A stretch of 64,000 nt of DNA, taken from NCBI GenBank assembly GCA_017882615.1, contig JADGPD010000005.1, positions 1 through 64,000 of the forward strand. Reading direction: 5' to 3'. Each line of letters begins with the position of its first letter. Position 1 is the stretch's first letter. Made by a program: the position numbers and the translations under genes. This document shows positions 1 to 64,000 of the stretch, one piece after another. Origin of the DNA: Thermoleophilia bacterium (lineage in GTDB: Bacteria > Actinomycetota > Thermoleophilia > Gaiellales > Gaiellaceae). Under the pieces are notes generated by a model that searched no databases, was not told where the DNA came from, and worked only from the letters and a program-made list of their open reading frames with translations.

Positions 1-789
1 GGCGCCGAGTACGAGGAGGCCCTCGCGGAGGCCAAGCGCCAGGGCTATGCGGAGATGGATCCGACCGAGGACGTCTCGGGTGCCGACGCCGCCGCCAAGA
101 TGGCGATTCTGGCGACCGTCGCCTTCGGCTCGCGTGTGACTCTGGGCGACGTCAGTTACGAGGGAGTCGAGCGGATCACCTCGGCGCACGTGGGCGCGGC
201 CAAGCAGATGGACATGGCCGTTCGCCTCGTCGGGCGGGCGACCCTGGTCGAAGGCGGCTACGACGTACGCGTCTCACCGGCGCTCGTCGATCTCGCCCAC
301 CCGCTGGCCTCGGTTGAGGGAGCGTTCAATGCGGTCATGCTCCAAGGCGACGCGATCCGTGAGATCACGCTTGAAGGACCCGGCGCCGGCGGCATCGAGA
401 CCGCCTCGGCGGTGATCGCCGACATGGTCTCGATCATTGGCACCAAGGGCACCGGCTTTCTCCATAACGACGCCTGCTGGCGCAAGATCGACCGGCTTCC
501 GGCCGGCGAGCTCCGCTCGCCCTTCTACCTCCAGATCTCGGTGGACGATCGTCCGGGCGTGCTCGCTCGCGTCGCGGAGCGTTTGGCGGCGCACGGCATC
601 TCGGTTGCGCGTCTCGTCCAGTCTCAGATCGACGGGGGCGCCACTCTCCACGTCATCTCGCACGAGGCGACCTACGGAGCGGTCGAGACCGCCCTTGCGG
701 AGATCAGCGCGCTGCCCGAGAGTCGTGAGATCGCGGCGGCCTTCCCGGTGATCTCGCAACGCGGAATCTCGGAGCTGGGGTGGGCCTGA
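1..789 (+). CDS. hom: Homoserine dehydrogenase, C-terminal part (5' end outside window), with C-terminal ACT domain
   Basis: Open frame from base 1 (GAEYEEALAEAKRQGYAEMDPTEDVSGADAAAKMAILA...); ACT-like tail SPFYLQISVDDRPGVLARVAERLAAHGISV. Confidence 0.93.
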   Translation, partial: GAEYEEALAEAKRQGYAEMDPTEDVSGADAAAKMAILATVAFGSRVTLGDVSYEGVERITSAHVGAAKQMDMAVRLVGRATLVEGGYDVRVSPALVDLAHPLASVEGAFNAVMLQGDAIREITLEGPGAGGIETASAVIADMVSIIGTKGTGFLHNDACWRKIDRLPAGELRSPFYLQISVDDRPGVLARVAERLAAHGISVARLVQSQIDGGATLHVISHEATYGAVETALAEISALPESREIAAAFPVISQRGISELGWA

Positions 790-844
790 TGGAGCGCGGC
801 CGCCAGCCAGGCGCAGGCGCCCGCTCGAGCGAAGGCGCCGCGAA

Positions 845-1711
845 GTGACGCTCAATGTCCGAGCCCCGGCGACCAGCGCCAACCTCGGCCCCGGCTTCGA
901 CTGCGCCGGGGTGGCTCTCGAGCTTTGGAACGAGCTCGAAGTGAGCGAGGCAGACGGCGCCGTTGTCGAGGTCGAGGGCGAGGGCGTTTCCGAGACTCCG
1001 AGAGACGCTAATCACCTCGGCCTGCGCGCCTTTTCGTTGATCACCGACACCGAAGGCAAGCGTTTTCGTTTCATCAATCGGATCCCGTTCGCACGAGGGC
1101 TCGGTTCCAGCTCGGCCACGATCGCGCTTGGTCTTGTCGCCGCTTGCCTCTGGGAGGGAGTGGAGCCGGACCCGGCCGAGTTGCTTCCTCTGGCGGTCCG
1201 GCTCGAGCCGCATGCCGACAATATCGCCGCCTGCCTCTACGGAGGCGTCACGCTCGCGTGGGAAGAGGAAGGGCTCTGGCGCTGCCGCCGGATTGCCGAC
1301 TCGCTTCCGCTCGATCTGATCGCGGTCGTTCCGAAGCAAAGCGTGGAGACGATCACGGCACGGGCTGGCCTGCCGGCCGAAGTGCTCCATGCCGACGCCG
1401 CTTTCTCCAGCGGCCGCGCCGCCCTGCTCGGCGCCTCGCTCGCAACCAGCGACGCCCAACTTCTCGCCGCCGCATTCCACGACCGCCTGCACGAGCCGTA
1501 TCGCTCGGCCGCCGCGCCTTTGCTCGGCCAGCTTCAGGAAGAGCCCGCCCGTGGCTCGGTCGGCGTGACGCTTTCGGGCTCGGGCCCGACGATCATCGTC
1601 TGGGCTCGGCACGAAGAGTCCGCGGCCTGCGCAGAGGAGCTGACCGCTCGCTTCCCCGACTGCAAAGTGCTTGCGCTCTCCGTCGCCACCGGCGGAGCGG
1701 GCGCTTTTTGA
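845..1711 (+). CDS. thrB: Homoserine kinase (GHMP family)
   Basis: GTG start; VRAPATSANLGPGFDCAGVAL and GLGSSSATIALGL GHMP motifs; follows hom. Confidence 0.93.
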   Translation: MTLNVRAPATSANLGPGFDCAGVALELWNELEVSEADGAVVEVEGEGVSETPRDANHLGLRAFSLITDTEGKRFRFINRIPFARGLGSSSATIALGLVAACLWEGVEPDPAELLPLAVRLEPHADNIAACLYGGVTLAWEEEGLWRCRRIADSLPLDLIAVVPKQSVETITARAGLPAEVLHADAAFSSGRAALLGASLATSDAQLLAAAFHDRLHEPYRSAAAPLLGQLQEEPARGSVGVTLSGSGPTIIVWARHEESAACAEELTARFPDCKVLALSVATGGAGAF

Positions 1712-1727
1712 CCGATCCGGATAGGAC

Positions 1728-3434
1728 ATGAGCCCGAGCCCATACGAACTTCCTTCTGATCCGGCCAAGCGGCGCAGCCACCTTCTCACTGACGGCCCCG
1801 ACCGAGCGCCGGCGCGCGCCTACTTCAAGGCCATCGGGTTCACCGACGACGACCTTGCCAAGCCGCTGGTGGGCATCGCCTCGACCTGGATCGAGACGAT
1901 GCCCTGCAACTACAACCAGCGTGAGCTGGCCGAGCACGTTCGGCGGGGGATTCGAGCTGCCGGCGGCATGCCCGTGGAGTTCAACACCATCGCCGTCTCG
2001 GACGGGGTCACGATGGGCACTCCGGGCATGCGCGGCTCGCTCGTCTCGCGCGAGGTGATCGCCGACTCGATCGAGCTCACCGCCTACAGCCATATGTTCG
2101 ACGGGCTGGTCTGCCTGGTCGGCTGCGACAAGACCATTCCGGCGGCCGTGATGGCCCTGCTCCGGCTCGACATTCCGGGGCTAGTGCTCTACAACGGCTC
2201 GATTGCGCCCGGCCGCTGGCACGGCAGGGACGTGACCATTCAAGACGTGTTCGAGGCGGTCGGAACGCATGCCGTCGGGAAGATGACCGACAGCGATTTG
2301 CACGAATTGGAGACACTCGCCTGCCCGGGCGCCGGCGCCTGCGGCGGTCAGTTCACGGCCAACACGATGTCGATGGCGCTCGACTTCCTCGGCATCAGCC
2401 CGGGCGGGCTGAACGAGGTGCCGGCGACGGCCCGGGGAAAGAACGCCGCCGCCTACAGCGCCGGCGAGCTGGTGATGAGGCTCGTGCGCGAGAACATCAC
2501 TCCCAGGCAAATCGTGACGCGCGAGGCGCTCGAAAACGCGATCACCTCGGTGGCCGCGAGCGGCGGCTCCACCAACGGCGTCCTGCACCTGCTCGCAATC
2601 GCGCGCGAGGCCGGGGTGCCGCTCGAGATCGACGACTTCGACTCGATCGCAGCACGCACACCGATCATCGCCAACTTGAAACCCGGCGGCGACTTCGTCG
2701 CCACGGATCTCTGGGACGCGGGCGGCTGCGCCCTCGTTGCCCGCGAGCTGGCCAAGCGCGATCTCCTGCACTTGAGCGCACGCAACGTGGACGGGCGAAC
2801 GATGGGCGAGATCGCTCTCTCCGGGCAGGAGTCAGAGGGCCAGCACGTTGTCGCCCCGGTCGACGCGCCCTTCAAGAGCAGGGGCGGCTTCGCCATCCTG
2901 CGCGGGAACCTGGCCCCCGAGGGCTGCGTGGTCAAGCTGGCGGGGCACGAGCGCACTCTCCATCGCGGCCCGGCGCGTGTATTCGACTCCGAGGAGGATT
3001 GCTTCGCGGCCGTCAAGGCCGGCAAGGTGGGCGCCGGCGACGTGGTAGTGATCCGTTACGAAGGCCCGGCCGGTGGCCCCGGAATGCGCGAGATGCTCGC
3101 AGTCACCGCAGCCATCGCCGGGGAAGGGCTGGACGATTCGGTCGCGCTCATTACTGACGGGCGCTTCTCGGGCGCCACGCACGGATTCATGGCTGCGCAC
3201 GTCTCTCCCGAGGCCGCTCGCCGCGGCCCGATCGCGGCCTTGCGCGAAAACGACGTGATCATTCTCGATGTCGAGGCGCGTGAGCTGAGAGTCGAGCTTT
3301 CAGACGACGAGATCGAGGCTCGCATGGCTACCTGGAAGGCGCCGGAACCGCGCTATTCGAGCGGCGTCTTCGCCAAGTACGCGGCGCTCGTAAGCTCGGC
3401 CTCCGAGGGAGCTGTCACCCGCCCGACCATCTAG
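1728..3434 (+). CDS. ilvD: Dihydroxy-acid dehydratase
   Basis: 568 aa; [55 protein letters not shown]. Confidence 0.95.
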
Positions 3435-3499
3435 GCCGTAGCGCCGCGAAAAATCCTTCAAGCTTCGGAGCCCGCGAGCCGAAAAGAAAGTGACGGCCT

Positions 3500-4645
3500 A
3501 TGCAGTCAATCGGCTCTGCACGCTTTTCCTGGCGGTCGGAGAAGGGACAAGACCTTTCCGGCGATCTGCACGATGCCGTTAAAACGGCATCCGGCGCGAC
3601 ACAGGAAGAGGGAAAAGATGAGCCCGAACAGGAAGAGGATTCTCCGGCGCCGCCCGAGGCCGCAGCCGAAGTAACACCGCCGATGAACAGCCCAAGTCCG
3701 AACGGCTCTCTTTCCCCGGCGCTGATCGATCAGATGCCCGCGATGCTCTGGGCGATCGACGGCAATCTGCGCTTCACGAGCTGTCGCGGCGGAGCGCTGG
3801 CCGATCTGGGGCTCGCCCCCGACGGCCTCGTAGGCCTGACCCTGTTCGAGTTCTTCCAGACCGAGGACACGGCCTTCACGCCGATCGCCGCGACCTTGAA
3901 CGCGCTGCGCGGCGAAACCGTCAATTACGAGCTTGACTGGGGCACCCGCGTGTATCGGGTGCGGGTCGGACCGAACAAAGACGGCGCAGGCCAGATCGCG
4001 GGCACCGTCTCCGTGGTCTTCGACATCAGCGATGTCCGCCGCGAAGAGGCGATGATGTTGAGCGAGGGCGAGTTCCTGCGCAAGATCGCCGAGAACATGC
4101 CCGACGCGGTCGTGCTCGTGGACGGGGAAGGACGCTTCCTTTACGCGTCACCGTCCTGCGCCGAAGAATTGGGATACGACTTTCAGGCGCTGGCCGGAGT
4201 CAACTTCCTCTCGCTGATCGAGCCCGAGGATCTGGCTATCGCCCAGGACGCTATCGGCGACGTCTACCGCGGCGACTCCTACCCCTTTGCCGTGCGCATG
4301 AGGCGGGCCGACGGCAGCTGGGCCCTGATGGAGACGATGGCGACCGCCGTCACCACCACCGAGGGTATTCGCCTGCTGCTGGTGAGCATGCGCGATGTCA
4401 GCGAAGAAAAACGCTCCGGTGAGTACGTGCACCTCAACCGGCGCATGGCCGAGTTCAAGCACAAGGCCCAGGAGACGGCCGAGAACCTGCGCCAACTCCT
4501 GGTCACGATCGAGCGCGGTGACTCTGTCAGTACCACCGAGGCCCAGCTCGCGCAGGTGCTCACAAACGTCGAGCAGCCTCCTCACCCCGCGCAGGTGCCT
4601 ACGAACTTCGCACAGCCTCCCGAGCCTCCCGGGATCGCCGGCTAG
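3500..4645 (+). CDS. PAS-domain protein (two PAS-like segments, no kinase domain); start may be ATG 3683
   Basis: MPAMLWAIDGNLRFTSCRGGALADLGL and IAENMPDAVVLVDGEGRFLYASPSCAEELGYDF. Confidence 0.75.
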   Translation: MQSIGSARFSWRSEKGQDLSGDLHDAVKTASGATQEEGKDEPEQEEDSPAPPEAAAEVTPPMNSPSPNGSLSPALIDQMPAMLWAIDGNLRFTSCRGGALADLGLAPDGLVGLTLFEFFQTEDTAFTPIAATLNALRGETVNYELDWGTRVYRVRVGPNKDGAGQIAGTVSVVFDISDVRREEAMMLSEGEFLRKIAENMPDAVVLVDGEGRFLYASPSCAEELGYDFQALAGVNFLSLIEPEDLAIAQDAIGDVYRGDSYPFAVRMRRADGSWALMETMATAVTTTEGIRLLLVSMRDVSEEKRSGEYVHLNRRMAEFKHKAQETAENLRQLLVTIERGDSVSTTEAQLAQVLTNVEQPPHPAQVPTNFAQPPEPPGIAG

Positions 4646-4684
4646 CGCCCCGCGCTTCGCACGCTGCGGATCTGAACGAGGCGA

Positions 4685-5629
4685 TTACCGCGCCGGCGCC
4701 GGCGGATTGAACTCGGACAGGTAGGCGGCCCATGGTCGGAACCCGATCACCGAAGCCTCGCGAAGCAGCGACGAATCGGATAGGTAGAGAACCGGATCTC
4801 CCTTTGTATCCACTACCTCGAGCTTGGTGCCGACGAGAGCGCCGGAGAATCCGTCACTCAGAATCTTAGACAGGCGCGGGTAAGTGAAGAAGAACGCATC
4901 CGGCTTGTCTGTCACTACGCGAACCTCCGCCGCCGCACTGTGCCCGAAGCGCGGCAGCGATACGCTCAGCGATTTCACGTAGGGCAGGGCTTTGCTCTTC
5001 GTCAGCACGCGCTCGCGCGCGCCTGACAGATCAGCGGGAGCGATGATCGCCCGGCCGGTGTCGGAGATGTTGGCCGGGTGAGATTCGCGGCTCAGCGCGA
5101 CGGTGCCGTCCGGATTCTTGCTCTCGACCTCGGAGACGATCATGCTCAATCCTCTTCGACCGGCCTGGAGAGACTCGTTCTCGTATATCGCCGCCGCCGT
5201 GAGCGCCAGCCAGTTGGCTCGTTGCGTAGCGAGGGCGCGTGGGTCGTCGAACGCGCGGGCGCCCGTTGCCGCTCGAATGCCCACGGTCACCTTTAGCGCG
5301 CCGTAGGGGTCGCCGTCCACCTCGGAGAACTGGCCTCGGATGCCGAAGATCTCCGGATTGGCGGCGAAGGGCTGGCTCGCCGCGATCGCCTTCCAGATCT
5401 CCGGCGGAGATGGCGAGCTGACGGTAGATGAGCGGCCGGGAGCGAACGCCACGAGCAGCGATAGCCACAAGGCGATGACCGCCGCCGGTACGGCTCCGAC
5501 GAGAACTCTGCGGCGCCAGCCGAGTGTCGCAACGTGGTTATACGCTCGAGCGCGAGTCTCTCCGCTTCGCACCAGCACGTCGTTCCAGTCGCGGGGCGTG
5601 TTGTCGAACGGCGGAACCGCTTCGTCCAA
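4685..5629 (-). CDS. Single-TM protein downstream of ECF sigma factor (possible anti-sigma or partner; unknown function)
   Basis: 314 aa; TM segment RRVLVGAVPAAVIALWLSLLVAFAPG; adjacent and co-directional with sigma factor gene. Confidence 0.7.
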   Translation of the reverse strand: MDEAVPPFDNTPRDWNDVLVRSGETRARAYNHVATLGWRRRVLVGAVPAAVIALWLSLLVAFAPGRSSTVSSPSPPEIWKAIAASQPFAANPEIFGIRGQFSEVDGDPYGALKVTVGIRAATGARAFDDPRALATQRANWLALTAAAIYENESLQAGRRGLSMIVSEVESKNPDGTVALSRESHPANISDTGRAIIAPADLSGARERVLTKSKALPYVKSLSVSLPRFGHSAAAEVRVVTDKPDAFFFTYPRLSKILSDGFSGALVGTKLEVVDTKGDPVLYLSDSSLLREASVIGFRPWAAYLSEFNPPAPAR

Positions 5630-5655
5630 CTTCTTCGCAATGGACGGTGACCAGA

Positions 5656-6309
5656 CTACGGTGAAACCCCCTCGAGTAGCTCCTGCAACAGGGGGTGCGC
5701 CTGGTTGAGCGTGGCGCTTACCGTACGCTCGCTGATCGCCAGCACGTGCGCGATCGTCGGGTTGTCAAAATCGGCGTAGTAGCGTAGGAAGACGACGAGT
5801 CGCTGTCGTTCGGAAAGCTCCGCCAGCGCGTTCAGGATCTCGCTTCGAGCTCCATCTCCGTGAGTTGCGAGACCGCCGTTTTGAGTCTCGCCCTCGGGCC
5901 CGGCGCCGTCGTAAGCGAGCAGGCGGGCGCGCACGTCGCGCGCTTCGTTGACGACGATGCGCCAGGCCCAGGCATCGAGCGACCCGTCGCCGAGGTAATC
6001 GGCCCGGCGCCGGACGGCTGTCGAGAATCCCGCTTGAACGGCATTCAGCGCCGCCTCGCGATCGCCGACGATCGCTGCTGCAACCCGGCGGAGCCTGGTG
6101 ACGCTCCTGCGATAGACGGCCTCGATCTGCTCGAGATCGGCCCCCTCGGGGCTTCGCCGGCCGAGACGCGTCCTCGCGCGATTCCTCATACGTATATGAC
6201 ACGTGACGCGGCGATTTCCTTTAGTCGGAAGGTAAACTTTTGTCGCGGGCTGTGAGCCGCGCAGGATCTGAGCGCTGCTTTCCTCGCCGTCGCTAGGCTT
6301 ACGGCTCAA
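5656..6309 (-). CDS. RNA polymerase ECF sigma factor (start uncertain, possibly near 6190)
   Basis: Region 2-like LEQIEAVYRRSVTRLRRVAAAIVGDREAALNAVQAGFSTAV; region 4-like ALAELSERQRLVVFLRYYADFDNPTIAHVLAISERTVSATLNQA. Confidence 0.82.
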   Translation of the reverse strand: MSRKPSDGEESSAQILRGSQPATKVYLPTKGNRRVTCHIRMRNRARTRLGRRSPEGADLEQIEAVYRRSVTRLRRVAAAIVGDREAALNAVQAGFSTAVRRRADYLGDGSLDAWAWRIVVNEARDVRARLLAYDGAGPEGETQNGGLATHGDGARSEILNALAELSERQRLVVFLRYYADFDNPTIAHVLAISERTVSATLNQAHPLLQELLEGVSP

Positions 6310-7571
6310 TGGGCTATACGGTCGCCGAGAAGATCCTGCTCAGCCACTCCGACGCCGATCGCGTCGAGCCGGGGCAGGTCGTCATGGTCCGTTGCGACGT
6401 CGTGCTGGCCAACGACGTGACCGGGCCGGTCGCCTTCCGGCAGATGGAGAAGATGGGCACCAGTGCCGTCTTCGATCCTTCGAAGGTCGTGATGGTCGCC
6501 GATCACTTCGCGCCGGCCAAGGACGAGCGCTCGGCGATCCTGATCAAGCGCCTGAAGGACTGGTCGCTCGAGCACGGCGTCGTCTTCTACGATCAGGGAC
6601 GCGGCGGCATCGAGCACACGCTGCTCGTGCAGGAGGGCTGGGTCGTACCGGGGTCGGTGATCGTGGGCGGCGACTCGCACACCTGCACCCACGGTGCAAT
6701 GGGCGCCTTCTCGTCCGGGCTCGGCTCAACCGACATCGCCTATTGCCTCGTCTTCGGCGAGTTCTGGCAGGCGGTGCCGGGAACTATTCAGGTGACTGTT
6801 AGCGGCGAGAAGGGACACTTTGTCACGGGCAAGGACGTGATTCTTGCCGTGATCGGCCAGATCGGCGCCGGCGGCGGTACAGGCAACGTGCTCGAGTTTG
6901 TAGGCCCCGGCGTGCAGTCGCTCTCGATCGACGAGCGCCTGGCCGTTTCCAATCTCGCCGTCGAGGCCGGCTCGGAGACGGGCATCTTTCCGGCCGACGA
7001 TCAGACGGCGGCCTACTTGGACGGGCGCACCGAAAAGGCCTGGCAGCCGGTTCACTCTGATCCGGACGCGAGCTACTCGCGCCGGATAGCGGTGGACTTC
7101 GACCGGCTGGGGCCGCTGGTCGCCAAGCCGCACAACCCCGAGAACGTGGTCCCTGTGAGCGAGATCGTCGGGACGCCGATTCATCAGGTCGTGGTCGGCA
7201 ACTGCTCCAACGGGACGATGACCGACCTGCGCCAGGCGGCCGAGATGGTCAAGGGCAAGCGGGTGCACGAGCGAACGCGCATGATCGTCGTGCCCGCGAC
7301 GCAGGAGATCTACCGCCAGGCCGTTGCCGAAGGGCTCGTGGACATCCTCGTCGAGGCCGGCGCTTCGATCTCGACGCCGACCTGCGGGCCTTGCTTCGGC
7401 GGCCACACCGGCGCGCTCGCGCCCGGCGAGAACGCGCTCGCGACCATCAACAGAAACTTCAAGGGCCGCTCCGGCTCTCCGGAAGCCAGCGTCTATCTCG
7501 GCAATGCGTACGTAGCAGCCGCCGCGGCGATTGCGGGCGAGATCGTCAACCCGGCAGAGGTGGCATCGTGA
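6309..7571 (+). CDS. leuC: 3-isopropylmalate dehydratase large subunit, short (HacA/archaeal-like) form
   Basis: 420 aa; GDSHTCTHGAMGAFSSGLGSTDIAYC, STPTCGPCFGGHTGALAPGE; followed by leuD and leuB. Confidence 0.93.
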   Translation: MGYTVAEKILLSHSDADRVEPGQVVMVRCDVVLANDVTGPVAFRQMEKMGTSAVFDPSKVVMVADHFAPAKDERSAILIKRLKDWSLEHGVVFYDQGRGGIEHTLLVQEGWVVPGSVIVGGDSHTCTHGAMGAFSSGLGSTDIAYCLVFGEFWQAVPGTIQVTVSGEKGHFVTGKDVILAVIGQIGAGGGTGNVLEFVGPGVQSLSIDERLAVSNLAVEAGSETGIFPADDQTAAYLDGRTEKAWQPVHSDPDASYSRRIAVDFDRLGPLVAKPHNPENVVPVSEIVGTPIHQVVVGNCSNGTMTDLRQAAEMVKGKRVHERTRMIVVPATQEIYRQAVAEGLVDILVEAGASISTPTCGPCFGGHTGALAPGENALATINRNFKGRSGSPEASVYLGNAYVAAAAAIAGEIVNPAEVAS

Positions 7572-8062
7572 TCGCCGCCGGCAAAGCGGTCTTGGTTCCA
7601 GGGACAAACATCGACACCGATGTTCTGTACCCCGGCATCTACCTGAATATCGACGACCCGGAGCAGATGAAGCCCTACCTGTTCGAAGGTCTCGATCCGG
7701 CGCTGCGCGACCAGCTCGACGGCGATACCGTTCTCGTCGTGGGCGAGAACTTCGGCATGGGCTCCTCGCGTGAGCACGTACCGCTGGCGATGAAGGCCTG
7801 GGGCGTGCGTTGCGTCGTCGGGTCGAGTTTCGCGCGCATCTTCTATCGCAACTGCATCAACCTGGCTCTGCCGGCGATCACCTGCCCCGATGCCGTCAAG
7901 GCGGCCAAGCCGGGCTCGCAGATCTCGGTCGATGCGGCCGCCGGCAAGGTGACCGTGGACGGCCGGGAGTTCACAGCTGCGCCGGTACCGCCGTTCATGC
8001 TCGAGATGCTCGAGCGCGGCGGTCTCATTCCCTGGGCTCAACACAAGCTGGCGCAGTCGTGA
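7568..8062 (+). CDS. leuD: 3-isopropylmalate dehydratase small subunit
   Basis: GTG start overlapping leuC stop (GTGA); [42 protein letters not shown]. Confidence 0.93.
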
Positions 8063-9042
8063 AAGTCGTTTGCCTGCCGGGTGACGGAATCGGCCCCGAG
8101 GTAATGGAGGCCGCTATGCGCGTGCTCGAGCCGCTGCCGCTCGAGCTGGAGACGCAACCGTTCGGCGGCGAGGCGATCGCCAAGTTCGGCACGCCGCTCC
8201 CGGTCGCGACGCTCGAGGCCTGCAAGCAGGCCGACGCGGTCTTGCTCGGCGCGATCGGGCTGCCGAAGTACGACGGCGCCGCGTTGAGGCCCGAGCAGGG
8301 CCTGATCGAGCTGCGCGGCGAGCTCGACGTCTACGCGAATCTTCGACCCTCGAGCGACGGCGAAAAAGTCGACCTGCTGATCGTGCGCGAGCTCGTCGGC
8401 GGCATCTACTACGGCCGCCGCGGCCGCACCGAAGACGGAGTGGTCTTCGACACCTGCGAATACACCGAGCCCCAGATCGAGCGCATCGCCCGGCGCGGCT
8501 TCGAGCTGGCGCGGAAGCGGAGCAAGCGGCTGACCTGCGTCGACAAGGCGAACGTGCTTGCCACCTCGCGGCTCTGGCGCCACGTCGTCGAGCGAGTCAA
8601 GAGCGACTACTCGGACGTCGAAGTGCAGTACATGCTGGTGGACAACGCGGCCATGCAAATTGCCCGCGCCGCCGAGCAGTTCGACGTGATCGTGACCGAG
8701 AACATGTTCGGCGACATCCTCTCCGACCTGGCCGCCGCGGTCACGGGCGGGCTTGGGCTCGCGGCCTCGGCCTCGCTCGCGGACGGAGGCCCCGGCCTGT
8801 TCGAGCCGGTGCACGGCTCGGCGCCGGATATTGCCGGAAAGGGAATCGCCAATCCCACCGCAATGCTGCGCTCGGTGGCGATGATGCTCGAGCACGCCTT
8901 CGGCGAGGAGACGGCTGCGCGTGAACTCGAGCAGGCGGTCGAGGCGGCCATCCGCGAGACGCCCACGATCGACCTCGGCGGAACGGCTGGAACGCGCGAG
9001 TTCACCGACAAGGTCGTAGAGGCGCTCGGCCGCGAAGACTGA
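8059..9042 (+). CDS. leuB: 3-isopropylmalate dehydrogenase
   Basis: GTG start overlapping leuD stop; [72 protein letters not shown]. Confidence 0.95.
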   Translation: MKVVCLPGDGIGPEVMEAAMRVLEPLPLELETQPFGGEAIAKFGTPLPVATLEACKQADAVLLGAIGLPKYDGAALRPEQGLIELRGELDVYANLRPSSDGEKVDLLIVRELVGGIYYGRRGRTEDGVVFDTCEYTEPQIERIARRGFELARKRSKRLTCVDKANVLATSRLWRHVVERVKSDYSDVEVQYMLVDNAAMQIARAAEQFDVIVTENMFGDILSDLAAAVTGGLGLAASASLADGGPGLFEPVHGSAPDIAGKGIANPTAMLRSVAMMLEHAFGEETAARELEQAVEAAIRETPTIDLGGTAGTREFTDKVVEALGRED

Positions 9043-9063
9043 GCGCCTCAGAAACCCCAGCCC

Positions 9064-9939
9064 TTACTTACAGGCCGCCCCGAGCTTCGGCAGCTTGCTC
9101 TTGGCACAGGTCGAGAGCGGCTTGCCGCTCCGCACCGATCTGACGACCAGCCGGATGGCCTCGGCCGAGAGCCTGGGCGCGGACTGCTGGATCCAGTGCG
9201 GCTGGCCGGTGGCGAGCGCAAGCAGCGAGTTCTTGGAAAGGCGCGCCAGCTTTTGCTGGGCGGGATTCCAGTAACTGAGGAAGTCGGGCTTCTCGGTGAG
9301 TCCCTCGAGGTAGCTCTCGTCGCCTGCCTGAAGCACAACGAGCGGCTTCCTTCCGAGCTTGTCGGAGGCTCGGAGGCGAGCCGCCGCTGCCGCTATGTCG
9401 ATCTTCTCGCTGTCCCCACTCATAACCGACATTCCGAGGTACTGGTCCCAGTCGTCGGGAACCGAGTCGAACAGCACCATCCCCGCAACCCGTTTCGGGT
9501 ACGAGAGGGCGTACGAGCGAACGATCAACCCGCCGAGCGAGGCCCCCGAGAAGACGTACGGCCCGCGCAGCTTCGCCTTGCTCACGAGCGCGTGCAGGTC
9601 GGAGACGACGCTGGCGATCGTCCGGGTGCCCGCGAACGTATCGCTTTGCCCGAGCCCGAAGCGATCGTAGGCGCAGACGGTGCTGCCGATCGTCTTCGAG
9701 CGTGCAAGGACGGCCTTCCAGCCGCGACTCCAGTCGCCAAACCCGGCCTCGAGCATCACAATCGGAGAGCCCGCGCCTGCGCAGCGGAGGTAGAGGCTGT
9801 GCCCGTTCGTCTTGACCAGGCGACCCTTCGCCGAGGAACTCGCCGAGGCCGGCCCGGCGAAGCCAAGCCCGACGGCGACGATCAAGCATGCGGCCAGCCA
9901 GCGAGTCCGTGCGCGCTTCCCCTTCAGTCCTGTATTCAT
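9064..9939 (-). CDS. Secreted alpha/beta hydrolase
   Basis: Signal-like N-terminus; GAGSPIVMLEAGFGDWSRGW, nucleophile elbow GPYVFSGASLGGLIVRSYALSYP. Confidence 0.8.
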   Translation of the reverse strand: MNTGLKGKRARTRWLAACLIVAVGLGFAGPASASSSAKGRLVKTNGHSLYLRCAGAGSPIVMLEAGFGDWSRGWKAVLARSKTIGSTVCAYDRFGLGQSDTFAGTRTIASVVSDLHALVSKAKLRGPYVFSGASLGGLIVRSYALSYPKRVAGMVLFDSVPDDWDQYLGMSVMSGDSEKIDIAAAAARLRASDKLGRKPLVVLQAGDESYLEGLTEKPDFLSYWNPAQQKLARLSKNSLLALATGQPHWIQQSAPRLSAEAIRLVVRSVRSGKPLSTCAKSKLPKLGAACK

Positions 9940-10066
9940 CTGCGGTGACCTCCCGTGAGCCAATACTGCGATACCGCAGTAGTCTGGCTCGAACGCATAA
10001 AGATTCGCTCAACGACCCAGCCGGCGCACGTATATCAGCGGTGCGTCTAGGCTTTCTGCCAGACAA

Positions 10067-10906
10067 ATGGCTACTCGAGTCGCATATCCCGGGCGCGAAG
10101 GCGCACACAGCGCCGCGGCCTGCGATCGTCTCTTCCCCAACGATCCGGAGCTGGTGCCGCTTCCCAACTTCTCGGCTGTCGCCGACGCGGTGGCCGGCGG
10201 CGAGGTTGACTTCGGGGTCCTGCCGATCGAGAGCTCGCTCGCGGGCCCGGTGGCCGAGACGCACGATCTCCTCTACGACTCGCCGCTCTCGATCGTGGCC
10301 CAGACGGTGATCCCCATTCACCACTGCCTGGTTGGAGTCGCGAAGGTCCCGCTCGAGCAGATTCGCGTCGTCCACTCGCGCCCGATCGCATTCGACCAGT
10401 GTCGGCTGTTCCTGGCCTCTATTCCCTGGGCTACCGCGGTGGCCAACGCAACCACGGTCGGCGCTGCGCAGGAGATCGCCGCGAAGGGCGACCCAAGCGA
10501 GGTTGCGATTGCCAGTGAACGAGCCGCCCATTCGCTCGGTCTCGAAGTTCTCGCGCACGACGTCGGCGATCATCCCGAGGCCTTCACCCGCTTTGTCTCG
10601 CTGGCCACCTACACGCGCCTGGATTGCAACGGCGAGGACTGGCGCCTGGCCTTCTCGTTCGTCACCGATCACCGGCCGGGCGCCCTCTTCCGCGCGCTCG
10701 AGCCGTTCTATCGCCACGCGATCGATCTGGTCGAGCTCGTTTCCCGACCGATTCCGCACAAGCCCTGGCGCTACCGCTTCGACGCGGTGCTGGCCGGCTT
10801 CCCGCTCGATCCATTGGTAAGCGAGACGCTCGACGAGATGTGCACGCTTACGCGCGAGCTGCGAGTGTTCGGCTCGTATCCGGCACACGACGGCGCGGTC
10901 GAGTGA
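10067..10906 (+). CDS. pheA: Prephenate dehydratase
   Basis: MATRVAYPGREGAHSAAA, VDFGVLPIESSLAGPVAETHDLL; ACT-like C-terminus SFVTDHRPGALFRALEPF. Confidence 0.92.
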   Translation: MATRVAYPGREGAHSAAACDRLFPNDPELVPLPNFSAVADAVAGGEVDFGVLPIESSLAGPVAETHDLLYDSPLSIVAQTVIPIHHCLVGVAKVPLEQIRVVHSRPIAFDQCRLFLASIPWATAVANATTVGAAQEIAAKGDPSEVAIASERAAHSLGLEVLAHDVGDHPEAFTRFVSLATYTRLDCNGEDWRLAFSFVTDHRPGALFRALEPFYRHAIDLVELVSRPIPHKPWRYRFDAVLAGFPLDPLVSETLDEMCTLTRELRVFGSYPAHDGAVE

Positions 10907-10939
10907 CCGCCTAGCCGACCAGGCGCGTGCGCTCGGCGC

Positions 10940-11470
10940 CTACGTCGAGGGCCGGCGGGAGGCGATCTCGCCCCAGAAGTCGATGAAGGCGCGCTCGAAG
11001 GCGAGGCCCGCCTGCAACGTAGCGCGCGCGGAAACCGCCTCTTCCGGAACTCGGCGATCCAGCTCCTCGTAGGTAGAGAGCTTGTCGCGGTGCGACCGCT
11101 CCTGCGCTCGCGCGAGGGCGATGACGCTCTCGCTGTCGAGCCTGTCGCTGAAGAACAGCTTCAAGAGCCCGATGTCTCGTATCTGCGGCTCGTCGGAAGT
11201 TGGTTCGCGTAACCAAGCTTCGAGCGCTTCCCGGCCAGCCATGGTTATCGAGTAGACGCGGCGGCGGCGGCCCCGCTGCTCCTGTTCCTCGTCGAGCAGT
11301 CCCAGCCCGGCGAGCCGCGCGGGCTCCGCGTAGAGCTGCGAGTGCGGGAACTCCCAGAAATGGCCGACGGACTCGGCGACCCTAAGTTTCAGGTCGTAGG
11401 GCGTCGCCGGACTGTGCGCGATCCAGCCGAGCACGAGGTAGGAAACCGGAGTGAGGGTCGCTCTTGACAT
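10940..11470 (-). CDS. PadR-family transcriptional regulator
   Basis: SYLVLGWIAHSPATPYDLKLRVAESVGHFWEFPHSQLYAEPARLAGLGLL; divergent from ABC genes. Confidence 0.85.
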   Translation of the reverse strand: MSRATLTPVSYLVLGWIAHSPATPYDLKLRVAESVGHFWEFPHSQLYAEPARLAGLGLLDEEQEQRGRRRRVYSITMAGREALEAWLREPTSDEPQIRDIGLLKLFFSDRLDSESVIALARAQERSHRDKLSTYEELDRRVPEEAVSARATLQAGLAFERAFIDFWGEIASRRPST

Positions 11471-11480
11471 CGTGGGGATT

Positions 11481-11531
11481 TTATCGTATCTTCCGCACCA
11501 TCGTTAACCGATGATCCGTATCGGATGATAA
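11481..11531. promoter_or_regulatory. Dyad-rich operator candidate between padR-like and ABC genes
   Basis: ATCCG-TAT-CGGAT (11514-11526) plus ATCGTTAACCGAT near-palindrome; outer TTATC/GATAA. Confidence 0.45.
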
Positions 11532-11579
11532 GCGAAAGGCCGACCGATTTCAATACAGCCCGTACTCCGTTGCGAGGGT

Positions 11580-12491
11580 TTGCGTAAGCGCTTCGGCGAG
11601 ATCGAGGCCGTTCGCGGCGTCAACTTCGAGATCGCGCCGGGCGAGAGCTACGGACTGCTCGGCCCGAACGGCGCCGGAAAGACGACGACCATCTCAATCG
11701 TCGCGGGGCTGCTCGAGGCGGACGCGGGCGAGGCGCTGGTAGAGGGGAAGCTCTTGACTACTAAGAGCGTCGCCGCAAAGAGCGCGATCGGCTTCGTCCC
11801 ACAGGATCTGGCTATCTACCCCGATCTGACGGCGCGCGAGAACCTTTCCTTCTTCGCGCGGCTCTACGGGATAAGCGGCAAGCAAAACCGCAGCCGCGTT
11901 GGCGAGGTGCTGAAGATCATCGGGCTCGAGGAGCGCGCCGGCGACCAGGCCAAGACCTACTCCGGCGGGATGAAGCGCCGTCTGAACATCGGCATCGGCC
12001 TCTTGCACTCGCCCAGCCTGCTGATTCTCGACGAGCCCACCGTGGGCGTCGATCCGCAGAGCAGGAACGCCATTCTCGAGTCGGTCGAGCAGCTCGGCGA
12101 GCAGGGCATGGCCGTGCTCTACACGACCCACTACATGGAAGAGGCCGAGCGGCTCTGCGACCGGGTCGGGATCATCGACCGCGGCGAGCTGAAGGCCGAA
12201 GGGACGCGCGCCGAGCTGGTCGCGCTCTTGGGCGAATACGACAAGGTGCATCTCACAGGCAGCGGCGCGCTCGAGGCGGCCGCGGTGGCTTGCGCGCGCA
12301 TCGGCGCGGTTCACGCCGCCTCGTCCGGGGACGGCTCGCTCGAGCTTCTGGTCGAGGGTGCAAGCGCCGTACTGCCCGAGATCCTCACTACGGCGGGCGG
12401 CGCGGGCGTATCCGTGCACGGCGTCGAAGTCGAGGAGCCCAACCTCGAAGCCGTCTTCTTGCACCTGACCGGCCGGGCGCTGCGCGACTGA
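11580..12491 (+). CDS. ABC transporter ATP-binding protein (start probably slightly upstream of the TTG)
   Basis: GLLGPNGAGKTTTIS, YSGGMKRRLNIGIGLLHSPSLLILDEPTVGVDPQ. Confidence 0.92.
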   Translation: MRKRFGEIEAVRGVNFEIAPGESYGLLGPNGAGKTTTISIVAGLLEADAGEALVEGKLLTTKSVAAKSAIGFVPQDLAIYPDLTARENLSFFARLYGISGKQNRSRVGEVLKIIGLEERAGDQAKTYSGGMKRRLNIGIGLLHSPSLLILDEPTVGVDPQSRNAILESVEQLGEQGMAVLYTTHYMEEAERLCDRVGIIDRGELKAEGTRAELVALLGEYDKVHLTGSGALEAAAVACARIGAVHAASSGDGSLELLVEGASAVLPEILTTAGGAGVSVHGVEVEEPNLEAVFLHLTGRALRD

Positions 12492-12507
12492 TGCGTGAAT
12501 CGGACCC

Positions 12508-13659
12508 GTGCGCACCGCATTCCTGATAACCGCCAAGGACTTGCGCCAGCGGCTGCGCGATCGCTCGGCCTTCCTGGTGGCGGTCATCGCCCCGCTTGCT
12601 CTCGCCGCGGCCCTCAGCGTCACGATCTCGGGCTTCTCGGCCGGAAGCAAGACCTACCAGATCGGTCTCGTGAGTCTCGATCAAGGGCCCGCCGCGAGTG
12701 GCTTTTCCAATGCCGCCAGGGGCGCACCCGTGGATCTGCGCCCCGCGGGAACCGAGGCCGCGGCGCGCGGGCAGGTGAAAAGCGGCAAGCTCGATGCGGC
12801 CATCGTTCTGCCACGGGGGTTGTCGGCCGTCTCGATGGGCGGCCCGCCCGTTCGTATTGACGTTATCGGCGACACCAGAAACTCGATCGGTGCGCTCGTG
12901 GCCCGCTCCATCGCCGACTCCTATGCCACCTATGTGCGCACGATCGCCGTTGCTTCTCGCGCGCTTCACGCCAATGGCGCCGCGACCGTCCGGATCGCCG
13001 GCGATGTTGCCTCGGCGAAGCCGCCGATCGCCGTCGGCGACACCTCGACCACTCGCAAAAACCTCGATCCAAAGACGTACTACGCCGCGGCCATGGCGGT
13101 CTTCTTCCTCTTCTTCGCCGTTCAGTTCGGGATCTCGAGCCTGCTCGACGAGCGCCGCGACGGCACGCTGGCTCGACTGTTGGCGGCACCGATCTCGCGC
13201 CGCTCGATTCTCGGCGGCAAGGTTCTGACCAGCCTCGCACTCGGGCTGACGAGCATGACCGTGCTCGCAATCACGACTCGTCTCGCGCTGGGAGCTCACT
13301 GGGGCAACCCGATCGGGGTCGCCGTGCTCATCGTCTGCGCCGTTCTGGCCGCGATCGCGGTGACTGCGTTTGTGACCACGCTTGCCAAGACTCACGAGCA
13401 GGCCAATGCATGGCTCTCGATCGTCAGCGTCGTGCTCGGCATGTTGGGCGGGTCATTCTTCCCGGTGGCTCAGGCGGGCGGATTGTTGGCGACACTCAGC
13501 AAGGGAACGCCGCACGCCTGGTTCCTGAGCGGGCTTCAGGATCTCTCCAGCGGTGGAGGGCTGAGCGTGATCGTCGAGCCTTCGCTCGTCCTGCTTGGGA
13601 TTGCCGTCGTCTGCGGCGCCGCGGCGCTGGTGCGCGTGAGGAAGTTGATCGAGCCGTGA
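12508..13659 (+). CDS. ABC-2 type transporter permease
   Basis: N-terminal TM plus large extracellular segment, multi-TM C-terminus; DERRDGTLARLLAAPISRRSILGGKV. Confidence 0.88.
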   Translation: MRTAFLITAKDLRQRLRDRSAFLVAVIAPLALAAALSVTISGFSAGSKTYQIGLVSLDQGPAASGFSNAARGAPVDLRPAGTEAAARGQVKSGKLDAAIVLPRGLSAVSMGGPPVRIDVIGDTRNSIGALVARSIADSYATYVRTIAVASRALHANGAATVRIAGDVASAKPPIAVGDTSTTRKNLDPKTYYAAAMAVFFLFFAVQFGISSLLDERRDGTLARLLAAPISRRSILGGKVLTSLALGLTSMTVLAITTRLALGAHWGNPIGVAVLIVCAVLAAIAVTAFVTTLAKTHEQANAWLSIVSVVLGMLGGSFFPVAQAGGLLATLSKGTPHAWFLSGLQDLSSGGGLSVIVEPSLVLLGIAVVCGAAALVRVRKLIEP

Positions 13660-14810
13660 AGGTGCTGGCGATAGTTCGAACCGAGCTGACGCGGACCTTC
13701 CGCTGGCGCGCCAACATCTTCTTCCTGCTGATCATGCCGATGGGCCTGATCCTGCTGCTGGGCGCCGCCTTCGGGAACTCGAGCGCACTGGTCGGCGTCG
13801 TCAAGCAGGAGAACGGGCCGCTCGCCGGACAGCTCGTCAAGACCCTCGGCGCTCAGCCAGGTCTCGACACCAGGAGCTACGGCAGCGAGGGCAGTCTCGC
13901 GAAGGCGGTCGAGCGCGGCTACGTCTCGGGCGGGCTGGTGATCGCGCCCAACTACGACCAGCGCTTGCGGAGCGGCAAGACGGCCGGGTTGCGCTTCTTC
14001 GCGCGTCCCGATTCGCTCGCGCCTCAGATTCGAGTTGCGGTCGAATCCGCCGTCTCCGCGCAGGGAAGCACGCTCCTCGCCGCACGGATCGTCCGCGCCG
14101 AGAGCGGCACGACACTGGGAAGCGCTCTCGGGCGGGTGAGGGCGGTCAAAGGCGCTTCTCCGGTCGACGTCCGGCTACTCGCCGCCGGAGGAGGAAAGTA
14201 TCCGCAGTCGGGCGGTCAGTTTCAGCAGAGCGCGAGCACGCAGTTGCTCCTGTTCGTGTTCTTGTCGGCGCTGACGGGCTCGGTCTGGCTGATCGAGACG
14301 CGCCGGCTCGGAGTCGCGCGAAGGATGCTTTCCACACCGAGCTCCGCACGCGAGATCCTGCTCGGGATCGTGCTCGGTCGCTGGATCATCACGCTCCTCC
14401 AGTCGCTGGTGATCGTGCTCTTCTCCTGGTTGATCTTCTCGGTCAATTGGGGCAATCCGCTCGGAACGAGCGCGGTCATCCTCGCTTTTAGCCTGGTTGC
14501 GGTGGGGGCGGGAGTGCTGATCGGAACACTGTTCGGAAGCGAGCAGCAAGCCGCCCCGACCGGGATGATCGTCGGGCTCGTCTTCGCCGCCATCGGCGGC
14601 TCGATGGCCCCGCTCGAGACCTTCCCCGCGACGATGCGCAAGATCGCGCACATCACTCCGCACGCCTGGGCAAACGACGCTTTCAATCACCTGCTCGTGA
14701 ACGGCAGCGGTCTCTCGAGCGTATGGCTCGACGTGGGCGTGCTCTGCGCCTACGCGGCCGTCTTGCTGACACTCGCCACCTGGCGGCTCCGGCGCGTCCT
14801 CACGACCTGA
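13656..14810 (+). CDS. ABC-2 type transporter permease
   Basis: GTG start overlaps preceding stop; ETRRLGVARRMLSTPSSAREILLGIVLGRW. Confidence 0.87.
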   Translation: MKVLAIVRTELTRTFRWRANIFFLLIMPMGLILLLGAAFGNSSALVGVVKQENGPLAGQLVKTLGAQPGLDTRSYGSEGSLAKAVERGYVSGGLVIAPNYDQRLRSGKTAGLRFFARPDSLAPQIRVAVESAVSAQGSTLLAARIVRAESGTTLGSALGRVRAVKGASPVDVRLLAAGGGKYPQSGGQFQQSASTQLLLFVFLSALTGSVWLIETRRLGVARRMLSTPSSAREILLGIVLGRWIITLLQSLVIVLFSWLIFSVNWGNPLGTSAVILAFSLVAVGAGVLIGTLFGSEQQAAPTGMIVGLVFAAIGGSMAPLETFPATMRKIAHITPHAWANDAFNHLLVNGSGLSSVWLDVGVLCAYAAVLLTLATWRLRRVLTT

Positions 14811-14843
14811 CCGACCGCTCTGCTCGCGCCTGTCGCTAGCCTG

Positions 14844-16091
14844 GTGCGGCGCACTCACTTCCCTGAGGAGTTCTTCTTGAGGCAGTCGATCGAAAACGAA
14901 GCCGTTCAGCGCCGTTTGCGCGCGGCGCGGATCGCGGTCGCCTACATCTTCTTCGCCAACGGGGCGCTCGCCGGCAACTGGGTGACGCGCATACCGGCGC
15001 TGATGGACAAGCTCGACCTGTCGGTCTTCTCCCTCTCGTTCGCATTTTTCGGTGCGCCTCTGGGGGCGATCGTGGCGATGCCATTCGCCGGGCGAATCGT
15101 GACTCGTGTTGGAAGCCGCCGCACGACGCGCATCGCATTCCTGTTTTTCTGCGCCTCTATAGCGCCGATCGCCTTTGCGCCCAACGTCGTCGTTCTGGGC
15201 TTGATCATCTTCGTCCTCGGCGTGGTCAGCGCCTTCGTGGATGTCGCCATGAACGCGCACGGCTTGTTGATCGAGCGCCACTACGGACGCCCGATTCTCT
15301 CCTCCTTCCACGCCTGGTTCAGCTTCGGCGGGCTCGCTGGTGCGGGAACCGGTGCGCTGGCGGCCTGGGCAGCGCTCGATCTGCGTATTCACATTCCGCT
15401 CGCGACGGGTATCGCGCTGGCCGGCGGTCTGATCGCGGGCCGCTTCCTGCTTCGAGGCGGCGACGACGCCGCGCAGGAAGAGCGCCGTTTCTTCGTCAAG
15501 CCGCCGCGGCAACTGGTTGCGCTGGGCATTGTCGCCTTTATCAGCCTGCTCTCGGAGGGGGCGGCGGGCGACTGGAGCGCCGTCTACATCAACAAGCCGC
15601 TTCATTCCAGCCAAGCCATCGCCGCGCTTGGCTATTTCGCCTTCTCGCTGATGATGGTCGCCGGCCGTCTGAGCGGCGATCGCCTGACGATGCGCTTCGG
15701 GCCCGTCGCCTTGACACGCGGTGGCGGATTGCTCGCGGCAGGAAGCCTTACGATTGCTCTTCTGATCGGGCATCCGATCGCGGCCATCATCGGTTTCGCA
15801 GGTATGGGCGCCGGCCTCGCTGCGGTGGTTCCGACCGTCTTCCGGGCCGCCGGCTCGCGTAGTGACGTGCCGTCCGGAATGGGGCTGGCCTCGGTTTCGC
15901 TGATCGGGTATTTCGGCTTCTTGGTCGGGCCGCCGCTGATCGGCTCAACTGCGAAAGTGCTCGGGCTTCCGACTGCGCTGGGGATAGTCGCGCTGGTGAT
16001 GGCGCTGATCGGCGTGCTCGCCTCGAGCGCCGCTCCAGCCGGGGCGGCGGTTGGAGCGTCCGCTCCGGAGCCCCTTGTCGCAGAGGAGTAG
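14844..16091 (+). CDS. MFS transporter
   Basis: About 12 hydrophobic segments; NWVTRIPALMDKLDLSVFSLSFAFFGAPLGAI, AGRIVTRVGSRRTTR. Confidence 0.87.
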   Translation: MRRTHFPEEFFLRQSIENEAVQRRLRAARIAVAYIFFANGALAGNWVTRIPALMDKLDLSVFSLSFAFFGAPLGAIVAMPFAGRIVTRVGSRRTTRIAFLFFCASIAPIAFAPNVVVLGLIIFVLGVVSAFVDVAMNAHGLLIERHYGRPILSSFHAWFSFGGLAGAGTGALAAWAALDLRIHIPLATGIALAGGLIAGRFLLRGGDDAAQEERRFFVKPPRQLVALGIVAFISLLSEGAAGDWSAVYINKPLHSSQAIAALGYFAFSLMMVAGRLSGDRLTMRFGPVALTRGGGLLAAGSLTIALLIGHPIAAIIGFAGMGAGLAAVVPTVFRAAGSRSDVPSGMGLASVSLIGYFGFLVGPPLIGSTAKVLGLPTALGIVALVMALIGVLASSAAPAGAAVGASAPEPLVAEE

Positions 16092-16266
16092 AAAGCACTT
16101 CCGGTTCCGCTCGGCGCCGGCATCAAGGTACGCAGCCCGCCACCGAGCCACCCGCCCGCGGGGTCGTCCGAATTTAGCGTGATGGGCACGCAGAATAAGC
16201 ACCCAGGTATGCTGATTTCGCGCCGAATCAGGAACGGCGCGCCACCCGTTCTTCGCGCCTAGCCGC

Positions 16267-16737
16267 CTAGAAGCGATAGCTGTGTGCGCGACTGAGGAAG
16301 AAGCCGTGCCGGCTCAGGTTCGAGCACCTGAGCCCTGCCATCGATGACTTGCAGGTGAAACCACCGCGACGCCAGGTCTTTCCGTAGTTGAGCTGCGACG
16401 CGCTCTTGTTATAGACGGTGTCGCTGGAGCACGGGAACGTCGCCCTTCCCGTTACGTCGATGTCGGCGCTAATGCCGCGGACGCCTTCGACGCAGCGCCC
16501 GCCGGTTGGCTTCGGCTTGATGCCGCTCATGATGTCGCAGCGGACGTATTTCGCGTACGGCGAGCTCGAGACGACGTAGGCGCAGAAGACGTTGTTCGAG
16601 GGCATGCGGAACTGGATGATGGTGTCCTCGCCCGTCCGCGACTTGCTCGAGCTTGCCGTTGCCAGGGAGCCGAGCGCGAGCAGCGCGACAGCTCCGACTG
16701 CGATTGCTAGAAGAAAACGCCGCGACACAGTTGACAC
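16267..16737 (-). CDS. Secreted small protein, DUF6636-like
   Basis: Signal peptide SRRFLLAIAVGAVALLALGSLATA; FRMPSNNVFCAY...YVRCDI; Cys-rich. Confidence 0.6.
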   Translation of the reverse strand: MSTVSRRFLLAIAVGAVALLALGSLATASSSKSRTGEDTIIQFRMPSNNVFCAYVVSSSPYAKYVRCDIMSGIKPKPTGGRCVEGVRGISADIDVTGRATFPCSSDTVYNKSASQLNYGKTWRRGGFTCKSSMAGLRCSNLSRHGFFLSRAHSYRF

Positions 16738-16741
16738 CTTC

Positions 16742-17371
16742 TCAGGTCGCGCCGCCGATTTCAAGGGTCGGAAGCTGCGAGAAGGAAACGCCTCGAAGGT
16801 TCCGCTGCCGCATCTCCTCGAGGATCAACTCGAGCGCCTCGACCGTCGCGGCCCGTTCCGGGGCGCTACTCGAGTGAGAAGGTCGCCCGTCGTGCAGGTC
16901 GAGGATGGCTCCGGGCTGTAAGCGCTCGATCACGAATGCCGCTGTGCGCGCGGCAGGCCAGTGGTAGTCCTCGGGCGCTATCGAGCAACCGGCCTCGACC
17001 ATGCCGCTGCCGACGAGCGCCTGGCGCACCCGGTCGTCGGCTTCGAAATAGGGCGGCCGCCAGACACGCGCGACAGCGCCTGTTGCACGTTCGATTGCCA
17101 CCTGCGTCTCGCGCATCTCTCTTCTGATCTCGTCGTCGGAGAGTTGAGTGAGATGCGGGTGCGACCAGCTGTGGAGCCCAAGCTCGTGTCCCTCGGCGAG
17201 CGCGCGCTCGAGAGTGCTCTCGGCGCCGGCGATAGCGCCCCCGAGAATGAAGAAGGTCGCGCTGGCGCCGTGCTTGGCGAGCAGATCGAGGATCGGCGGC
17301 GTCGACTCGGATGGACCGTCGTCGAAGGTAAGCGCGAGAACGCCCCCGCCGGTACTCGGGTTGGAGCTCAT
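16742..17371 (-). CDS. Polysaccharide deacetylase (NodB-homology)
   Basis: MSSNPSTGGGVLALTFDDGPSESTPPILDLLAKHGASATFFILG; HELGLHSWSHPHLTQL. Confidence 0.9.
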   Translation of the reverse strand: MSSNPSTGGGVLALTFDDGPSESTPPILDLLAKHGASATFFILGGAIAGAESTLERALAEGHELGLHSWSHPHLTQLSDDEIRREMRETQVAIERATGAVARVWRPPYFEADDRVRQALVGSGMVEAGCSIAPEDYHWPAARTAAFVIERLQPGAILDLHDGRPSHSSSAPERAATVEALELILEEMRQRNLRGVSFSQLPTLEIGGAT

Positions 17372-17414
17372 CTCGCCAGCATAGGCGGGCGCGTCGGAAA
17401 GATGGACGGGACCG

Positions 17415-17573
17415 CTAGCGAACGACGTCGTAGCGAAGCCAGACGGCATCGTCGCGCGGTACCTCGACCCCGCGCAGGGCGAGTGAGACGACGTCACCGC
17501 TCGGCGCAGCCTCCGGGAGGTTGTAGATCGAGAGCGAGCTGGCCTCGCCGACAACAGGCGGATCGGCGTCCAT
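17415..17573 (-). CDS. Small hypothetical protein (52 aa)
   Basis: ATG start at 17573; divergent from LMW-PTP gene; MDADPPVVGEASSLSIYNLPEAAPSGDVVSLALRGVEVPRDDAVWLRYDVVR. Confidence 0.4.
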   Translation of the reverse strand: MDADPPVVGEASSLSIYNLPEAAPSGDVVSLALRGVEVPRDDAVWLRYDVVR

Positions 17574-17624
17574 ATGATGAACTGCATCCGGGCCGAGGGC
17601 CACGAGAAAGGAGAGCAGTCGACC

Positions 17625-18026
17625 GTGAACGTCCTTTTTGTATGTGTCGGCAATGCCGGTCGCTCGCCGATGGCCGAGGCCTTCTTCCGGCGCGGCGGCG
17701 AAGGAAGGTACGAGCTGCGCTCGGCCGGCACAAGGCCCGCGATCCGGACCGGCCCGAACGTAATCGCCGTGATGCACGAGCTGGGCATCGACCTCTCGCG
17801 GCACGAGCCCCGTCAGCTCGAGCGCGCCGACCTCGAGTGGGCCGATCTCGTAGTGAGAGTGGGCTGCGGCGACAGCTGCCCGGTCATTCCCGGCAGGCGC
17901 TACCTCGACTGGAACGTGCAGGACCCGAACGAGACCGATCCGGAGACGACTCGGCGCATTCGCGACGAGATTGCGCGCCGTGTCGCGGCGCTTCTGCACG
18001 AGCTCCAGGGAGGCAGCGCGGTCTGA
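17625..18026 (+). CDS. Low-molecular-weight phosphatase / arsenate reductase-like protein
   Basis: GTG start after AAAGGAGAG; MNVLFVCVGNAGRSPMAEAFF. Confidence 0.88.
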   Translation: MNVLFVCVGNAGRSPMAEAFFRRGGEGRYELRSAGTRPAIRTGPNVIAVMHELGIDLSRHEPRQLERADLEWADLVVRVGCGDSCPVIPGRRYLDWNVQDPNETDPETTRRIRDEIARRVAALLHELQGGSAV

Positions 18027-18083
18027 GCTCGTCCCAGTCGGCCGCGGATTGAGCGGCCGGCAGGTTGAAGAGCTGTTCGTGCG

Positions 18084-18584
18084 CTACGCGGCGCTCGAGA
18101 GATCGACGTGGCAATAACCGCCGGGGTTCTTCGCCAGATAGTCCTGGTGGTACTCCTCGGCGGGCCAGAACTCCTTCGCCGGCTCGATCGCGGTCGCGAC
18201 CGGCTTGCGGAAGCGGCCCGAGCGCTCCAACTCCGCCTTCGAGCGCTCGGCTTCCTCGCGCTGCTCTTCCGAATGCGTGAAGATCGCCGAACGGTACTGG
18301 CTGCCAACATCGTTTCCTTGGCGGTCGAGCTGGGTCGGGTCGTGGATCTTCCAGAAGTGGTAGAGGAGCCGGTCGAAGGAGACGACCTGCGCGTCGTACT
18401 CGACGAGCACCGACTCGGCGTGCCCGGTACGACCGGTGCAGACCTGCTCGTAGCTCGGATGTTCTGTCAGGCCTCCGCTGTAGCCGGAGGTCGCCCGAAT
18501 GACGCCTTTCACGCGCTTGAAATAGGCCTCGACGCCCCAGAAGCAGCCGGCGGCGAAGGTCACCTGCTCAGTTTTCTGATCCAC
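18084..18584 (-). CDS. msrA: Peptide-methionine (S)-S-oxide reductase
   Basis: VTFAAGCFWGVEAYFKRVKGV, GYSGG, YEQVCTGRTGHAESVLVEYD, YHQDYLAKNPGGYC. Confidence 0.95.
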   Translation of the reverse strand: MDQKTEQVTFAAGCFWGVEAYFKRVKGVIRATSGYSGGLTEHPSYEQVCTGRTGHAESVLVEYDAQVVSFDRLLYHFWKIHDPTQLDRQGNDVGSQYRSAIFTHSEEQREEAERSKAELERSGRFRKPVATAIEPAKEFWPAEEYHQDYLAKNPGGYCHVDLSSAA

Positions 18585-18783
18585 CTGTGCCTCCCCGATA
18601 TCCGAAGCGTCGTACGACAAAACCGTACGATTTCCATTCAATAGGGATAACGGCTCGGGGTCGAGCTCTGTTCCACACGCCACGACCACCGAGGTTGCGA
18701 GGTATTTACATGTTCGCTCTCCGTGCCGATTGTCAGAGTGCTCTCGATTGCCGTTCCCCCAGGCTGCTCGGAAGGAGACCAGG

Positions 18784-21700
18784 ATGAAGGTGCCGCGTTC
18801 TCGGTTCTTGCAACGCGTGATAACGCTAGCGGGCCTTGTTCTGCTCGGAGCGATTGGGCTTGGCCTTCCGGCAGGTGCCGGAGCTATCGCTTCGCCCGGC
18901 GCGCCCGGCGCGCACACCTATCTATCGAGAATCGCCCTCGCGAAGAGCGGCAAGCTGTCGTCGCGGCTGCGCCAGCTTTCGCAGCCATCGGTTTTGAAGG
19001 CCTCGGCGGAGACGCAGGCAGCGACCGTGGGCCTTCCGGAATCCGGACCGGGGAGCCTCCTCCGCACTGCCGGGGGGAAGCAGCTGATCGTGTACGTGCG
19101 CGTTTCGGGATCCGTCGCGAACGCGAGCGAGGCGATCGAGAACGCCGGCGCGACGGTCGTCAACGCCTCGAAGCGGTACGGAGTGGTGACCGTCGCCGTG
19201 AGCCCGAGCCGGCTTCCGGCACTTGGGAAGCTTTCGAACGTTGCCTCTGCTCGAGAGGCGCTGGCTCCGATGTTCTCGGCGTCTACGTGTCCGTCCGGCG
19301 CCGCCGTTTCCGAGGGTGATTCCCAGCTGGGCGCGGCCTCGGCGCGATTGGCGAATGGCGTCGACGGGTCGGGAGTCACCATCGGCGTCCTCTCCGATTC
19401 GTACGACGCTTTCGGCTTCCCGACTGATGCCGCGACCGGCGTGTTGGCCGGTGAGCTGCCGGGCGCGGGCAACACGTGTCTCGGACAGTCCACGCCGGTG
19501 AACGTTCTGGAAGAGGACTTCACGAGCACGGGCTTGGACGAGGGCCGTGCGATGCTCGAGGTCGCCCACGACCTCGCGCCCGGAGCTGCGCTCGCGTTCG
19601 CCACCGCTAACGGAACGGACGCCAACCCCGGAATGTTCGGCATGGCCGACAACATCCGTGCGCTCCGGAACGCGGGCGCCAGGGTCATCGCGGACGACAT
19701 CACCTACTTCGACGAGCCGATGTTCCAGAAAGGCCCGATCGACGTGGCGGTCGACGACGTCACCTCGTCCGGAGCCTCGTACTTCTCGTCCGCGGGAAAC
19801 GAGAACGTGGTCGTCGGCGGCCACAACGTCGGCTCCTATGAGGCGCCCTCATATCGCCCGACTTTCTGTCCTGCGGAGCTCGACGCTCTTACACAACCGG
19901 GGTTCACGTATTCGGATTGCCACGACTTCGCTCCAGGTTCAGGAGACGACAGCCGCGCCGACTACACGCTCGCCAACAATGGATACCTCGCGCTCGATCT
20001 CCAGTGGGCCCAGCCCTGGGGCGGGGTTGGCACGGATCTCGACATCGTCCTCATCGACGCCGATACCGGGGAGCTCCTCGGCGCCTCCACTGACGCCAAC
20101 TCGGGCCCTCGGGGCACCCAGGAACCGTTCGAGATAGTGGGCTACCAGAACACGACTGGAGCCCCCGAGAACGTGGAGGTCGTCATTGCTCGCTGGTCGG
20201 GCGCGGCGAATCCGCGGCTCAAGTACGTGGTAGTTCAAAGCAGTGACGTAACAAGCGCCGAGTACAACAGCTCGAGCGGCGGCGACGTCGTCGGGCCCAC
20301 CATCTTCGGCCATAACGGCGGTCAAAACACGATCAGCGTTGGGGCTGTCCGCTACAACGATTCGACGACCCCGGAGTCGTATTCGTCTCATGGCCCGGTC
20401 ACCTACTACTACGGTCCTGTTAGCGGCACGACGCCCGCCGCCGCGCTCCCCTCGCCGCTCGTGCTCCCGAAGCCCGACCTCGCGGCAACAGACTGTGCGC
20501 AGACCTCGTTCTTCTATTGGGACGGCACCGGCCCGCCTCCCACGCCCTTCCGCTTCTGCGGCACATCCGAGGCGGCGCCTCACGCGGCGGCCGTGGCCGC
20601 GCTGATGCTCGAGAAAGACCCCGCTCTCGCGTCGTCCCAGGTCCTCGCCAGACTGCGGACGACTGCCGTTCCGGTGACGAACGGTGGCACAAGCGATGTT
20701 GTCGGCGCCGGGCTGATCCAAGCTCCGGGCGCGGTCGGTATCTCGACCTCGACTCTCGCCTTCTCGCAGCCGACCTACTCGGTCAGCGAATCAGGGCCGT
20801 CCGCCACCATCACGATCAATCGAACCGGTGACAGTTCGGGTGCGGCCTTCGTGCACATCGCGACGGCGGACGGATCGGCCACCGCGGGCTCGGACTATAC
20901 GGCCGTCTCAGACAATGTCTCCTTCGGCGCCGGCGAAACGGAGAAGACCGTCTCCGTTCCGATCACGGACGATCTATTGAGTGAGGGAAGCGAGACGATC
21001 TCCCTCTCCCTCTCCAGTCCCAGCGGCGGGGAGCTTGGTTGGCCGAGTACGGCCACGCTGACCATCATCGATAACGAGCGAGCCTTCGCTTTCAGTGCGG
21101 CAAGCTATTCGGTCGGCGAGGGCGCCGGCTCGGCGCCGATCACGATCACGCGCTCGGGCTCGACGACTGTGCCCGACTCCGTTCACTTCGCAACCGCAAA
21201 CGGATCGGCCACGGCAGGCTCGGACTACACGCCCGTCTCGCAAGATGTCTCTTTCGCCGCCGGCGAGACTGTAAAAACGGTCTCCATTCCAGTCACGAAT
21301 GATGGCCTCCTGGAGAGCAGCGAGACCGTCTCGCTCGAGCTCTCGAGCCCTTCTGCCGGCGCCACGATCGGCAGTCCGAGCACGGCCACCCTCACGATCC
21401 AGGACAACGATGCTGCGCTCGCCTTCTCCGCCGGGAGCTATTCGGTAAAGGAAAGCGGAGGTTCGGCGCTGATCACGGTCAACCGTACCGGCTATAGCTC
21501 GAGTGCAGTCTCCGTTCACTTTGCGACCGCGAACGGGACGGCCAGCGCCGGCGCCGATTACACGACCGTCTCGGAGGCAGTTTCCTTCGCCGTGGGCGAG
21601 ATGTCGAAGACGGTCACCGTCCCGATCGCCAACGACAAGTTGCTGGAGGGCAACGAGACGGTCAAGCTCCAGCTATCCGGCCCGTCTACGGGCGCCCTCC

Positions 21701-22041
21701 TTGGTAGTCCCAGTAGTGCCACCCTCACAGTCGTCAACTCACCCGGGATAATCGTCTCGGCCAAGCTGACCAAGACGAGCTTCGCGCGAGCGCAGGCGCG
21801 CAAGACCAAGCTCGCGGTCACCTTCTCACCGGCGAGCAAGAGGTTCGACTACCTGCTCAGCTACAAGAAGGGCGCGAAGTGGGTGACCGTGAGAAACGTC
21901 AAGAAGAGCGGGAACTTCGCGGGTAGGCGAAGCATGACGGTCAAGGCGCTCTTCGGAACGAAGGCGATCAAGAGCGGTCGCTATAGGGTGAAACTGACCG
22001 CCGACGCGAACAGCAAGACGTCCAGCTTCAGAGTGATCTGA
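18784..22041 (+). CDS. Secreted S8-type subtilase with three C-terminal Calx-beta repeats
   Basis: Signal peptide; TIGVLSDSYD, DEGRAMLEVAHDLAPGA, FSSAGNENV, FCGTSEAAPHAAAVAALML; three SATAGSDYTxVS...TATLTIxDN repeats. Confidence 0.88.
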   Translation: MKVPRSRFLQRVITLAGLVLLGAIGLGLPAGAGAIASPGAPGAHTYLSRIALAKSGKLSSRLRQLSQPSVLKASAETQAATVGLPESGPGSLLRTAGGKQLIVYVRVSGSVANASEAIENAGATVVNASKRYGVVTVAVSPSRLPALGKLSNVASAREALAPMFSASTCPSGAAVSEGDSQLGAASARLANGVDGSGVTIGVLSDSYDAFGFPTDAATGVLAGELPGAGNTCLGQSTPVNVLEEDFTSTGLDEGRAMLEVAHDLAPGAALAFATANGTDANPGMFGMADNIRALRNAGARVIADDITYFDEPMFQKGPIDVAVDDVTSSGASYFSSAGNENVVVGGHNVGSYEAPSYRPTFCPAELDALTQPGFTYSDCHDFAPGSGDDSRADYTLANNGYLALDLQWAQPWGGVGTDLDIVLIDADTGELLGASTDANSGPRGTQEPFEIVGYQNTTGAPENVEVVIARWSGAANPRLKYVVVQSSDVTSAEYNSSSGGDVVGPTIFGHNGGQNTISVGAVRYNDSTTPESYSSHGPVTYYYGPVSGTTPAAALPSPLVLPKPDLAATDCAQTSFFYWDGTGPPPTPFRFCGTSEAAPHAAAVAALMLEKDPALASSQVLARLRTTAVPVTNGGTSDVVGAGLIQAPGAVGISTSTLAFSQPTYSVSESGPSATITINRTGDSSGAAFVHIATADGSATAGSDYTAVSDNVSFGAGETEKTVSVPITDDLLSEGSETISLSLSSPSGGELGWPSTATLTIIDNERAFAFSAASYSVGEGAGSAPITITRSGSTTVPDSVHFATANGSATAGSDYTPVSQDVSFAAGETVKTVSIPVTNDGLLESSETVSLELSSPSAGATIGSPSTATLTIQDNDAALAFSAGSYSVKESGGSALITVNRTGYSSSAVSVHFATANGTASAGADYTTVSEAVSFAVGEMSKTVTVPIANDKLLEGNETVKLQLSGPSTGALLGSPSSATLTVVNSPGIIVSAKLTKTSFARAQARKTKLAVTFSPASKRFDYLLSYKKGAKWVTVRNVKKSGNFAGRRSMTVKALFGTKAIKSGRYRVKLTADANSKTSSFRVI
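20755..21740 (+). repeat. Three tandem Calx-beta-encoding repeats (about 330 bp each)
   Basis: Repeated FSxxxYSVxE...HxATAxGxAxAGxDYTxVS...ETVxLxLSxPS...STATLTI in translation. Confidence 0.8.
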
Positions 22042-22099
22042 GCGCCGAGCGCCCGCTCGACAAGCCCCGACGTTTCACTGCGACGGGCTCGGGCTAGCG

Positions 22100-22600
22100 C
22101 TAGCGCCCGCTTACGTCGGTGCCCTCCTGCGCGAAGAGCGCGCGAAACTCGCCGTACCCCTCTTCTTCCAGCTGCTCGAGCGGGATGAAGCGAAGCGACG
22201 CCGAGTTGATGCAGTAGCGCAGCCCGGTCGGCTCCGGCCCGTCCGGGAACACGTGACCGAGGTGCGAATCGGCCTCCGCGCTCCGAACTTCGGTGCGTCT
22301 CATCCCGTACGATCGGTCAGCGTGCTCGACGATCTCACTGTCATCGATGGGTCGCGTGAAGCTCGGCCAGCCGGTGCCCGAGTCGAACTTGTCCGTGGAG
22401 CTGAAAAGCGGCTTGCCCGAGACGATGTCCACGTAGATTCCCGGCTCGTGGTTGTTCCAGTACGCGTTTCGGAACGCCGGCTCGGTGCCTCCCTCACAGG
22501 CGACCGCGTACTGCAGCGGGGTCAGCTCCTCTTTCAATTTCTGCTCCCGCGCGTCGGTCTCACTGGTCGATCCCGATTGCGTTCCCCTCTTGCGAAACAC
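22100..22600 (-). CDS. msrB: Peptide-methionine (R)-S-oxide reductase
   Basis: [74 protein letters not shown]. Confidence 0.95.
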
Positions 22601-22892
22601 CTCTCCACCTCGTCTCTGGCTCGAGTTCGTTCTGCGGCGGCGAAGGCCGCGATCTTCGTACTGTTCTGATCTTCACAGACTCAAACGAAGAAACCGGCGC
22701 ACTGTTCCCGCGCGACGTAGGGCAGCCGTCGCCTTACTCGCCTGCCGGCTGGTATCGACCGGCTCCCGCCGGGTGTTGGAGGCTTTAGTCCACCTTTATC
22801 TAAGCGTGAAAATCTGCGATTGCGATTACCGGGTTAGTCGCGTTGGCGGTCCCTGCGGACCTTTCGATGCGAAACCAAGGAGCTGTACAGAG

Positions 22893-25559
22893 ATGACTCC
22901 GAGACCCCCGGTCATGATTGGAGCCGGTGTTGCGGCGCTTGCTCTCCTCGTCGTCGTGACTCCGCTTCAAGGAGCAAGCCGCGAGCGCGTTAGCTACGCC
23001 AAGCCTGATTCCCTCAGGCAGGTATTTCGGGTCTCGTCCTCTGTCACGCGTTTTGAGCGGCAACCATACGAAGCGGGTGAGGCCTCGAAACCGGTCGAGA
23101 GCTCGTACTACTACGACGGCAAGCTCGTTCGGCTCGAGCGATCCGGGAGCGAGCTGAGCGTTCGCTTCGCGGCAGTAGCGTCGAAGTCGAGCAGGAGCGA
23201 ATTGGTCGACGGGCTCTCCGCCTCGGCGCGGATAAGCCCGGCGGCGAGTCTTCGCGGCCGGGCTCTCTCGGCGGTCGCAATAAGAAGCAAGTCGAACGCC
23301 GGTTTCGGCCGTTTGCTCACCGGTCTGGGGACGAAGCGTGAAGTGGAATTCGCCTACCCGGCCTGGATCGATCCGAAGACCGGAAGCCGATTGCTCTTGA
23401 CCGACGAGCTGATCGTGCGCCTGAGGGGCGGGCCCGCGTCGGCACAGATCAAGGACGAGCTCGCCGCGCGCGGGCTCGTTGTCGCGCGCAGGCTCGCCTA
23501 CAGCTCCGAGGAATACGTGTTGCGGCTGCGTAACCCCAAGAAGTCCGATCCGTTGGCCGTTTCGAGGGCGCTCTACGAAAGCGGGCTGGTGGAGTGGGCC
23601 GAGCCGAATTTCGTACAGGAGCTCAAGAAGGATTTCATTCCCAACGACCCGCTTTTCTCGCAGCAGTGGCATCTGCTCAACACGGGCCAGGATGGCGGGA
23701 CGGCGAACGCAGATGCTCGTCTCACGGGCGCCTGGGACATGGAGAGAGGCAACCCCGACATCACGATCGCCGTGATTGACGACGGCGTTCAGCTCTCTCA
23801 TCCCGACCTGGCTCCGAACATCTATACGAATCCCGGCGAAATCCCGGGTAATCGCATCGACGACGATCACAACGGCTACGTAGACGACATACACGGCTGG
23901 AACTTCGTGTGGGGTACGAACGAAGTCCGGCCCGTTGGGAGCGATGAAGAAGCCGACGACCACGGGACAGCGGTCGCGGGAGTGGCGGCGGCGCGCGGAA
24001 ACAACGGCAAAGGAATCTCCGGAGCTTGCCCGCGGTGCACCATCCTGCCGGTCAAGATCGCTTCCGACGGTATCTGGGCGGAGGACTCGGAAATCGCCGA
24101 CGCGATCCGCTACGCCGGCCGAATGGCGGACGTGGTCAACATCAGCTGGGGCTCAGATGAGCCGGTGGCAGTGCTCAAATCGGCTCTTAGGTACGCGACT
24201 ACGAAAGGGCGCGGGGGCAAGGGCGCGGTAGTGCTCGCGGCGTCCGGAAACAGCGCGTCCGGGATCGTGCGATTCACCCTCGCGGAAATCCCTGCCGGCA
24301 CCTATCGGTTCCGATGGATGTACTCGAAGGACGAGGATGACTCCTTCCCGGTTGGCGCCGATAGCGCATGGCTGAGTTGGGTGCTCTTACCCGACGGCGA
24401 GTTTCAGACCTTTCAGCCGAGCGCCGATCTTCCGCTCGGCTGGTCTACCGGCGGAGACGGTTCCTGGTTGATCGTCAACGACCCGGCGCACGCGGACGAA
24501 GGTCGCTGCTGGTCGCAGGCTGCAAAAGCCGGGAAGATCTCCAACGAGCAAGAAACGCACCTCGATGTCGTGAAGACGCTTACCAAGCCGGGAGATCTCG
24601 ATTTTCTTGGCTTCGTCTCGAGCGAAGCGGGAAAGTTTTACTTCATCAACGGGAGCAGCGCCGTCTCGGCTCGCGATGGGCTGTCGCTGTGGGTCGACCA
24701 GGGCGACGACGGCACCTTCGAGTTCGTCAGCGATCTATTCTCAGGCGTTCCGCCTGCCGGCCTCTCGTACCCGGCGGCCTATTCGCAGGCGATCGCGGTC
24801 GGCGCGAGCACCAGTTTCGATTGCCAGGCTCCCTACAGCCAGTTCGGTGCGAAGCTGGCTCTCGTCGCCCCGAGCAGCGGCGGTGATCTGACGGACGCGA
24901 TCGTGACCACCGACCGAACCGGACCGGCCGGGTACAACCGTACCGGCGACTACTACTCCGGATTCGGCGGCACGTCGTCGGCGGCACCGCTGGCGGCGGG
25001 CATTGCCGGCCTCGTCCTGTCCCGGAACCCGGGCCTCACCGAAACCCAGGTGCGCCAGATCCTGGAAGGCTCCGCGGACAAGATCAGACCCAATGTCAGC
25101 GCTTACGATTCGCGCGGGCACAGCGGGCGTTTCGGTTACGGGCGGATAAACGCCGAGCGGGCGATCCGCTTGACACCTTTCCCTTCGAAGATCGCTTTCT
25201 CCAGATCTCGATACGAAGCCGGAGAGGGTCGGATCGCTCGGATCAGGATCAAACGCGAGGGCACGCTGGCCGAGCGTGTTTCCTTCAAGCTCACGACTAC
25301 CGGAGGCAGCGCAACAGCCGGTCGCGACTTCGCGCGTGTCTCGCGAACGATCTCCTTCTCCCCGGGAGAGCGCGCCAAGACGATCTCGATCCGGATCAGG
25401 GCGGACGAGGCCCGCGAATCTCGCGAGACCGTTTCGCTCGAGCTTACGGAGCCTTCGGCGGGCGCGATCCTTGCTGATCCGAGCACGTCGACGCTGACGA
25501 TCGTGGACGCCGCCGACACTCTCTCTCGAGACGCGGTGTCAGCGGGTCGACGACGCTAG
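22893..25559 (+). CDS. Secreted S8 subtilase with complete Asp/His/Ser triad, insertion domain and one Calx-beta-like domain
   Basis: ATG 22893, signal peptide; QQWHLLNTGQ, AVIDDGVQLSHPDL, DDHGTAVAGVAA, AASGNSASG, GGTSSAAPLAAGIAGLVL. Confidence 0.9.
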   Translation: MTPRPPVMIGAGVAALALLVVVTPLQGASRERVSYAKPDSLRQVFRVSSSVTRFERQPYEAGEASKPVESSYYYDGKLVRLERSGSELSVRFAAVASKSSRSELVDGLSASARISPAASLRGRALSAVAIRSKSNAGFGRLLTGLGTKREVEFAYPAWIDPKTGSRLLLTDELIVRLRGGPASAQIKDELAARGLVVARRLAYSSEEYVLRLRNPKKSDPLAVSRALYESGLVEWAEPNFVQELKKDFIPNDPLFSQQWHLLNTGQDGGTANADARLTGAWDMERGNPDITIAVIDDGVQLSHPDLAPNIYTNPGEIPGNRIDDDHNGYVDDIHGWNFVWGTNEVRPVGSDEEADDHGTAVAGVAAARGNNGKGISGACPRCTILPVKIASDGIWAEDSEIADAIRYAGRMADVVNISWGSDEPVAVLKSALRYATTKGRGGKGAVVLAASGNSASGIVRFTLAEIPAGTYRFRWMYSKDEDDSFPVGADSAWLSWVLLPDGEFQTFQPSADLPLGWSTGGDGSWLIVNDPAHADEGRCWSQAAKAGKISNEQETHLDVVKTLTKPGDLDFLGFVSSEAGKFYFINGSSAVSARDGLSLWVDQGDDGTFEFVSDLFSGVPPAGLSYPAAYSQAIAVGASTSFDCQAPYSQFGAKLALVAPSSGGDLTDAIVTTDRTGPAGYNRTGDYYSGFGGTSSAAPLAAGIAGLVLSRNPGLTETQVRQILEGSADKIRPNVSAYDSRGHSGRFGYGRINAERAIRLTPFPSKIAFSRSRYEAGEGRIARIRIKREGTLAERVSFKLTTTGGSATAGRDFARVSRTISFSPGERAKTISIRIRADEARESRETVSLELTEPSAGAILADPSTSTLTIVDAADTLSRDAVSAGRRR

Positions 25560-25837
25560 TGCTCTGGCTTCGGCGACTCGAATAGCTTCCCGGCGCGGAT
25601 ACGCTCGGCCATGCGCTGGGACTGATCGCGATAGACGCTCTCGTCCTCGAACTCGATTACCGGGTAGAGCTTCTGGCCACTCAGAGCGACCACCTGGTCG
25701 CGCTTCGACCTGGCAACCGGGCCCTTCACTACTTCGTATTCGATATCCGCCGCATCGAGTGCTTTCTGGACGCGCCAGCACGGATGGGCGCCGATCTTCA
25801 CCCACATCATCGAACAGCGGTGCAGCTTTAAGGCCAT
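25556..25837 (-). CDS. Glutathione S-transferase N-terminal / glutaredoxin-like protein
   Basis: KIGAHPCWRVQKALDAADIEYEVVKGP...LYPVIEFEDESVYRDQSQRMAERI. Confidence 0.75.
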   Translation of the reverse strand: MALKLHRCSMMWVKIGAHPCWRVQKALDAADIEYEVVKGPVARSKRDQVVALSGQKLYPVIEFEDESVYRDQSQRMAERIRAGKLFESPKPEH

Positions 25838-25955
25838 TACCTCTCCCTCCTCAGGGGCTTTCCTCCGAGCGACAGGTGAATCCTGCCGGCTCGATCGGAG
25901 TGATTATCCACCCTGTTGTCATAATCCTGTATGTAAGCGGCCGGGAGGAGGGCTG

Positions 25956-26453
25956 ATGGATACCGTACTCGTTGCCTACGCGACCAAGCGCGGATCGACA
26001 CGCGAGGTCGCCGCCGACGTGGCGCGCGTCATCCGCCAGAGTGGAGCTGATGTCGAGATCTGTCCCGCTCGCGATGTGAAGAGCCTCGATCGCTACCGCG
26101 CGGTCGTGCTCGGAGGCGCGCTCTACATGGGACGCTGGCACAAGGACGCGCGCAGGCTGCTCAAGCGCCATCGATCGGAACTGGCTTCGCTACCGCTGGC
26201 AGTCTTCGCTTTGGGGCCGAAGAGCAATGAGCCGGAGGCCCTCGAGGCGGCGGGCGGCGAATTGGCACGGGCACTCGCCAACGTGCCCGAGATTCATCCC
26301 TTTTCGACCGCGATCTTCGGCGGCGTGATCGATCCGAGCAAGCTCAGCTTTCCCTTCAAACGTATGCCCGCAGTGGACGCGCGCGACTGGAAGGCGATCG
26401 AAAGCTGGGCCTATGAGGTGGTTCGCGGCCTTTCTACCCGGTCCGGAGCCTGA
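25956..26453 (+). CDS. Flavodoxin-domain protein (HemG-like)
   Basis: DTVLVAYATKRGSTREVAADVARVI; AVVLGGALYMGRWHKDARRLLKRH. Confidence 0.82.
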   Translation: MDTVLVAYATKRGSTREVAADVARVIRQSGADVEICPARDVKSLDRYRAVVLGGALYMGRWHKDARRLLKRHRSELASLPLAVFALGPKSNEPEALEAAGGELARALANVPEIHPFSTAIFGGVIDPSKLSFPFKRMPAVDARDWKAIESWAYEVVRGLSTRSGA

Positions 26454-26488
26454 CCCTTTCGAGCTAGGCAGATAGACGCAGAGCGGGT

Positions 26489-26881
26489 ATGCGGCACTTG
26501 CTTGCGCCGGCCGATTACCTGCCTATGCGAGTCATCACTCTCCATAAGCACGAGGTAGCCACACCGCAACGGCTTCCCGATACCGCCACCGTTTATAAGG
26601 CGGCACTCGAACGGTTGAGCGGCGCTCATGAGAACGACGCGGCCACTTGTCTCGCTTGCTGCACGCTCGAGATCGTGCCGGCGAGTGGGACTTTTCCGCA
26701 GCGCGAGCAGCTTCTTCCGATCAGGCTCATTCTGAGCGGGCCCTGCGACACGATGGCGACGCTCGAGCGAAATCCCGAGATTCGGGGCAGAGTTCGGCAG
26801 GCCCTCGACAACGCTCTGGGCCCGACGGTATACCTCACGCAGATGGCGCTTTCGACCTGCGCGAACGCGCTGGCCGCGTGA
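26489..26881 (+). CDS. Conserved-looking hypothetical protein
   Basis: 130-aa ORF in a consistent intergenic slot; CLACC motif; no recognised domain. Confidence 0.5.
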   Translation: MRHLLAPADYLPMRVITLHKHEVATPQRLPDTATVYKAALERLSGAHENDAATCLACCTLEIVPASGTFPQREQLLPIRLILSGPCDTMATLERNPEIRGRVRQALDNALGPTVYLTQMALSTCANALAA

Positions 26882-26897
26882 CCGAGCGGAAGTCGCT

Positions 26898-27176
26898 TCA
26901 GGCGAGGCGGTGGAAGCGCTTCGCCTCTTCCTCCATCGCCTCGAGACGGGTGTAGTAGTCGGGGAACTCGTTCAGGTGCGCGAGCGCGATCTTGGCGGTG
27001 AGCACCGGGTCGCTACCGGTGACGTCGGTTGCCGGATCGCGCACTCCGTGCTCGAGCTCGATATCCATCCCGGCGCGGAACTGTTCGACGTCGAACGGCG
27101 CGTGCTCCCAGTCGATACCGATCTGTGCGCCCACGTTCTTGGCCTGCTCGGCGCTGAAAACTCTCTCCTCCGACAT
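26898..27176 (-). CDS. DUF5661-like protein
   Basis: FDVEQFRAGMDIELEHGVRDPATDVTGSDPVLTAKIALAHLNEFPDYYTRLE. Confidence 0.7.
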   Translation of the reverse strand: MSEERVFSAEQAKNVGAQIGIDWEHAPFDVEQFRAGMDIELEHGVRDPATDVTGSDPVLTAKIALAHLNEFPDYYTRLEAMEEEAKRFHRLA

Positions 27177-27216
27177 CGACCGTCTCCTCTCGCTCGTTGA
27201 GCTCTCCATCGAAAGA

Positions 27217-27248
27217 GAAAGGGCGAGCGCCTGCGTGCTCGCCCTTTC
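27217..27248 (-). terminator. Intrinsic terminator of trpB2-like gene
   Basis: GAAAGGGCGAGC / GCTCGCCCTTTC 12-bp stem, then TCTTTC on the minus strand; immediately 3' of the gene. Confidence 0.75.
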
Positions 27249-27260
27249 GTAAGAACCGAA

Positions 27261-28628
27261 TCAGGCCGGCTTGGGCAGTGACTCGATCGCCTTCAGCGCT
27301 CGTTCCATCTGGGCCTCGTCGAAGGCCACGTCGACGAGCTTGCCGGCAAGGTAGTTGTCGTAAGCGGCCATGTCGAAGTGCCCGTGACCGGAAAGGTTGA
27401 AGAGGATTGTCTTCTCCACGCCCTCTTCGTCGGCCTGTTTTGCACTTCGGATTGCGCCGTGGATCGCGTGCGACGACTCGGGCGCCGGGATGATCCCTTC
27501 GCTGCGTGCGAAGGTGATCGCTGAGGCGAAGACGTCGTTCTGCAGGTAGGCCTCGGCACGGATGAGGCCGAGCTGTAGCGCGTGCGACACGAGCGGCGCC
27601 ATGCCGTGGTAGCGCAAGCCGCCGGCGTGGATCGACTCGGGCACGAAGTCGTGACCGAGCGTGTGCATCGCGGCCACAGGCGCCAACTTGGCCGTGTCGC
27701 CGAAGTCGTAGGTGTAGATCCCGTGCGTCAGCGTCGGGCAGGCTGCCGGCTCACAGGCCAGGAAGTCGATCTCCTTGCCGGCGATCTTGTCGCGCATGAA
27801 GGGGAAGGCGATTCCCGCGAAGTTCGAGCCGCCGCCGACGCAGCCGACAACGACGTCGGGATAGGCGCCCGCCATTTTCATCTGCTCGATGGCCTCTTCG
27901 CCGATCACCGTCTGATGCATCAGCACGTGATTGAGCACGCTGCCCAGCGAGTAGGCGGTGTCTTCGCGAAGGGCCGCATCCTCGACCGCTTCGGAGATGG
28001 CGATACCAAGGCTGCCCGACTTCATCTCGGGGTGGTTCTTGAGGATCGAGCGGCCGGCGTTGGTCTGATCGGATGGGCTGGGAACAACCTCGGCGCCCCA
28101 GGTGTGGATGAGCGAGCGCCGGAAAGGCTTCTGCTCGTAGGAGACACGCACCATGTAGACCATGCACTCGAGCCCCATCAGCTGACAGGCGAACGCGAGC
28201 GCACTGCCCCACTGCCCGGCTCCGGTCTCGGTAGCGATGCGTGTGCGGCCTTCTTTCTTGTTGTAGAAGGCCTGAGCGACGGAGGTGTTCGGCTTGTGCG
28301 AGCCGGCCGGACTGACGCCCTCGTGCTTGAAGAAGATGCGCGAGCGCGTACCGATTGCCTGCTCGAGGCCCTGCGCTCGGTAGAGAGGTGTCGGTCGCCA
28401 GAGGCGATAGATCTCGAGGACTTCTTGCGGGATGTCGATGTAGCGGTCCTGACTGACCTCCTGCTTGATCAGTTCCATCGGGAAAAGCGGCGCGAGGTCT
28501 TCGGGCCCGATCGGCTCCATCGTGCCGGGATGGAGATAGGGAGGCGCAGGACTCGGTAGATCGGCCTGGATGTTGTACCAGCGCTTCGGGAGCGCGGACT
28601 CGTTGAGGAAGTACTTGGTGGTCTCCAT
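27261..28628 (-). CDS. TrpB-like PLP-dependent enzyme (tryptophan synthase beta-2 type)
   Basis: [79 protein letters not shown]. Confidence 0.93.
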
Positions 28629-28867
28629 GATGCGAACGAGCATATCCGCTGCAGGCAGGCTCGGCGGGACGTTCGGTGCCGAGCGCGGCTTCGCTCGCGG
28701 CGAGCGAGCCAGACAGATCTCGGCCGGTGCTCCGCCGACCGCTTGCTAGACGCCTGGCGCCGGCGTGTGGGTGGCGACCACTGCGTTCCAGTAGCCCCGC
28801 ATGACGTTTCCAAACGAACGAACAAGGAACAATCTTTGTCGCTCGTTACGAGACTAGGAGGCGAAAG

Positions 28868-29047
28868 ATGCAGTCCTATTCGGTTAGTTGCCGTGACTCG
28901 GGCATGGATTGTCCCGGCTCGTTCACGACCGAGTCCAAGGAAGAGTTGATCGAGCACGTTCAGATCCACGCCAGGAAAGCGCACGGAGAGCCCAATCTCC
29001 CTGCGGAGGAGATCGAAAAGATGATGAAGGTCGCCTCGCCGGCGTAG
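28868..29047 (+). CDS. DUF1059-like small protein (59 aa; below the supplied ORF cutoff)
   Basis: Manual translation MQSYSVSCRDSGMDCPGSFTTESKEELIEHVQIHARKAHGEPNLPAEEIEKMMKVASPA*. Confidence 0.75.
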   Translation: MQSYSVSCRDSGMDCPGSFTTESKEELIEHVQIHARKAHGEPNLPAEEIEKMMKVASPA

Positions 29048-29115
29048 GCGGCAAGATTTCACTCCCGCGCTCGGGACGGCTTCGGCTACGTCGTTCCGCG
29101 CGCGGGACTCACCGC

Positions 29116-30801
29116 TCAGCGGGGACGGCTACTGGGAGCGGAGGACGGGCTTCGGGGCGCCGAAGCCGCGGCGGTGGCGACGTCGCCGGGGTAGGTATGC
29201 CGCGCCTTGAAAAGCAAGTACGCGGCGACGGCCAGCGGCGCGAGCATCACGGCGAACGTCCATTGCAACCCCGAGCGCCCACCGCCGAAAACGTAGTCGG
29301 ACACGGCGCCGAAAAGCAGCGGCGCAAGAGCCACCGCGACGCCGCGAACGAGCGTGCGCACCGACTCGGCGCGTCCCCACAGGCGCGGCGGCATGATGTC
29401 CAGGCGCGCCGCATCGATCGCCGGGTTCTGGGCCGAGAGCGCGAGCGCGGCGAAGAGCAGGTAGGGGAGGGCGGAGCCGGCGCTGCGCGTGATCAGCGCA
29501 GGAATGAAGAGCACGATCGTGGCCGTCGCCGCGAGCGCACTCACGGTGAGGCGGGCGTTGAGGTGGCGCCGGCGCAGCAGGGAGTCGCTGAGCGTTCCGC
29601 CGAGCAGCACGCCCACGATCGCGCCGACTCCCACGACGAGCAATAGTCCGTTCGCCTTCACCTGCCCGATGTCGTACTGGCCCTTGACGAACTCGACGCC
29701 GAAGATCTCCACCCCGGCCAGGAAGAAGTAGCCGAGAGAGCTGGATGCGATCAGCACGACGTTCGTCCGCACCTGGAGCACGTGCCGTATCGCCGCCCTC
29801 AGGCTCATGCGGCTGATGTCGCCGTGCAGGACGAGCGCCGGATCGGGGCCGATGTTGTGCTCGCGCACGAGCAGCTGGGCGTCGGTCGCGTGCGGCTCAT
29901 CGCTGGCCGGTTGCGCGTCAGCCGCGCGCTGCGCGGCTCGAGCCGCCGCCGTGCCCGCCTCGGGAGCGAGCGCACCGCGTCCGCCCCGCGCCGGCTCGGG
30001 AAGCCGCAACACCGCCCAGGCCAGCACGAATGCGGGAACGGCGAGAACGAAGAATGCGAGCCGCCAGGACAGAGCGGCGATGTCGCCGGTGACCGCGAAG
30101 CCGAAGCCGGCGCCGAGCAGCTCGCCGCTCAAGATGAAGCCGTAGATGCGCCCTCGCTCCGAGCCGGCGAAATAATCGCCGACGAGCGATGCCACAAGCG
30201 GGCCGGCCGCGGCGGTCACCGACCCTAGGAACAGGCGCGTGAGCAGGAGCTCGCCGAAGCTAGAGGCCATGGCGCTCCAGACCATCGCCACTCCCCAGAG
30301 CACGATCGCCGCTCCGAGTATGAACGTACGCCGGACTCTGTCTGCCAGCACGCCGAAAGGCACGCTGGCCAGCGCGCCGACGAGCGAGGAGACGGCGACC
30401 AGGAGGCCGATATCGGTGTTGTTGATCGACAGGTCGCTGCGCAGCTGCGTGGCCGAGGCGCCGACGGTGACGACATCGGCGCTGCTGAGCGCGAGAATCG
30501 CCGCGAGCACGACGATGACTCTCATCCTGACCGAGCCTCCGAGCGTGTCCGAGAGCTGCTCCGAGCCCGCCTTGGCCGCCTTGCGGGCGAGCTTCAGAGA
30601 GGCTTCGAGTTTCGGTTTTGGCTTGTCTCGGCTCGTTCCGATCGTCTCCCGTTGCTTGCGCCGAGGCGGGCCCGATCCGAACGGACGCGCGTGGCTCCGT
30701 CGATTATGAGGCAGGCGATTACGTGCAGCGCCGGGTGATCGCGCGAATCGAGTCGCCGGTCGCCGACGGTGAGCGTCGGCGCCCAATCGCCCGTTGCACA
30801 C
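29116..30801 (-). CDS. MFS transporter (start uncertain, probably within 30530-30670)
   Basis: About 12 hydrophobic segments; VVTVGASATQLRSDLSINNTDIGLLVAVSSLVGALASVPFGVLADRVRR. Confidence 0.85.
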   Translation of the reverse strand: MCNGRLGADAHRRRPATRFARSPGAARNRLPHNRRSHARPFGSGPPRRKQRETIGTSRDKPKPKLEASLKLARKAAKAGSEQLSDTLGGSVRMRVIVVLAAILALSSADVVTVGASATQLRSDLSINNTDIGLLVAVSSLVGALASVPFGVLADRVRRTFILGAAIVLWGVAMVWSAMASSFGELLLTRLFLGSVTAAAGPLVASLVGDYFAGSERGRIYGFILSGELLGAGFGFAVTGDIAALSWRLAFFVLAVPAFVLAWAVLRLPEPARGGRGALAPEAGTAAARAAQRAADAQPASDEPHATDAQLLVREHNIGPDPALVLHGDISRMSLRAAIRHVLQVRTNVVLIASSSLGYFFLAGVEIFGVEFVKGQYDIGQVKANGLLLVVGVGAIVGVLLGGTLSDSLLRRRHLNARLTVSALAATATIVLFIPALITRSAGSALPYLLFAALALSAQNPAIDAARLDIMPPRLWGRAESVRTLVRGVAVALAPLLFGAVSDYVFGGGRSGLQWTFAVMLAPLAVAAYLLFKARHTYPGDVATAAASAPRSPSSAPSSRPR

Positions 30802-30861
30802 TCACCGGATCGCTCGCCGCGGTCTGGCCGCAGCCGCTCGCCCGCTCCGACTGATCGACGA

Positions 30862-31022
30862 AGGGCCTATCCCAATAGGCCTGCACGCCCGACGCGGCCG
30901 ATCCGCGGCGTCAGCAACCGGAGGGCTGCTCTCCGCACTACCAGTGCGCCTTCACAGCCCTACGGCCACTGGCATCCACGGCTTGACCACCTCGGGCGCA
31001 CATCCCTACCGGGATAGGCCCT
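30862..31022 (-). ncRNA. Candidate structured RNA: 161-nt rod-like hairpin, unassigned family
   Basis: AGGGCCTATCCC/GGGATAGGCCCT terminal stem plus seven further nested helices, about 62 bp by hand; wobble pairs are G.U only on the minus strand. Confidence 0.55.
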
Positions 31023-31875
31023 AAAGCGCGTGTGCGCGGGTTGGATCGGGCTCGCCGCTGAGCTCCAGGCTGAGCTCCCAGAGGCGCCGGCGAGCGTCTC
31101 GGTCGTAGGCTTGATCGTCTGCGCGTGCCTCGGTTTGACGATCGAAGAATCGCCCGCTCACGTTCTCGAGCTCGGGTGCGACCGCCAGCCGGACGACGGC
31201 CTCGATGCCCGTCTCGAGACTGTCCACGGATCGGCCGATCTGCTCGAGAACGATCTTGGTGGGCATCAGCGTGCCCGGATGGAGGCTGTTGACGGTGACC
31301 TCCTCGGCGCGCAAGCGGTCGGCGAGCTCGAAGCCGGAGGTGATTTGGGCGAGCTTGCTCTGCCCGTAGGCGCGACTACCGCCGTAGGAACGCTCGAGCA
31401 TCGGGTCGTCGAAGTCGGTCGGGCTCTGTCCGATCGAGGCGACGTTGACGACGCGCGCAGGTGCGGATCGCCTCAGTAAAGGCAGCAGGCGCAGGGTGAG
31501 TACGAACCCGGCCAGGTAGTTGACCGCGAAGCGCAGCTCGTATCCGTCGCGGCTTTGCTGGCGCGTGGTCAGGTCGGGCTTGCCGCTACCGATGCCGGCG
31601 TTGTTGACGAGGACGTGGAGCTGCTCGGTCGAGTGCGTGATCTCCTCCGCGAGGGCGCGCACCTGGTCGAGCGAGGCGAGATCCGCGATGTGAGTACGGA
31701 CTCGGTCGTTGTTCGAGTTGTGCCGAATCTGCTTCGCCACCAGCTCGAGCTTGTCCGGATCGCGGCCGTGCAGGTGCACGGTGGCTCCGTAGTCAGCAAG
31801 GCGCTCGGCTACGCCGCGCCCGAGCCCGTCGCTGGCGCCGGTGACGAGGACTGTGGTCTGGTCGATCGGCCGCAT
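31021..31875 (-). CDS. Short-chain dehydrogenase/reductase
   Basis: TVLVTGASDGLGRGVAERLADYGATVHLHGRD; NNAG; YGQSKLAQI. Confidence 0.9.
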   Translation of the reverse strand: MRPIDQTTVLVTGASDGLGRGVAERLADYGATVHLHGRDPDKLELVAKQIRHNSNNDRVRTHIADLASLDQVRALAEEITHSTEQLHVLVNNAGIGSGKPDLTTRQQSRDGYELRFAVNYLAGFVLTLRLLPLLRRSAPARVVNVASIGQSPTDFDDPMLERSYGGSRAYGQSKLAQITSGFELADRLRAEEVTVNSLHPGTLMPTKIVLEQIGRSVDSLETGIEAVVRLAVAPELENVSGRFFDRQTEARADDQAYDRDARRRLWELSLELSGEPDPTRAHAL

Positions 31876-31926
31876 TCACGTCGGTGTTCCCGATCTCGCG
31901 AGCCCGAACCCGAGCGTAGGATGGCC

Positions 31927-32595
31927 TCAGAGCAGGAGGGTAGACGCGCGAACCTCGGCTCTCGCCTTCACGCCGAGCAAGAGCTTGCGCATCATCGGGA
32001 AGTCGCCGAGCTCGAACAGGATCAGCGTGAGGAGCGTGCTTCCCGGCGAGCTGCACCAGCTGTGGAAGTCCTTGAGCCGGGTGACGAGCCGGGTGCGATT
32101 GCCCGGAAGCGGCTTGAGCGTCCAGCCCCAAGTGCTGTCCGGCTTGACCCAGAGAAGCCAGCGGTTCGGCTCGAAGCCTGCGATCTTGAAGGCGGTCGTC
32201 TCGCTGACCTTCTTCGCCATCGGCACCCAGTCGCCGACCTGCGGGCTCTGGAACTCGGGCAGGATCCGCTCGGCGCTAGGTCGCATCGCGTTGTCGAAGA
32301 AGTCGTAGCTGTAGAAGCCGGCCTTGCCGAAGCCGATCTGGACAAGCCAGGGCCAGACGTCCTGCGGCGGTGCTCCGATCGTGATCGCACGCGTGGCGGA
32401 GAACGTAGCCAGCGGCACGATCTCGTCGCCGGGCATCGATGCGGCGACCTCCTCGTCGGTCGCGCCCCAGCGCAGGTGCCAGCGGCGAACCAGTGGCGCC
32501 GCCAGGAACAGAGGCGATCCGGCGATCGCCTCGCCGGCGCACCGCACCGCGCTACGTGCGCTCATCCTTGACTCCCATCCCGGAAATGTAGGCAT
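31927..32595 (-). CDS. SRPBCC-superfamily-like protein
   Basis: TRAITIGAPPQDVWPWLVQIGFGKAGFYSYDFFDNAM; WGWTLKPLPGNRTRLVTRLK. Confidence 0.65.
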   Translation of the reverse strand: MPTFPGWESRMSARSAVRCAGEAIAGSPLFLAAPLVRRWHLRWGATDEEVAASMPGDEIVPLATFSATRAITIGAPPQDVWPWLVQIGFGKAGFYSYDFFDNAMRPSAERILPEFQSPQVGDWVPMAKKVSETTAFKIAGFEPNRWLLWVKPDSTWGWTLKPLPGNRTRLVTRLKDFHSWCSSPGSTLLTLILFELGDFPMMRKLLLGVKARAEVRASTLLL

Positions 32596-32801
32596 CACGA
32601 GGAAGGTCGCGCCACCCAGCCTGCGCCGACGAAAAGCGTCGCGCCTCCCCGATTCGAACGAAAATCTCTCGCTTTCTCGGGGCGCCGCTGGCCGTGCGAC
32701 ACCGGAAGGGACAGTGTTGACCCACACGGCCCTGGAGAGTGACGTGCGGCCAGCGGCGTCAGGGCTTTCGCACGAGCGAAAGCCCGGTCGAGAGAGTGAG
32801 A

Positions 32802-32875
32802 CGGGAGCGACGGGACTCGAACCCGCGACCTCCGGCGTGACAGGCCGGCGTTCTAACCAGCTGAACTACGCCCCC
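32802..32875 (-). tRNA. tRNA-Asp(GTC)
   Basis: Minus strand GGGGGCGTAGTTCAGCTGGTTAGAACGCCGGCCTGTCACGCCGGAGGTCGCGGGTTCGAGTCCCGTCGCTCCC + discriminator G; four arms, CTGTCAC anticodon loop. Confidence 0.95.
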
Positions 32876-33120
32876 GAGCCGGAGCATTGTACTAACAACG
32901 AAAGTCCGCTCCTTGCCAACGAAAGCCTGGCGACTTTCGTTGGGGGAAAGCGGCTTGCTCTTGGTCGCCGCGATCGACATGGCGGGCGCGGCTCACAAAA
33001 CGCCATCCTCCGGCTCGTCCACTTCGGACACTGACCACAACTACGGTCAGCCGAGCACGCACCTAGGAGCAGACGAGGCACCCGCGCCGAAGGTGCGGTG
33101 TCTCGTACACGTTGGTTATC

Positions 33121-33165
33121 CCGCGAAAAGTCTTAGCCGGCTTTGCCGGCCGACTTTCCGCGGGA
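33121..33165. other. Long hairpin upstream of marP-like gene
   Basis: CCCGCGAAAAGTC TTAGCCGGCTTTGCCGGC CGACTTTCCGCGGG, inverted repeat with internal GCCGGC/GCCGGC. Confidence 0.65.
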
Positions 33166-33181
33166 GGGGTAGCCTTCCTTC

Positions 33182-34312
33182 GTGGCTCTCGTCGACTGGC
33201 TCGCCGTGGCGTTCATCGCGTTGCTCGCTTTCGGCGGGGCCCGCAAGGGACTCATCGTCGGCGGTCTGTCGCTGGTAGGCGTGCTGGGTGGTCTGTACCT
33301 GGGCGCGCGTCTGGCCCCCGTTTTGTTCTCGGGCTCGAGTTCGCCCTACACGCCGCTGGTGGCGCTTGCGGGGGCGATGGTGCTCGCAATTGCACTGGAG
33401 ACCGCGGGCGCGCTCACGGGGAGCGTGCTCAGGGATGCGCTCAAACTTACGCCGCTAAGGCTATTCGACGCCCTGGGCGGGCTGGTGCTTGGAGCTGCCA
33501 CGGCCATCGCCGTGCTCTGGATAGTGGCTGCGGTCGCCTTCCATTTGCCGCAAACGTCGGTTGTGCGTGAGCGAGCGCGGCAATCGGCTCTGCTTTCGTC
33601 GCTGATCTCGACGCTGCCGCCTCAGGATGTGATGAGCGCCCTGGCGGGCATCGATCCCTTCCCGCTGATCGTCGGACCGGCGGCTCCGTCGCAGGCGCCC
33701 GATTCGGGCGTGCTCGCTCGCGCAAGCCTGCAGCGCAGCGAGCAGGGTGTGGTCAGGGTGAGGTCGGAAGCCTGCGGTATCGGCTACGCCGGCTCGGGTT
33801 GGGTGGCGAAGAAGGAGTACGTGGTCACCGCGGCGCACGTGATCGCCGGGGGAAGCAAGATCGAGATTCAGGCGCAAGGTCACTCATCCCGCCCCGCCCG
33901 CGTCGTCGCCTTCGACGCGACCAACGATCTCGCCTTGCTCTTCGTGCCGGGGCTGGGCGTGAGACCGCTCACGCTGGCCAGCCCGGACTACGGCGATGCC
34001 GGAGCGGTGCTGGGCTACCCCGGCGACGGACCTTTCATCGCGGAGCCGGCGCGAGTCGGCTCGACGGCGATCCTCTTCTCCCCGAACTACGCCGGTGCGG
34101 TCGTCAGCCGTTCGATCACCAGCCTGCGCGGCAAGGTGCGCCCCGGCGACTCAGGCGGCCCGCTAGTGAACGAGCTCGGTGCCGTTGAGCTGACGGTGTT
34201 CGGGGCGAAGAAGGGCACCGACGTCGGCTACGGCACCTCTAGCGAGCTCGCTCATGCTCTGCTCGAGCGTCGCGGTCACGTCAGCGTCTCTACCGGCGCC
34301 TGCCTGGACTGA
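33182..34312 (+). CDS. MarP-like membrane serine protease (CvpA-like TM domain + trypsin-like domain)
   Basis: MALVDWLAVAFIALLAFGGARKGLIVGGLSLVGVLGG; VVTAAHVIAGG, ATNDLALLFVPG, RPGDSGGPLVNELG. Confidence 0.9.
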   Translation: MALVDWLAVAFIALLAFGGARKGLIVGGLSLVGVLGGLYLGARLAPVLFSGSSSPYTPLVALAGAMVLAIALETAGALTGSVLRDALKLTPLRLFDALGGLVLGAATAIAVLWIVAAVAFHLPQTSVVRERARQSALLSSLISTLPPQDVMSALAGIDPFPLIVGPAAPSQAPDSGVLARASLQRSEQGVVRVRSEACGIGYAGSGWVAKKEYVVTAAHVIAGGSKIEIQAQGHSSRPARVVAFDATNDLALLFVPGLGVRPLTLASPDYGDAGAVLGYPGDGPFIAEPARVGSTAILFSPNYAGAVVSRSITSLRGKVRPGDSGGPLVNELGAVELTVFGAKKGTDVGYGTSSELAHALLERRGHVSVSTGACLD

Positions 34313-34505
34313 CGAAAAGTCCCCTCATCGACGGGTTCTGTCAAGCGCGCGAGTGCTCGGCAACGGTGTGTACGCGCCGAATTTGCCTTTTCTCAACGCG
34401 GATAATTGGCTTGCTGAGCGGTGAAGCGAGTCAACCAACGCGGTCAAGCACCAAGCGGTGATAGATGAAGCGCTATCTAAAGACCATAGTGCAACTAACG
34501 AGACA

Positions 34506-34566
34506 GGCCCCGATGCGGCGGGGGCCACTCGAAAATAGAGCCCGGGCCCCGATGCGGCGGGGGCCC
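34506..34566. repeat. Two direct copies of a GC hairpin GGCCCCGATGCGGCGGGGGCC
   Basis: 34506-34526 and 34544-34566 carry the same 21-bp core; each is a GGCCCC/GGGGCC stem-loop. Confidence 0.85.
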
Positions 34567-34712
34567 AGAGGCCAAAAACATACACGGATCTCCCCCAGAT
34601 CGGATTGAAGCGGGCATGCGGCGCCCGCTTCGGTCTGTTCGGGGGTTGTTTTGGGTTAATACGAGCGAGCGCAGGCGCCGGAATTGCTCGCTCGAGACCA
34701 GGCCGGATGGGT

Positions 34713-37445
34713 TCAGCGCGAGACGCGCAGGTTGCGCAGGTACTCACGCTCGCGCCGGCGCCGCTCTTGTTCCGCAGCGAAGCGCACTTCGCTTTCTCCG
34801 TCTGCGCTCTCGTCCTCCTGCACCAGCGTCGCGACGTCCTTGTCGGCGCCGGCTCCGAGCGGCCAGCGGCGCCTGCGTAAGCCGGGCTCGCGCTGCCCGA
34901 GATCCTCGAGCGTGTGCTCGATTTCGGCGACCGCGATCTCCGGGGGGAGATCTATCTCGACGGTCATTTCCACGGTCTCGGCTACGCGCTCGGGCTGATC
35001 GAGCGGGCTTTGCCGGGCTGCGGCGGGCGATGTGTCAGGGCTTGTCTCGGCATCGAGCTCGGTCTCACTCTCGCCCGCCTCGCGGTGTCGCAAGTGGAAG
35101 CGCCGCGACCGTTCGTGCTCGCGTTCCTCGGCCACGGATTCGCTGCGATCTTCCAGCTCGATCGCGGGCTCGGGCTCGGGCTCGACTTCCCGTTCAGCCT
35201 CGGCGTCGAGCACCTTCTCTTCGTGCCGGAATAGATGGAAGCGCCGCGGCTGCTCAGGCTCGGCCTCGATTGCGAAGACCTCGGGAATGCTCTCGAGCTC
35301 GACTCCGAGCTCGATCTCGGGCTCTGCGGAGGATTCCGCTTCGCGCTCGAATAGATGAAACAGACCGTGGCGCTCGGGCTCGGCCTCGGAAACCGGAATC
35401 TCGACGGTGCTTTCCAGCCGGGCTTCGCTCTCGGGTTCGGCGTCGGGCTCCGCCTTGGCCTCTTCGTCGCTCTCCTCCTGCCGGTGCAGGTGGAAGCGCC
35501 GCGGCTGCTCGGACTCGCTTTCTTCGGCCAACGGCTCGGAGGGGCCTTCCCGCTCGGGCTCAGCCTCGTCTTCTGTTCCGGTAGCGGTCTCCGACGTTGC
35601 TTCGAGCGGCTTCTCATGCTTGAAGGGATGGAAGAAGTGACGCGGCGGTGCCGGCTCGTGTTCCTCAGCCACGGGCTCTTCGGCGATCTCAGGCTCCGGC
35701 TCGCCTTCGGGCTCGTCGGCGGAGGATTTCTCGGCCCGCTCGAAGAGGTGAGAAAGACCGTGACGCTCGGTCTCGGCCTCCGAGGCCGGTATCCCGGCGC
35801 CGCTTTCGGGCGTGACCTCGGGCTCGATCGCCGGCTCGTCCGTCCTGTGCCGAAGCAGATGGAAGCGCTGCGGCCGCTCGGGCTGGCTTTCTTCGGCGAC
35901 GGGCTCGGGATTGTTCGCCTCGATCTCGGGCTCCGCTGCGGCGACGGTCTCGAGCTCGGCGCTCGGCTCGTCGGCGGCTCCGGGCTCTGACGTGTATTCG
36001 AACTCCTTCTCATGGCGCCTGAAGAGGTGGACGCGCCGGCGAGGCTCCTCCGGCGCTACGTCAGTTGCGGAAACCTCGAGGATGTTCTCGAGCTCTGCTT
36101 CGGGCTCGGCCTTGCTCGCTTCGGCGGCGGCCTCGAAGCTTCTCGTCTCAATCTCGAGCTCCAGCGCGGCTGCGATCTCGGGCTCGGCTTCGATCTCGGT
36201 CTCCGGCTCAACCGCTGGCTCCTCGGTGACTTCGAGCTCGGACTCGGCTTCGGGCGCTTTCTGCTCATGCCGGAAGGGGTGGAAGAAATGCCGCGGCAGC
36301 TCGGGCCCGGCGTCTTCGGCCGCAACATCGGGGATGTCTTCGGGCTCGACTTTGGGCGCGACCTCGGCCGCGACCTCAGGGAGATCATCGACTTCGACGT
36401 CGGGGACGAGCTCGGTCACGATCTCGGTCGCGATTTCGGGCGCCGTCTCGGCTTCGAGCGCCTTCTCCTCGTGGCGGAACAAGTGGAAGGGTCGCGACCG
36501 CTCGGGCTCGCGTTCCTCGGCCACGGCTTCGATCGGACTTTCCGGCTCGCTCTCGGGCTCGACTTCCGGCTCCGCGGCGGCTTCGGGCCCTTCCTCGCTC
36601 AGGGACTCCGGCTCGCCGCCCAGCACCGGCACGGCATTCTCGCGATCCGCTTCCAGCTCGGCTTCCGCAGCCGGCTTCTGCTCGACCTCTGCCTCGGGCT
36701 GTTTTGCGACCGAGATCTCGGTGGCGCCTTCCGGCGCCTCCTCCGCATTTTCGGACTCGCTCGGCAGCTGGTAGGCCGCCAGCGGCCAATCGGCCTCGGC
36801 GGCGCCTTCCTCTCTGTCTGTCCGCCAGACCAGAGGCTCGACCTGGTCGAGCGTGAGGGAGGTGATGCTCGGAGCGATCCTGGCCTCGCGCTCTTCGGGA
36901 GCCGTGTACGCGGGGGCGCCGGCGGGGAGTCGCTGGACGCGGCGGTTCTCGCGCGCGATCGCTAGCTCGATCGAGAAGACGATCAAAAAGGCCACCGTTT
37001 CGGCGATTGCGGTCGTTAAAAATGGGTGGGAGCTCATTTGAGCCGAAATCGCGGCGACAGCGATAAGGAAGACGGCCTCCAGCAGGAGCCTCGGCGCCGT
37101 GCGGTTTGTGCCGCCCGGGCTCTCTACCGGCGGCAGCGCGTAGGGATCGATTCTGGTTGAGATCGGGCTCGAGTCGAAATGGATGCTCGAAGGACGGTAA
37201 GCGCGCTCGGGAGCGGGCAGAGTCACGTCGGCCGGGGATGCACTGCCCTTGGCACGCTCCAGCGATTGCAGGATCTCTTCGAGCTCGCCGCTGAAGCGCT
37301 CGAGCAGTTCGAAAGCCCGACGTGCGCCCTCGGGGGCGTCCTCCCGCTCGAAGTGCTCGCCGTTAGGGCGATGCTCGCCCGCGGACTCGGACGCGCCGCT
37401 TTCCTCCGCCGGCTGTTTGCTCTCTTCGCTGCCTGTCTGATCCAC
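34713..37445 (-). CDS. Membrane-anchored Glu/Pro-rich low-complexity protein with reiterated basic FHLF-type motifs
   Basis: 910 aa; hydrophobic segments LLLEAVFLIAVAAISAQM and ETVAFLIVFSIELAIA; about ten RRFHLFRHEEK-like motifs in acidic linkers. Confidence 0.85.
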   Translation of the reverse strand: MDQTGSEESKQPAEESGASESAGEHRPNGEHFEREDAPEGARRAFELLERFSGELEEILQSLERAKGSASPADVTLPAPERAYRPSSIHFDSSPISTRIDPYALPPVESPGGTNRTAPRLLLEAVFLIAVAAISAQMSSHPFLTTAIAETVAFLIVFSIELAIARENRRVQRLPAGAPAYTAPEEREARIAPSITSLTLDQVEPLVWRTDREEGAAEADWPLAAYQLPSESENAEEAPEGATEISVAKQPEAEVEQKPAAEAELEADRENAVPVLGGEPESLSEEGPEAAAEPEVEPESEPESPIEAVAEEREPERSRPFHLFRHEEKALEAETAPEIATEIVTELVPDVEVDDLPEVAAEVAPKVEPEDIPDVAAEDAGPELPRHFFHPFRHEQKAPEAESELEVTEEPAVEPETEIEAEPEIAAALELEIETRSFEAAAEASKAEPEAELENILEVSATDVAPEEPRRRVHLFRRHEKEFEYTSEPGAADEPSAELETVAAAEPEIEANNPEPVAEESQPERPQRFHLLRHRTDEPAIEPEVTPESGAGIPASEAETERHGLSHLFERAEKSSADEPEGEPEPEIAEEPVAEEHEPAPPRHFFHPFKHEKPLEATSETATGTEDEAEPEREGPSEPLAEESESEQPRRFHLHRQEESDEEAKAEPDAEPESEARLESTVEIPVSEAEPERHGLFHLFEREAESSAEPEIELGVELESIPEVFAIEAEPEQPRRFHLFRHEEKVLDAEAEREVEPEPEPAIELEDRSESVAEEREHERSRRFHLRHREAGESETELDAETSPDTSPAAARQSPLDQPERVAETVEMTVEIDLPPEIAVAEIEHTLEDLGQREPGLRRRRWPLGAGADKDVATLVQEDESADGESEVRFAAEQERRRREREYLRNLRVSR
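35073..36507 (-). repeat. Degenerate protein-coding repeat array (acidic linker + basic FHLFRHEEK-type motif)
   Basis: RSRPFHLFRHEEK, LPRHFFHPFRHEQK, EPRRRVHLFRRHEK, RPQRFHLLRHRTD, RHGLSHLFERAEK, PPRHFFHPFKHEK, QPRRFHLHRQEES, RHGLFHLFEREAE, QPRRFHLFRHEEK, RSRRFHLRHREAG. Confidence 0.85.
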
Positions 37446-37524
37446 GCGTCGCTCCGTCGGGCCGCATAACGATTATGACCGTCGCGGCGCGTGTTCGCGC
37501 ATCGAGAGCGCAGTGCTGTGTCAG

Positions 37525-38337
37525 TCAGGCCGCGATCGGCTCGTCGACATCGTAGGCGGCCACGCGAGTACGCAGCTTCTGCCGGGCGCCCGCGAGAATC
37601 TGCGACACGCGCGATTCGCTGACACCGAGGCGCGCTCCGATCTCGGCGCCTTGAAGCTCGTCGACGTGGACGAGCTTGAGCACCATGCGCTCACGCTCCG
37701 AGAGGGACGCGATCGCGTCGCGCACGATCGCTGCCCGCTCGCTCGCCAGCGTCGCCTGTTCCGGCTCGCTGCCCAGCTCGCGATTCTCGACCGTGTCGCC
37801 GATCTCGAGCATCTCGCTGTCTTCGCCGGCTCGGGTCGGAGCGTTGAGCGAGCAAACATCGGCGCGCTCCAGCTCTCCGAGCTGCCTTCGGATCTCGTCC
37901 GCGGAAACGCAGAGCACATCGGCCAGCTCGGACTCGGAGGGCGAGCGGCCGTTCTTGACGAAGAAGTCGTCGCGTGCGGAATCGATCTGGCGCGCGAAAT
38001 GGCGCACCGAGCGCGACGCCCAATCCTGGCGCCGCAATTCATCCATGATGGCGCCTGAGACACGCGTCCAGGCGTACTGCTCGAAGGTTGCGCCTTTCTC
38101 GGGGTCGAAGCGCTCGACGGCTTCGATCAGGGCAACCAGGCCGCAGGAAGCGAGGTCGTCGAGTTCGCAGTGAGCGGGAAGCTCGCGAACCTTCTTCGAC
38201 GCCAGGTAGGTGACCATCGGCGCATAGGAGAGAACGAGTCGATCACGCGCCGAGCTGTCTCGATTTGTAGTCCAGGCACACCACAAGGCCTCGGCCTCTG
38301 ATGCGCTGAGCCGCTGACCGCAAGTATCCGTATTCAT
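37525..38337 (-). CDS. RNA polymerase sigma factor, FliA/WhiG (sigma-28) type
   Basis: LVLSYAPMVTYLASKKV, DLASCGLVALIEAVERFDPEKGATFEQYAWTRVSGAIMDELRRQDW; region 4 SLSERERMVLKLVHVDELQGAEIGARLGVSESRVSQI. Confidence 0.92.
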   Translation of the reverse strand: MNTDTCGQRLSASEAEALWCAWTTNRDSSARDRLVLSYAPMVTYLASKKVRELPAHCELDDLASCGLVALIEAVERFDPEKGATFEQYAWTRVSGAIMDELRRQDWASRSVRHFARQIDSARDDFFVKNGRSPSESELADVLCVSADEIRRQLGELERADVCSLNAPTRAGEDSEMLEIGDTVENRELGSEPEQATLASERAAIVRDAIASLSERERMVLKLVHVDELQGAEIGARLGVSESRVSQILAGARQKLRTRVAAYDVDEPIAA

Positions 38338-39756
38338 TTGGGGGACCTCCGCAGGGTGGGGAACTGCTCTAACTCTGGGTCCAGTGCGGCCATCCGGCTA
38401 TTCCCGGAATGCGCCCGCTGCTTTCCCCGATTTCGCGTAACCGGGGCGCGCATTTCGGCCGCTCAAGGACGCGGCGCTGTGCATTCATTCGCAACTCGAC
38501 TTGCCGATCAGGGGAGCGTGTTCAAGGAAGAAGCAGGCAAAAACGGCCTGAGCACGATTCGGTCGGCGCTCGATCAGGACAGCGGTGTGGCGTATCCTTT
38601 ACCGCCTCAGGTCACGTTGGCGCCAAACGGAGGGAGAAGTCAAACGCTGGCCGACGGTGGATATGTGCTCGTCGTTGATGATGAGCCGCAGGTGCAGCGG
38701 CTGATTGCTCGCATCCTCGAGCGTCACGGTTTTCGTTGCGAGCTCGCGGCCAGCGCCGAAGAGGCGCGCAAGCTGCTGGAATCGAAGGAGAACAACTTCC
38801 AGCTCATGCTCTGCGACGTCAACATGCCGGGCGAGAGCGGGCTGGAACTTTTGAGCAGCACGCTGGTTTCTCATCCCGAGGTCGCGGCGCTCATGGTCAC
38901 CGGCGCCGACGATCCGAAAATGGCCGAGAGCGCGATCGAGCTTGGCGCCTTCGGTTACCTGACCAAGCCGTTTCGCCCCAACGAGCTGATGATCAACATC
39001 GTCAACGCTCTGCACCGCCGCCGCCTCGAGCTTGAGAACCGCGCTCATCGGGCGATGCTGGAGAACGCCGTCGAAACGCGCACCGCGGCGCTAAGCGAGG
39101 CTGTCTCCCGATTGCAGCACTCCGAGCAGCAGCTGCGCGAGCATCAGGAAGAGACGGTCAAACGCCTGTCGAGCATGGCCGAGCTGCGCGATCTCGAGAC
39201 GGGACGCCATCTGGAGCGGATGAGCAGTTACTGCGCTCTGATCGCCGAGCGTTTCGACTTCAATCGCGAGCGGGTCGAGCTGATGCGCATCGCGAGCCCG
39301 ATGCACGACGTGGGCAAGATCGGAATCCCCGACAACATCCTGCTCAAGCCGTCGACGCTCACTCCCGAGGAGCGCGAGATCATGCAGCAACACACGGCGA
39401 TTGGTTACCGGATTCTCTCGGACTCGGGCGCCGAGCTTTTGACTCTGGCTGCGGTGCTGGCTTGGACGCACCACGAGCGCTTTGACGGAAGCGGATACCC
39501 GCGCGGGCTGAGTAGCGAAAAGATCCCGATCGAGGGCCGGATCGCGGCTGTCGCCGACGTGTTCGATGCTCTCACCAGCGACCGCATCTATCGCCCCGCC
39601 TTCAACGTCGAGGAGGCTGTGTTGATGATGCGCGAGCAGCGCGGAGCCCATTTCGACCCCGACGTGCTCGACCTTTTCCTCGATGCGATGGAGAAGGTCG
39701 AAGAGATCCGCATCGGGTACAAGAACCGGGCGGACTCGCCCGTCGGCCTGCGCTAG
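38338..39756 (+). CDS. Response regulator with HD-GYP output domain (start uncertain; REC begins near 38665)
   Basis: VLVVDDEPQVQRL, LCDVNMPGESG, LTKPF; HDVGKIGIPDNIL and HHERFDGSGYPRGL motifs. Confidence 0.92.
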   Translation: MGDLRRVGNCSNSGSSAAIRLFPECARCFPRFRVTGARISAAQGRGAVHSFATRLADQGSVFKEEAGKNGLSTIRSALDQDSGVAYPLPPQVTLAPNGGRSQTLADGGYVLVVDDEPQVQRLIARILERHGFRCELAASAEEARKLLESKENNFQLMLCDVNMPGESGLELLSSTLVSHPEVAALMVTGADDPKMAESAIELGAFGYLTKPFRPNELMINIVNALHRRRLELENRAHRAMLENAVETRTAALSEAVSRLQHSEQQLREHQEETVKRLSSMAELRDLETGRHLERMSSYCALIAERFDFNRERVELMRIASPMHDVGKIGIPDNILLKPSTLTPEEREIMQQHTAIGYRILSDSGAELLTLAAVLAWTHHERFDGSGYPRGLSSEKIPIEGRIAAVADVFDALTSDRIYRPAFNVEEAVLMMREQRGAHFDPDVLDLFLDAMEKVEEIRIGYKNRADSPVGLR

Positions 39757-39907
39757 TCGGAAAGTACGCGAGAATCGCGAGCTCTTCGCACGCGCCGCGT
39801 GGCGGCGAGAGAGTGAGCTTCCCGGCCTTCTCGTATTAATCCGTGCCGCATCCCTAAAGAGCTGCGCTCTCAGCCGATAAACAGATCAAGAGAGACGAAT
39901 CAGCAGC

Positions 39908-40186
39908 ATGAGCGAAAAGAGAAAAAGCAGCCGCAGCCAGGTCATAGAGCCGGATCCATGGCCGCACGAGCCGCCCGCAGATCTTCTCGAAGCGCTTGAC
40001 CAGGCGGCGGCGCGCCTCTCCGAGCTCGACGCTCACGGCGTCCGCATCTCGCTAGGTATCGGAGCCGACGGCGGCGCGCTCGCGCGTGTCTCCCAGGAAG
40101 GGCTCGCATGCGAGATTGACTCCTCGCTCCTCCTTCAGCTTGTCTGTGGAAGTAAGCTGAGGGTTCCGCGGATATCCGCGGTCTGA
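39908..40186 (+). CDS. Hypothetical small protein between HD-GYP and CheB-like genes
   Basis: 92-aa ORF, ATG start, co-directional with neighbours. Confidence 0.5.
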   Translation: MSEKRKSSRSQVIEPDPWPHEPPADLLEALDQAAARLSELDAHGVRISLGIGADGGALARVSQEGLACEIDSSLLLQLVCGSKLRVPRISAV

Positions 40187-40220
40187 GCGAGAGGTACAAG
40201 CAGCCGGAGGCCGAGCACCG

Positions 40221-41357
40221 ATGCAGAAGTTGACTCCTTTTCGCGTTGCGGTTGCCGACCATGCGCCCTTCATGCGCCGGCTGTTGGGCGAGGCGCTGCT
40301 CGTCCGCGGTATCGAGGTGACCGGAGCGGTCGATTCGGCCGAGGCGGCGATCGAACTGTGCGGACGAACCAACCCCGACGCTCTGCTCTTCGACATCGTC
40401 GCCGACACCATGGACGGTGTCGTTTTGATGCGCGGCCTGCGTGAGGCGGGTCTTAGCACGCCCGTGATCCTGCTCGGAGGGCATTTCCGAGCCGACCACT
40501 ACAAGGTCGTCGACGCGCTGATCGAAGGCGCGCTCGATTTCGTCGAGCGCCCGCTCGCCTGCGACACCGTTCAGGTGTTCGTCAGCGAGCTGATCGCTCG
40601 CATTCGCGTGGCCTCCGACCTCACCGCGGCGCGGCAGCGGGCGCTCGATCTGGCCTCACAACGGGAGCTGCACGGACTCGAGAACGAGTCGGATTCGGCT
40701 TCGGCGCTCCGCGACCCTTCGCGTGACGGCCCTGGGGCGGTGGTGGTCGTCGGCTCGCTCGGAGGTTGCTGGTCGCTCTCGCATCTGATTCCCGCGCTGC
40801 CGCCTCTTCTCGGCCTGGGCATGGTCGTCGTGCAGCAGCTGCCCGAGGGATTCACGACCGCGCTGGCCGACCGCCTCGACCACTATTCGGTCTTGGGGGT
40901 CAAGGAGGCGCTCGGCGGTGAGCAGCTCAACCCCAGCACCGTCTACTTTGCGCAGGGAGGAAGTCACCTTCGCATGGCCGGCGACGCCAAGTTGCTCGTC
41001 TCGGTGGAGGAGCCAATCGACGGGCTGCGTCCGCGCGCCGACGTCACCGTCAGCGACGCCGCCCGCATCTTCGGCGATCGGCTGCTACTGGTGGTTACGA
41101 GCGGGATGGGCAAGGACGGCTTGGACGGCGCACGTGAGGTAAAGGAGCGCGGCGGCCGGATCATCGTCGAGGAGGAGTTGACGGCGATCGCCTACGGAAC
41201 GCCTCGTGCGATAGTCGAAGCCAAGCTGGCGGATGAGGTCGTTCCGCTGGGTGAGCTGGCGCAGGCCGTCGCCGACGCCGCCGGAGTCTGGGGAGCCTCG
41301 ATTCCACTACCGAGCGATTACGCCTCGATGACGAGCAACCCGGAGAGTCCTAGTTAA
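40221..41357 (+). CDS. CheB-like protein (receiver + methylesterase-like domains), catalytic residues apparently degenerate
   Basis: REC-like N-terminus; GAVVVVGSLGGCWSLSHLIPALP, VVVQQLPEGFTTALADRLD, VVTSGMGKDGLDGAREVKERGG. Confidence 0.85.
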   Translation: MQKLTPFRVAVADHAPFMRRLLGEALLVRGIEVTGAVDSAEAAIELCGRTNPDALLFDIVADTMDGVVLMRGLREAGLSTPVILLGGHFRADHYKVVDALIEGALDFVERPLACDTVQVFVSELIARIRVASDLTAARQRALDLASQRELHGLENESDSASALRDPSRDGPGAVVVVGSLGGCWSLSHLIPALPPLLGLGMVVVQQLPEGFTTALADRLDHYSVLGVKEALGGEQLNPSTVYFAQGGSHLRMAGDAKLLVSVEEPIDGLRPRADVTVSDAARIFGDRLLLVVTSGMGKDGLDGAREVKERGGRIIVEEELTAIAYGTPRAIVEAKLADEVVPLGELAQAVADAAGVWGASIPLPSDYASMTSNPESPS

Positions 41358-41423
41358 CGCTGTGCTCAAACCGCGTCGCTCGCGGGCGCGCCGAGCCGGA
41401 ACGCGCGGAAGCTGCGGGAAGTC

Positions 41424-42443
41424 GTGAATCACGAGCAGAAGACACCGAGCGTCTCCGAGACAGTCATCTCAACTGCGGGGTTGGCCCGCAACTTCGGTCA
41501 CACGCAAGCCGTTAAGGGCATCTCCTTCAGCGTCGCCGAGGGCGAGGTCTTCGGCTTCCTAGGCCCCAACGGCGCCGGCAAGACGACGACGATCAGCATG
41601 CTTTGCACCCTGCTCGCGCCCTCGGCCGGCGAAGCGACGGTCGCCGGCTTCGACATCCGCAGCAAGCGAACCGAGGTCCGGCGCTCGATCGGTCTCGTCT
41701 TCCAGGACCCGACTCTCGACGAGTACCTGACTGCGATTCAGAATCTTCGCTTTCACGCCTACGCCTACGGCGTGCCCAAGCGGGTTCGTGACGAGCGCAT
41801 CCACGAGCTGCTCAACCTGATGGAGCTATGGGATCGCCGCAATTCCTCGGTGCGCGAGTTCTCGGGCGGGATGAAGCGCCGCCTGGAGATCGCCCGAGGC
41901 CTGCTTCACCACCCCCGCATCCTCTTCCTCGACGAGCCGACACTCGGGCTCGATCCTCAAACGCGGCACCGTATCTGGAAGTACGTGCTCGACTTGCGGC
42001 GGCGCGAGTCGCTGACGATCTTCCTCACTACGCACTACATGGACGAGGCCGAGAACTGCGACCGGATCGCGATCATCGACGAGGGTGAGATCGTTGCGCT
42101 CGACCGGCCCGAGCTGCTGAAGAATTCGCTGGGCGGTGACGTAGTGACGATTCGTGTCGAGAACGGGGAGGGCGCGGTGGCGGAACTCTTCGCTCGCTAC
42201 GAGCTGAGCGCGAGCATCGAAGGCGACGGAGTCTGCTTCAAGCTGCCCGGCGCCGAAGAGTTCCTGCCCGGGCTGATGCGCAGCTTCTCGTGCGAGATCC
42301 TGGGGGTCACAATCCGCCGTCCGACTCTCGACGACGTGTTCCTCTCTCTCACCGGCCACTCGATTCGCGACGACCGACCGGCCACCGGCCAGCAGCTTCG
42401 TCGCTACCTGAACACGCCCGGCATGAAGTCGCAACTGAACTGA
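41424..42443 (+). CDS. ABC transporter ATP-binding protein (DrrA-like)
   Basis: FGFLGPNGAGKTTTISMLCTLLAPSAGEATVAGFD, FSGGMKRRLEIARGLLHHPRILFLDEPTLGLDPQTR. Confidence 0.92.
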   Translation: MNHEQKTPSVSETVISTAGLARNFGHTQAVKGISFSVAEGEVFGFLGPNGAGKTTTISMLCTLLAPSAGEATVAGFDIRSKRTEVRRSIGLVFQDPTLDEYLTAIQNLRFHAYAYGVPKRVRDERIHELLNLMELWDRRNSSVREFSGGMKRRLEIARGLLHHPRILFLDEPTLGLDPQTRHRIWKYVLDLRRRESLTIFLTTHYMDEAENCDRIAIIDEGEIVALDRPELLKNSLGGDVVTIRVENGEGAVAELFARYELSASIEGDGVCFKLPGAEEFLPGLMRSFSCEILGVTIRRPTLDDVFLSLTGHSIRDDRPATGQQLRRYLNTPGMKSQLN

Positions 42444-42516
42444 TGACCGGCCTCGATCTCCAGTCGCGCCTGCGCGTTCTTGCCGCCGGCGATCGCACCC
42501 GAGGGCGGGTCTTCTC

Positions 42517-43332
42517 TTGAGGCAGTCTCTGCGCGGCATCTGGGTAATCGCGTACCGCGAGCTGCTTCGGTTCTCGCGCGAGCGCTCGCGCCTGGCCTCG
42601 ACGCTCGGGATGCCGATCATCTTCATGGTCGTCTTCAGTGAAGGGCTGAAACGTCAGATCGGCGCGCTGGCGGTGGGCGTCGATTTCGTCAAGTTCATGT
42701 ATCCGGGCATCATCGCGATGTCGGTCTTCATCAACGCGATCTTTTCGGGCCTCTCGGTCGTCTGGGATCGCGAGATCGGCTTTCTCAAGGAGGTGCTCGT
42801 CTCGCCGCTCAACCGGTCGGGCGTGGTGCTCGGCAAAGCGCTCGGCGCCTCCGTGATCGCGCTCTTCCAGGCCCTGGTGATGCTCGCCCTGGCGCCGCTC
42901 TTCGGCGTGCCGCTCTCGCTCAGGATCGTTCTCGAGCTGATTCCGATCGTGATCGTGCTGGCCTTTTCGCTGGCCGGCTTCGGCCTTCTGATCGGCTCGC
43001 GGATGCGCTCCCAGCAGGGCTTTCAGGTGCTGGTTCAGATGGTCGTCTTCCCGCTCACGTTTCTCGCGGGCGTCTTCTTCCCGGTGAACAACGTTCCGCG
43101 CTGGATGGAGATCGTCTCCAAGCTCAACCCGCTCACCTACGGTGTGGACGCGATTCGCCGCATCTTTCTAGTCGGCGAGATCTCGGCCGCGAGTCGGAAC
43201 TCGGGCCATTCGATCATCGGCGTGACGGTGTTCGGGCACACGACCACGACGATCGAGGACGTCGCGCTCGTCGGCTTGCTTGGCGCCGCGCTCCTGATCG
43301 GCGCCATCTTCTCCTTCAATCGGCATACCTAG
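42517..43332 (+). CDS. ABC-2 type permease (DrrB-like)
   Basis: FMYPGIIAMSVFINAIFSGLSVVWDREIGFLKEVLVSPLNR; QMVVFPLTFLAGVFFPVNNVPRWM. Confidence 0.9.
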   Translation: MRQSLRGIWVIAYRELLRFSRERSRLASTLGMPIIFMVVFSEGLKRQIGALAVGVDFVKFMYPGIIAMSVFINAIFSGLSVVWDREIGFLKEVLVSPLNRSGVVLGKALGASVIALFQALVMLALAPLFGVPLSLRIVLELIPIVIVLAFSLAGFGLLIGSRMRSQQGFQVLVQMVVFPLTFLAGVFFPVNNVPRWMEIVSKLNPLTYGVDAIRRIFLVGEISAASRNSGHSIIGVTVFGHTTTTIEDVALVGLLGAALLIGAIFSFNRHT

Positions 43333-43425
43333 CCCGCGCCGGCCGCCGGCGGCACTTTCGCTTGACGCGGGTTTCCCAGCCGCTGAGAATGGGCGAGTCG
43401 ATGCCCGCCGCGCGCACTCACGGTC

Positions 43426-44481
43426 ATGGCTAGCCTCGCCTGGCCGCTCTTGGCTCTCGTCTTCCTGGCGGGAGCGATCGCGACCTGGGTCGCCGGCACC
43501 AGCCTGGCCAAGAGCACCGATGCTCTCGACAATCGATTCGGCCTCGGCGACGCGATCGGCGGCATGGTCCTGCTCTCGATCGCAGGCACTCTGCCCGAGA
43601 TCGCGATCACGGTCTCGGCCGTCCTGCAGAAACACTACGGCCTGGCGGCCGGCAATCTGATCGGCGGCATCGCCATTCAGACGATGGTGCTGATCGTCTG
43701 CGACATCGCCGCCGGCCGCAAGAGTGCGCTCACCTATCTCGTCGGCTCGCTCATCCCGGTGCTGGAGGCACTGCTCGTAATCCTCGTGGTCTCGTTTGTG
43801 TTGATGGGCGCGCTGCTCAAGCAGTCGGTTGCGATCGGGCCCGTGAGCCCGGCCTCGATCGCCATCGTCATCGTCTGGTTCTGCGGCATCGTCGTCATCA
43901 ACCGCGTCAGGAAATCGCCGTCCTGGGAGGTGGTCGCACCGGGCAGCCGGCCTGGGCGCCCGCACCGCCGCGTTCCCCATCCGACGGAGCCGACGCCGCA
44001 CACGGGCACCTCTACTTTGCGGGTCATGCTCTACTTCCTGGCGGCCTGTCTCGTCACACTGGTCGCCGGCGTCTTCCTCCAGATCAGTGGTAGCGATCTC
44101 GCCGGCAGGGCCGGCATCAACGGTGTCATCTTCGGCGCAACTGTGCTTGCCTTGGCGACCGCGCTTCCCGAGATCAGCTCAGGAATCGGCGCCGTTCGCC
44201 TCGGCGATCACGGCCTCGCCATGGGCGACATCTTCGGTGGCAACGCCTTCCAGGTGTGCCTCTTTCTCGTTGCCGATCTCATTGCAGGAAAGGCGATCTT
44301 GCCACTGGCCGGACATCAGAACAGCTGGCTGGCGATGCTGGGAATCGGCCTGACGTCCGTTTACGCGGTCGGCATCATCTTCCGGCCCAAGCGATGTTAC
44401 GCGCGACTTGGCGCTGACTCGATCTTCGTGATCGTTCTGTTCGCGGTCGGAATCGCCGGGCTCGTAACGATCCATCACTAG
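43426..44481 (+). CDS. Sodium/calcium exchanger family (CaCA) membrane protein
   Basis: Two similar multi-TM halves with GTLPEIAITVSAVLQ and TALPEISSGIGAV alpha-repeat-like motifs. Confidence 0.83.
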   Translation: MASLAWPLLALVFLAGAIATWVAGTSLAKSTDALDNRFGLGDAIGGMVLLSIAGTLPEIAITVSAVLQKHYGLAAGNLIGGIAIQTMVLIVCDIAAGRKSALTYLVGSLIPVLEALLVILVVSFVLMGALLKQSVAIGPVSPASIAIVIVWFCGIVVINRVRKSPSWEVVAPGSRPGRPHRRVPHPTEPTPHTGTSTLRVMLYFLAACLVTLVAGVFLQISGSDLAGRAGINGVIFGATVLALATALPEISSGIGAVRLGDHGLAMGDIFGGNAFQVCLFLVADLIAGKAILPLAGHQNSWLAMLGIGLTSVYAVGIIFRPKRCYARLGADSIFVIVLFAVGIAGLVTIHH

Positions 44482-44620
44482 GAGATTCGGCGAGGCCGGG
44501 GGAGACAGGTCTCTGCCCTAGGCGTTTGAAATCTGCGGTTTCATTGGTACACTTCGCAAAGCTACTTCAGAAAGTGAAGCAACTAGGGCGAAAGCCGAAT
44601 GAGCGCCCGGGAGGAGAAAG

Positions 44621-45553
44621 ATGAAGGTTGCGGATAACGTCACCGAGCTGATCGGTAACACGCCGCTCGTTCGCCTGCGCCGAATCTCCAAGGCGAGTGG
44701 CGCCAACGTGGTTGCAAAGCTCGAGTTCGCCAATCCCGGAGGCAGCGGCAAGGACAGAATCGGCCTGGCGATGATCGAGGCCGCCGAGCGCGACGGCAAG
44801 ATCGGGCCCGATACCGTCATCCTCGAGCCCACGAGTGGCAATACCGGCATCGCGCTGGCCCTTGTCTGCGCCGCGCGAGGCTACAAGTGCACGCTCGTCA
44901 TGCCCGAGACGATGAGCAAGGAGCGGCGCATGCTGCTGCGTGCCTACGGCGCCGACCTCGTGCTCACCGCGGGTAGCGAGGGCATGCCCGGCGCGATCGC
45001 GAAGGCCGAGGAGATGGCCGCCGCCGACGAGCACTACTTCGTTCCCCAGCAGTTCGAAAACCCTGCCAACCCCGAGGTTCACCGCCGCACGACCGCCGAG
45101 GAGATCTGGCGCGACACCGACGGCGAGGTGGACGTGATCGTTGCCGGGATCGGCACCGGCGGGACGATCACGGGCATCGGCGAGGTGATCAAGGAGCGCA
45201 AGCCGACCGCTCGCTGCGTCGGGGTCGAGCCGGACGGCTCGGCGATCCTTTCGGGCGGGCAGAGGGGTCCGCACGCGATTCAGGGCATCGGCCCCGGTTT
45301 CGTGCCAAAGGTGCTGAACACCGAGATCTACGACGAGATCGTGCGCGTGACGAACGACGACGCCTTTGCCAGCTCTCGCCGGATCGCGCGCGAGGAAGGC
45401 CTGCTGGTCGGGATCTCCTCCGGCGCCGCGATCTGGGCGGCCGAGCAAATCGCTCGCCGCGCCGAGAGCAGGGGCAAGACGATCGTCGTGATCGTTCCGT
45501 CGAACGGTGAGCGTTATCTGTCCACGGCGCTGTTCAGCGATCTGGCCGACTGA
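44621..45553 (+). CDS. cysK: Cysteine synthase
   Basis: [60 protein letters not shown]. Confidence 0.94.
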
Positions 45554-45567
45554 GGGAGGTGACCGGC

Positions 45568-46275
45568 GTGCTGAAGAAGATGAGACATGACATTCGAGCG
45601 GTCAAGGAGCGCGATCCGGCCGCCCGCAACTGGCTCGAGATCGTGTTCTGCTATCCGGGGCTGTGGGCTGTCTGGTGGCACAGAGTGGCCCACGTGCTCT
45701 GGCGCTGGCATCTCAAGCTCCTGGCTCGCTGGATCTCTCAGCTCGCGCGGGCGCTGACCGGTATCGAGATTCACCCGGGTGCGACGATCGGCCCAGGGCT
45801 CTTCATCGATCACGGGATGGGCGTCGTGATCGGCGAGACGGCCGAGCTCGGAGCCGAGGTGACTCTGTATCAGGGCGTGACTCTCGGTGGCACGAGCCTC
45901 GAAAAGGGCAAGCGCCACCCGACGCTCGGCGACGGGGTCGTGGTCGGAGCGGGCGCCAAAGTGCTCGGCGCGATCACCATCGGCGAGTACAGCCGGGTGG
46001 GAGCCAACGCCGTCGTCGTCAAGCCGGTGCCTTGCTGCGCAGTCGTGGTCGGCGTGCCAGGCGAGATCGTGACCTCGAAGAGCGCCGCGCCCAAGCGCGT
46101 TTCGCCCAACCTGGAGCACGATCAGCTTCCGGATGTGCTCGGGGACGCGGTCGCCGATCTGGTCGCACGGGTCGACGAGCTCGAGCGCAGGGTGGAGGGC
46201 GGAGCACCTCATCACGAGCTTGCCTTCACTCCGGGCGGCGGCGTCTGGCACGAAAGCGAAGACCCGTCGATCTGA
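45568..46275 (+). CDS. cysE: Serine O-acetyltransferase
   Basis: [37 protein letters not shown]; hexapeptide repeats [30 protein letters not shown]. Confidence 0.93.
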
Positions 46276-46358
46276 TTACGAAGCAAGCTCGGCGGGAATT
46301 AGTGGCCGAGGCCGACCGTTTTCAGGTTCGGCCCACTTTTTTACTCGGAGAGGACGGG

Positions 46359-47285
46359 ATGAGGCTCGAGGGGATCCACCACGTCACCGCGATAACCGGC
46401 GACGCTAGACGCAACCTCGATTTCTATGTGCGAGTACTCGGGTTGAGGCTCGTGAAGAGGAGCGTCAACCAGGATGTCCCGAGCATCCTCCAGCTCTATT
46501 ACGGCTCGGAGAATGGCGCGCCGGGTGCCATTCTTGCTTTTTACGAATACCCGGGCATCCAGGTCGGGCGCGCGGGCGCCGGCATGATTCACCGGCTCAG
46601 CTGGCGGATCGGCTCGGAACGAGCGCTTGCATTCTGGGCGCGGCGTCTCAGCGGCGAGGGCGTAGAGCACGAGCGTCACGGCGCGCACCTACGCTTTCGC
46701 GATCCCGAAGGTCTGGAGCTGGAGCTGGTCGTGGTCGAGACCGACGACGAGCCGCTGACCGCGTCTCATCCCGATATTCCCGACGGGCTGGCTTTGCAGG
46801 GCTTCGACTCCGTGCGCGCCTTCGCCCGCGATCCCGAGCGAAGTCGCGCACTGCTGGAGGGGACTCTCGGTTTTGAGCGTCGTAGCGATGCGGTCTGGGA
46901 TACGCGGGGCTCGGGGCGGGGCGGTCGCTACGCCTACGACAGCGCTCCGGTCAAGCCCGGAATTCAGGGGTCCGGCACGGTGCACCATGTCGCCTGGGCG
47001 GCTGCCGAGGACGATCAGGAACACTGGCACGCGGCGCTGGTCGAGGCCGGCTCGGGGGCGACGCCGGTCATCGATCGCTACTGGTTCCGCTCAACCTACT
47101 TCCGCGAGCCGAGCGGTGTTCTGTTCGAGATCACGACCACCGGCCCGGGCTTCGCACTAGACGAGCCCGTCGAACGTCTGGGCGAGCGACTCGCGCTGCC
47201 GCCCGCGCTCGAGCATCTGCGCGGGGAGCTCGAAGCCGGTTTTACTCCGCTCTCCAACCCGCGCACAAGCTGGGCCAGACACTGA
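46359..47285 (+). CDS. VOC-family (glyoxalase/ring-cleaving dioxygenase-like) protein
   Basis: MRLEGIHHVTAITGDARRNLDFYVRVLGLRLVKRSVNQD...; second half GTVHHVAWAA. Confidence 0.88.
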   Translation: MRLEGIHHVTAITGDARRNLDFYVRVLGLRLVKRSVNQDVPSILQLYYGSENGAPGAILAFYEYPGIQVGRAGAGMIHRLSWRIGSERALAFWARRLSGEGVEHERHGAHLRFRDPEGLELELVVVETDDEPLTASHPDIPDGLALQGFDSVRAFARDPERSRALLEGTLGFERRSDAVWDTRGSGRGGRYAYDSAPVKPGIQGSGTVHHVAWAAAEDDQEHWHAALVEAGSGATPVIDRYWFRSTYFREPSGVLFEITTTGPGFALDEPVERLGERLALPPALEHLRGELEAGFTPLSNPRTSWARH

Positions 47286-47293
47286 GAGCAGGG

Positions 47294-48286
47294 CTAGGCC
47301 GGATCGCGTCGCGATCGGGTCCGCAAAGACTCGATTCCGAAGCCGAGATCCTCGGCCAGCTCTTCGAGCAGACCGACGGTACGCCGGGCGAAGGCATGGG
47401 CTCGATCGGCGTAGATAGTGAGAACGGCGAACACGTTGCCATCGGATAAGCGCAGCGGGATCGCAATGCTCGAGCGATATCCGCGCTGGTAGGCGCGTGC
47501 CCGCCACGGCTGTCCGGTCGGGTCGCTGGCATAGTCGTCCAGGACGACGGTTTCGCCCGTGCGCGCCGCCGTTCCCGTTGGGCCTCGTCCGCGCTCGCTG
47601 TCGGCCCAGGTGATGTTCGCGCTACTCAGATATCCGTCTTCGACTCCGCTCCAGGCGACGGGGCGGACAGCCTTGCTCTCGTCGCGCTCGACCAGGCCGA
47701 TCCAGGCCATCAGGTATCCGCCCGAGTTGCAGACGATACGACAGATGTCGCGCAGGAGCCTTTCCTCGCTGGTCGCCCATAGCGTCGCTCGGGCGCACTC
47801 CCGGCTGGCGATCAGCTCGCGGTTCAGGCGAAGCAGCGTCTCCTCTGCCAGCTTGTAGCGGCTGACGTCGATGTTGCAAGCCGCGCGACCCAGGTAGCGA
47901 CCGCCCGAATCGGTCATCGCAGTGCACGTATGTGCGATCCAGTGCTCGCTGCCGTCTCGCGCGACGATGCGGAACTCGATCTCGCCTTCGACGGGCTGTT
48001 CGGTCGTGTGGGCGTGCGCGACGTGTTGCTCGAAGCGCGGCCTGTCGTCGGGATGAACGATCCGTTCCATCAACTTTGGGTCGGCAAGGAACTCATCTTC
48101 GCTGTAGCCGCTCAAGCGCTTGCAGGCGGGGGAGACCTGCACGACCACGCCCTGCGAATCCAGGCGGTATTCCCAACCCAGAGTCGAGCCGGCGCCCTGA
48201 GAAGCGGGCGCCGCCTGAGCGGTCGCGCCGCGCTGACGCGGCGTTGGATTCTTCTTGGCGGGGCCGCGTTTCCGTTCGACCGTCAC
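47294..48286 (-). CDS. PAS + GAF domain protein
   Basis: VSPACKRLSGYSEDEFLADPKLMERIVHPDDRPRF; GTAARTGETVVLDDYASDPTGQPWRARAYQRGYRSSIAIPL. Confidence 0.83.
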   Translation of the reverse strand: MTVERKRGPAKKNPTPRQRGATAQAAPASQGAGSTLGWEYRLDSQGVVVQVSPACKRLSGYSEDEFLADPKLMERIVHPDDRPRFEQHVAHAHTTEQPVEGEIEFRIVARDGSEHWIAHTCTAMTDSGGRYLGRAACNIDVSRYKLAEETLLRLNRELIASRECARATLWATSEERLLRDICRIVCNSGGYLMAWIGLVERDESKAVRPVAWSGVEDGYLSSANITWADSERGRGPTGTAARTGETVVLDDYASDPTGQPWRARAYQRGYRSSIAIPLRLSDGNVFAVLTIYADRAHAFARRTVGLLEELAEDLGFGIESLRTRSRRDPA

Positions 48287-48345
48287 AGAGCGAAGATCTT
48301 ATGGGTTTACCGACCCCCGGGGCATCGGGGCTCTCGTCGGCAGGT

Positions 48346-48381
48346 TTGACAAGCGACGTTACGCGATATATCGTTATACAC
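48346..48381 (+). promoter_or_regulatory. Promoter/operator candidate of the His-rich PadR-like gene
   Basis: TTGACA (48346-48351) followed by perfect palindrome CGATATATCG (48364-48373). Confidence 0.45.
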
Positions 48382-48414
48382 CGTAATACTAACGCTAACG
48401 AAGGAGTTGCTTTG

Positions 48415-49008
48415 ATGCACGAAGATCATTCTGAAGGCGCGCACAGCGCGAGACATCATCGGCGTCGGCGCGAACTGCACCGAGAGGCTTACGCGCACCA
48501 CTTCGCCGGACCGCCGTTCGGGGGCCACAGCCATAGAGGCAGGCACCGAGGTCACAAGGCACGCCGTGGAGACATCCGGACCGCCGCGCTCTTGCTTCTG
48601 GCCGAGCAGCCGCGTAACGGCTATCAGATCATGCAAGAGGTGAAGGAGCGAAGCGAGGGAGTCTGGCGTCCCAGCCCCGGCTCGGTCTATCCCACGCTGC
48701 AACAGTTGGAAGACGAGGGTCTGGTGCGTTCGCAGGAGAGCGAGGGCCAGCGTCTACTCGAGTTGACCGAAAGCGGGCGGGCCTTACTGGACGCACGGGC
48801 CAAGGATGCGGCTCCTCCCTGGGAGGAGATGGCGGGCGGGGTCGGCGAGCAAGCGCTCGAGCTTGGCTCGCTGGTTCGCCAGATCGGGCTCGCCGCCATG
48901 CAGGTCATGCAGGCCGGAAGCGACGCACAGGTCGAAGAGGCCCGCAAGCTCCTCACCGACACTCGCCGCTCGCTCTACCGGATTCTTGCCGAAGGCGATG
49001 AGAACTGA
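48415..49008 (+). CDS. PadR-family regulator with His-rich N-terminal extension
   Basis: RRGDIRTAALLLLAEQPRNGYQIMQEVKERSEGVWRPSPGSVYPTLQQLEDEGLV; 12 His in the first 47 residues. Confidence 0.9.
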   Translation: MHEDHSEGAHSARHHRRRRELHREAYAHHFAGPPFGGHSHRGRHRGHKARRGDIRTAALLLLAEQPRNGYQIMQEVKERSEGVWRPSPGSVYPTLQQLEDEGLVRSQESEGQRLLELTESGRALLDARAKDAAPPWEEMAGGVGEQALELGSLVRQIGLAAMQVMQAGSDAQVEEARKLLTDTRRSLYRILAEGDEN

Positions 49009-49114
49009 AACGTCGGAGCTGCCGCGCTTGCTCGAGCTGATCGCTTGTGAGCGCGGCAGGGCCGGCGGCCGTCCCTTCTCATTGCCGTCGACGGTCGCTC
49101 CGGCGCCGGCCTTG

Positions 49115-49741
49115 TCAAGCGACTGGCCGGGCCAGCAGCTCGCGTAGCGCGGTCTTCGGGTCGCCGTCGAGCGGCGGCCCGTGATCGAGGCAAAGGATCG
49201 AGAAGGGAAGGTCGAGCAAACGCTCGACGCTCCTCTGCGTCTCGGCCGGATCCTCGTGATACTCGAACGGGATGAAGTCGAGACCCCGCTCGGGGTCGTT
49301 GGAGATGAGATCCGAGCAGAAGAGAATCCCCGGCGCCGACTCGAGCAGGAACGAGTAGTGCGGCCACTCGGGCCCGGGCGTACGTATGGCCTTCAAATCG
49401 CCCGGAAGCACGTCGCCTTCCGCGTAGCGGCGGTCAGGCTCCTCGTCGGCGGCGCTCGCGTCCTCGGGCAGCCAGACCTCGATTCCGAACTGCTCGCGGT
49501 AGTGCCAGGCCGAGCGCTGGTGGCAGCGCGCCGTCAAAAGGATCGCCTGCGGCTCGGGCAGCATCGTCAGCGCCTCGTCGCTCAGCCGGACCGGGTCGAC
49601 GAACACGCAGCCCTCGCCGTTCGTCGCCACCGCGTGCGAGCTGGAGATCGCGCCGCCGATCGCGCTGTTGTGAATGCGCCAGTGATAGATGCCGTGCGTC
49701 ACCCTCTCGACCTTCTCCGCGATCTCGCGTGGCTCTGTCAT
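49115..49741 (-). CDS. Metallo-beta-lactamase-fold-like protein with atypical metal motif
   Basis: AILLTARCHQRSAWHYREQFGIEVWLPE; IRTPGPEWPHYSFLLESAPGILFCSDLI; CLDHGPPL. Confidence 0.65.
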   Translation of the reverse strand: MTEPREIAEKVERVTHGIYHWRIHNSAIGGAISSSHAVATNGEGCVFVDPVRLSDEALTMLPEPQAILLTARCHQRSAWHYREQFGIEVWLPEDASAADEEPDRRYAEGDVLPGDLKAIRTPGPEWPHYSFLLESAPGILFCSDLISNDPERGLDFIPFEYHEDPAETQRSVERLLDLPFSILCLDHGPPLDGDPKTALRELLARPVA

Positions 49742-49883
49742 CGCTCTCTCCTCGCTCGTCGTTCTACTCGCAGGATTTCACCCCTGGCCGGCTTCTGAAA
49801 CAGGACAAGGTTTCTGCGCCCGCTCGGAGGAAAAGGAAGAATGCGAACAGGTGCTCCAGGCGGCGACGACAGGGAGGGATGAA

Positions 49884-50648
49884 GTGGGCGAAAGACTCGA
49901 GGGCACGGTAGCGCTGGTGACGGGGGCGAGCAGCGGTATCGGTGAGGCGGCGGCGCGCCTGCTGGCCGAGCGGGGCGCCGCGGTCGCAATCGCCGCCCGG
50001 CGCAGGGACAGGCTCGAGCAACTCGCGGCCGAGATCGAGAGCAAGGGCGGGCGGGCACTGGTGATCCAAGCCGACGTGACCGACCGCGAGCAGGCGATCG
50101 CCGCCGTCGAGCGAACCGCCGCCGAACTGGGTCGGCTCGACATCCTCGTCAACAATGCGGGCGTGATGCTGCTCGGGCCCGCGCTGGACGCGCCGCTGGA
50201 GGAGTGGGAACGCACGGTCGATCTCAACGTGAAGGGCCTCCTGTACTGCACATATGCGGCGCTGCCACATCTGCTGGCCGCCGCGGAGACCGAGCCGCGC
50301 AAGCTGGCCGACCTCGTCAACATCAGCTCGGTGGCTGGACGCAAAGCCAACGCCGGCTCCGGTATCTACAACCTGAGCAAGTTCGGCGTGGGCGCCTTCA
50401 GCGAGTCGCTGCGCATGGAGCTGGCCAAGCGGCATGTGCGCGTGTCGTTGGTCGAGCCGGGCTTCGTCAAGACCGAACTGTCGAATCACATCCGCGCTGA
50501 GCTGCGCGAAGCGGCGAGGCAGCGCTACGTCGGCGTCGAGATGCTGGAGGCCGAAGACATCGCCGATGCGATCGTCTACGTGGTCACGCGGCCGCGGCGC
50601 ATGGCCGTGAACGAGGTGCTCGTGCGCCCGACCGAGCAGGAGTTTTGA
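49884..50648 (+). CDS. Short-chain dehydrogenase/reductase
   Basis: VALVTGASSGIGEAAARLLAERGAAVAIAARRRDRL; NNAGVM; YNLSKFGVGAF. Confidence 0.92.
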   Translation: MGERLEGTVALVTGASSGIGEAAARLLAERGAAVAIAARRRDRLEQLAAEIESKGGRALVIQADVTDREQAIAAVERTAAELGRLDILVNNAGVMLLGPALDAPLEEWERTVDLNVKGLLYCTYAALPHLLAAAETEPRKLADLVNISSVAGRKANAGSGIYNLSKFGVGAFSESLRMELAKRHVRVSLVEPGFVKTELSNHIRAELREAARQRYVGVEMLEAEDIADAIVYVVTRPRRMAVNEVLVRPTEQEF

Positions 50649-50741
50649 GCGAGCGCATGGACGATCTCGGGAGGCAAGGCTGGCGCGGGAACGAGATCAT
50701 CGCGCTCCCGGCGCCGGCCTTACCTGACCGCACGGCGGCGA

Positions 50742-50819
50742 TTACCAGCCGCGATAGAAGCCGAACAGTGTCGCTAGCGTTGCGAATCCTGCGGCTAGCA
50801 TGGTGAGACGTACGCGCAT
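50742..50819 (-). CDS. Putative 25-aa membrane microprotein
   Basis: Manual translation MRVRLTMLAAGFATLATLFGFYRGW*; GGAGG about 6 nt upstream. Confidence 0.35.
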   Translation of the reverse strand: MRVRLTMLAAGFATLATLFGFYRGW

Positions 50820-50941
50820 CGATGCACCTCCTCTCGCGTGGTGGCGCTGGACGAAGATGCGAGAAGCGTTGCACCGTCTTTGTCACGCGGCAACTACTTG
50901 TCGTTGCACTGACTCCTGACAATGACCAGAATACAGAGCAC

Positions 50942-52261
50942 ATGACGAAAAAGAATGACGGCGTCGAGAACGAAACCGTCGGCGAACGAGTCCGCCGGTT
51001 GCGGAAAGCGCGCCGTCTCACCCAGGTCGACCTCTCCGGCCCAGGCGTCACGAACGCCCACGTCTCGCGGATCGAGACGGGCGCCAGGCGACCGTCGCTA
51101 GGGGCGCTACGTCACATCGCACGCAAGCTCGGCGTCCCGGTCGAATACCTCGAGCAGGGCATCGATGTCACGACACGCGAGGAGCTCGAGCTCACTCTCG
51201 CCGATCTCGAGCTTCGTGTCCGCCTCGAGGCCAACACGAAGTCGGTCGAGCGGGACACGAAAGCGCTCATCGTCCGTGCTCAGAGCGAAGGCGAGCCCGA
51301 CATCGTGGCCAGGGCGCGGGCGGCGCTCGGAATGGCCGCTGCGACTTCGGGTCGACTCGCGGACGCGATTCGCGAGCTCGAAGCTGCTGTTGAGCACCCG
51401 CTCATCCGGCCGGAACTGTTCCCCGACGTCTATACGACTCTGATCGCCAGCTACCGCCAATCGGGGCGCTCCGAAGAAGCCGTCGTTGCCTGCGAGCGAA
51501 CGCTCGCTCAGGTAGCGCCCGAAAACGGACAGCTTCGGATGCTGCTCGCGACGCACCTGAGCCACGCGCTCTCAGACCTCGGTGAGCTCGAGCGCGCGAA
51601 GGTCGCACTCGAGGAGTACGGGGACTTCGAACAGAGTGATCCCTACGCGCAGGCACGCATGCACTGGTCGCTCGCCCGCGTCGCCGCGATGCAGAACGAG
51701 CGCCGTCTCGCGCTACGACACATGAGGCAGGCGATCACGCTACTTCGAGGCACCGAGGACACGATTCGGCTCGCGGGAGCCCACCTCGTCTGCGCTCAGA
51801 TACTCCTCTGGGGTGGAACGACGGCGGGCGTCGAAAAGCATCTCGGGGCTGCGCGAGCTCTCCTGCCGGCCCACGCCGAAGCCGGCGATCGCGGTACGCT
51901 CCGCGGGCTCGAAGCGCTACTCGCTGCTCGGAATCGCTGCTTCGAAGAAGCTCGGCAGGCCGCCGAGGAGGCGCTGCTACTGATGCCCGAGCACACGCCC
52001 GAAATCGCGCCCGCGCTTTATGCCAAGGCGCTTGCAGCAGCAGGAGAAGGGGACTACGAGATCGCCGACGAGGCCTTCAAGAGCGTCCTCGAGCTCGCGA
52101 AACGCAGCGAGCTTTGGCAGGAAGCAGCCCTTATCGCTCGCGATTGGTCGGACATGCTTCGCTGGGCCGGCCGACCGTATGAGTCGGATCGAGCAACACG
52201 TGATGCCGACAGGTACGCAAGCGAGGCCCGGAATCGGGCGCGCCGGACTAGCACCGCGTAA
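50942..52261 (+). CDS. XRE-family HTH regulator with C-terminal TPR-like repeats
   Basis: ERVRRLRKARRLTQVDLSGPGVTNAHVSRIETGARRPSLGALRHIARKLGVP; helical repeat tail. Confidence 0.87.
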   Translation: MTKKNDGVENETVGERVRRLRKARRLTQVDLSGPGVTNAHVSRIETGARRPSLGALRHIARKLGVPVEYLEQGIDVTTREELELTLADLELRVRLEANTKSVERDTKALIVRAQSEGEPDIVARARAALGMAAATSGRLADAIRELEAAVEHPLIRPELFPDVYTTLIASYRQSGRSEEAVVACERTLAQVAPENGQLRMLLATHLSHALSDLGELERAKVALEEYGDFEQSDPYAQARMHWSLARVAAMQNERRLALRHMRQAITLLRGTEDTIRLAGAHLVCAQILLWGGTTAGVEKHLGAARALLPAHAEAGDRGTLRGLEALLAARNRCFEEARQAAEEALLLMPEHTPEIAPALYAKALAAAGEGDYEIADEAFKSVLELAKRSELWQEAALIARDWSDMLRWAGRPYESDRATRDADRYASEARNRARRTSTA

Positions 52262-52300
52262 AGCCGCGCCTGGCTCGAGCGCGCCTGGCGCCCAGGCAAA

Positions 52301-53113
52301 TCAATACTCGCTGACCGTCAGCACGGCGTGCGCGTAGCGATCAACCTTTCGCTCGCCGAGCTTCCCGCCGGGGAGCTCGGCGACGAACGCCGCGGATTCC
52401 GGGAGAACATGGCGCTCCCAGGACGTCGCGCTGCCTGGGTAAGCCGGCAACCGCGCGAGCCCCAGCCCGGCCAGGCGGGCGAACCTGCGCTCGAGCGCGA
52501 GCGAGCGCGTCGTGACGCTGACCGCTCCGAGCGGCTGATGGAACCAGATCGACAGCCGCGGTCGTAGGCGCTTGATGAGACGATAGGCGGCGCGCGATTC
52601 CGGTTCCGACAAGCGGCGGCGACCCGAGTAGAAGGCTCCGCCCAGGCGTCGCCAGTGCCAGGGGAAGTTGCGGTTGAGATCGACTCCGTGGGCGTTCCCG
52701 CGCGTTCTGGCCGCCCGACCATCGGGGTTGAGGTTGAGGATGACCCAAAGATCGACACCTTCCGGCGCGGACGTTTTCAGTAGGCGCCGAGCGACGGCCA
52801 CTCCGCCGGGCTCGTTGCCGTGGATCGATCCGACGATCAATACCGTCGGGCCGTACGGGTCGCCTCGCTGGTAGGCGTAGATTGCCCGGCCCTGAACGGA
52901 GCGGCCGATCAGGTGCCGCGTCGTGCCGCTCTGTGAGGCCTGAGCGTCGCTGCGGGGGGCGGTCAGTGCGACTAACGCGATCCCGATCGCGGCGAGCGCG
53001 AGGACCGCGATTCGCTCGATGGTTCTGGCCACGAAGTCAAGGCTACTTGCAGCGCCGTGCGCCGCGGGAGCTCGAGAAGCGGATGGAGAAGTCAGTTGCG
53101 CGCGGCGTAGCAT
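52301..53113 (-). CDS. M14-family zinc carboxypeptidase-like (murein peptide amidase-like) protein
   Basis: IGRSVQGRAIYAYQRGDPYGPTVLIVGSIHGNEPGGVAVARRLL; GVDLNRNFPW; AAFVAELPGG. Confidence 0.85.
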   Translation of the reverse strand: MLRRAQLTSPSASRAPAAHGAASSLDFVARTIERIAVLALAAIGIALVALTAPRSDAQASQSGTTRHLIGRSVQGRAIYAYQRGDPYGPTVLIVGSIHGNEPGGVAVARRLLKTSAPEGVDLWVILNLNPDGRAARTRGNAHGVDLNRNFPWHWRRLGGAFYSGRRRLSEPESRAAYRLIKRLRPRLSIWFHQPLGAVSVTTRSLALERRFARLAGLGLARLPAYPGSATSWERHVLPESAAFVAELPGGKLGERKVDRYAHAVLTVSEY

Positions 53114-53165
53114 GTGAACATCGCGGAGACGCGTCCGCGACGCGGTCAGAGGGAAGGAGTGGGTC

Positions 53166-53879
53166 GTGAGCGAGCGAGCCGGGAATCGAAGATCGACGAT
53201 CGCCGTCGTCGGTGACTACGGCGCTGAGCGACCGACGCACAAGGCGACGCAGGAGGCGCTGGAGCACGCAGTCGCGCCGCCGCTTCGCTTCGAGTGGCTG
53301 CCCAGCGAGCGGGCCGCCGAGATGGAAGACGCCGATCTCGACTCGTACGCGGGACTTCTGATCTCGCCCGGCAGCCCCTACCGGAGCATGGACGGAGCTC
53401 TCAAGGCGATCAGGGTCGCGCGCGAGCGAGGAGTGCCGCTGCTCGGCACCTGCGGCGGCTTCCAGCACGTGGCGGTCGAGTTTGCGCGCGACGTGCTTGG
53501 CATCGAGGAAGCGGATCACGAGGAGTCGAATCCGGATGCCCGCGAGCTGGCGATAGTGAAACTCCCGGTCTCGCTCGCCGGCGGCGAGCACGAGGTCTTC
53601 TTCGAGCCTGGCTCTCGCGTCGCCGCGATCTACGGGGTGCCCGCGGCGGTCGAGCCCTTCTTCTGCAGCTTCGGGCTCAACCCGGCGTACCGGGCAAGAG
53701 TCGAGGCGCGAGGTCTCGCAGTCAGCGGAACGGGCGCCGACGGCGCCGCGCGCGTCTTCGAGCTGCCCGGGCACCCGTTTTTCGTTGCCACGCTGTACGT
53801 GCCGCAGGCGCGTTACCGGCCGGATGACCCGCATCCGCTGCTGACGGCGTTCGTTTCGGCTACGGCCGAGCGGAACTAG
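53166..53879 (+). CDS. CTP synthase C-terminal-like class I glutamine amidotransferase-fold protein
   Basis: AVVGDYGAERPTHKATQEALEHA; ISPGSPYRSMDGAL; LLGTCGGFQHVAVEFAR; GHPFFVATLYVPQ. Confidence 0.8.
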   Translation: MSERAGNRRSTIAVVGDYGAERPTHKATQEALEHAVAPPLRFEWLPSERAAEMEDADLDSYAGLLISPGSPYRSMDGALKAIRVARERGVPLLGTCGGFQHVAVEFARDVLGIEEADHEESNPDARELAIVKLPVSLAGGEHEVFFEPGSRVAAIYGVPAAVEPFFCSFGLNPAYRARVEARGLAVSGTGADGAARVFELPGHPFFVATLYVPQARYRPDDPHPLLTAFVSATAERN

Positions 53880-54029
53880 TTCTGTTCGAGTATTCGGCCC
53901 GGCTGTGCGGATTCACGAGGTGCTGTTCCCCCTATTCGGGTCGAAACACGCTCCGCTTCGGCGTCGCACGACCAGATGGGTGGCCGGTCCAGTTATATCC
54001 CTGCACCGATGCGTCGATGACGTTCGTAT

Positions 54030-56510
54030 ATGGCTGCTACTCAATACGGTTCTGACCGAGTCTTTGTCCGCCTTGCGTGGGCGGTGTTGGGCGTTGGAGC
54101 TGCGGGGGCAGCGGCTTTCGTTTTCGCCCCCTCGAGCAGAGTCGCGGACATCCTTTATTACTCGGTCAGCACGGCCGCGCTCGGGCTCGGCTTGATTGGG
54201 ATCTTGCATCGTCGTTTCGCGGGCCGCTGGATCGCGGTTTTGCTGGTAGCGGGTGCCGCCGCCTGGCTTGTTGCCGACTGGCTGTGGTGGGTAATCGAGC
54301 TGCTCGGGCACTCGGTGCCGTTCCCTTCGCCGATCGATTATCTCTACCTGAGTGGTTATCCACTTGCGCTCGTAGCGCTTGTCTGGTTCTGGCGCCGGCA
54401 CATGACGGGGGCACTCGGCGGATTGCTCGAGAGCGTGGTTTTCGCGACGGCCATCGGCGTCTTTGTCTGGGCGGCCGCGATCGCCCCGACAGACGGCCAG
54501 CAGCATGGATCGGCTCTGGTGACGATCACCGCGGTTTCCTATCCGGCGCTCGACGCGCTGCTGCTCGTCGGTCTCGGGCAGCTTCTATTCGTGCGTTCGC
54601 TCCGGCGCGCTCGGGCGCTGCGGGCCCTGACGCTGGGTATCGCGCTGTTCCTCGTTTCGGACGCCTTTTACGCGTATAGCTCCGTCCGAGGCGCCTATGT
54701 GGCTGACACCTGGCGCGATTGCGGTTGGCTCCTCGCCTACGTCCTCTGGGGCTTTGCCGGCCTGCATCCCTCGCTGCGTTTGCTTGGTAGATCACAGCCA
54801 AGTCCTATCCGGTGGCATTGGACCCTTCGCACGTCCCTACTTGCCCTGGCCTGTCTCAGCATGCCGATCGCCATCCTGATCGCCTCACGCAGAGATGCCC
54901 TGGATCCCGTGGTGTTCCTCGCCGCCGGCTCTTTCATGATCGTCGCCGTTTTCTTCCGGATGGCCCTGATCCTGCGCGTCCAGCAGCGCCGTGAGGACGA
55001 GCTCGCCGAGACTCTCGAGAAGCACCGGACGCTGATCGAGACGGCTCCGCTTGCCATTGTCTCCGTCGGGCGCACGCGCCTCGTCACGCTCTGGAATCCA
55101 GGCGCCGAGCAGCTCTTCGGCTGGCGGGCGGAAGAGGCGATTGGCAAGCCGTATCCCCTTTGCGCGAGCGTGGAGGCAACTCGCAACCTCGATCGGATCT
55201 TGTCCGGCGAAACCTTCCGCGGAGAGTCCGAAAGGCTTCGGAAGGACGGTTCGACGGTTGAGGTCGACGTCTCGTCGGCGCCGCGACGAAACCCGGCGGG
55301 CGAGGTCGTCGGCGCCGTCAGTGTCTTCGTCGACACGAGCGAACGCAAGGCTCTCGAAGAGAAGCTGCGCCATTCACAGCGGCTGGAGACGGTCGGGCAA
55401 CTCGCGGGCGGCGTAGCCCACGACTTCAACAACCTGCTTACAGCTATTTCGGGCTACTGCAACCTCTCGCTCGAACGCGCGAACGGCGATCAGGAGCTGG
55501 CTCACGACCTGCGGGAGATCGCGCGCGCCAGCGACCGCGCGACCGGATTGACTCGGCAGCTGCTTGCCTTTGGCCGCCGTCAGGTGTTGCAGTCCACCGT
55601 TTTCGATCTCAATCAAGCCGTGGTCGAGATGGATGCCATCCTCGGCCGGTTGCTTGGCGAGCAGATCAAGATCGTCCATACGCTCGAGCCCGCAGGGTGC
55701 TCTGTCAAGACCGATCAGGGACAGATCGAGCAGGTGCTGATGAACCTTGCCGTCAACGCCCGTGACGCGATGCCGAAGGGGGGCACGCTCAGCTTCGTGA
55801 CGGAGAGCATCGACCTGACCGCATCGCAGGCCGAGCGACTAGAGCTCCAAGCGGGTGGTTACGCGCATCTGCGCGTTTCCGACACCGGTCATGGCATGGA
55901 CGAAAAGACCTGCTCGAGTGCCTTCGAGCCTTACTTCACCACCAAGGATGTCGGCAAGGGCAGCGGGCTCGGCCTGGCGACCGTCTATGGAATCGTGAGC
56001 CAAAGCGGTGGCTGTATCAGCGTCGAGAGCAAGCCCGGCGCGGGCACGAGCTTCGATATCTACCTTCCGCGCAGCGAGCTCGAGCCGTCGGCGTCCTCCG
56101 ACGAGGACGATCGACCGGTCTCGGGCGGCTCCGAGCGCATCCTGCTCGTCGAGGACGAGCCGGGAGTTCGCGAGATCACCGCCCGGATGCTCGCGCGCCA
56201 GGGTTACGAGGTAATCGTTGCCGCCGAGCCCGCGCGGGCGATCGAGCTCGCCTCCCAGGTCGAGTTCGATCTCCTCGTCACGGACGTCGTGCTGCCGGGC
56301 ATGGACGGGCAGCGGCTTGCGGCCGAGCTTCGCAACCGCAAGCGCGAGCTCCGCGTCGTCTACGTCTCGGGCTACCCTCGCGACGGGCTGGTTGAGAGTG
56401 AGCTCAACCAGGGAACCCGGTTCCTGCAGAAGCCCTACTCGACCGACGAACTGTCCCGCACGGTTCGGGGCGCGCTGGATTCGGGCTTGGTCGCCGGCGC
56501 TTCGCGCTAG
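54030..56510 (+). CDS. Hybrid sensor histidine kinase (multi-TM sensor, PAS, HisKA/HATPase, receiver)
   Basis: Multi-TM N-terminus; LAGGVAHDFNNLLTAISGYCNLSLE; GKGSGLGLATVYGIVSQSGG; ILLVEDEPGVREI...LLVTDVVLPGMDG...LQKPY. Confidence 0.92.
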   Translation: MAATQYGSDRVFVRLAWAVLGVGAAGAAAFVFAPSSRVADILYYSVSTAALGLGLIGILHRRFAGRWIAVLLVAGAAAWLVADWLWWVIELLGHSVPFPSPIDYLYLSGYPLALVALVWFWRRHMTGALGGLLESVVFATAIGVFVWAAAIAPTDGQQHGSALVTITAVSYPALDALLLVGLGQLLFVRSLRRARALRALTLGIALFLVSDAFYAYSSVRGAYVADTWRDCGWLLAYVLWGFAGLHPSLRLLGRSQPSPIRWHWTLRTSLLALACLSMPIAILIASRRDALDPVVFLAAGSFMIVAVFFRMALILRVQQRREDELAETLEKHRTLIETAPLAIVSVGRTRLVTLWNPGAEQLFGWRAEEAIGKPYPLCASVEATRNLDRILSGETFRGESERLRKDGSTVEVDVSSAPRRNPAGEVVGAVSVFVDTSERKALEEKLRHSQRLETVGQLAGGVAHDFNNLLTAISGYCNLSLERANGDQELAHDLREIARASDRATGLTRQLLAFGRRQVLQSTVFDLNQAVVEMDAILGRLLGEQIKIVHTLEPAGCSVKTDQGQIEQVLMNLAVNARDAMPKGGTLSFVTESIDLTASQAERLELQAGGYAHLRVSDTGHGMDEKTCSSAFEPYFTTKDVGKGSGLGLATVYGIVSQSGGCISVESKPGAGTSFDIYLPRSELEPSASSDEDDRPVSGGSERILLVEDEPGVREITARMLARQGYEVIVAAEPARAIELASQVEFDLLVTDVVLPGMDGQRLAAELRNRKRELRVVYVSGYPRDGLVESELNQGTRFLQKPYSTDELSRTVRGALDSGLVAGASR

Positions 56511-56598
56511 AGACCGCCGCGGGGCGACCACGATTGTCGCGGGCGGCAACAACCCGTCTTGGGAAGGCGAGTCACTAGGCAAAAGCGCCGGCTTTCAG

Positions 56599-59370
56599 CT
56601 AGCTACAGCCGGTGTTCGTCCCGCAATCGCGGCACGTATAGCAACTCCCCGTCCTGACCATGCGGCCGCCGCAGCGGGCGCACTCGACCGCGTCCTCCCA
56701 GCTGTTGAAGAGCGCCTTCTGGCCGGGCGGGGGCATCTCGGCCGGAGCCGGGTCGCCGCCCTGGCCGGGAGTGCCGCCGTTGGTATAGGCCTGGGCCATC
56801 CGTTGCCTGACCTCGGGTGAGAGGATGCCAAGCTCCTCCTGCTGGTCGACCGTGAGGAAGCGCTTGCCGAGCCAGCGGAAGATGTAGTCCGGGAGCGACT
56901 TGGCGATGCGGATGTCGGCATCGTTGGTCGGGCCCGAGGGATCGAAGCGCATGTGCGAGTACTTGGAGACGAAGACCTCGAGCGGAACGCCGTACTGGAG
57001 ACCGAGGGATACGGAGATCATGAAGGCGTTCATCAGTCCGGCCAGGGTCGTGCCCTCCTTGGCGATGTCGACGAAGACGTCACCGGGGGTGTCGTTGTCA
57101 TAGACGCCGACGTGGATATAGCCCTCGTAGTCGCCGACGCGGAACTTGCGCCCGATCTCGGTGCGCTCGTCGGGCAGGCGATGGCGCTGAGGTGCCGCCA
57201 GCATCGGGACGGCGCCGATCAGCATGGCCGCGCTCTTGTCGGCCTTGCCGGAGAGCGGCTGGGCGACCTTGGAGCCCTCGCGGTACAGCGCGATTGCCTT
57301 GACGCCCAGTCTCCAGGCGTCGTCGAGCAGCTGCATGACGTCCTCGACCGTGGCCGACTCGGGCATGTTCACGGTCTTGGAGATCGCGCCCGAGATGAAG
57401 GGCTGGACGGCGCCCATCATCTTCACGTGGCCGACGTAGTGGATGGAGCGCTCGCCGACCGCGCAATCGAACACGGGATAGTGCTCGTTCTTCAGGTTGG
57501 GCGCGCCGACGACGGTGTTGCGCTCGTCGATGAAGGCCTCGATCTCGGCGCCCTCGGCGGGCGAGTAGCCGAGCTTCTCGAGCGCCATCGGCACCGTCTT
57601 GTTCACGATCGTGATCTCGCCGCCGCCGACCAGCTTCTTCGACTTGGCCAGCGAGAAATCGGGCTCGACGCCGGTGGTGTCGCAATCCATCATGAAGCTG
57701 ATCGTGCCGGTCGGTGCGAGCACGGTCGACTGGGCGTTGCGGAAGCCGTGCGCCTCGCCCAGATCGAGTGCCTCGTCCCAGGACTTGCGGCAAGCCGAAA
57801 GGAGCTCGCGCGGGACGGACTCGTCGTTGTCGATGTTGCCGACCGCGGCCCGGTGCTTGGAGATGACGCTGAGCATCGCGCCGGCGTTCTTCTGGTAGCT
57901 GGCGAAGGGGCCCATGCGACTGGCGATCTCGGCCGACTTGCGGTAGGCGCGCCCGGTCATCAGCGCCGTCACGGCGGCGGAGTAGGCGCGGCCCTCGTCG
58001 GAGTCGTAGGGCAGCCCGCGCGCCATCAACAGTGCGCCGAGGTTGGCGAAGCCGAGCCCGAGCTGGCGGAAGGCGCGGGCGTTTCGCTCGATCTCGGGCG
58101 TCGGGTAGCTGGAGTAGCCGATCAGAATCTCTTGCGCCAGGAAGACGACGTCCACGGCGTGCTCGAAGGCTTCGATGTCGAGCTCGCCGTCGTCCTCGCG
58201 GCGGAACTTCATCAGGTTGAGCGAGGCGAGGTTGCAGGCCGAGTCGTCGATCGACATGTACTCGGAGCACGGGTTGGAGGCGTTGATCCGGCCCGAGTTG
58301 GGAACCGTGTGCCAGCGGTTGATGGTCGTGTCGTACTGGATGCCGGGGTCGGCGCATTCCCAGGCGGCGGCGCCGATCTGGCGCAGCAGCTCGCGCGCCT
58401 TGGTGGCCGCGACGACCGACCCGTCAACCCGCGCGGTCAGGTTCCAGTCGGCGTCGTCCGCGGCCGCCTGCATGAAGGCATCGGTGACCCGGACCGAGTT
58501 GTTTGCGTTCTGGTACTGGACCGAGGCCCAGTCGGGCGAGTCGAGCGACATGTCGTAGCCGGCCGCCTCGAGCACGCGAACCTTCTTCTCCTCCTTGGCC
58601 TTGCACCAGATGAACTCCTCGATGTCGGGATGGTCGACGTCGAGGATCACCATCTTGGCCGCGCGCCTCGTCTTGCCGCCCGACTTGATCGTCCCTGCGG
58701 AGGCATCGGCGCCGCGCATAAAGGAGACCGGCCCGGAGGCGTGCCCGCCCTTGGAGAGCTGTTCCTTGGAGGCGCGCAGGCGTGAGAGGTTGACTCCGGC
58801 CCCGGAGCCGCCGCGGAAGATGACGCCCTCGCGCCGGATCCAGTCGAGGATCGAGTCCATGCTGTCCTCGATCGAGAGGATGAAGCAGGCCGAGCACTGC
58901 GGCTTCTCCTCGAAGCCGACGTTGAACCAGACCGGCGAGTTGAAGGCGGCGAGCTGGTTGACGAGAATCGCCTTCAGCTCGGCCTCGAAGGTCTCGGCCT
59001 CCTCCTCGTTTGCGAAGTAGCCGCCCTTGCGGCCCCAGGCGCCGATCGTCGTGACGACGCGCCCGATCATCTGCTTGACGCTCCACTCGCGCTCGGGCTC
59101 GCCCATCTTGCCGCGGAAGTACTTCTGGGCGACGATGTTGGTAGCGGTCTGCGACCAGAAGCGCGGGAATTCCACGCCCTTCTGCTCGAAGGCCGCGCCC
59201 TCCTTGCCCGGGATGAAGGCGTCGCGCACCTCCCACTCGATCTCGTCGAAGGGATCGCGCCCGGGGATGGTGAAGTAGCGGCGCACGCCGAGATTCGCTT
59301 CCGCATCGATCACGACGTTCTCCAGCTCTTTCTCCGTCGCCTCAACCGGTGTCTCTTTGGCTGTCGCCAT
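56599..59370 (-). CDS. nrdJ: Adenosylcobalamin-dependent (class II) ribonucleotide reductase
   Basis: 923 aa; QCSACFILSIEDSMDSILDW, GGSGAGVNLSRLRASKE, NPCSEYMSIDDSACNLASLNL, C-terminal CARCGGRMVRTGSCYTCRDCG zinc ribbon. Confidence 0.95.
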   Translation of the reverse strand: MATAKETPVEATEKELENVVIDAEANLGVRRYFTIPGRDPFDEIEWEVRDAFIPGKEGAAFEQKGVEFPRFWSQTATNIVAQKYFRGKMGEPEREWSVKQMIGRVVTTIGAWGRKGGYFANEEEAETFEAELKAILVNQLAAFNSPVWFNVGFEEKPQCSACFILSIEDSMDSILDWIRREGVIFRGGSGAGVNLSRLRASKEQLSKGGHASGPVSFMRGADASAGTIKSGGKTRRAAKMVILDVDHPDIEEFIWCKAKEEKKVRVLEAAGYDMSLDSPDWASVQYQNANNSVRVTDAFMQAAADDADWNLTARVDGSVVAATKARELLRQIGAAAWECADPGIQYDTTINRWHTVPNSGRINASNPCSEYMSIDDSACNLASLNLMKFRREDDGELDIEAFEHAVDVVFLAQEILIGYSSYPTPEIERNARAFRQLGLGFANLGALLMARGLPYDSDEGRAYSAAVTALMTGRAYRKSAEIASRMGPFASYQKNAGAMLSVISKHRAAVGNIDNDESVPRELLSACRKSWDEALDLGEAHGFRNAQSTVLAPTGTISFMMDCDTTGVEPDFSLAKSKKLVGGGEITIVNKTVPMALEKLGYSPAEGAEIEAFIDERNTVVGAPNLKNEHYPVFDCAVGERSIHYVGHVKMMGAVQPFISGAISKTVNMPESATVEDVMQLLDDAWRLGVKAIALYREGSKVAQPLSGKADKSAAMLIGAVPMLAAPQRHRLPDERTEIGRKFRVGDYEGYIHVGVYDNDTPGDVFVDIAKEGTTLAGLMNAFMISVSLGLQYGVPLEVFVSKYSHMRFDPSGPTNDADIRIAKSLPDYIFRWLGKRFLTVDQQEELGILSPEVRQRMAQAYTNGGTPGQGGDPAPAEMPPPGQKALFNSWEDAVECARCGGRMVRTGSCYTCRDCGTNTGCS

Positions 59371-59491
59371 CTCGCCTCTCCCTCTCTGAAACGGACTCCT
59401 GGGGACTTCCTACGGCCGGCTGGGCACCCGATTTTGCGGGCAATTGACCGACGGACCTCGGAACGATAGGAGCCTTCCCGGACGTAACCTA

Positions 59492-59505
59492 TTTTACCTG
59501 TAAAA
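59492..59505 (-). promoter_or_regulatory. Palindromic operator/promoter candidate upstream of nrdJ
   Basis: TTTTAC-CT-GTAAAA in an AT-rich patch about 120 bp upstream of nrdJ start. Confidence 0.35.
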
Positions 59506-59514
59506 CCAGTGTTT

Positions 59515-59560
59515 ACCGGTGCCAGTTTGGGCACCGGTCGGGCCGGCCGAAAAGCCCGAC
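59515..59560 (-). terminator. Tandem hairpins between kdpE and nrdJ (terminator-like, no clear T-tract)
   Basis: ACCGGTGCC-AGTTTG-GGCACCGGT (59515-59538) and GTCGGGC-N10-GCCCGAC (59537-59560). Confidence 0.5.
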
Positions 59561-59588
59561 TCCCGCTACCTCCAGCCCGGGCCCAACC

Positions 59589-60274
<686 letters not shown>

Positions 60275-60278
<4 letters not shown>

Positions 60279-62773
60279 CTCTCCGCCCGCAGTCGCACGA
60301 TCATCGTCAATCCTCCACCGGGCGTCTCCTTGCCCTCGATCGATCCCTCCATGGCCTCGACGAAGCCCCGCGCCACCGCCAGTCCGAGCCCGACGCCGTT
60401 CGCGCCGGAGACGTCCCCAAGCCGCTGGAAGGGAACGAAGATCCGCTCTCTCTCCGACTCGGGAACTCCCGGCCCGTGATCGACGATACGCAGATCGATG
60501 TACTCGTCGCCGGTCGGATCGGCGACGACGCGTACCTCGGTCTCCTCCGGGCAGTGGCGAAGCGCGTTGTCGAGCAGGTTGGCCAGAGCCCGTTCGAGCA
60601 GGCCGGGATCGGCCAGCACCCGGGGCAGCGTCTCGGGAACCTCGCTGTGGACGCGGCTCGCGCGCCCGCCGAGCGAGTGCAGCGCCGCCGGAACGACCTC
60701 CTCGAGCCCGACCGGCTCGGCCGAGACGGTCAATGCTCCCGCCTGCAGGCGGCTCATGTCGAGCAGATTGCCGACGAGCGCATTCAGGCGGTCGGTCTCC
60801 TCGTCGATCGTGCGCAGGAACTCCCCGCGCGCCTCGCTCGTCCACTTGACGTCCTTCTGGAGCAGGCTCGTCACCGAGGCCTTGATCGCCGAGAGCGGCG
60901 TGCGTAGATCGTGCGAGACCGCCGAGAGGATGGCGATGCGCAACTCGTTTCCCGCCGCCAGCGCGCCCACCGTCTGGGCCTCGGCTTCGAACTCCTCGTG
61001 CGCCATGGACGAGGAGATCTCGCGCACGAACCCTTCGAGAATGCGTTGTTCCTCGGCTCGGACCGTGCGACCGGAAATGGCGAGCAGGCGACCCCGGTCG
61101 AGGTCGATCGTCTGAGTTGCGCTGTCCGGATCGCGCGGCGCGTGCTCACCGCTGGCGGCCACGACGCTCCAGGAGCCTTCCCGGTTCGCAAGCAGGGCGA
61201 TACCGTCGAGCTGGAGCGCTTTCGCCAGGCGCTCGATCAGGATGCCAACGGGCGTATGCCCCGAGAAGGTCAGGAAGAGATCGGCTTCGGCTCGTGCCTG
61301 CTCGCCGGCAACGGCACGCCTGGCCGCGAGAGCGACGTAGCCGGAGAAGCCCGCGGCGACGGCGAGGAAGACGCAGAGCGCGAGCAGATTCTGCGGCTCG
61401 CTGATGGTGAAGGTGTGGATCGGAGCCGTGAAGTACCAGTTGGCCAGCAGATCTCCGACGACGGCCGAGGCGAGCGCCGGCCACAGTCCTCCTACGGCCG
61501 AGACAAGGACGACCAGCAGTAGGTAGAGCAAGAGGATGCTCGGGAGCGTGACGTGACCGCCCAATGCGTTGAGCAGGACGGTGAGCAGCGGTAGGCCGAC
61601 GACGGCCAGCGAGAATCCCAGCACGATACGCCGCCGCGGCAGAGAACTGGGCCGACGTCTTCGAGCGGGCTCTTCCTCGGCCTCCCCGTCTTCGTCTTCG
61701 TTGCTGATCACGTGAACGTCGATGCTGGCGCCGGAGAGGCGGATGACGGTGTTGATGACCGAGCCCTGCAACAGCTCGTAAAACTGGTTTCGGCGCGTGG
61801 CGCCGAGAATGATCTGAGTACCGTTGAAGGAGCGCGCCGCTTCGACGAGCGCCCGGCCGACATCGGCGCCGACTACCTCGCGGTAGCCTCCTCCGAGCGA
61901 GGATACGAGCTCGCGTTGCGCCCTGAGGCGGTCGAGCGCCGGCCCCGCGAGCCCATCTTGCGGGCGCACGTGTACGGCCACGAACTCGCTGCCGAACCGC
62001 TGAGCCATGCGCGCCGCTCGACGTACCAGGCGCTCGCCCCGCTCCGATCCGGAGAGCCCGACCAGCACCCGCTCGCGGGTTTCCCAGGGCTCGCTGATGC
62101 CGTGGCGCTCGCGGTATTCCTTCAGTCCCTCCTCGACCCGGTTGGCGATCCAGAGCAGGGCGAGCTCACGCAGGGCGCCGAGATTCCCGGCCCGGAAGTA
62201 GTTCGAGAGCGCGGTGTCGACGCGGTCGGCCGGGTAGATGTCGCCGCGGGCCAGCCGCGCCCGCACGGTCTCCGGAGCGAGGTCGACGAGCTGCATCTGC
62301 TCGGCCTGCCGCACGACGGCATCGGGGATCGTCTCCTGCTGGGTTACACCCGTGATCTGCGCGATGACGTCGTTCAGCGAGTCGAGGTGCTGGATGTTCA
62401 GCGTCGAGATGACGCTGATGCCGGCGTCAAGCAGCTCTTCGACGTCCTGCCAGCGCTTCTCGTTGCGTGAGCCGGGGACGTTGGTGTGGGCGAGCTCATC
62501 GACCAGCGCCACCTCCGGTCGCCGCGCCAGGAGGGCGTCGATATCCATCTCCTCGAACACGCGGTCGCGATAGGCGAGCTTCTTGCGCGGAACGACTTCG
62601 AGCTCACCGATCTGCTCGCCGGTGCGCCTGCGCGCGTGCGTCTCGACGAAGCCGCAGACGACGTCCTCGCCGCGCTCCCGCCTGCGCCGGCCCTCGTTGA
62701 GCATGGCGAAGGTCTTGCCCACGCCCGGCGCGGCGCCGAGATAGATGCGCAGCTTTCCGCGTGCCACGATCAC
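60275..62773 (-). CDS. kdpD: KdpD-like sensor histidine kinase
   Basis: GTG start; RGKLRIYLGAAPGVGKTFAMLNEGRRR, DELAHTNVPGSRNEKRWQDVEELL, four-TM segment, SHDLRTPLSAIK. Confidence 0.95.
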
Positions 62774-62928
62774 GGCTCCGAATGAAGACCCGTCGACCGG
62801 GTGTGATCGGTGGTGCGAGGCAAGGACACAAGGAGCCCTCGTACTGGCGGTACGGGGGCGACCGAGGACGCAGTATCGCGCCGCCGTGCGCGGCCGGGCG
62901 GCGGAGTGCTTTGTTCTGAGCCGTGATC
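62768..62928 (-). promoter_or_regulatory. 161-bp element bounded by 11-bp perfect inverted repeat, containing the kdpD start codon (candidate RNA switch or small repeat)
   Basis: GATCACGGCTC (62768-62778) ... GAGCCGTGATC (62918-62928); internal hairpins 62788-62802, 62836-62858, 62879-62903. Confidence 0.5.
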
Positions 62929-62947
62929 CACACCCATAGCTTGACGC

Positions 62948-63519
62948 CTATTTCCCCTTGTCGAGCGCCAAGTTGAGCTCGAGCACGTTCACCCCCGGCT
63001 CGCCCAGGAAGCCGAGCGAGCGTCCGTGGGTGTTCTCGCGCACGAGCGCGAGCACCCGCGCCAGCGGTAACGTGCGAGCCCGAGCGACCCTTGGCGCCTG
63101 TAGGCGAGCATTCGCGGGCGAGATCTCGGAGTCGAGGCCGGAGCCGGAAGCGGTGACGGCATCCACCGGCACTGGAGCATTCGCGGCCAGGCCGTTGAAG
63201 CTCCGGTAGCTCGCCACTCGCTCACGCACGCTCTTCAGCAAAACCGGGTTGGTCGGCCCCAGATTCGAGGCGGCGCTTGCTGCGCCGTCGTAGCCCGCTC
63301 CGGCCGCCGAGGGCCGTGGTTGGAAGTAGCGGGGCGCGCTGAAGGTCTGTCCGAGCAGGCGCGAGCCGACGACGACTCCGCCCTCTCGCACCAGTGAGCC
63401 CTGCGACTGGGAGGGGAAGGCGATCCGCGCCACACCCGTCACCGCGAGCGGGTAGACGACCCCGACCAGCACCGTGAAGAAGAGGAAGACGGCCAGGGCT
63501 GGAAGGAGCTGCCGGCGCA

Positions 63520-63523
<4 letters not shown>
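62948..63523 (-). CDS. kdpC: K+-transporting ATPase subunit C
   Basis: [84 protein letters not shown]. Confidence 0.95.

Positions 63524-64000
<477 letters not shown>

Follow-up and report, generated by a model that had tools for sequence, protein, structure and literature searches.

The structured sequence flanked by SDR and MFS genes in the window, the 64,000-nt stretch of a Thermoleophilia bacterium contig that we analysed as a whole, is almost certainly a genus-specific, protein-less transposable element (MITE). Taking the evidence together, the best explanation, and in our judgement a probable one, is a MITE whose fold on one particular strand has been kept in the lineages that spread.

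The element core (GGGCC...GGCCC, 159 bp) occupies positions 30863-31021 on the minus strand, the well-folding strand that carries the G.U wobbles, and was delimited by folds, by the family and by an empty site in a sister species. It is bordered by the two copies of a target duplication, GAA on the left (30860-30862), presumably a mutated TAA because the empty site in G001 (L171) holds a single TAA, and TAA on the right (31022-31024; TTA on the minus strand), assigned by the empty-site comparison. The 5' terminal inverted repeat, GGGCCTATCCCGGTAGGGA on the element strand, spans 31003-31021 (minus strand; terminal consensus GAGCCTATTYCGGTAGG from 59 copies), and the opposite repeat, GGGCCTATCCCAATAGGCC, also placed by the terminal consensus, spans 30863-30881 (plus strand). 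The apical hairpin CGCACU-GGU-AGUGCG (30934-30948, minus strand) is the most conserved part, with 98% of its cells paired. On the minus strand, 30862-31022 gave a predicted folding energy of -123.1 kcal/mol, against a mean of -73.7 kcal/mol for dinucleotide shuffles (z -11.9), and none of 200 shuffles equalled it; the plus strand folded more weakly (-90.3 kcal/mol, z -7.6). The 66-bp rod on the minus strand consists of 54 Watson-Crick pairs, 12 G.U and no A.C. The original prediction, a structured minus-strand RNA at 30862-31022 with G.U wobbles and none of the opposite kind, was therefore right in position, pairing and strand bias, and its fold was the predicted minimum-energy structure; only its length needed adjustment, as the core is slightly shorter and the 3-bp duplications come in addition.

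The 5' arm overlaps the TAG stop codon (31023-31021, minus strand) of an SDR-family oxidoreductase gene (31021-31875, minus strand, Pfam PF00106), and an MFS transporter gene lies downstream (29116-30801, minus strand, Pfam PF07690), so that both the overlap and the location proposed earlier were borne out. Further along the window, 33182-34312 encodes a predicted fusion protein in which a Colicin V production-like membrane domain is joined to a trypsin-like peptidase domain.

Copies were found in all six genomes examined of one genus of peat actinobacteria. By BLAST and a covariance model, the genome of origin holds three copies and one fragment, while the other five species hold about 10-15 copies (two species) or several tens (three species). 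Outside the genus, 97 genomes of the family yielded no convincing copy, 24 order-level genomes gave none by BLAST, and plasmid, phage and viral collections contained none. A scan for the internal signature across 85,000 species genomes returned only the Actinomycetota MAGs fen_451, fen_453, fen_544, fen_549 and palsa_644. A weak match in G094, from another genus of the same family (E 8.5e-4), was discarded as coding-like and differently folded. Rfam gave no match at gathering score and nothing but noise at E<=5, in keeping with the initial remark that no family sequence could be recognised. The family alignment comprises 103 copies from six species, and the element is accordingly short, non-coding, multicopy and dispersed, as a MITE should be.

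Borders could be defined in 59 copies as CTNA/GAGCCTATTYCGG ... CGGAATAGGCTC/TNAG (slashes mark the element ends), in short form CTNA/GAGCC...GGCTC/TNAG, which gives the element terminal inverted repeats. Most copies lie in a TNA-type target within the context CTNAG, corresponding to the 3-bp TNA target of the IS1031 group. Joined flanks of several copies were then used to seek empty sites in sister species, and uninterrupted orthologous sites were recovered for five copies, four of them readable and the fifth too diverged. The window site reads ...GAC(GAA GGGCC..GGCCC TAA)AGCG, as against ...GACTAAGGCG in G001, where the copy is absent and a single TAA is present. Likewise, L012 (TAA..TAA) corresponds to an empty-site TAA, L018 (TAT..TAT) to TAT, and L023 (TTA..TCA) to TTA, so that a 3-bp duplication was seen at all four sites. 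Empty orthologous sites with this duplication show that the 159-bp unit transposes and inserts cleanly, and that insertion was repeated and recent enough for such sites to exist.

Several other states of the element were observed. Derivatives of 44-50 bp, barely more than the two terminal repeats, occur at G001:C19:43697-43745, G005:C12:11872-11915 and G002:C78:15919-15963 and are possibly deletion products or independently mobile. A site that carries the full element in L059:1496-1661 holds, in L029:2250-2333, a remnant whose two ends are kept and whose centre is deleted, which suggests loss through palindrome deletion. At equivalent intergenic sites, different species carry different subfamilies (L006/L060, L010/L128, L065/L107 and L146/L152), reflecting either repeated hot-spot insertion or replacement through conversion.

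Gene context was assessed with neighbours from a simple codon-usage caller rather than curated annotation. Both neighbours could be called for 94 copies, none of which lay inside a predicted gene; the folding strand had both neighbours antisense to it in 39 cases and both sense in 17 (p 0.005). A stop codon overlapped the target duplication in 38 of the 103 copies, and the stop-abutting genes were antisense to the folding strand in 30 cases and sense in nine (p 0.001). This association with stop codons arises partly because the target CTNAG itself includes stops: six of the 29 non-coding CTNAG sites in the window are stop codons. The element comes to sit on a stop codon since CTNAG holds TAG, TAA or TGA and the first G of the element restores the stop. 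At the SDR stop codon, the insertion divided the original TAG, which was then restored from a TA supplied by the target duplication and a G supplied by the element. The orientation skew may reflect removal of insertions that place the stronger hairpin in mRNA, and gene context gives no support to sense read-through.

The fold was examined across the family, covariation among homologues having been named as a check when the structure was first proposed. In 51 full-length aligned copies, 37 of the 66 pairs had changed on both sides (20.9 in shuffles), with 147 both-side-changed cells (58.8 in shuffles), although these shuffles overstate significance because the copies are related. Sliding the partners by 1-3 columns reduced paired cells from 91% to 31-48%, so covariation exceeded both the shuffled and the slid controls. 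All 103 copies folded better on one common strand, with a median difference of 36 kcal/mol under RNA parameters, and they contained 1219 G.U cells against 153 A.C cells. A self-alignment blind to G.U versus A.C recovered 66/66 pairs, which means that the register was not picked by the wobbles. Among 45 non-overlapping pairs of close copies, GC<->GU differences outnumbered GC<->AC by 206 to 51, and AU<->GU outnumbered AU<->AC by 84 to 30. Mutational strand asymmetry (C-to-T or G-to-A) was considered as a source of this bias and rejected: C/T differences did outnumber A/G differences to some extent, whether or not the columns were paired, but strand-biased mutation would move the GC and AU counts in opposite directions, and a single bias cannot promote G.U starting from G-C and from A-U pairs at once.

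The same genus carries a second family of dispersed rods, about 163 nt long (GAGCTCGTTTCAATTGACGACC...GAACGAGCTC), with its type copy at L040:2191-2353 on the minus strand and further copies in L082, L091, L130, L135, L133, L058, L137, L027, L006 and L056. Its copies also folded better on one strand (10/10). Copies of the first family are nested in or adjoin these rods, repeatedly at like positions.

To see what the wobble bias means, we set each copy against the two existing copies closest to it, restricting the count to normally Watson-Crick pairs. This comparison took the place of a rare-variant test that scored rare bases only; bases that form G.U are frequent in their columns, which skewed that test. 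Changes private to one copy comprised 141 G.U, 73 A.C and 91 other mismatches, whereas states shared with a near relative comprised 283 G.U, 13 A.C and 31 others. The contrast had a Fisher p of 4e-19 by cells and of 0.05 by distinct pair columns, the latter being only 0.05 because the copies are related, so that the honest range is 4e-19 to 0.05. Some A.C states were shared at the edges of internal loops, for example at columns 41/198 (GC 56, AC 43), and when sharing was counted over wobble-blind pairs including internal loops the contrast was weaker, the extra shared A.C being loop columns. Private G.U:A.C was only about 2:1, with AU->GU against AU->AC near 1:1, and was similar in copies sense or antisense to neighbouring genes. 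Read most simply, this contrast means that copies decay almost freely once inserted and that the constraint acts on propagation; strand-specific selection probably acts in the lineages that spread.

MITE hairpins are generally viewed as passive by-products of terminal repeats. Applied here, such a view would mean that the element moves as double-stranded DNA, that only its terminal repeats matter, and that the G.U bias stems from a founder effect and drift. Transposition, which the empty sites prove, is what this account expects, as are the low private ratios and the common ancestry of the subfamilies. It is unlikely nonetheless, as two-sided compensatory changes run throughout the inner rod, beyond the termini; differences inside the rod between the close copies preserve G.U in 172+56 cases against 41+15; the helices are almost devoid of shared A.C; and the window copy itself has a dozen G.U and no A.C. 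The original prediction had stated that many scattered copies would indicate a passive MITE. The scattered copies were indeed found, but the element is not simply passive, since A.C is rarely inherited.

Selection at each site would instead be expected if the rod were a host-beneficial RNA module in 3' UTRs, serving as a terminator, an mRNA stabiliser or an RNase III site. The frequent overlap with stop codons and the absence of copies from predicted genes are compatible with this, and RNAs of the ERIC and NEMIS MITEs affect neighbouring mRNAs (PMC2229807, PMC3049150). Three observations make a host module improbable: the 30:9 excess of stop-abutting copies that lie antisense to the folding strand; the similar private G.U:A.C ratios of sense and antisense copies; and the true orthologous copies L157/L163 and L002/L019, in which pairs have been lost without a change of site (20 disruptive changes as against 15 to G.U). 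As single copies decay nearly neutrally, the pattern can be explained without invoking a host function at every site.

As for the mobilising enzyme, a three-nucleotide insertion site was described in a paper on Leifsonia as common in the IS1031 group (PMC2516522), and the TNA-type 3-bp target combined with GARCCT ends suggests the IS5 family, IS1031 group. In the sister genome G003, a truncated IS5-family transposase remnant (NF033580) is followed by GATTCAGGTTCTAAG, a GAACCT...-TNAG-type end. The element resembles IS5/IS1031 in its GARCCT-type ends and its TNA-like 3-bp target, and the G003 remnant ends in like style; it differs in having no transposase inside, and its terminal likeness to the remnant is confined to GAACCT versus GAGCCT. 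A search of the DDE families PF01609, PF13340 and PF13586 for an autonomous IS with these termini gave few matches, all of them either the IS5 remnant or unrelated, and no terminus pair flanked a gene among the matches listed for the terminus pattern, in assemblies that are MAGs and may miss repeats. With no full-length parent IS found, the assignment to IS5 is one that we infer, and the element may have been moved in trans by an IS5/IS1031-type DDE transposase.

A different enzyme, a RAYT/Y1 transposase, would be involved if the element were REPIN-like and mobilised in the form of single-stranded DNA. Y1 transposases (PF01797) are present in three sister genomes (L192-L195, in G002, G003 with two, and G004), one of them RAYT-like in sequence, and REPIN hairpins carry compensatory changes (PMC3116915), as dispersed hairpins resembling the element in this respect. 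The one-strand fold would also fit single-stranded DNA, as DNA parameters favoured the same strand in 103/103 copies (median difference -13.4 kcal/mol). This origin is decidedly improbable given that a precise 3-bp duplication and symmetric termini are unexpected for Y1 transposition, that the 1.5 kb around the Y1 genes contain no rod, and that no Y1 gene was detected in the genome of origin, in G001 or in G005, though the last is rich in copies. Membership among the RAYT-mobilised REPINs was rejected accordingly, the element differing from REPIN/REP-RAYT systems in its 3-bp duplication, its larger size and the lack of a linked RAYT. A discrete small RNA gene of the 6S/Ms1 type, to which the original prediction had likened the rod, can hardly be right: rod outline and strand bias speak for it, yet the outline is all that is held in common, and the element is mobile, scattered in many copies, lacks an Rfam match and has empty orthologous sites with 3-bp duplications, while copy number and empty sites already refute a single-copy conserved RNA gene. 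Hence, of the selected minus-strand RNA first proposed, the one-strand preference and the pair covariation stand and the discrete gene does not.

For a MITE whose fold is kept in spreading lineages, compensatory and G.U-preserving changes appear to have kept the rod of one strand in the lineages that multiplied, and we suppose that at some stage in the spread of the element this strand has to adopt its fold as a single strand. We prefer a folded transcript, for example one regulating or tolerating the element's own spread, with a hairpin in lagging-strand single-stranded DNA as the alternative; judging from sequence, the folded molecule is somewhat more probably RNA than single-stranded DNA. 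Only tentatively can the whole be cast as a miniature transposon of the DDE (cut-and-paste) type that needs a strand-specific fold of its entire length, as RNA or single-stranded DNA, to spread but not to persist at a site, in both rod families alike.

The element is of a known kind, a MITE. It shares with the bacterial MITEs Correia/NEMIS, RUP, BOX and QMITE a size of 100-200 bp, the absence of proteins, terminal inverted repeats, a target duplication and intergenic location, and transcripts of bacterial MITEs form predicted, stable long stem-loops (PMC2229807, PMC10969869). Unlike them, it is GC-rich instead of AT-rich, has other termini, and strongly keeps its one-strand fold in inherited variation. 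ERIC/IRU, an imperfect palindrome of about 130 bp with a reported orientation-dependent effect on mRNA (PMC2229807), likewise gives an RNA that folds better on one strand, in 14/14 copies sampled from 14 plasmid-collection records, with no sequence relation to the element seen. Wobble-blind counts gave a G.U:A.C of 51:32 (1.6:1) for ERIC and 1277:289 (4.4:1) for the window-element family. What is new is thus the family itself and the unusual strength of its one-strand selection.

Splitting private from shared changes offers a test of whether a hairpin serves the spread of an element or its host, and the same test can be applied to ERIC, Correia and BOX repeats. The data also suggest that insertion has restored the stop codon of a number of genes in this genus. 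If the reading given here is true, a derivative of a DNA transposon would have a strand-specific single-stranded step that is absent from standard DDE mechanisms.
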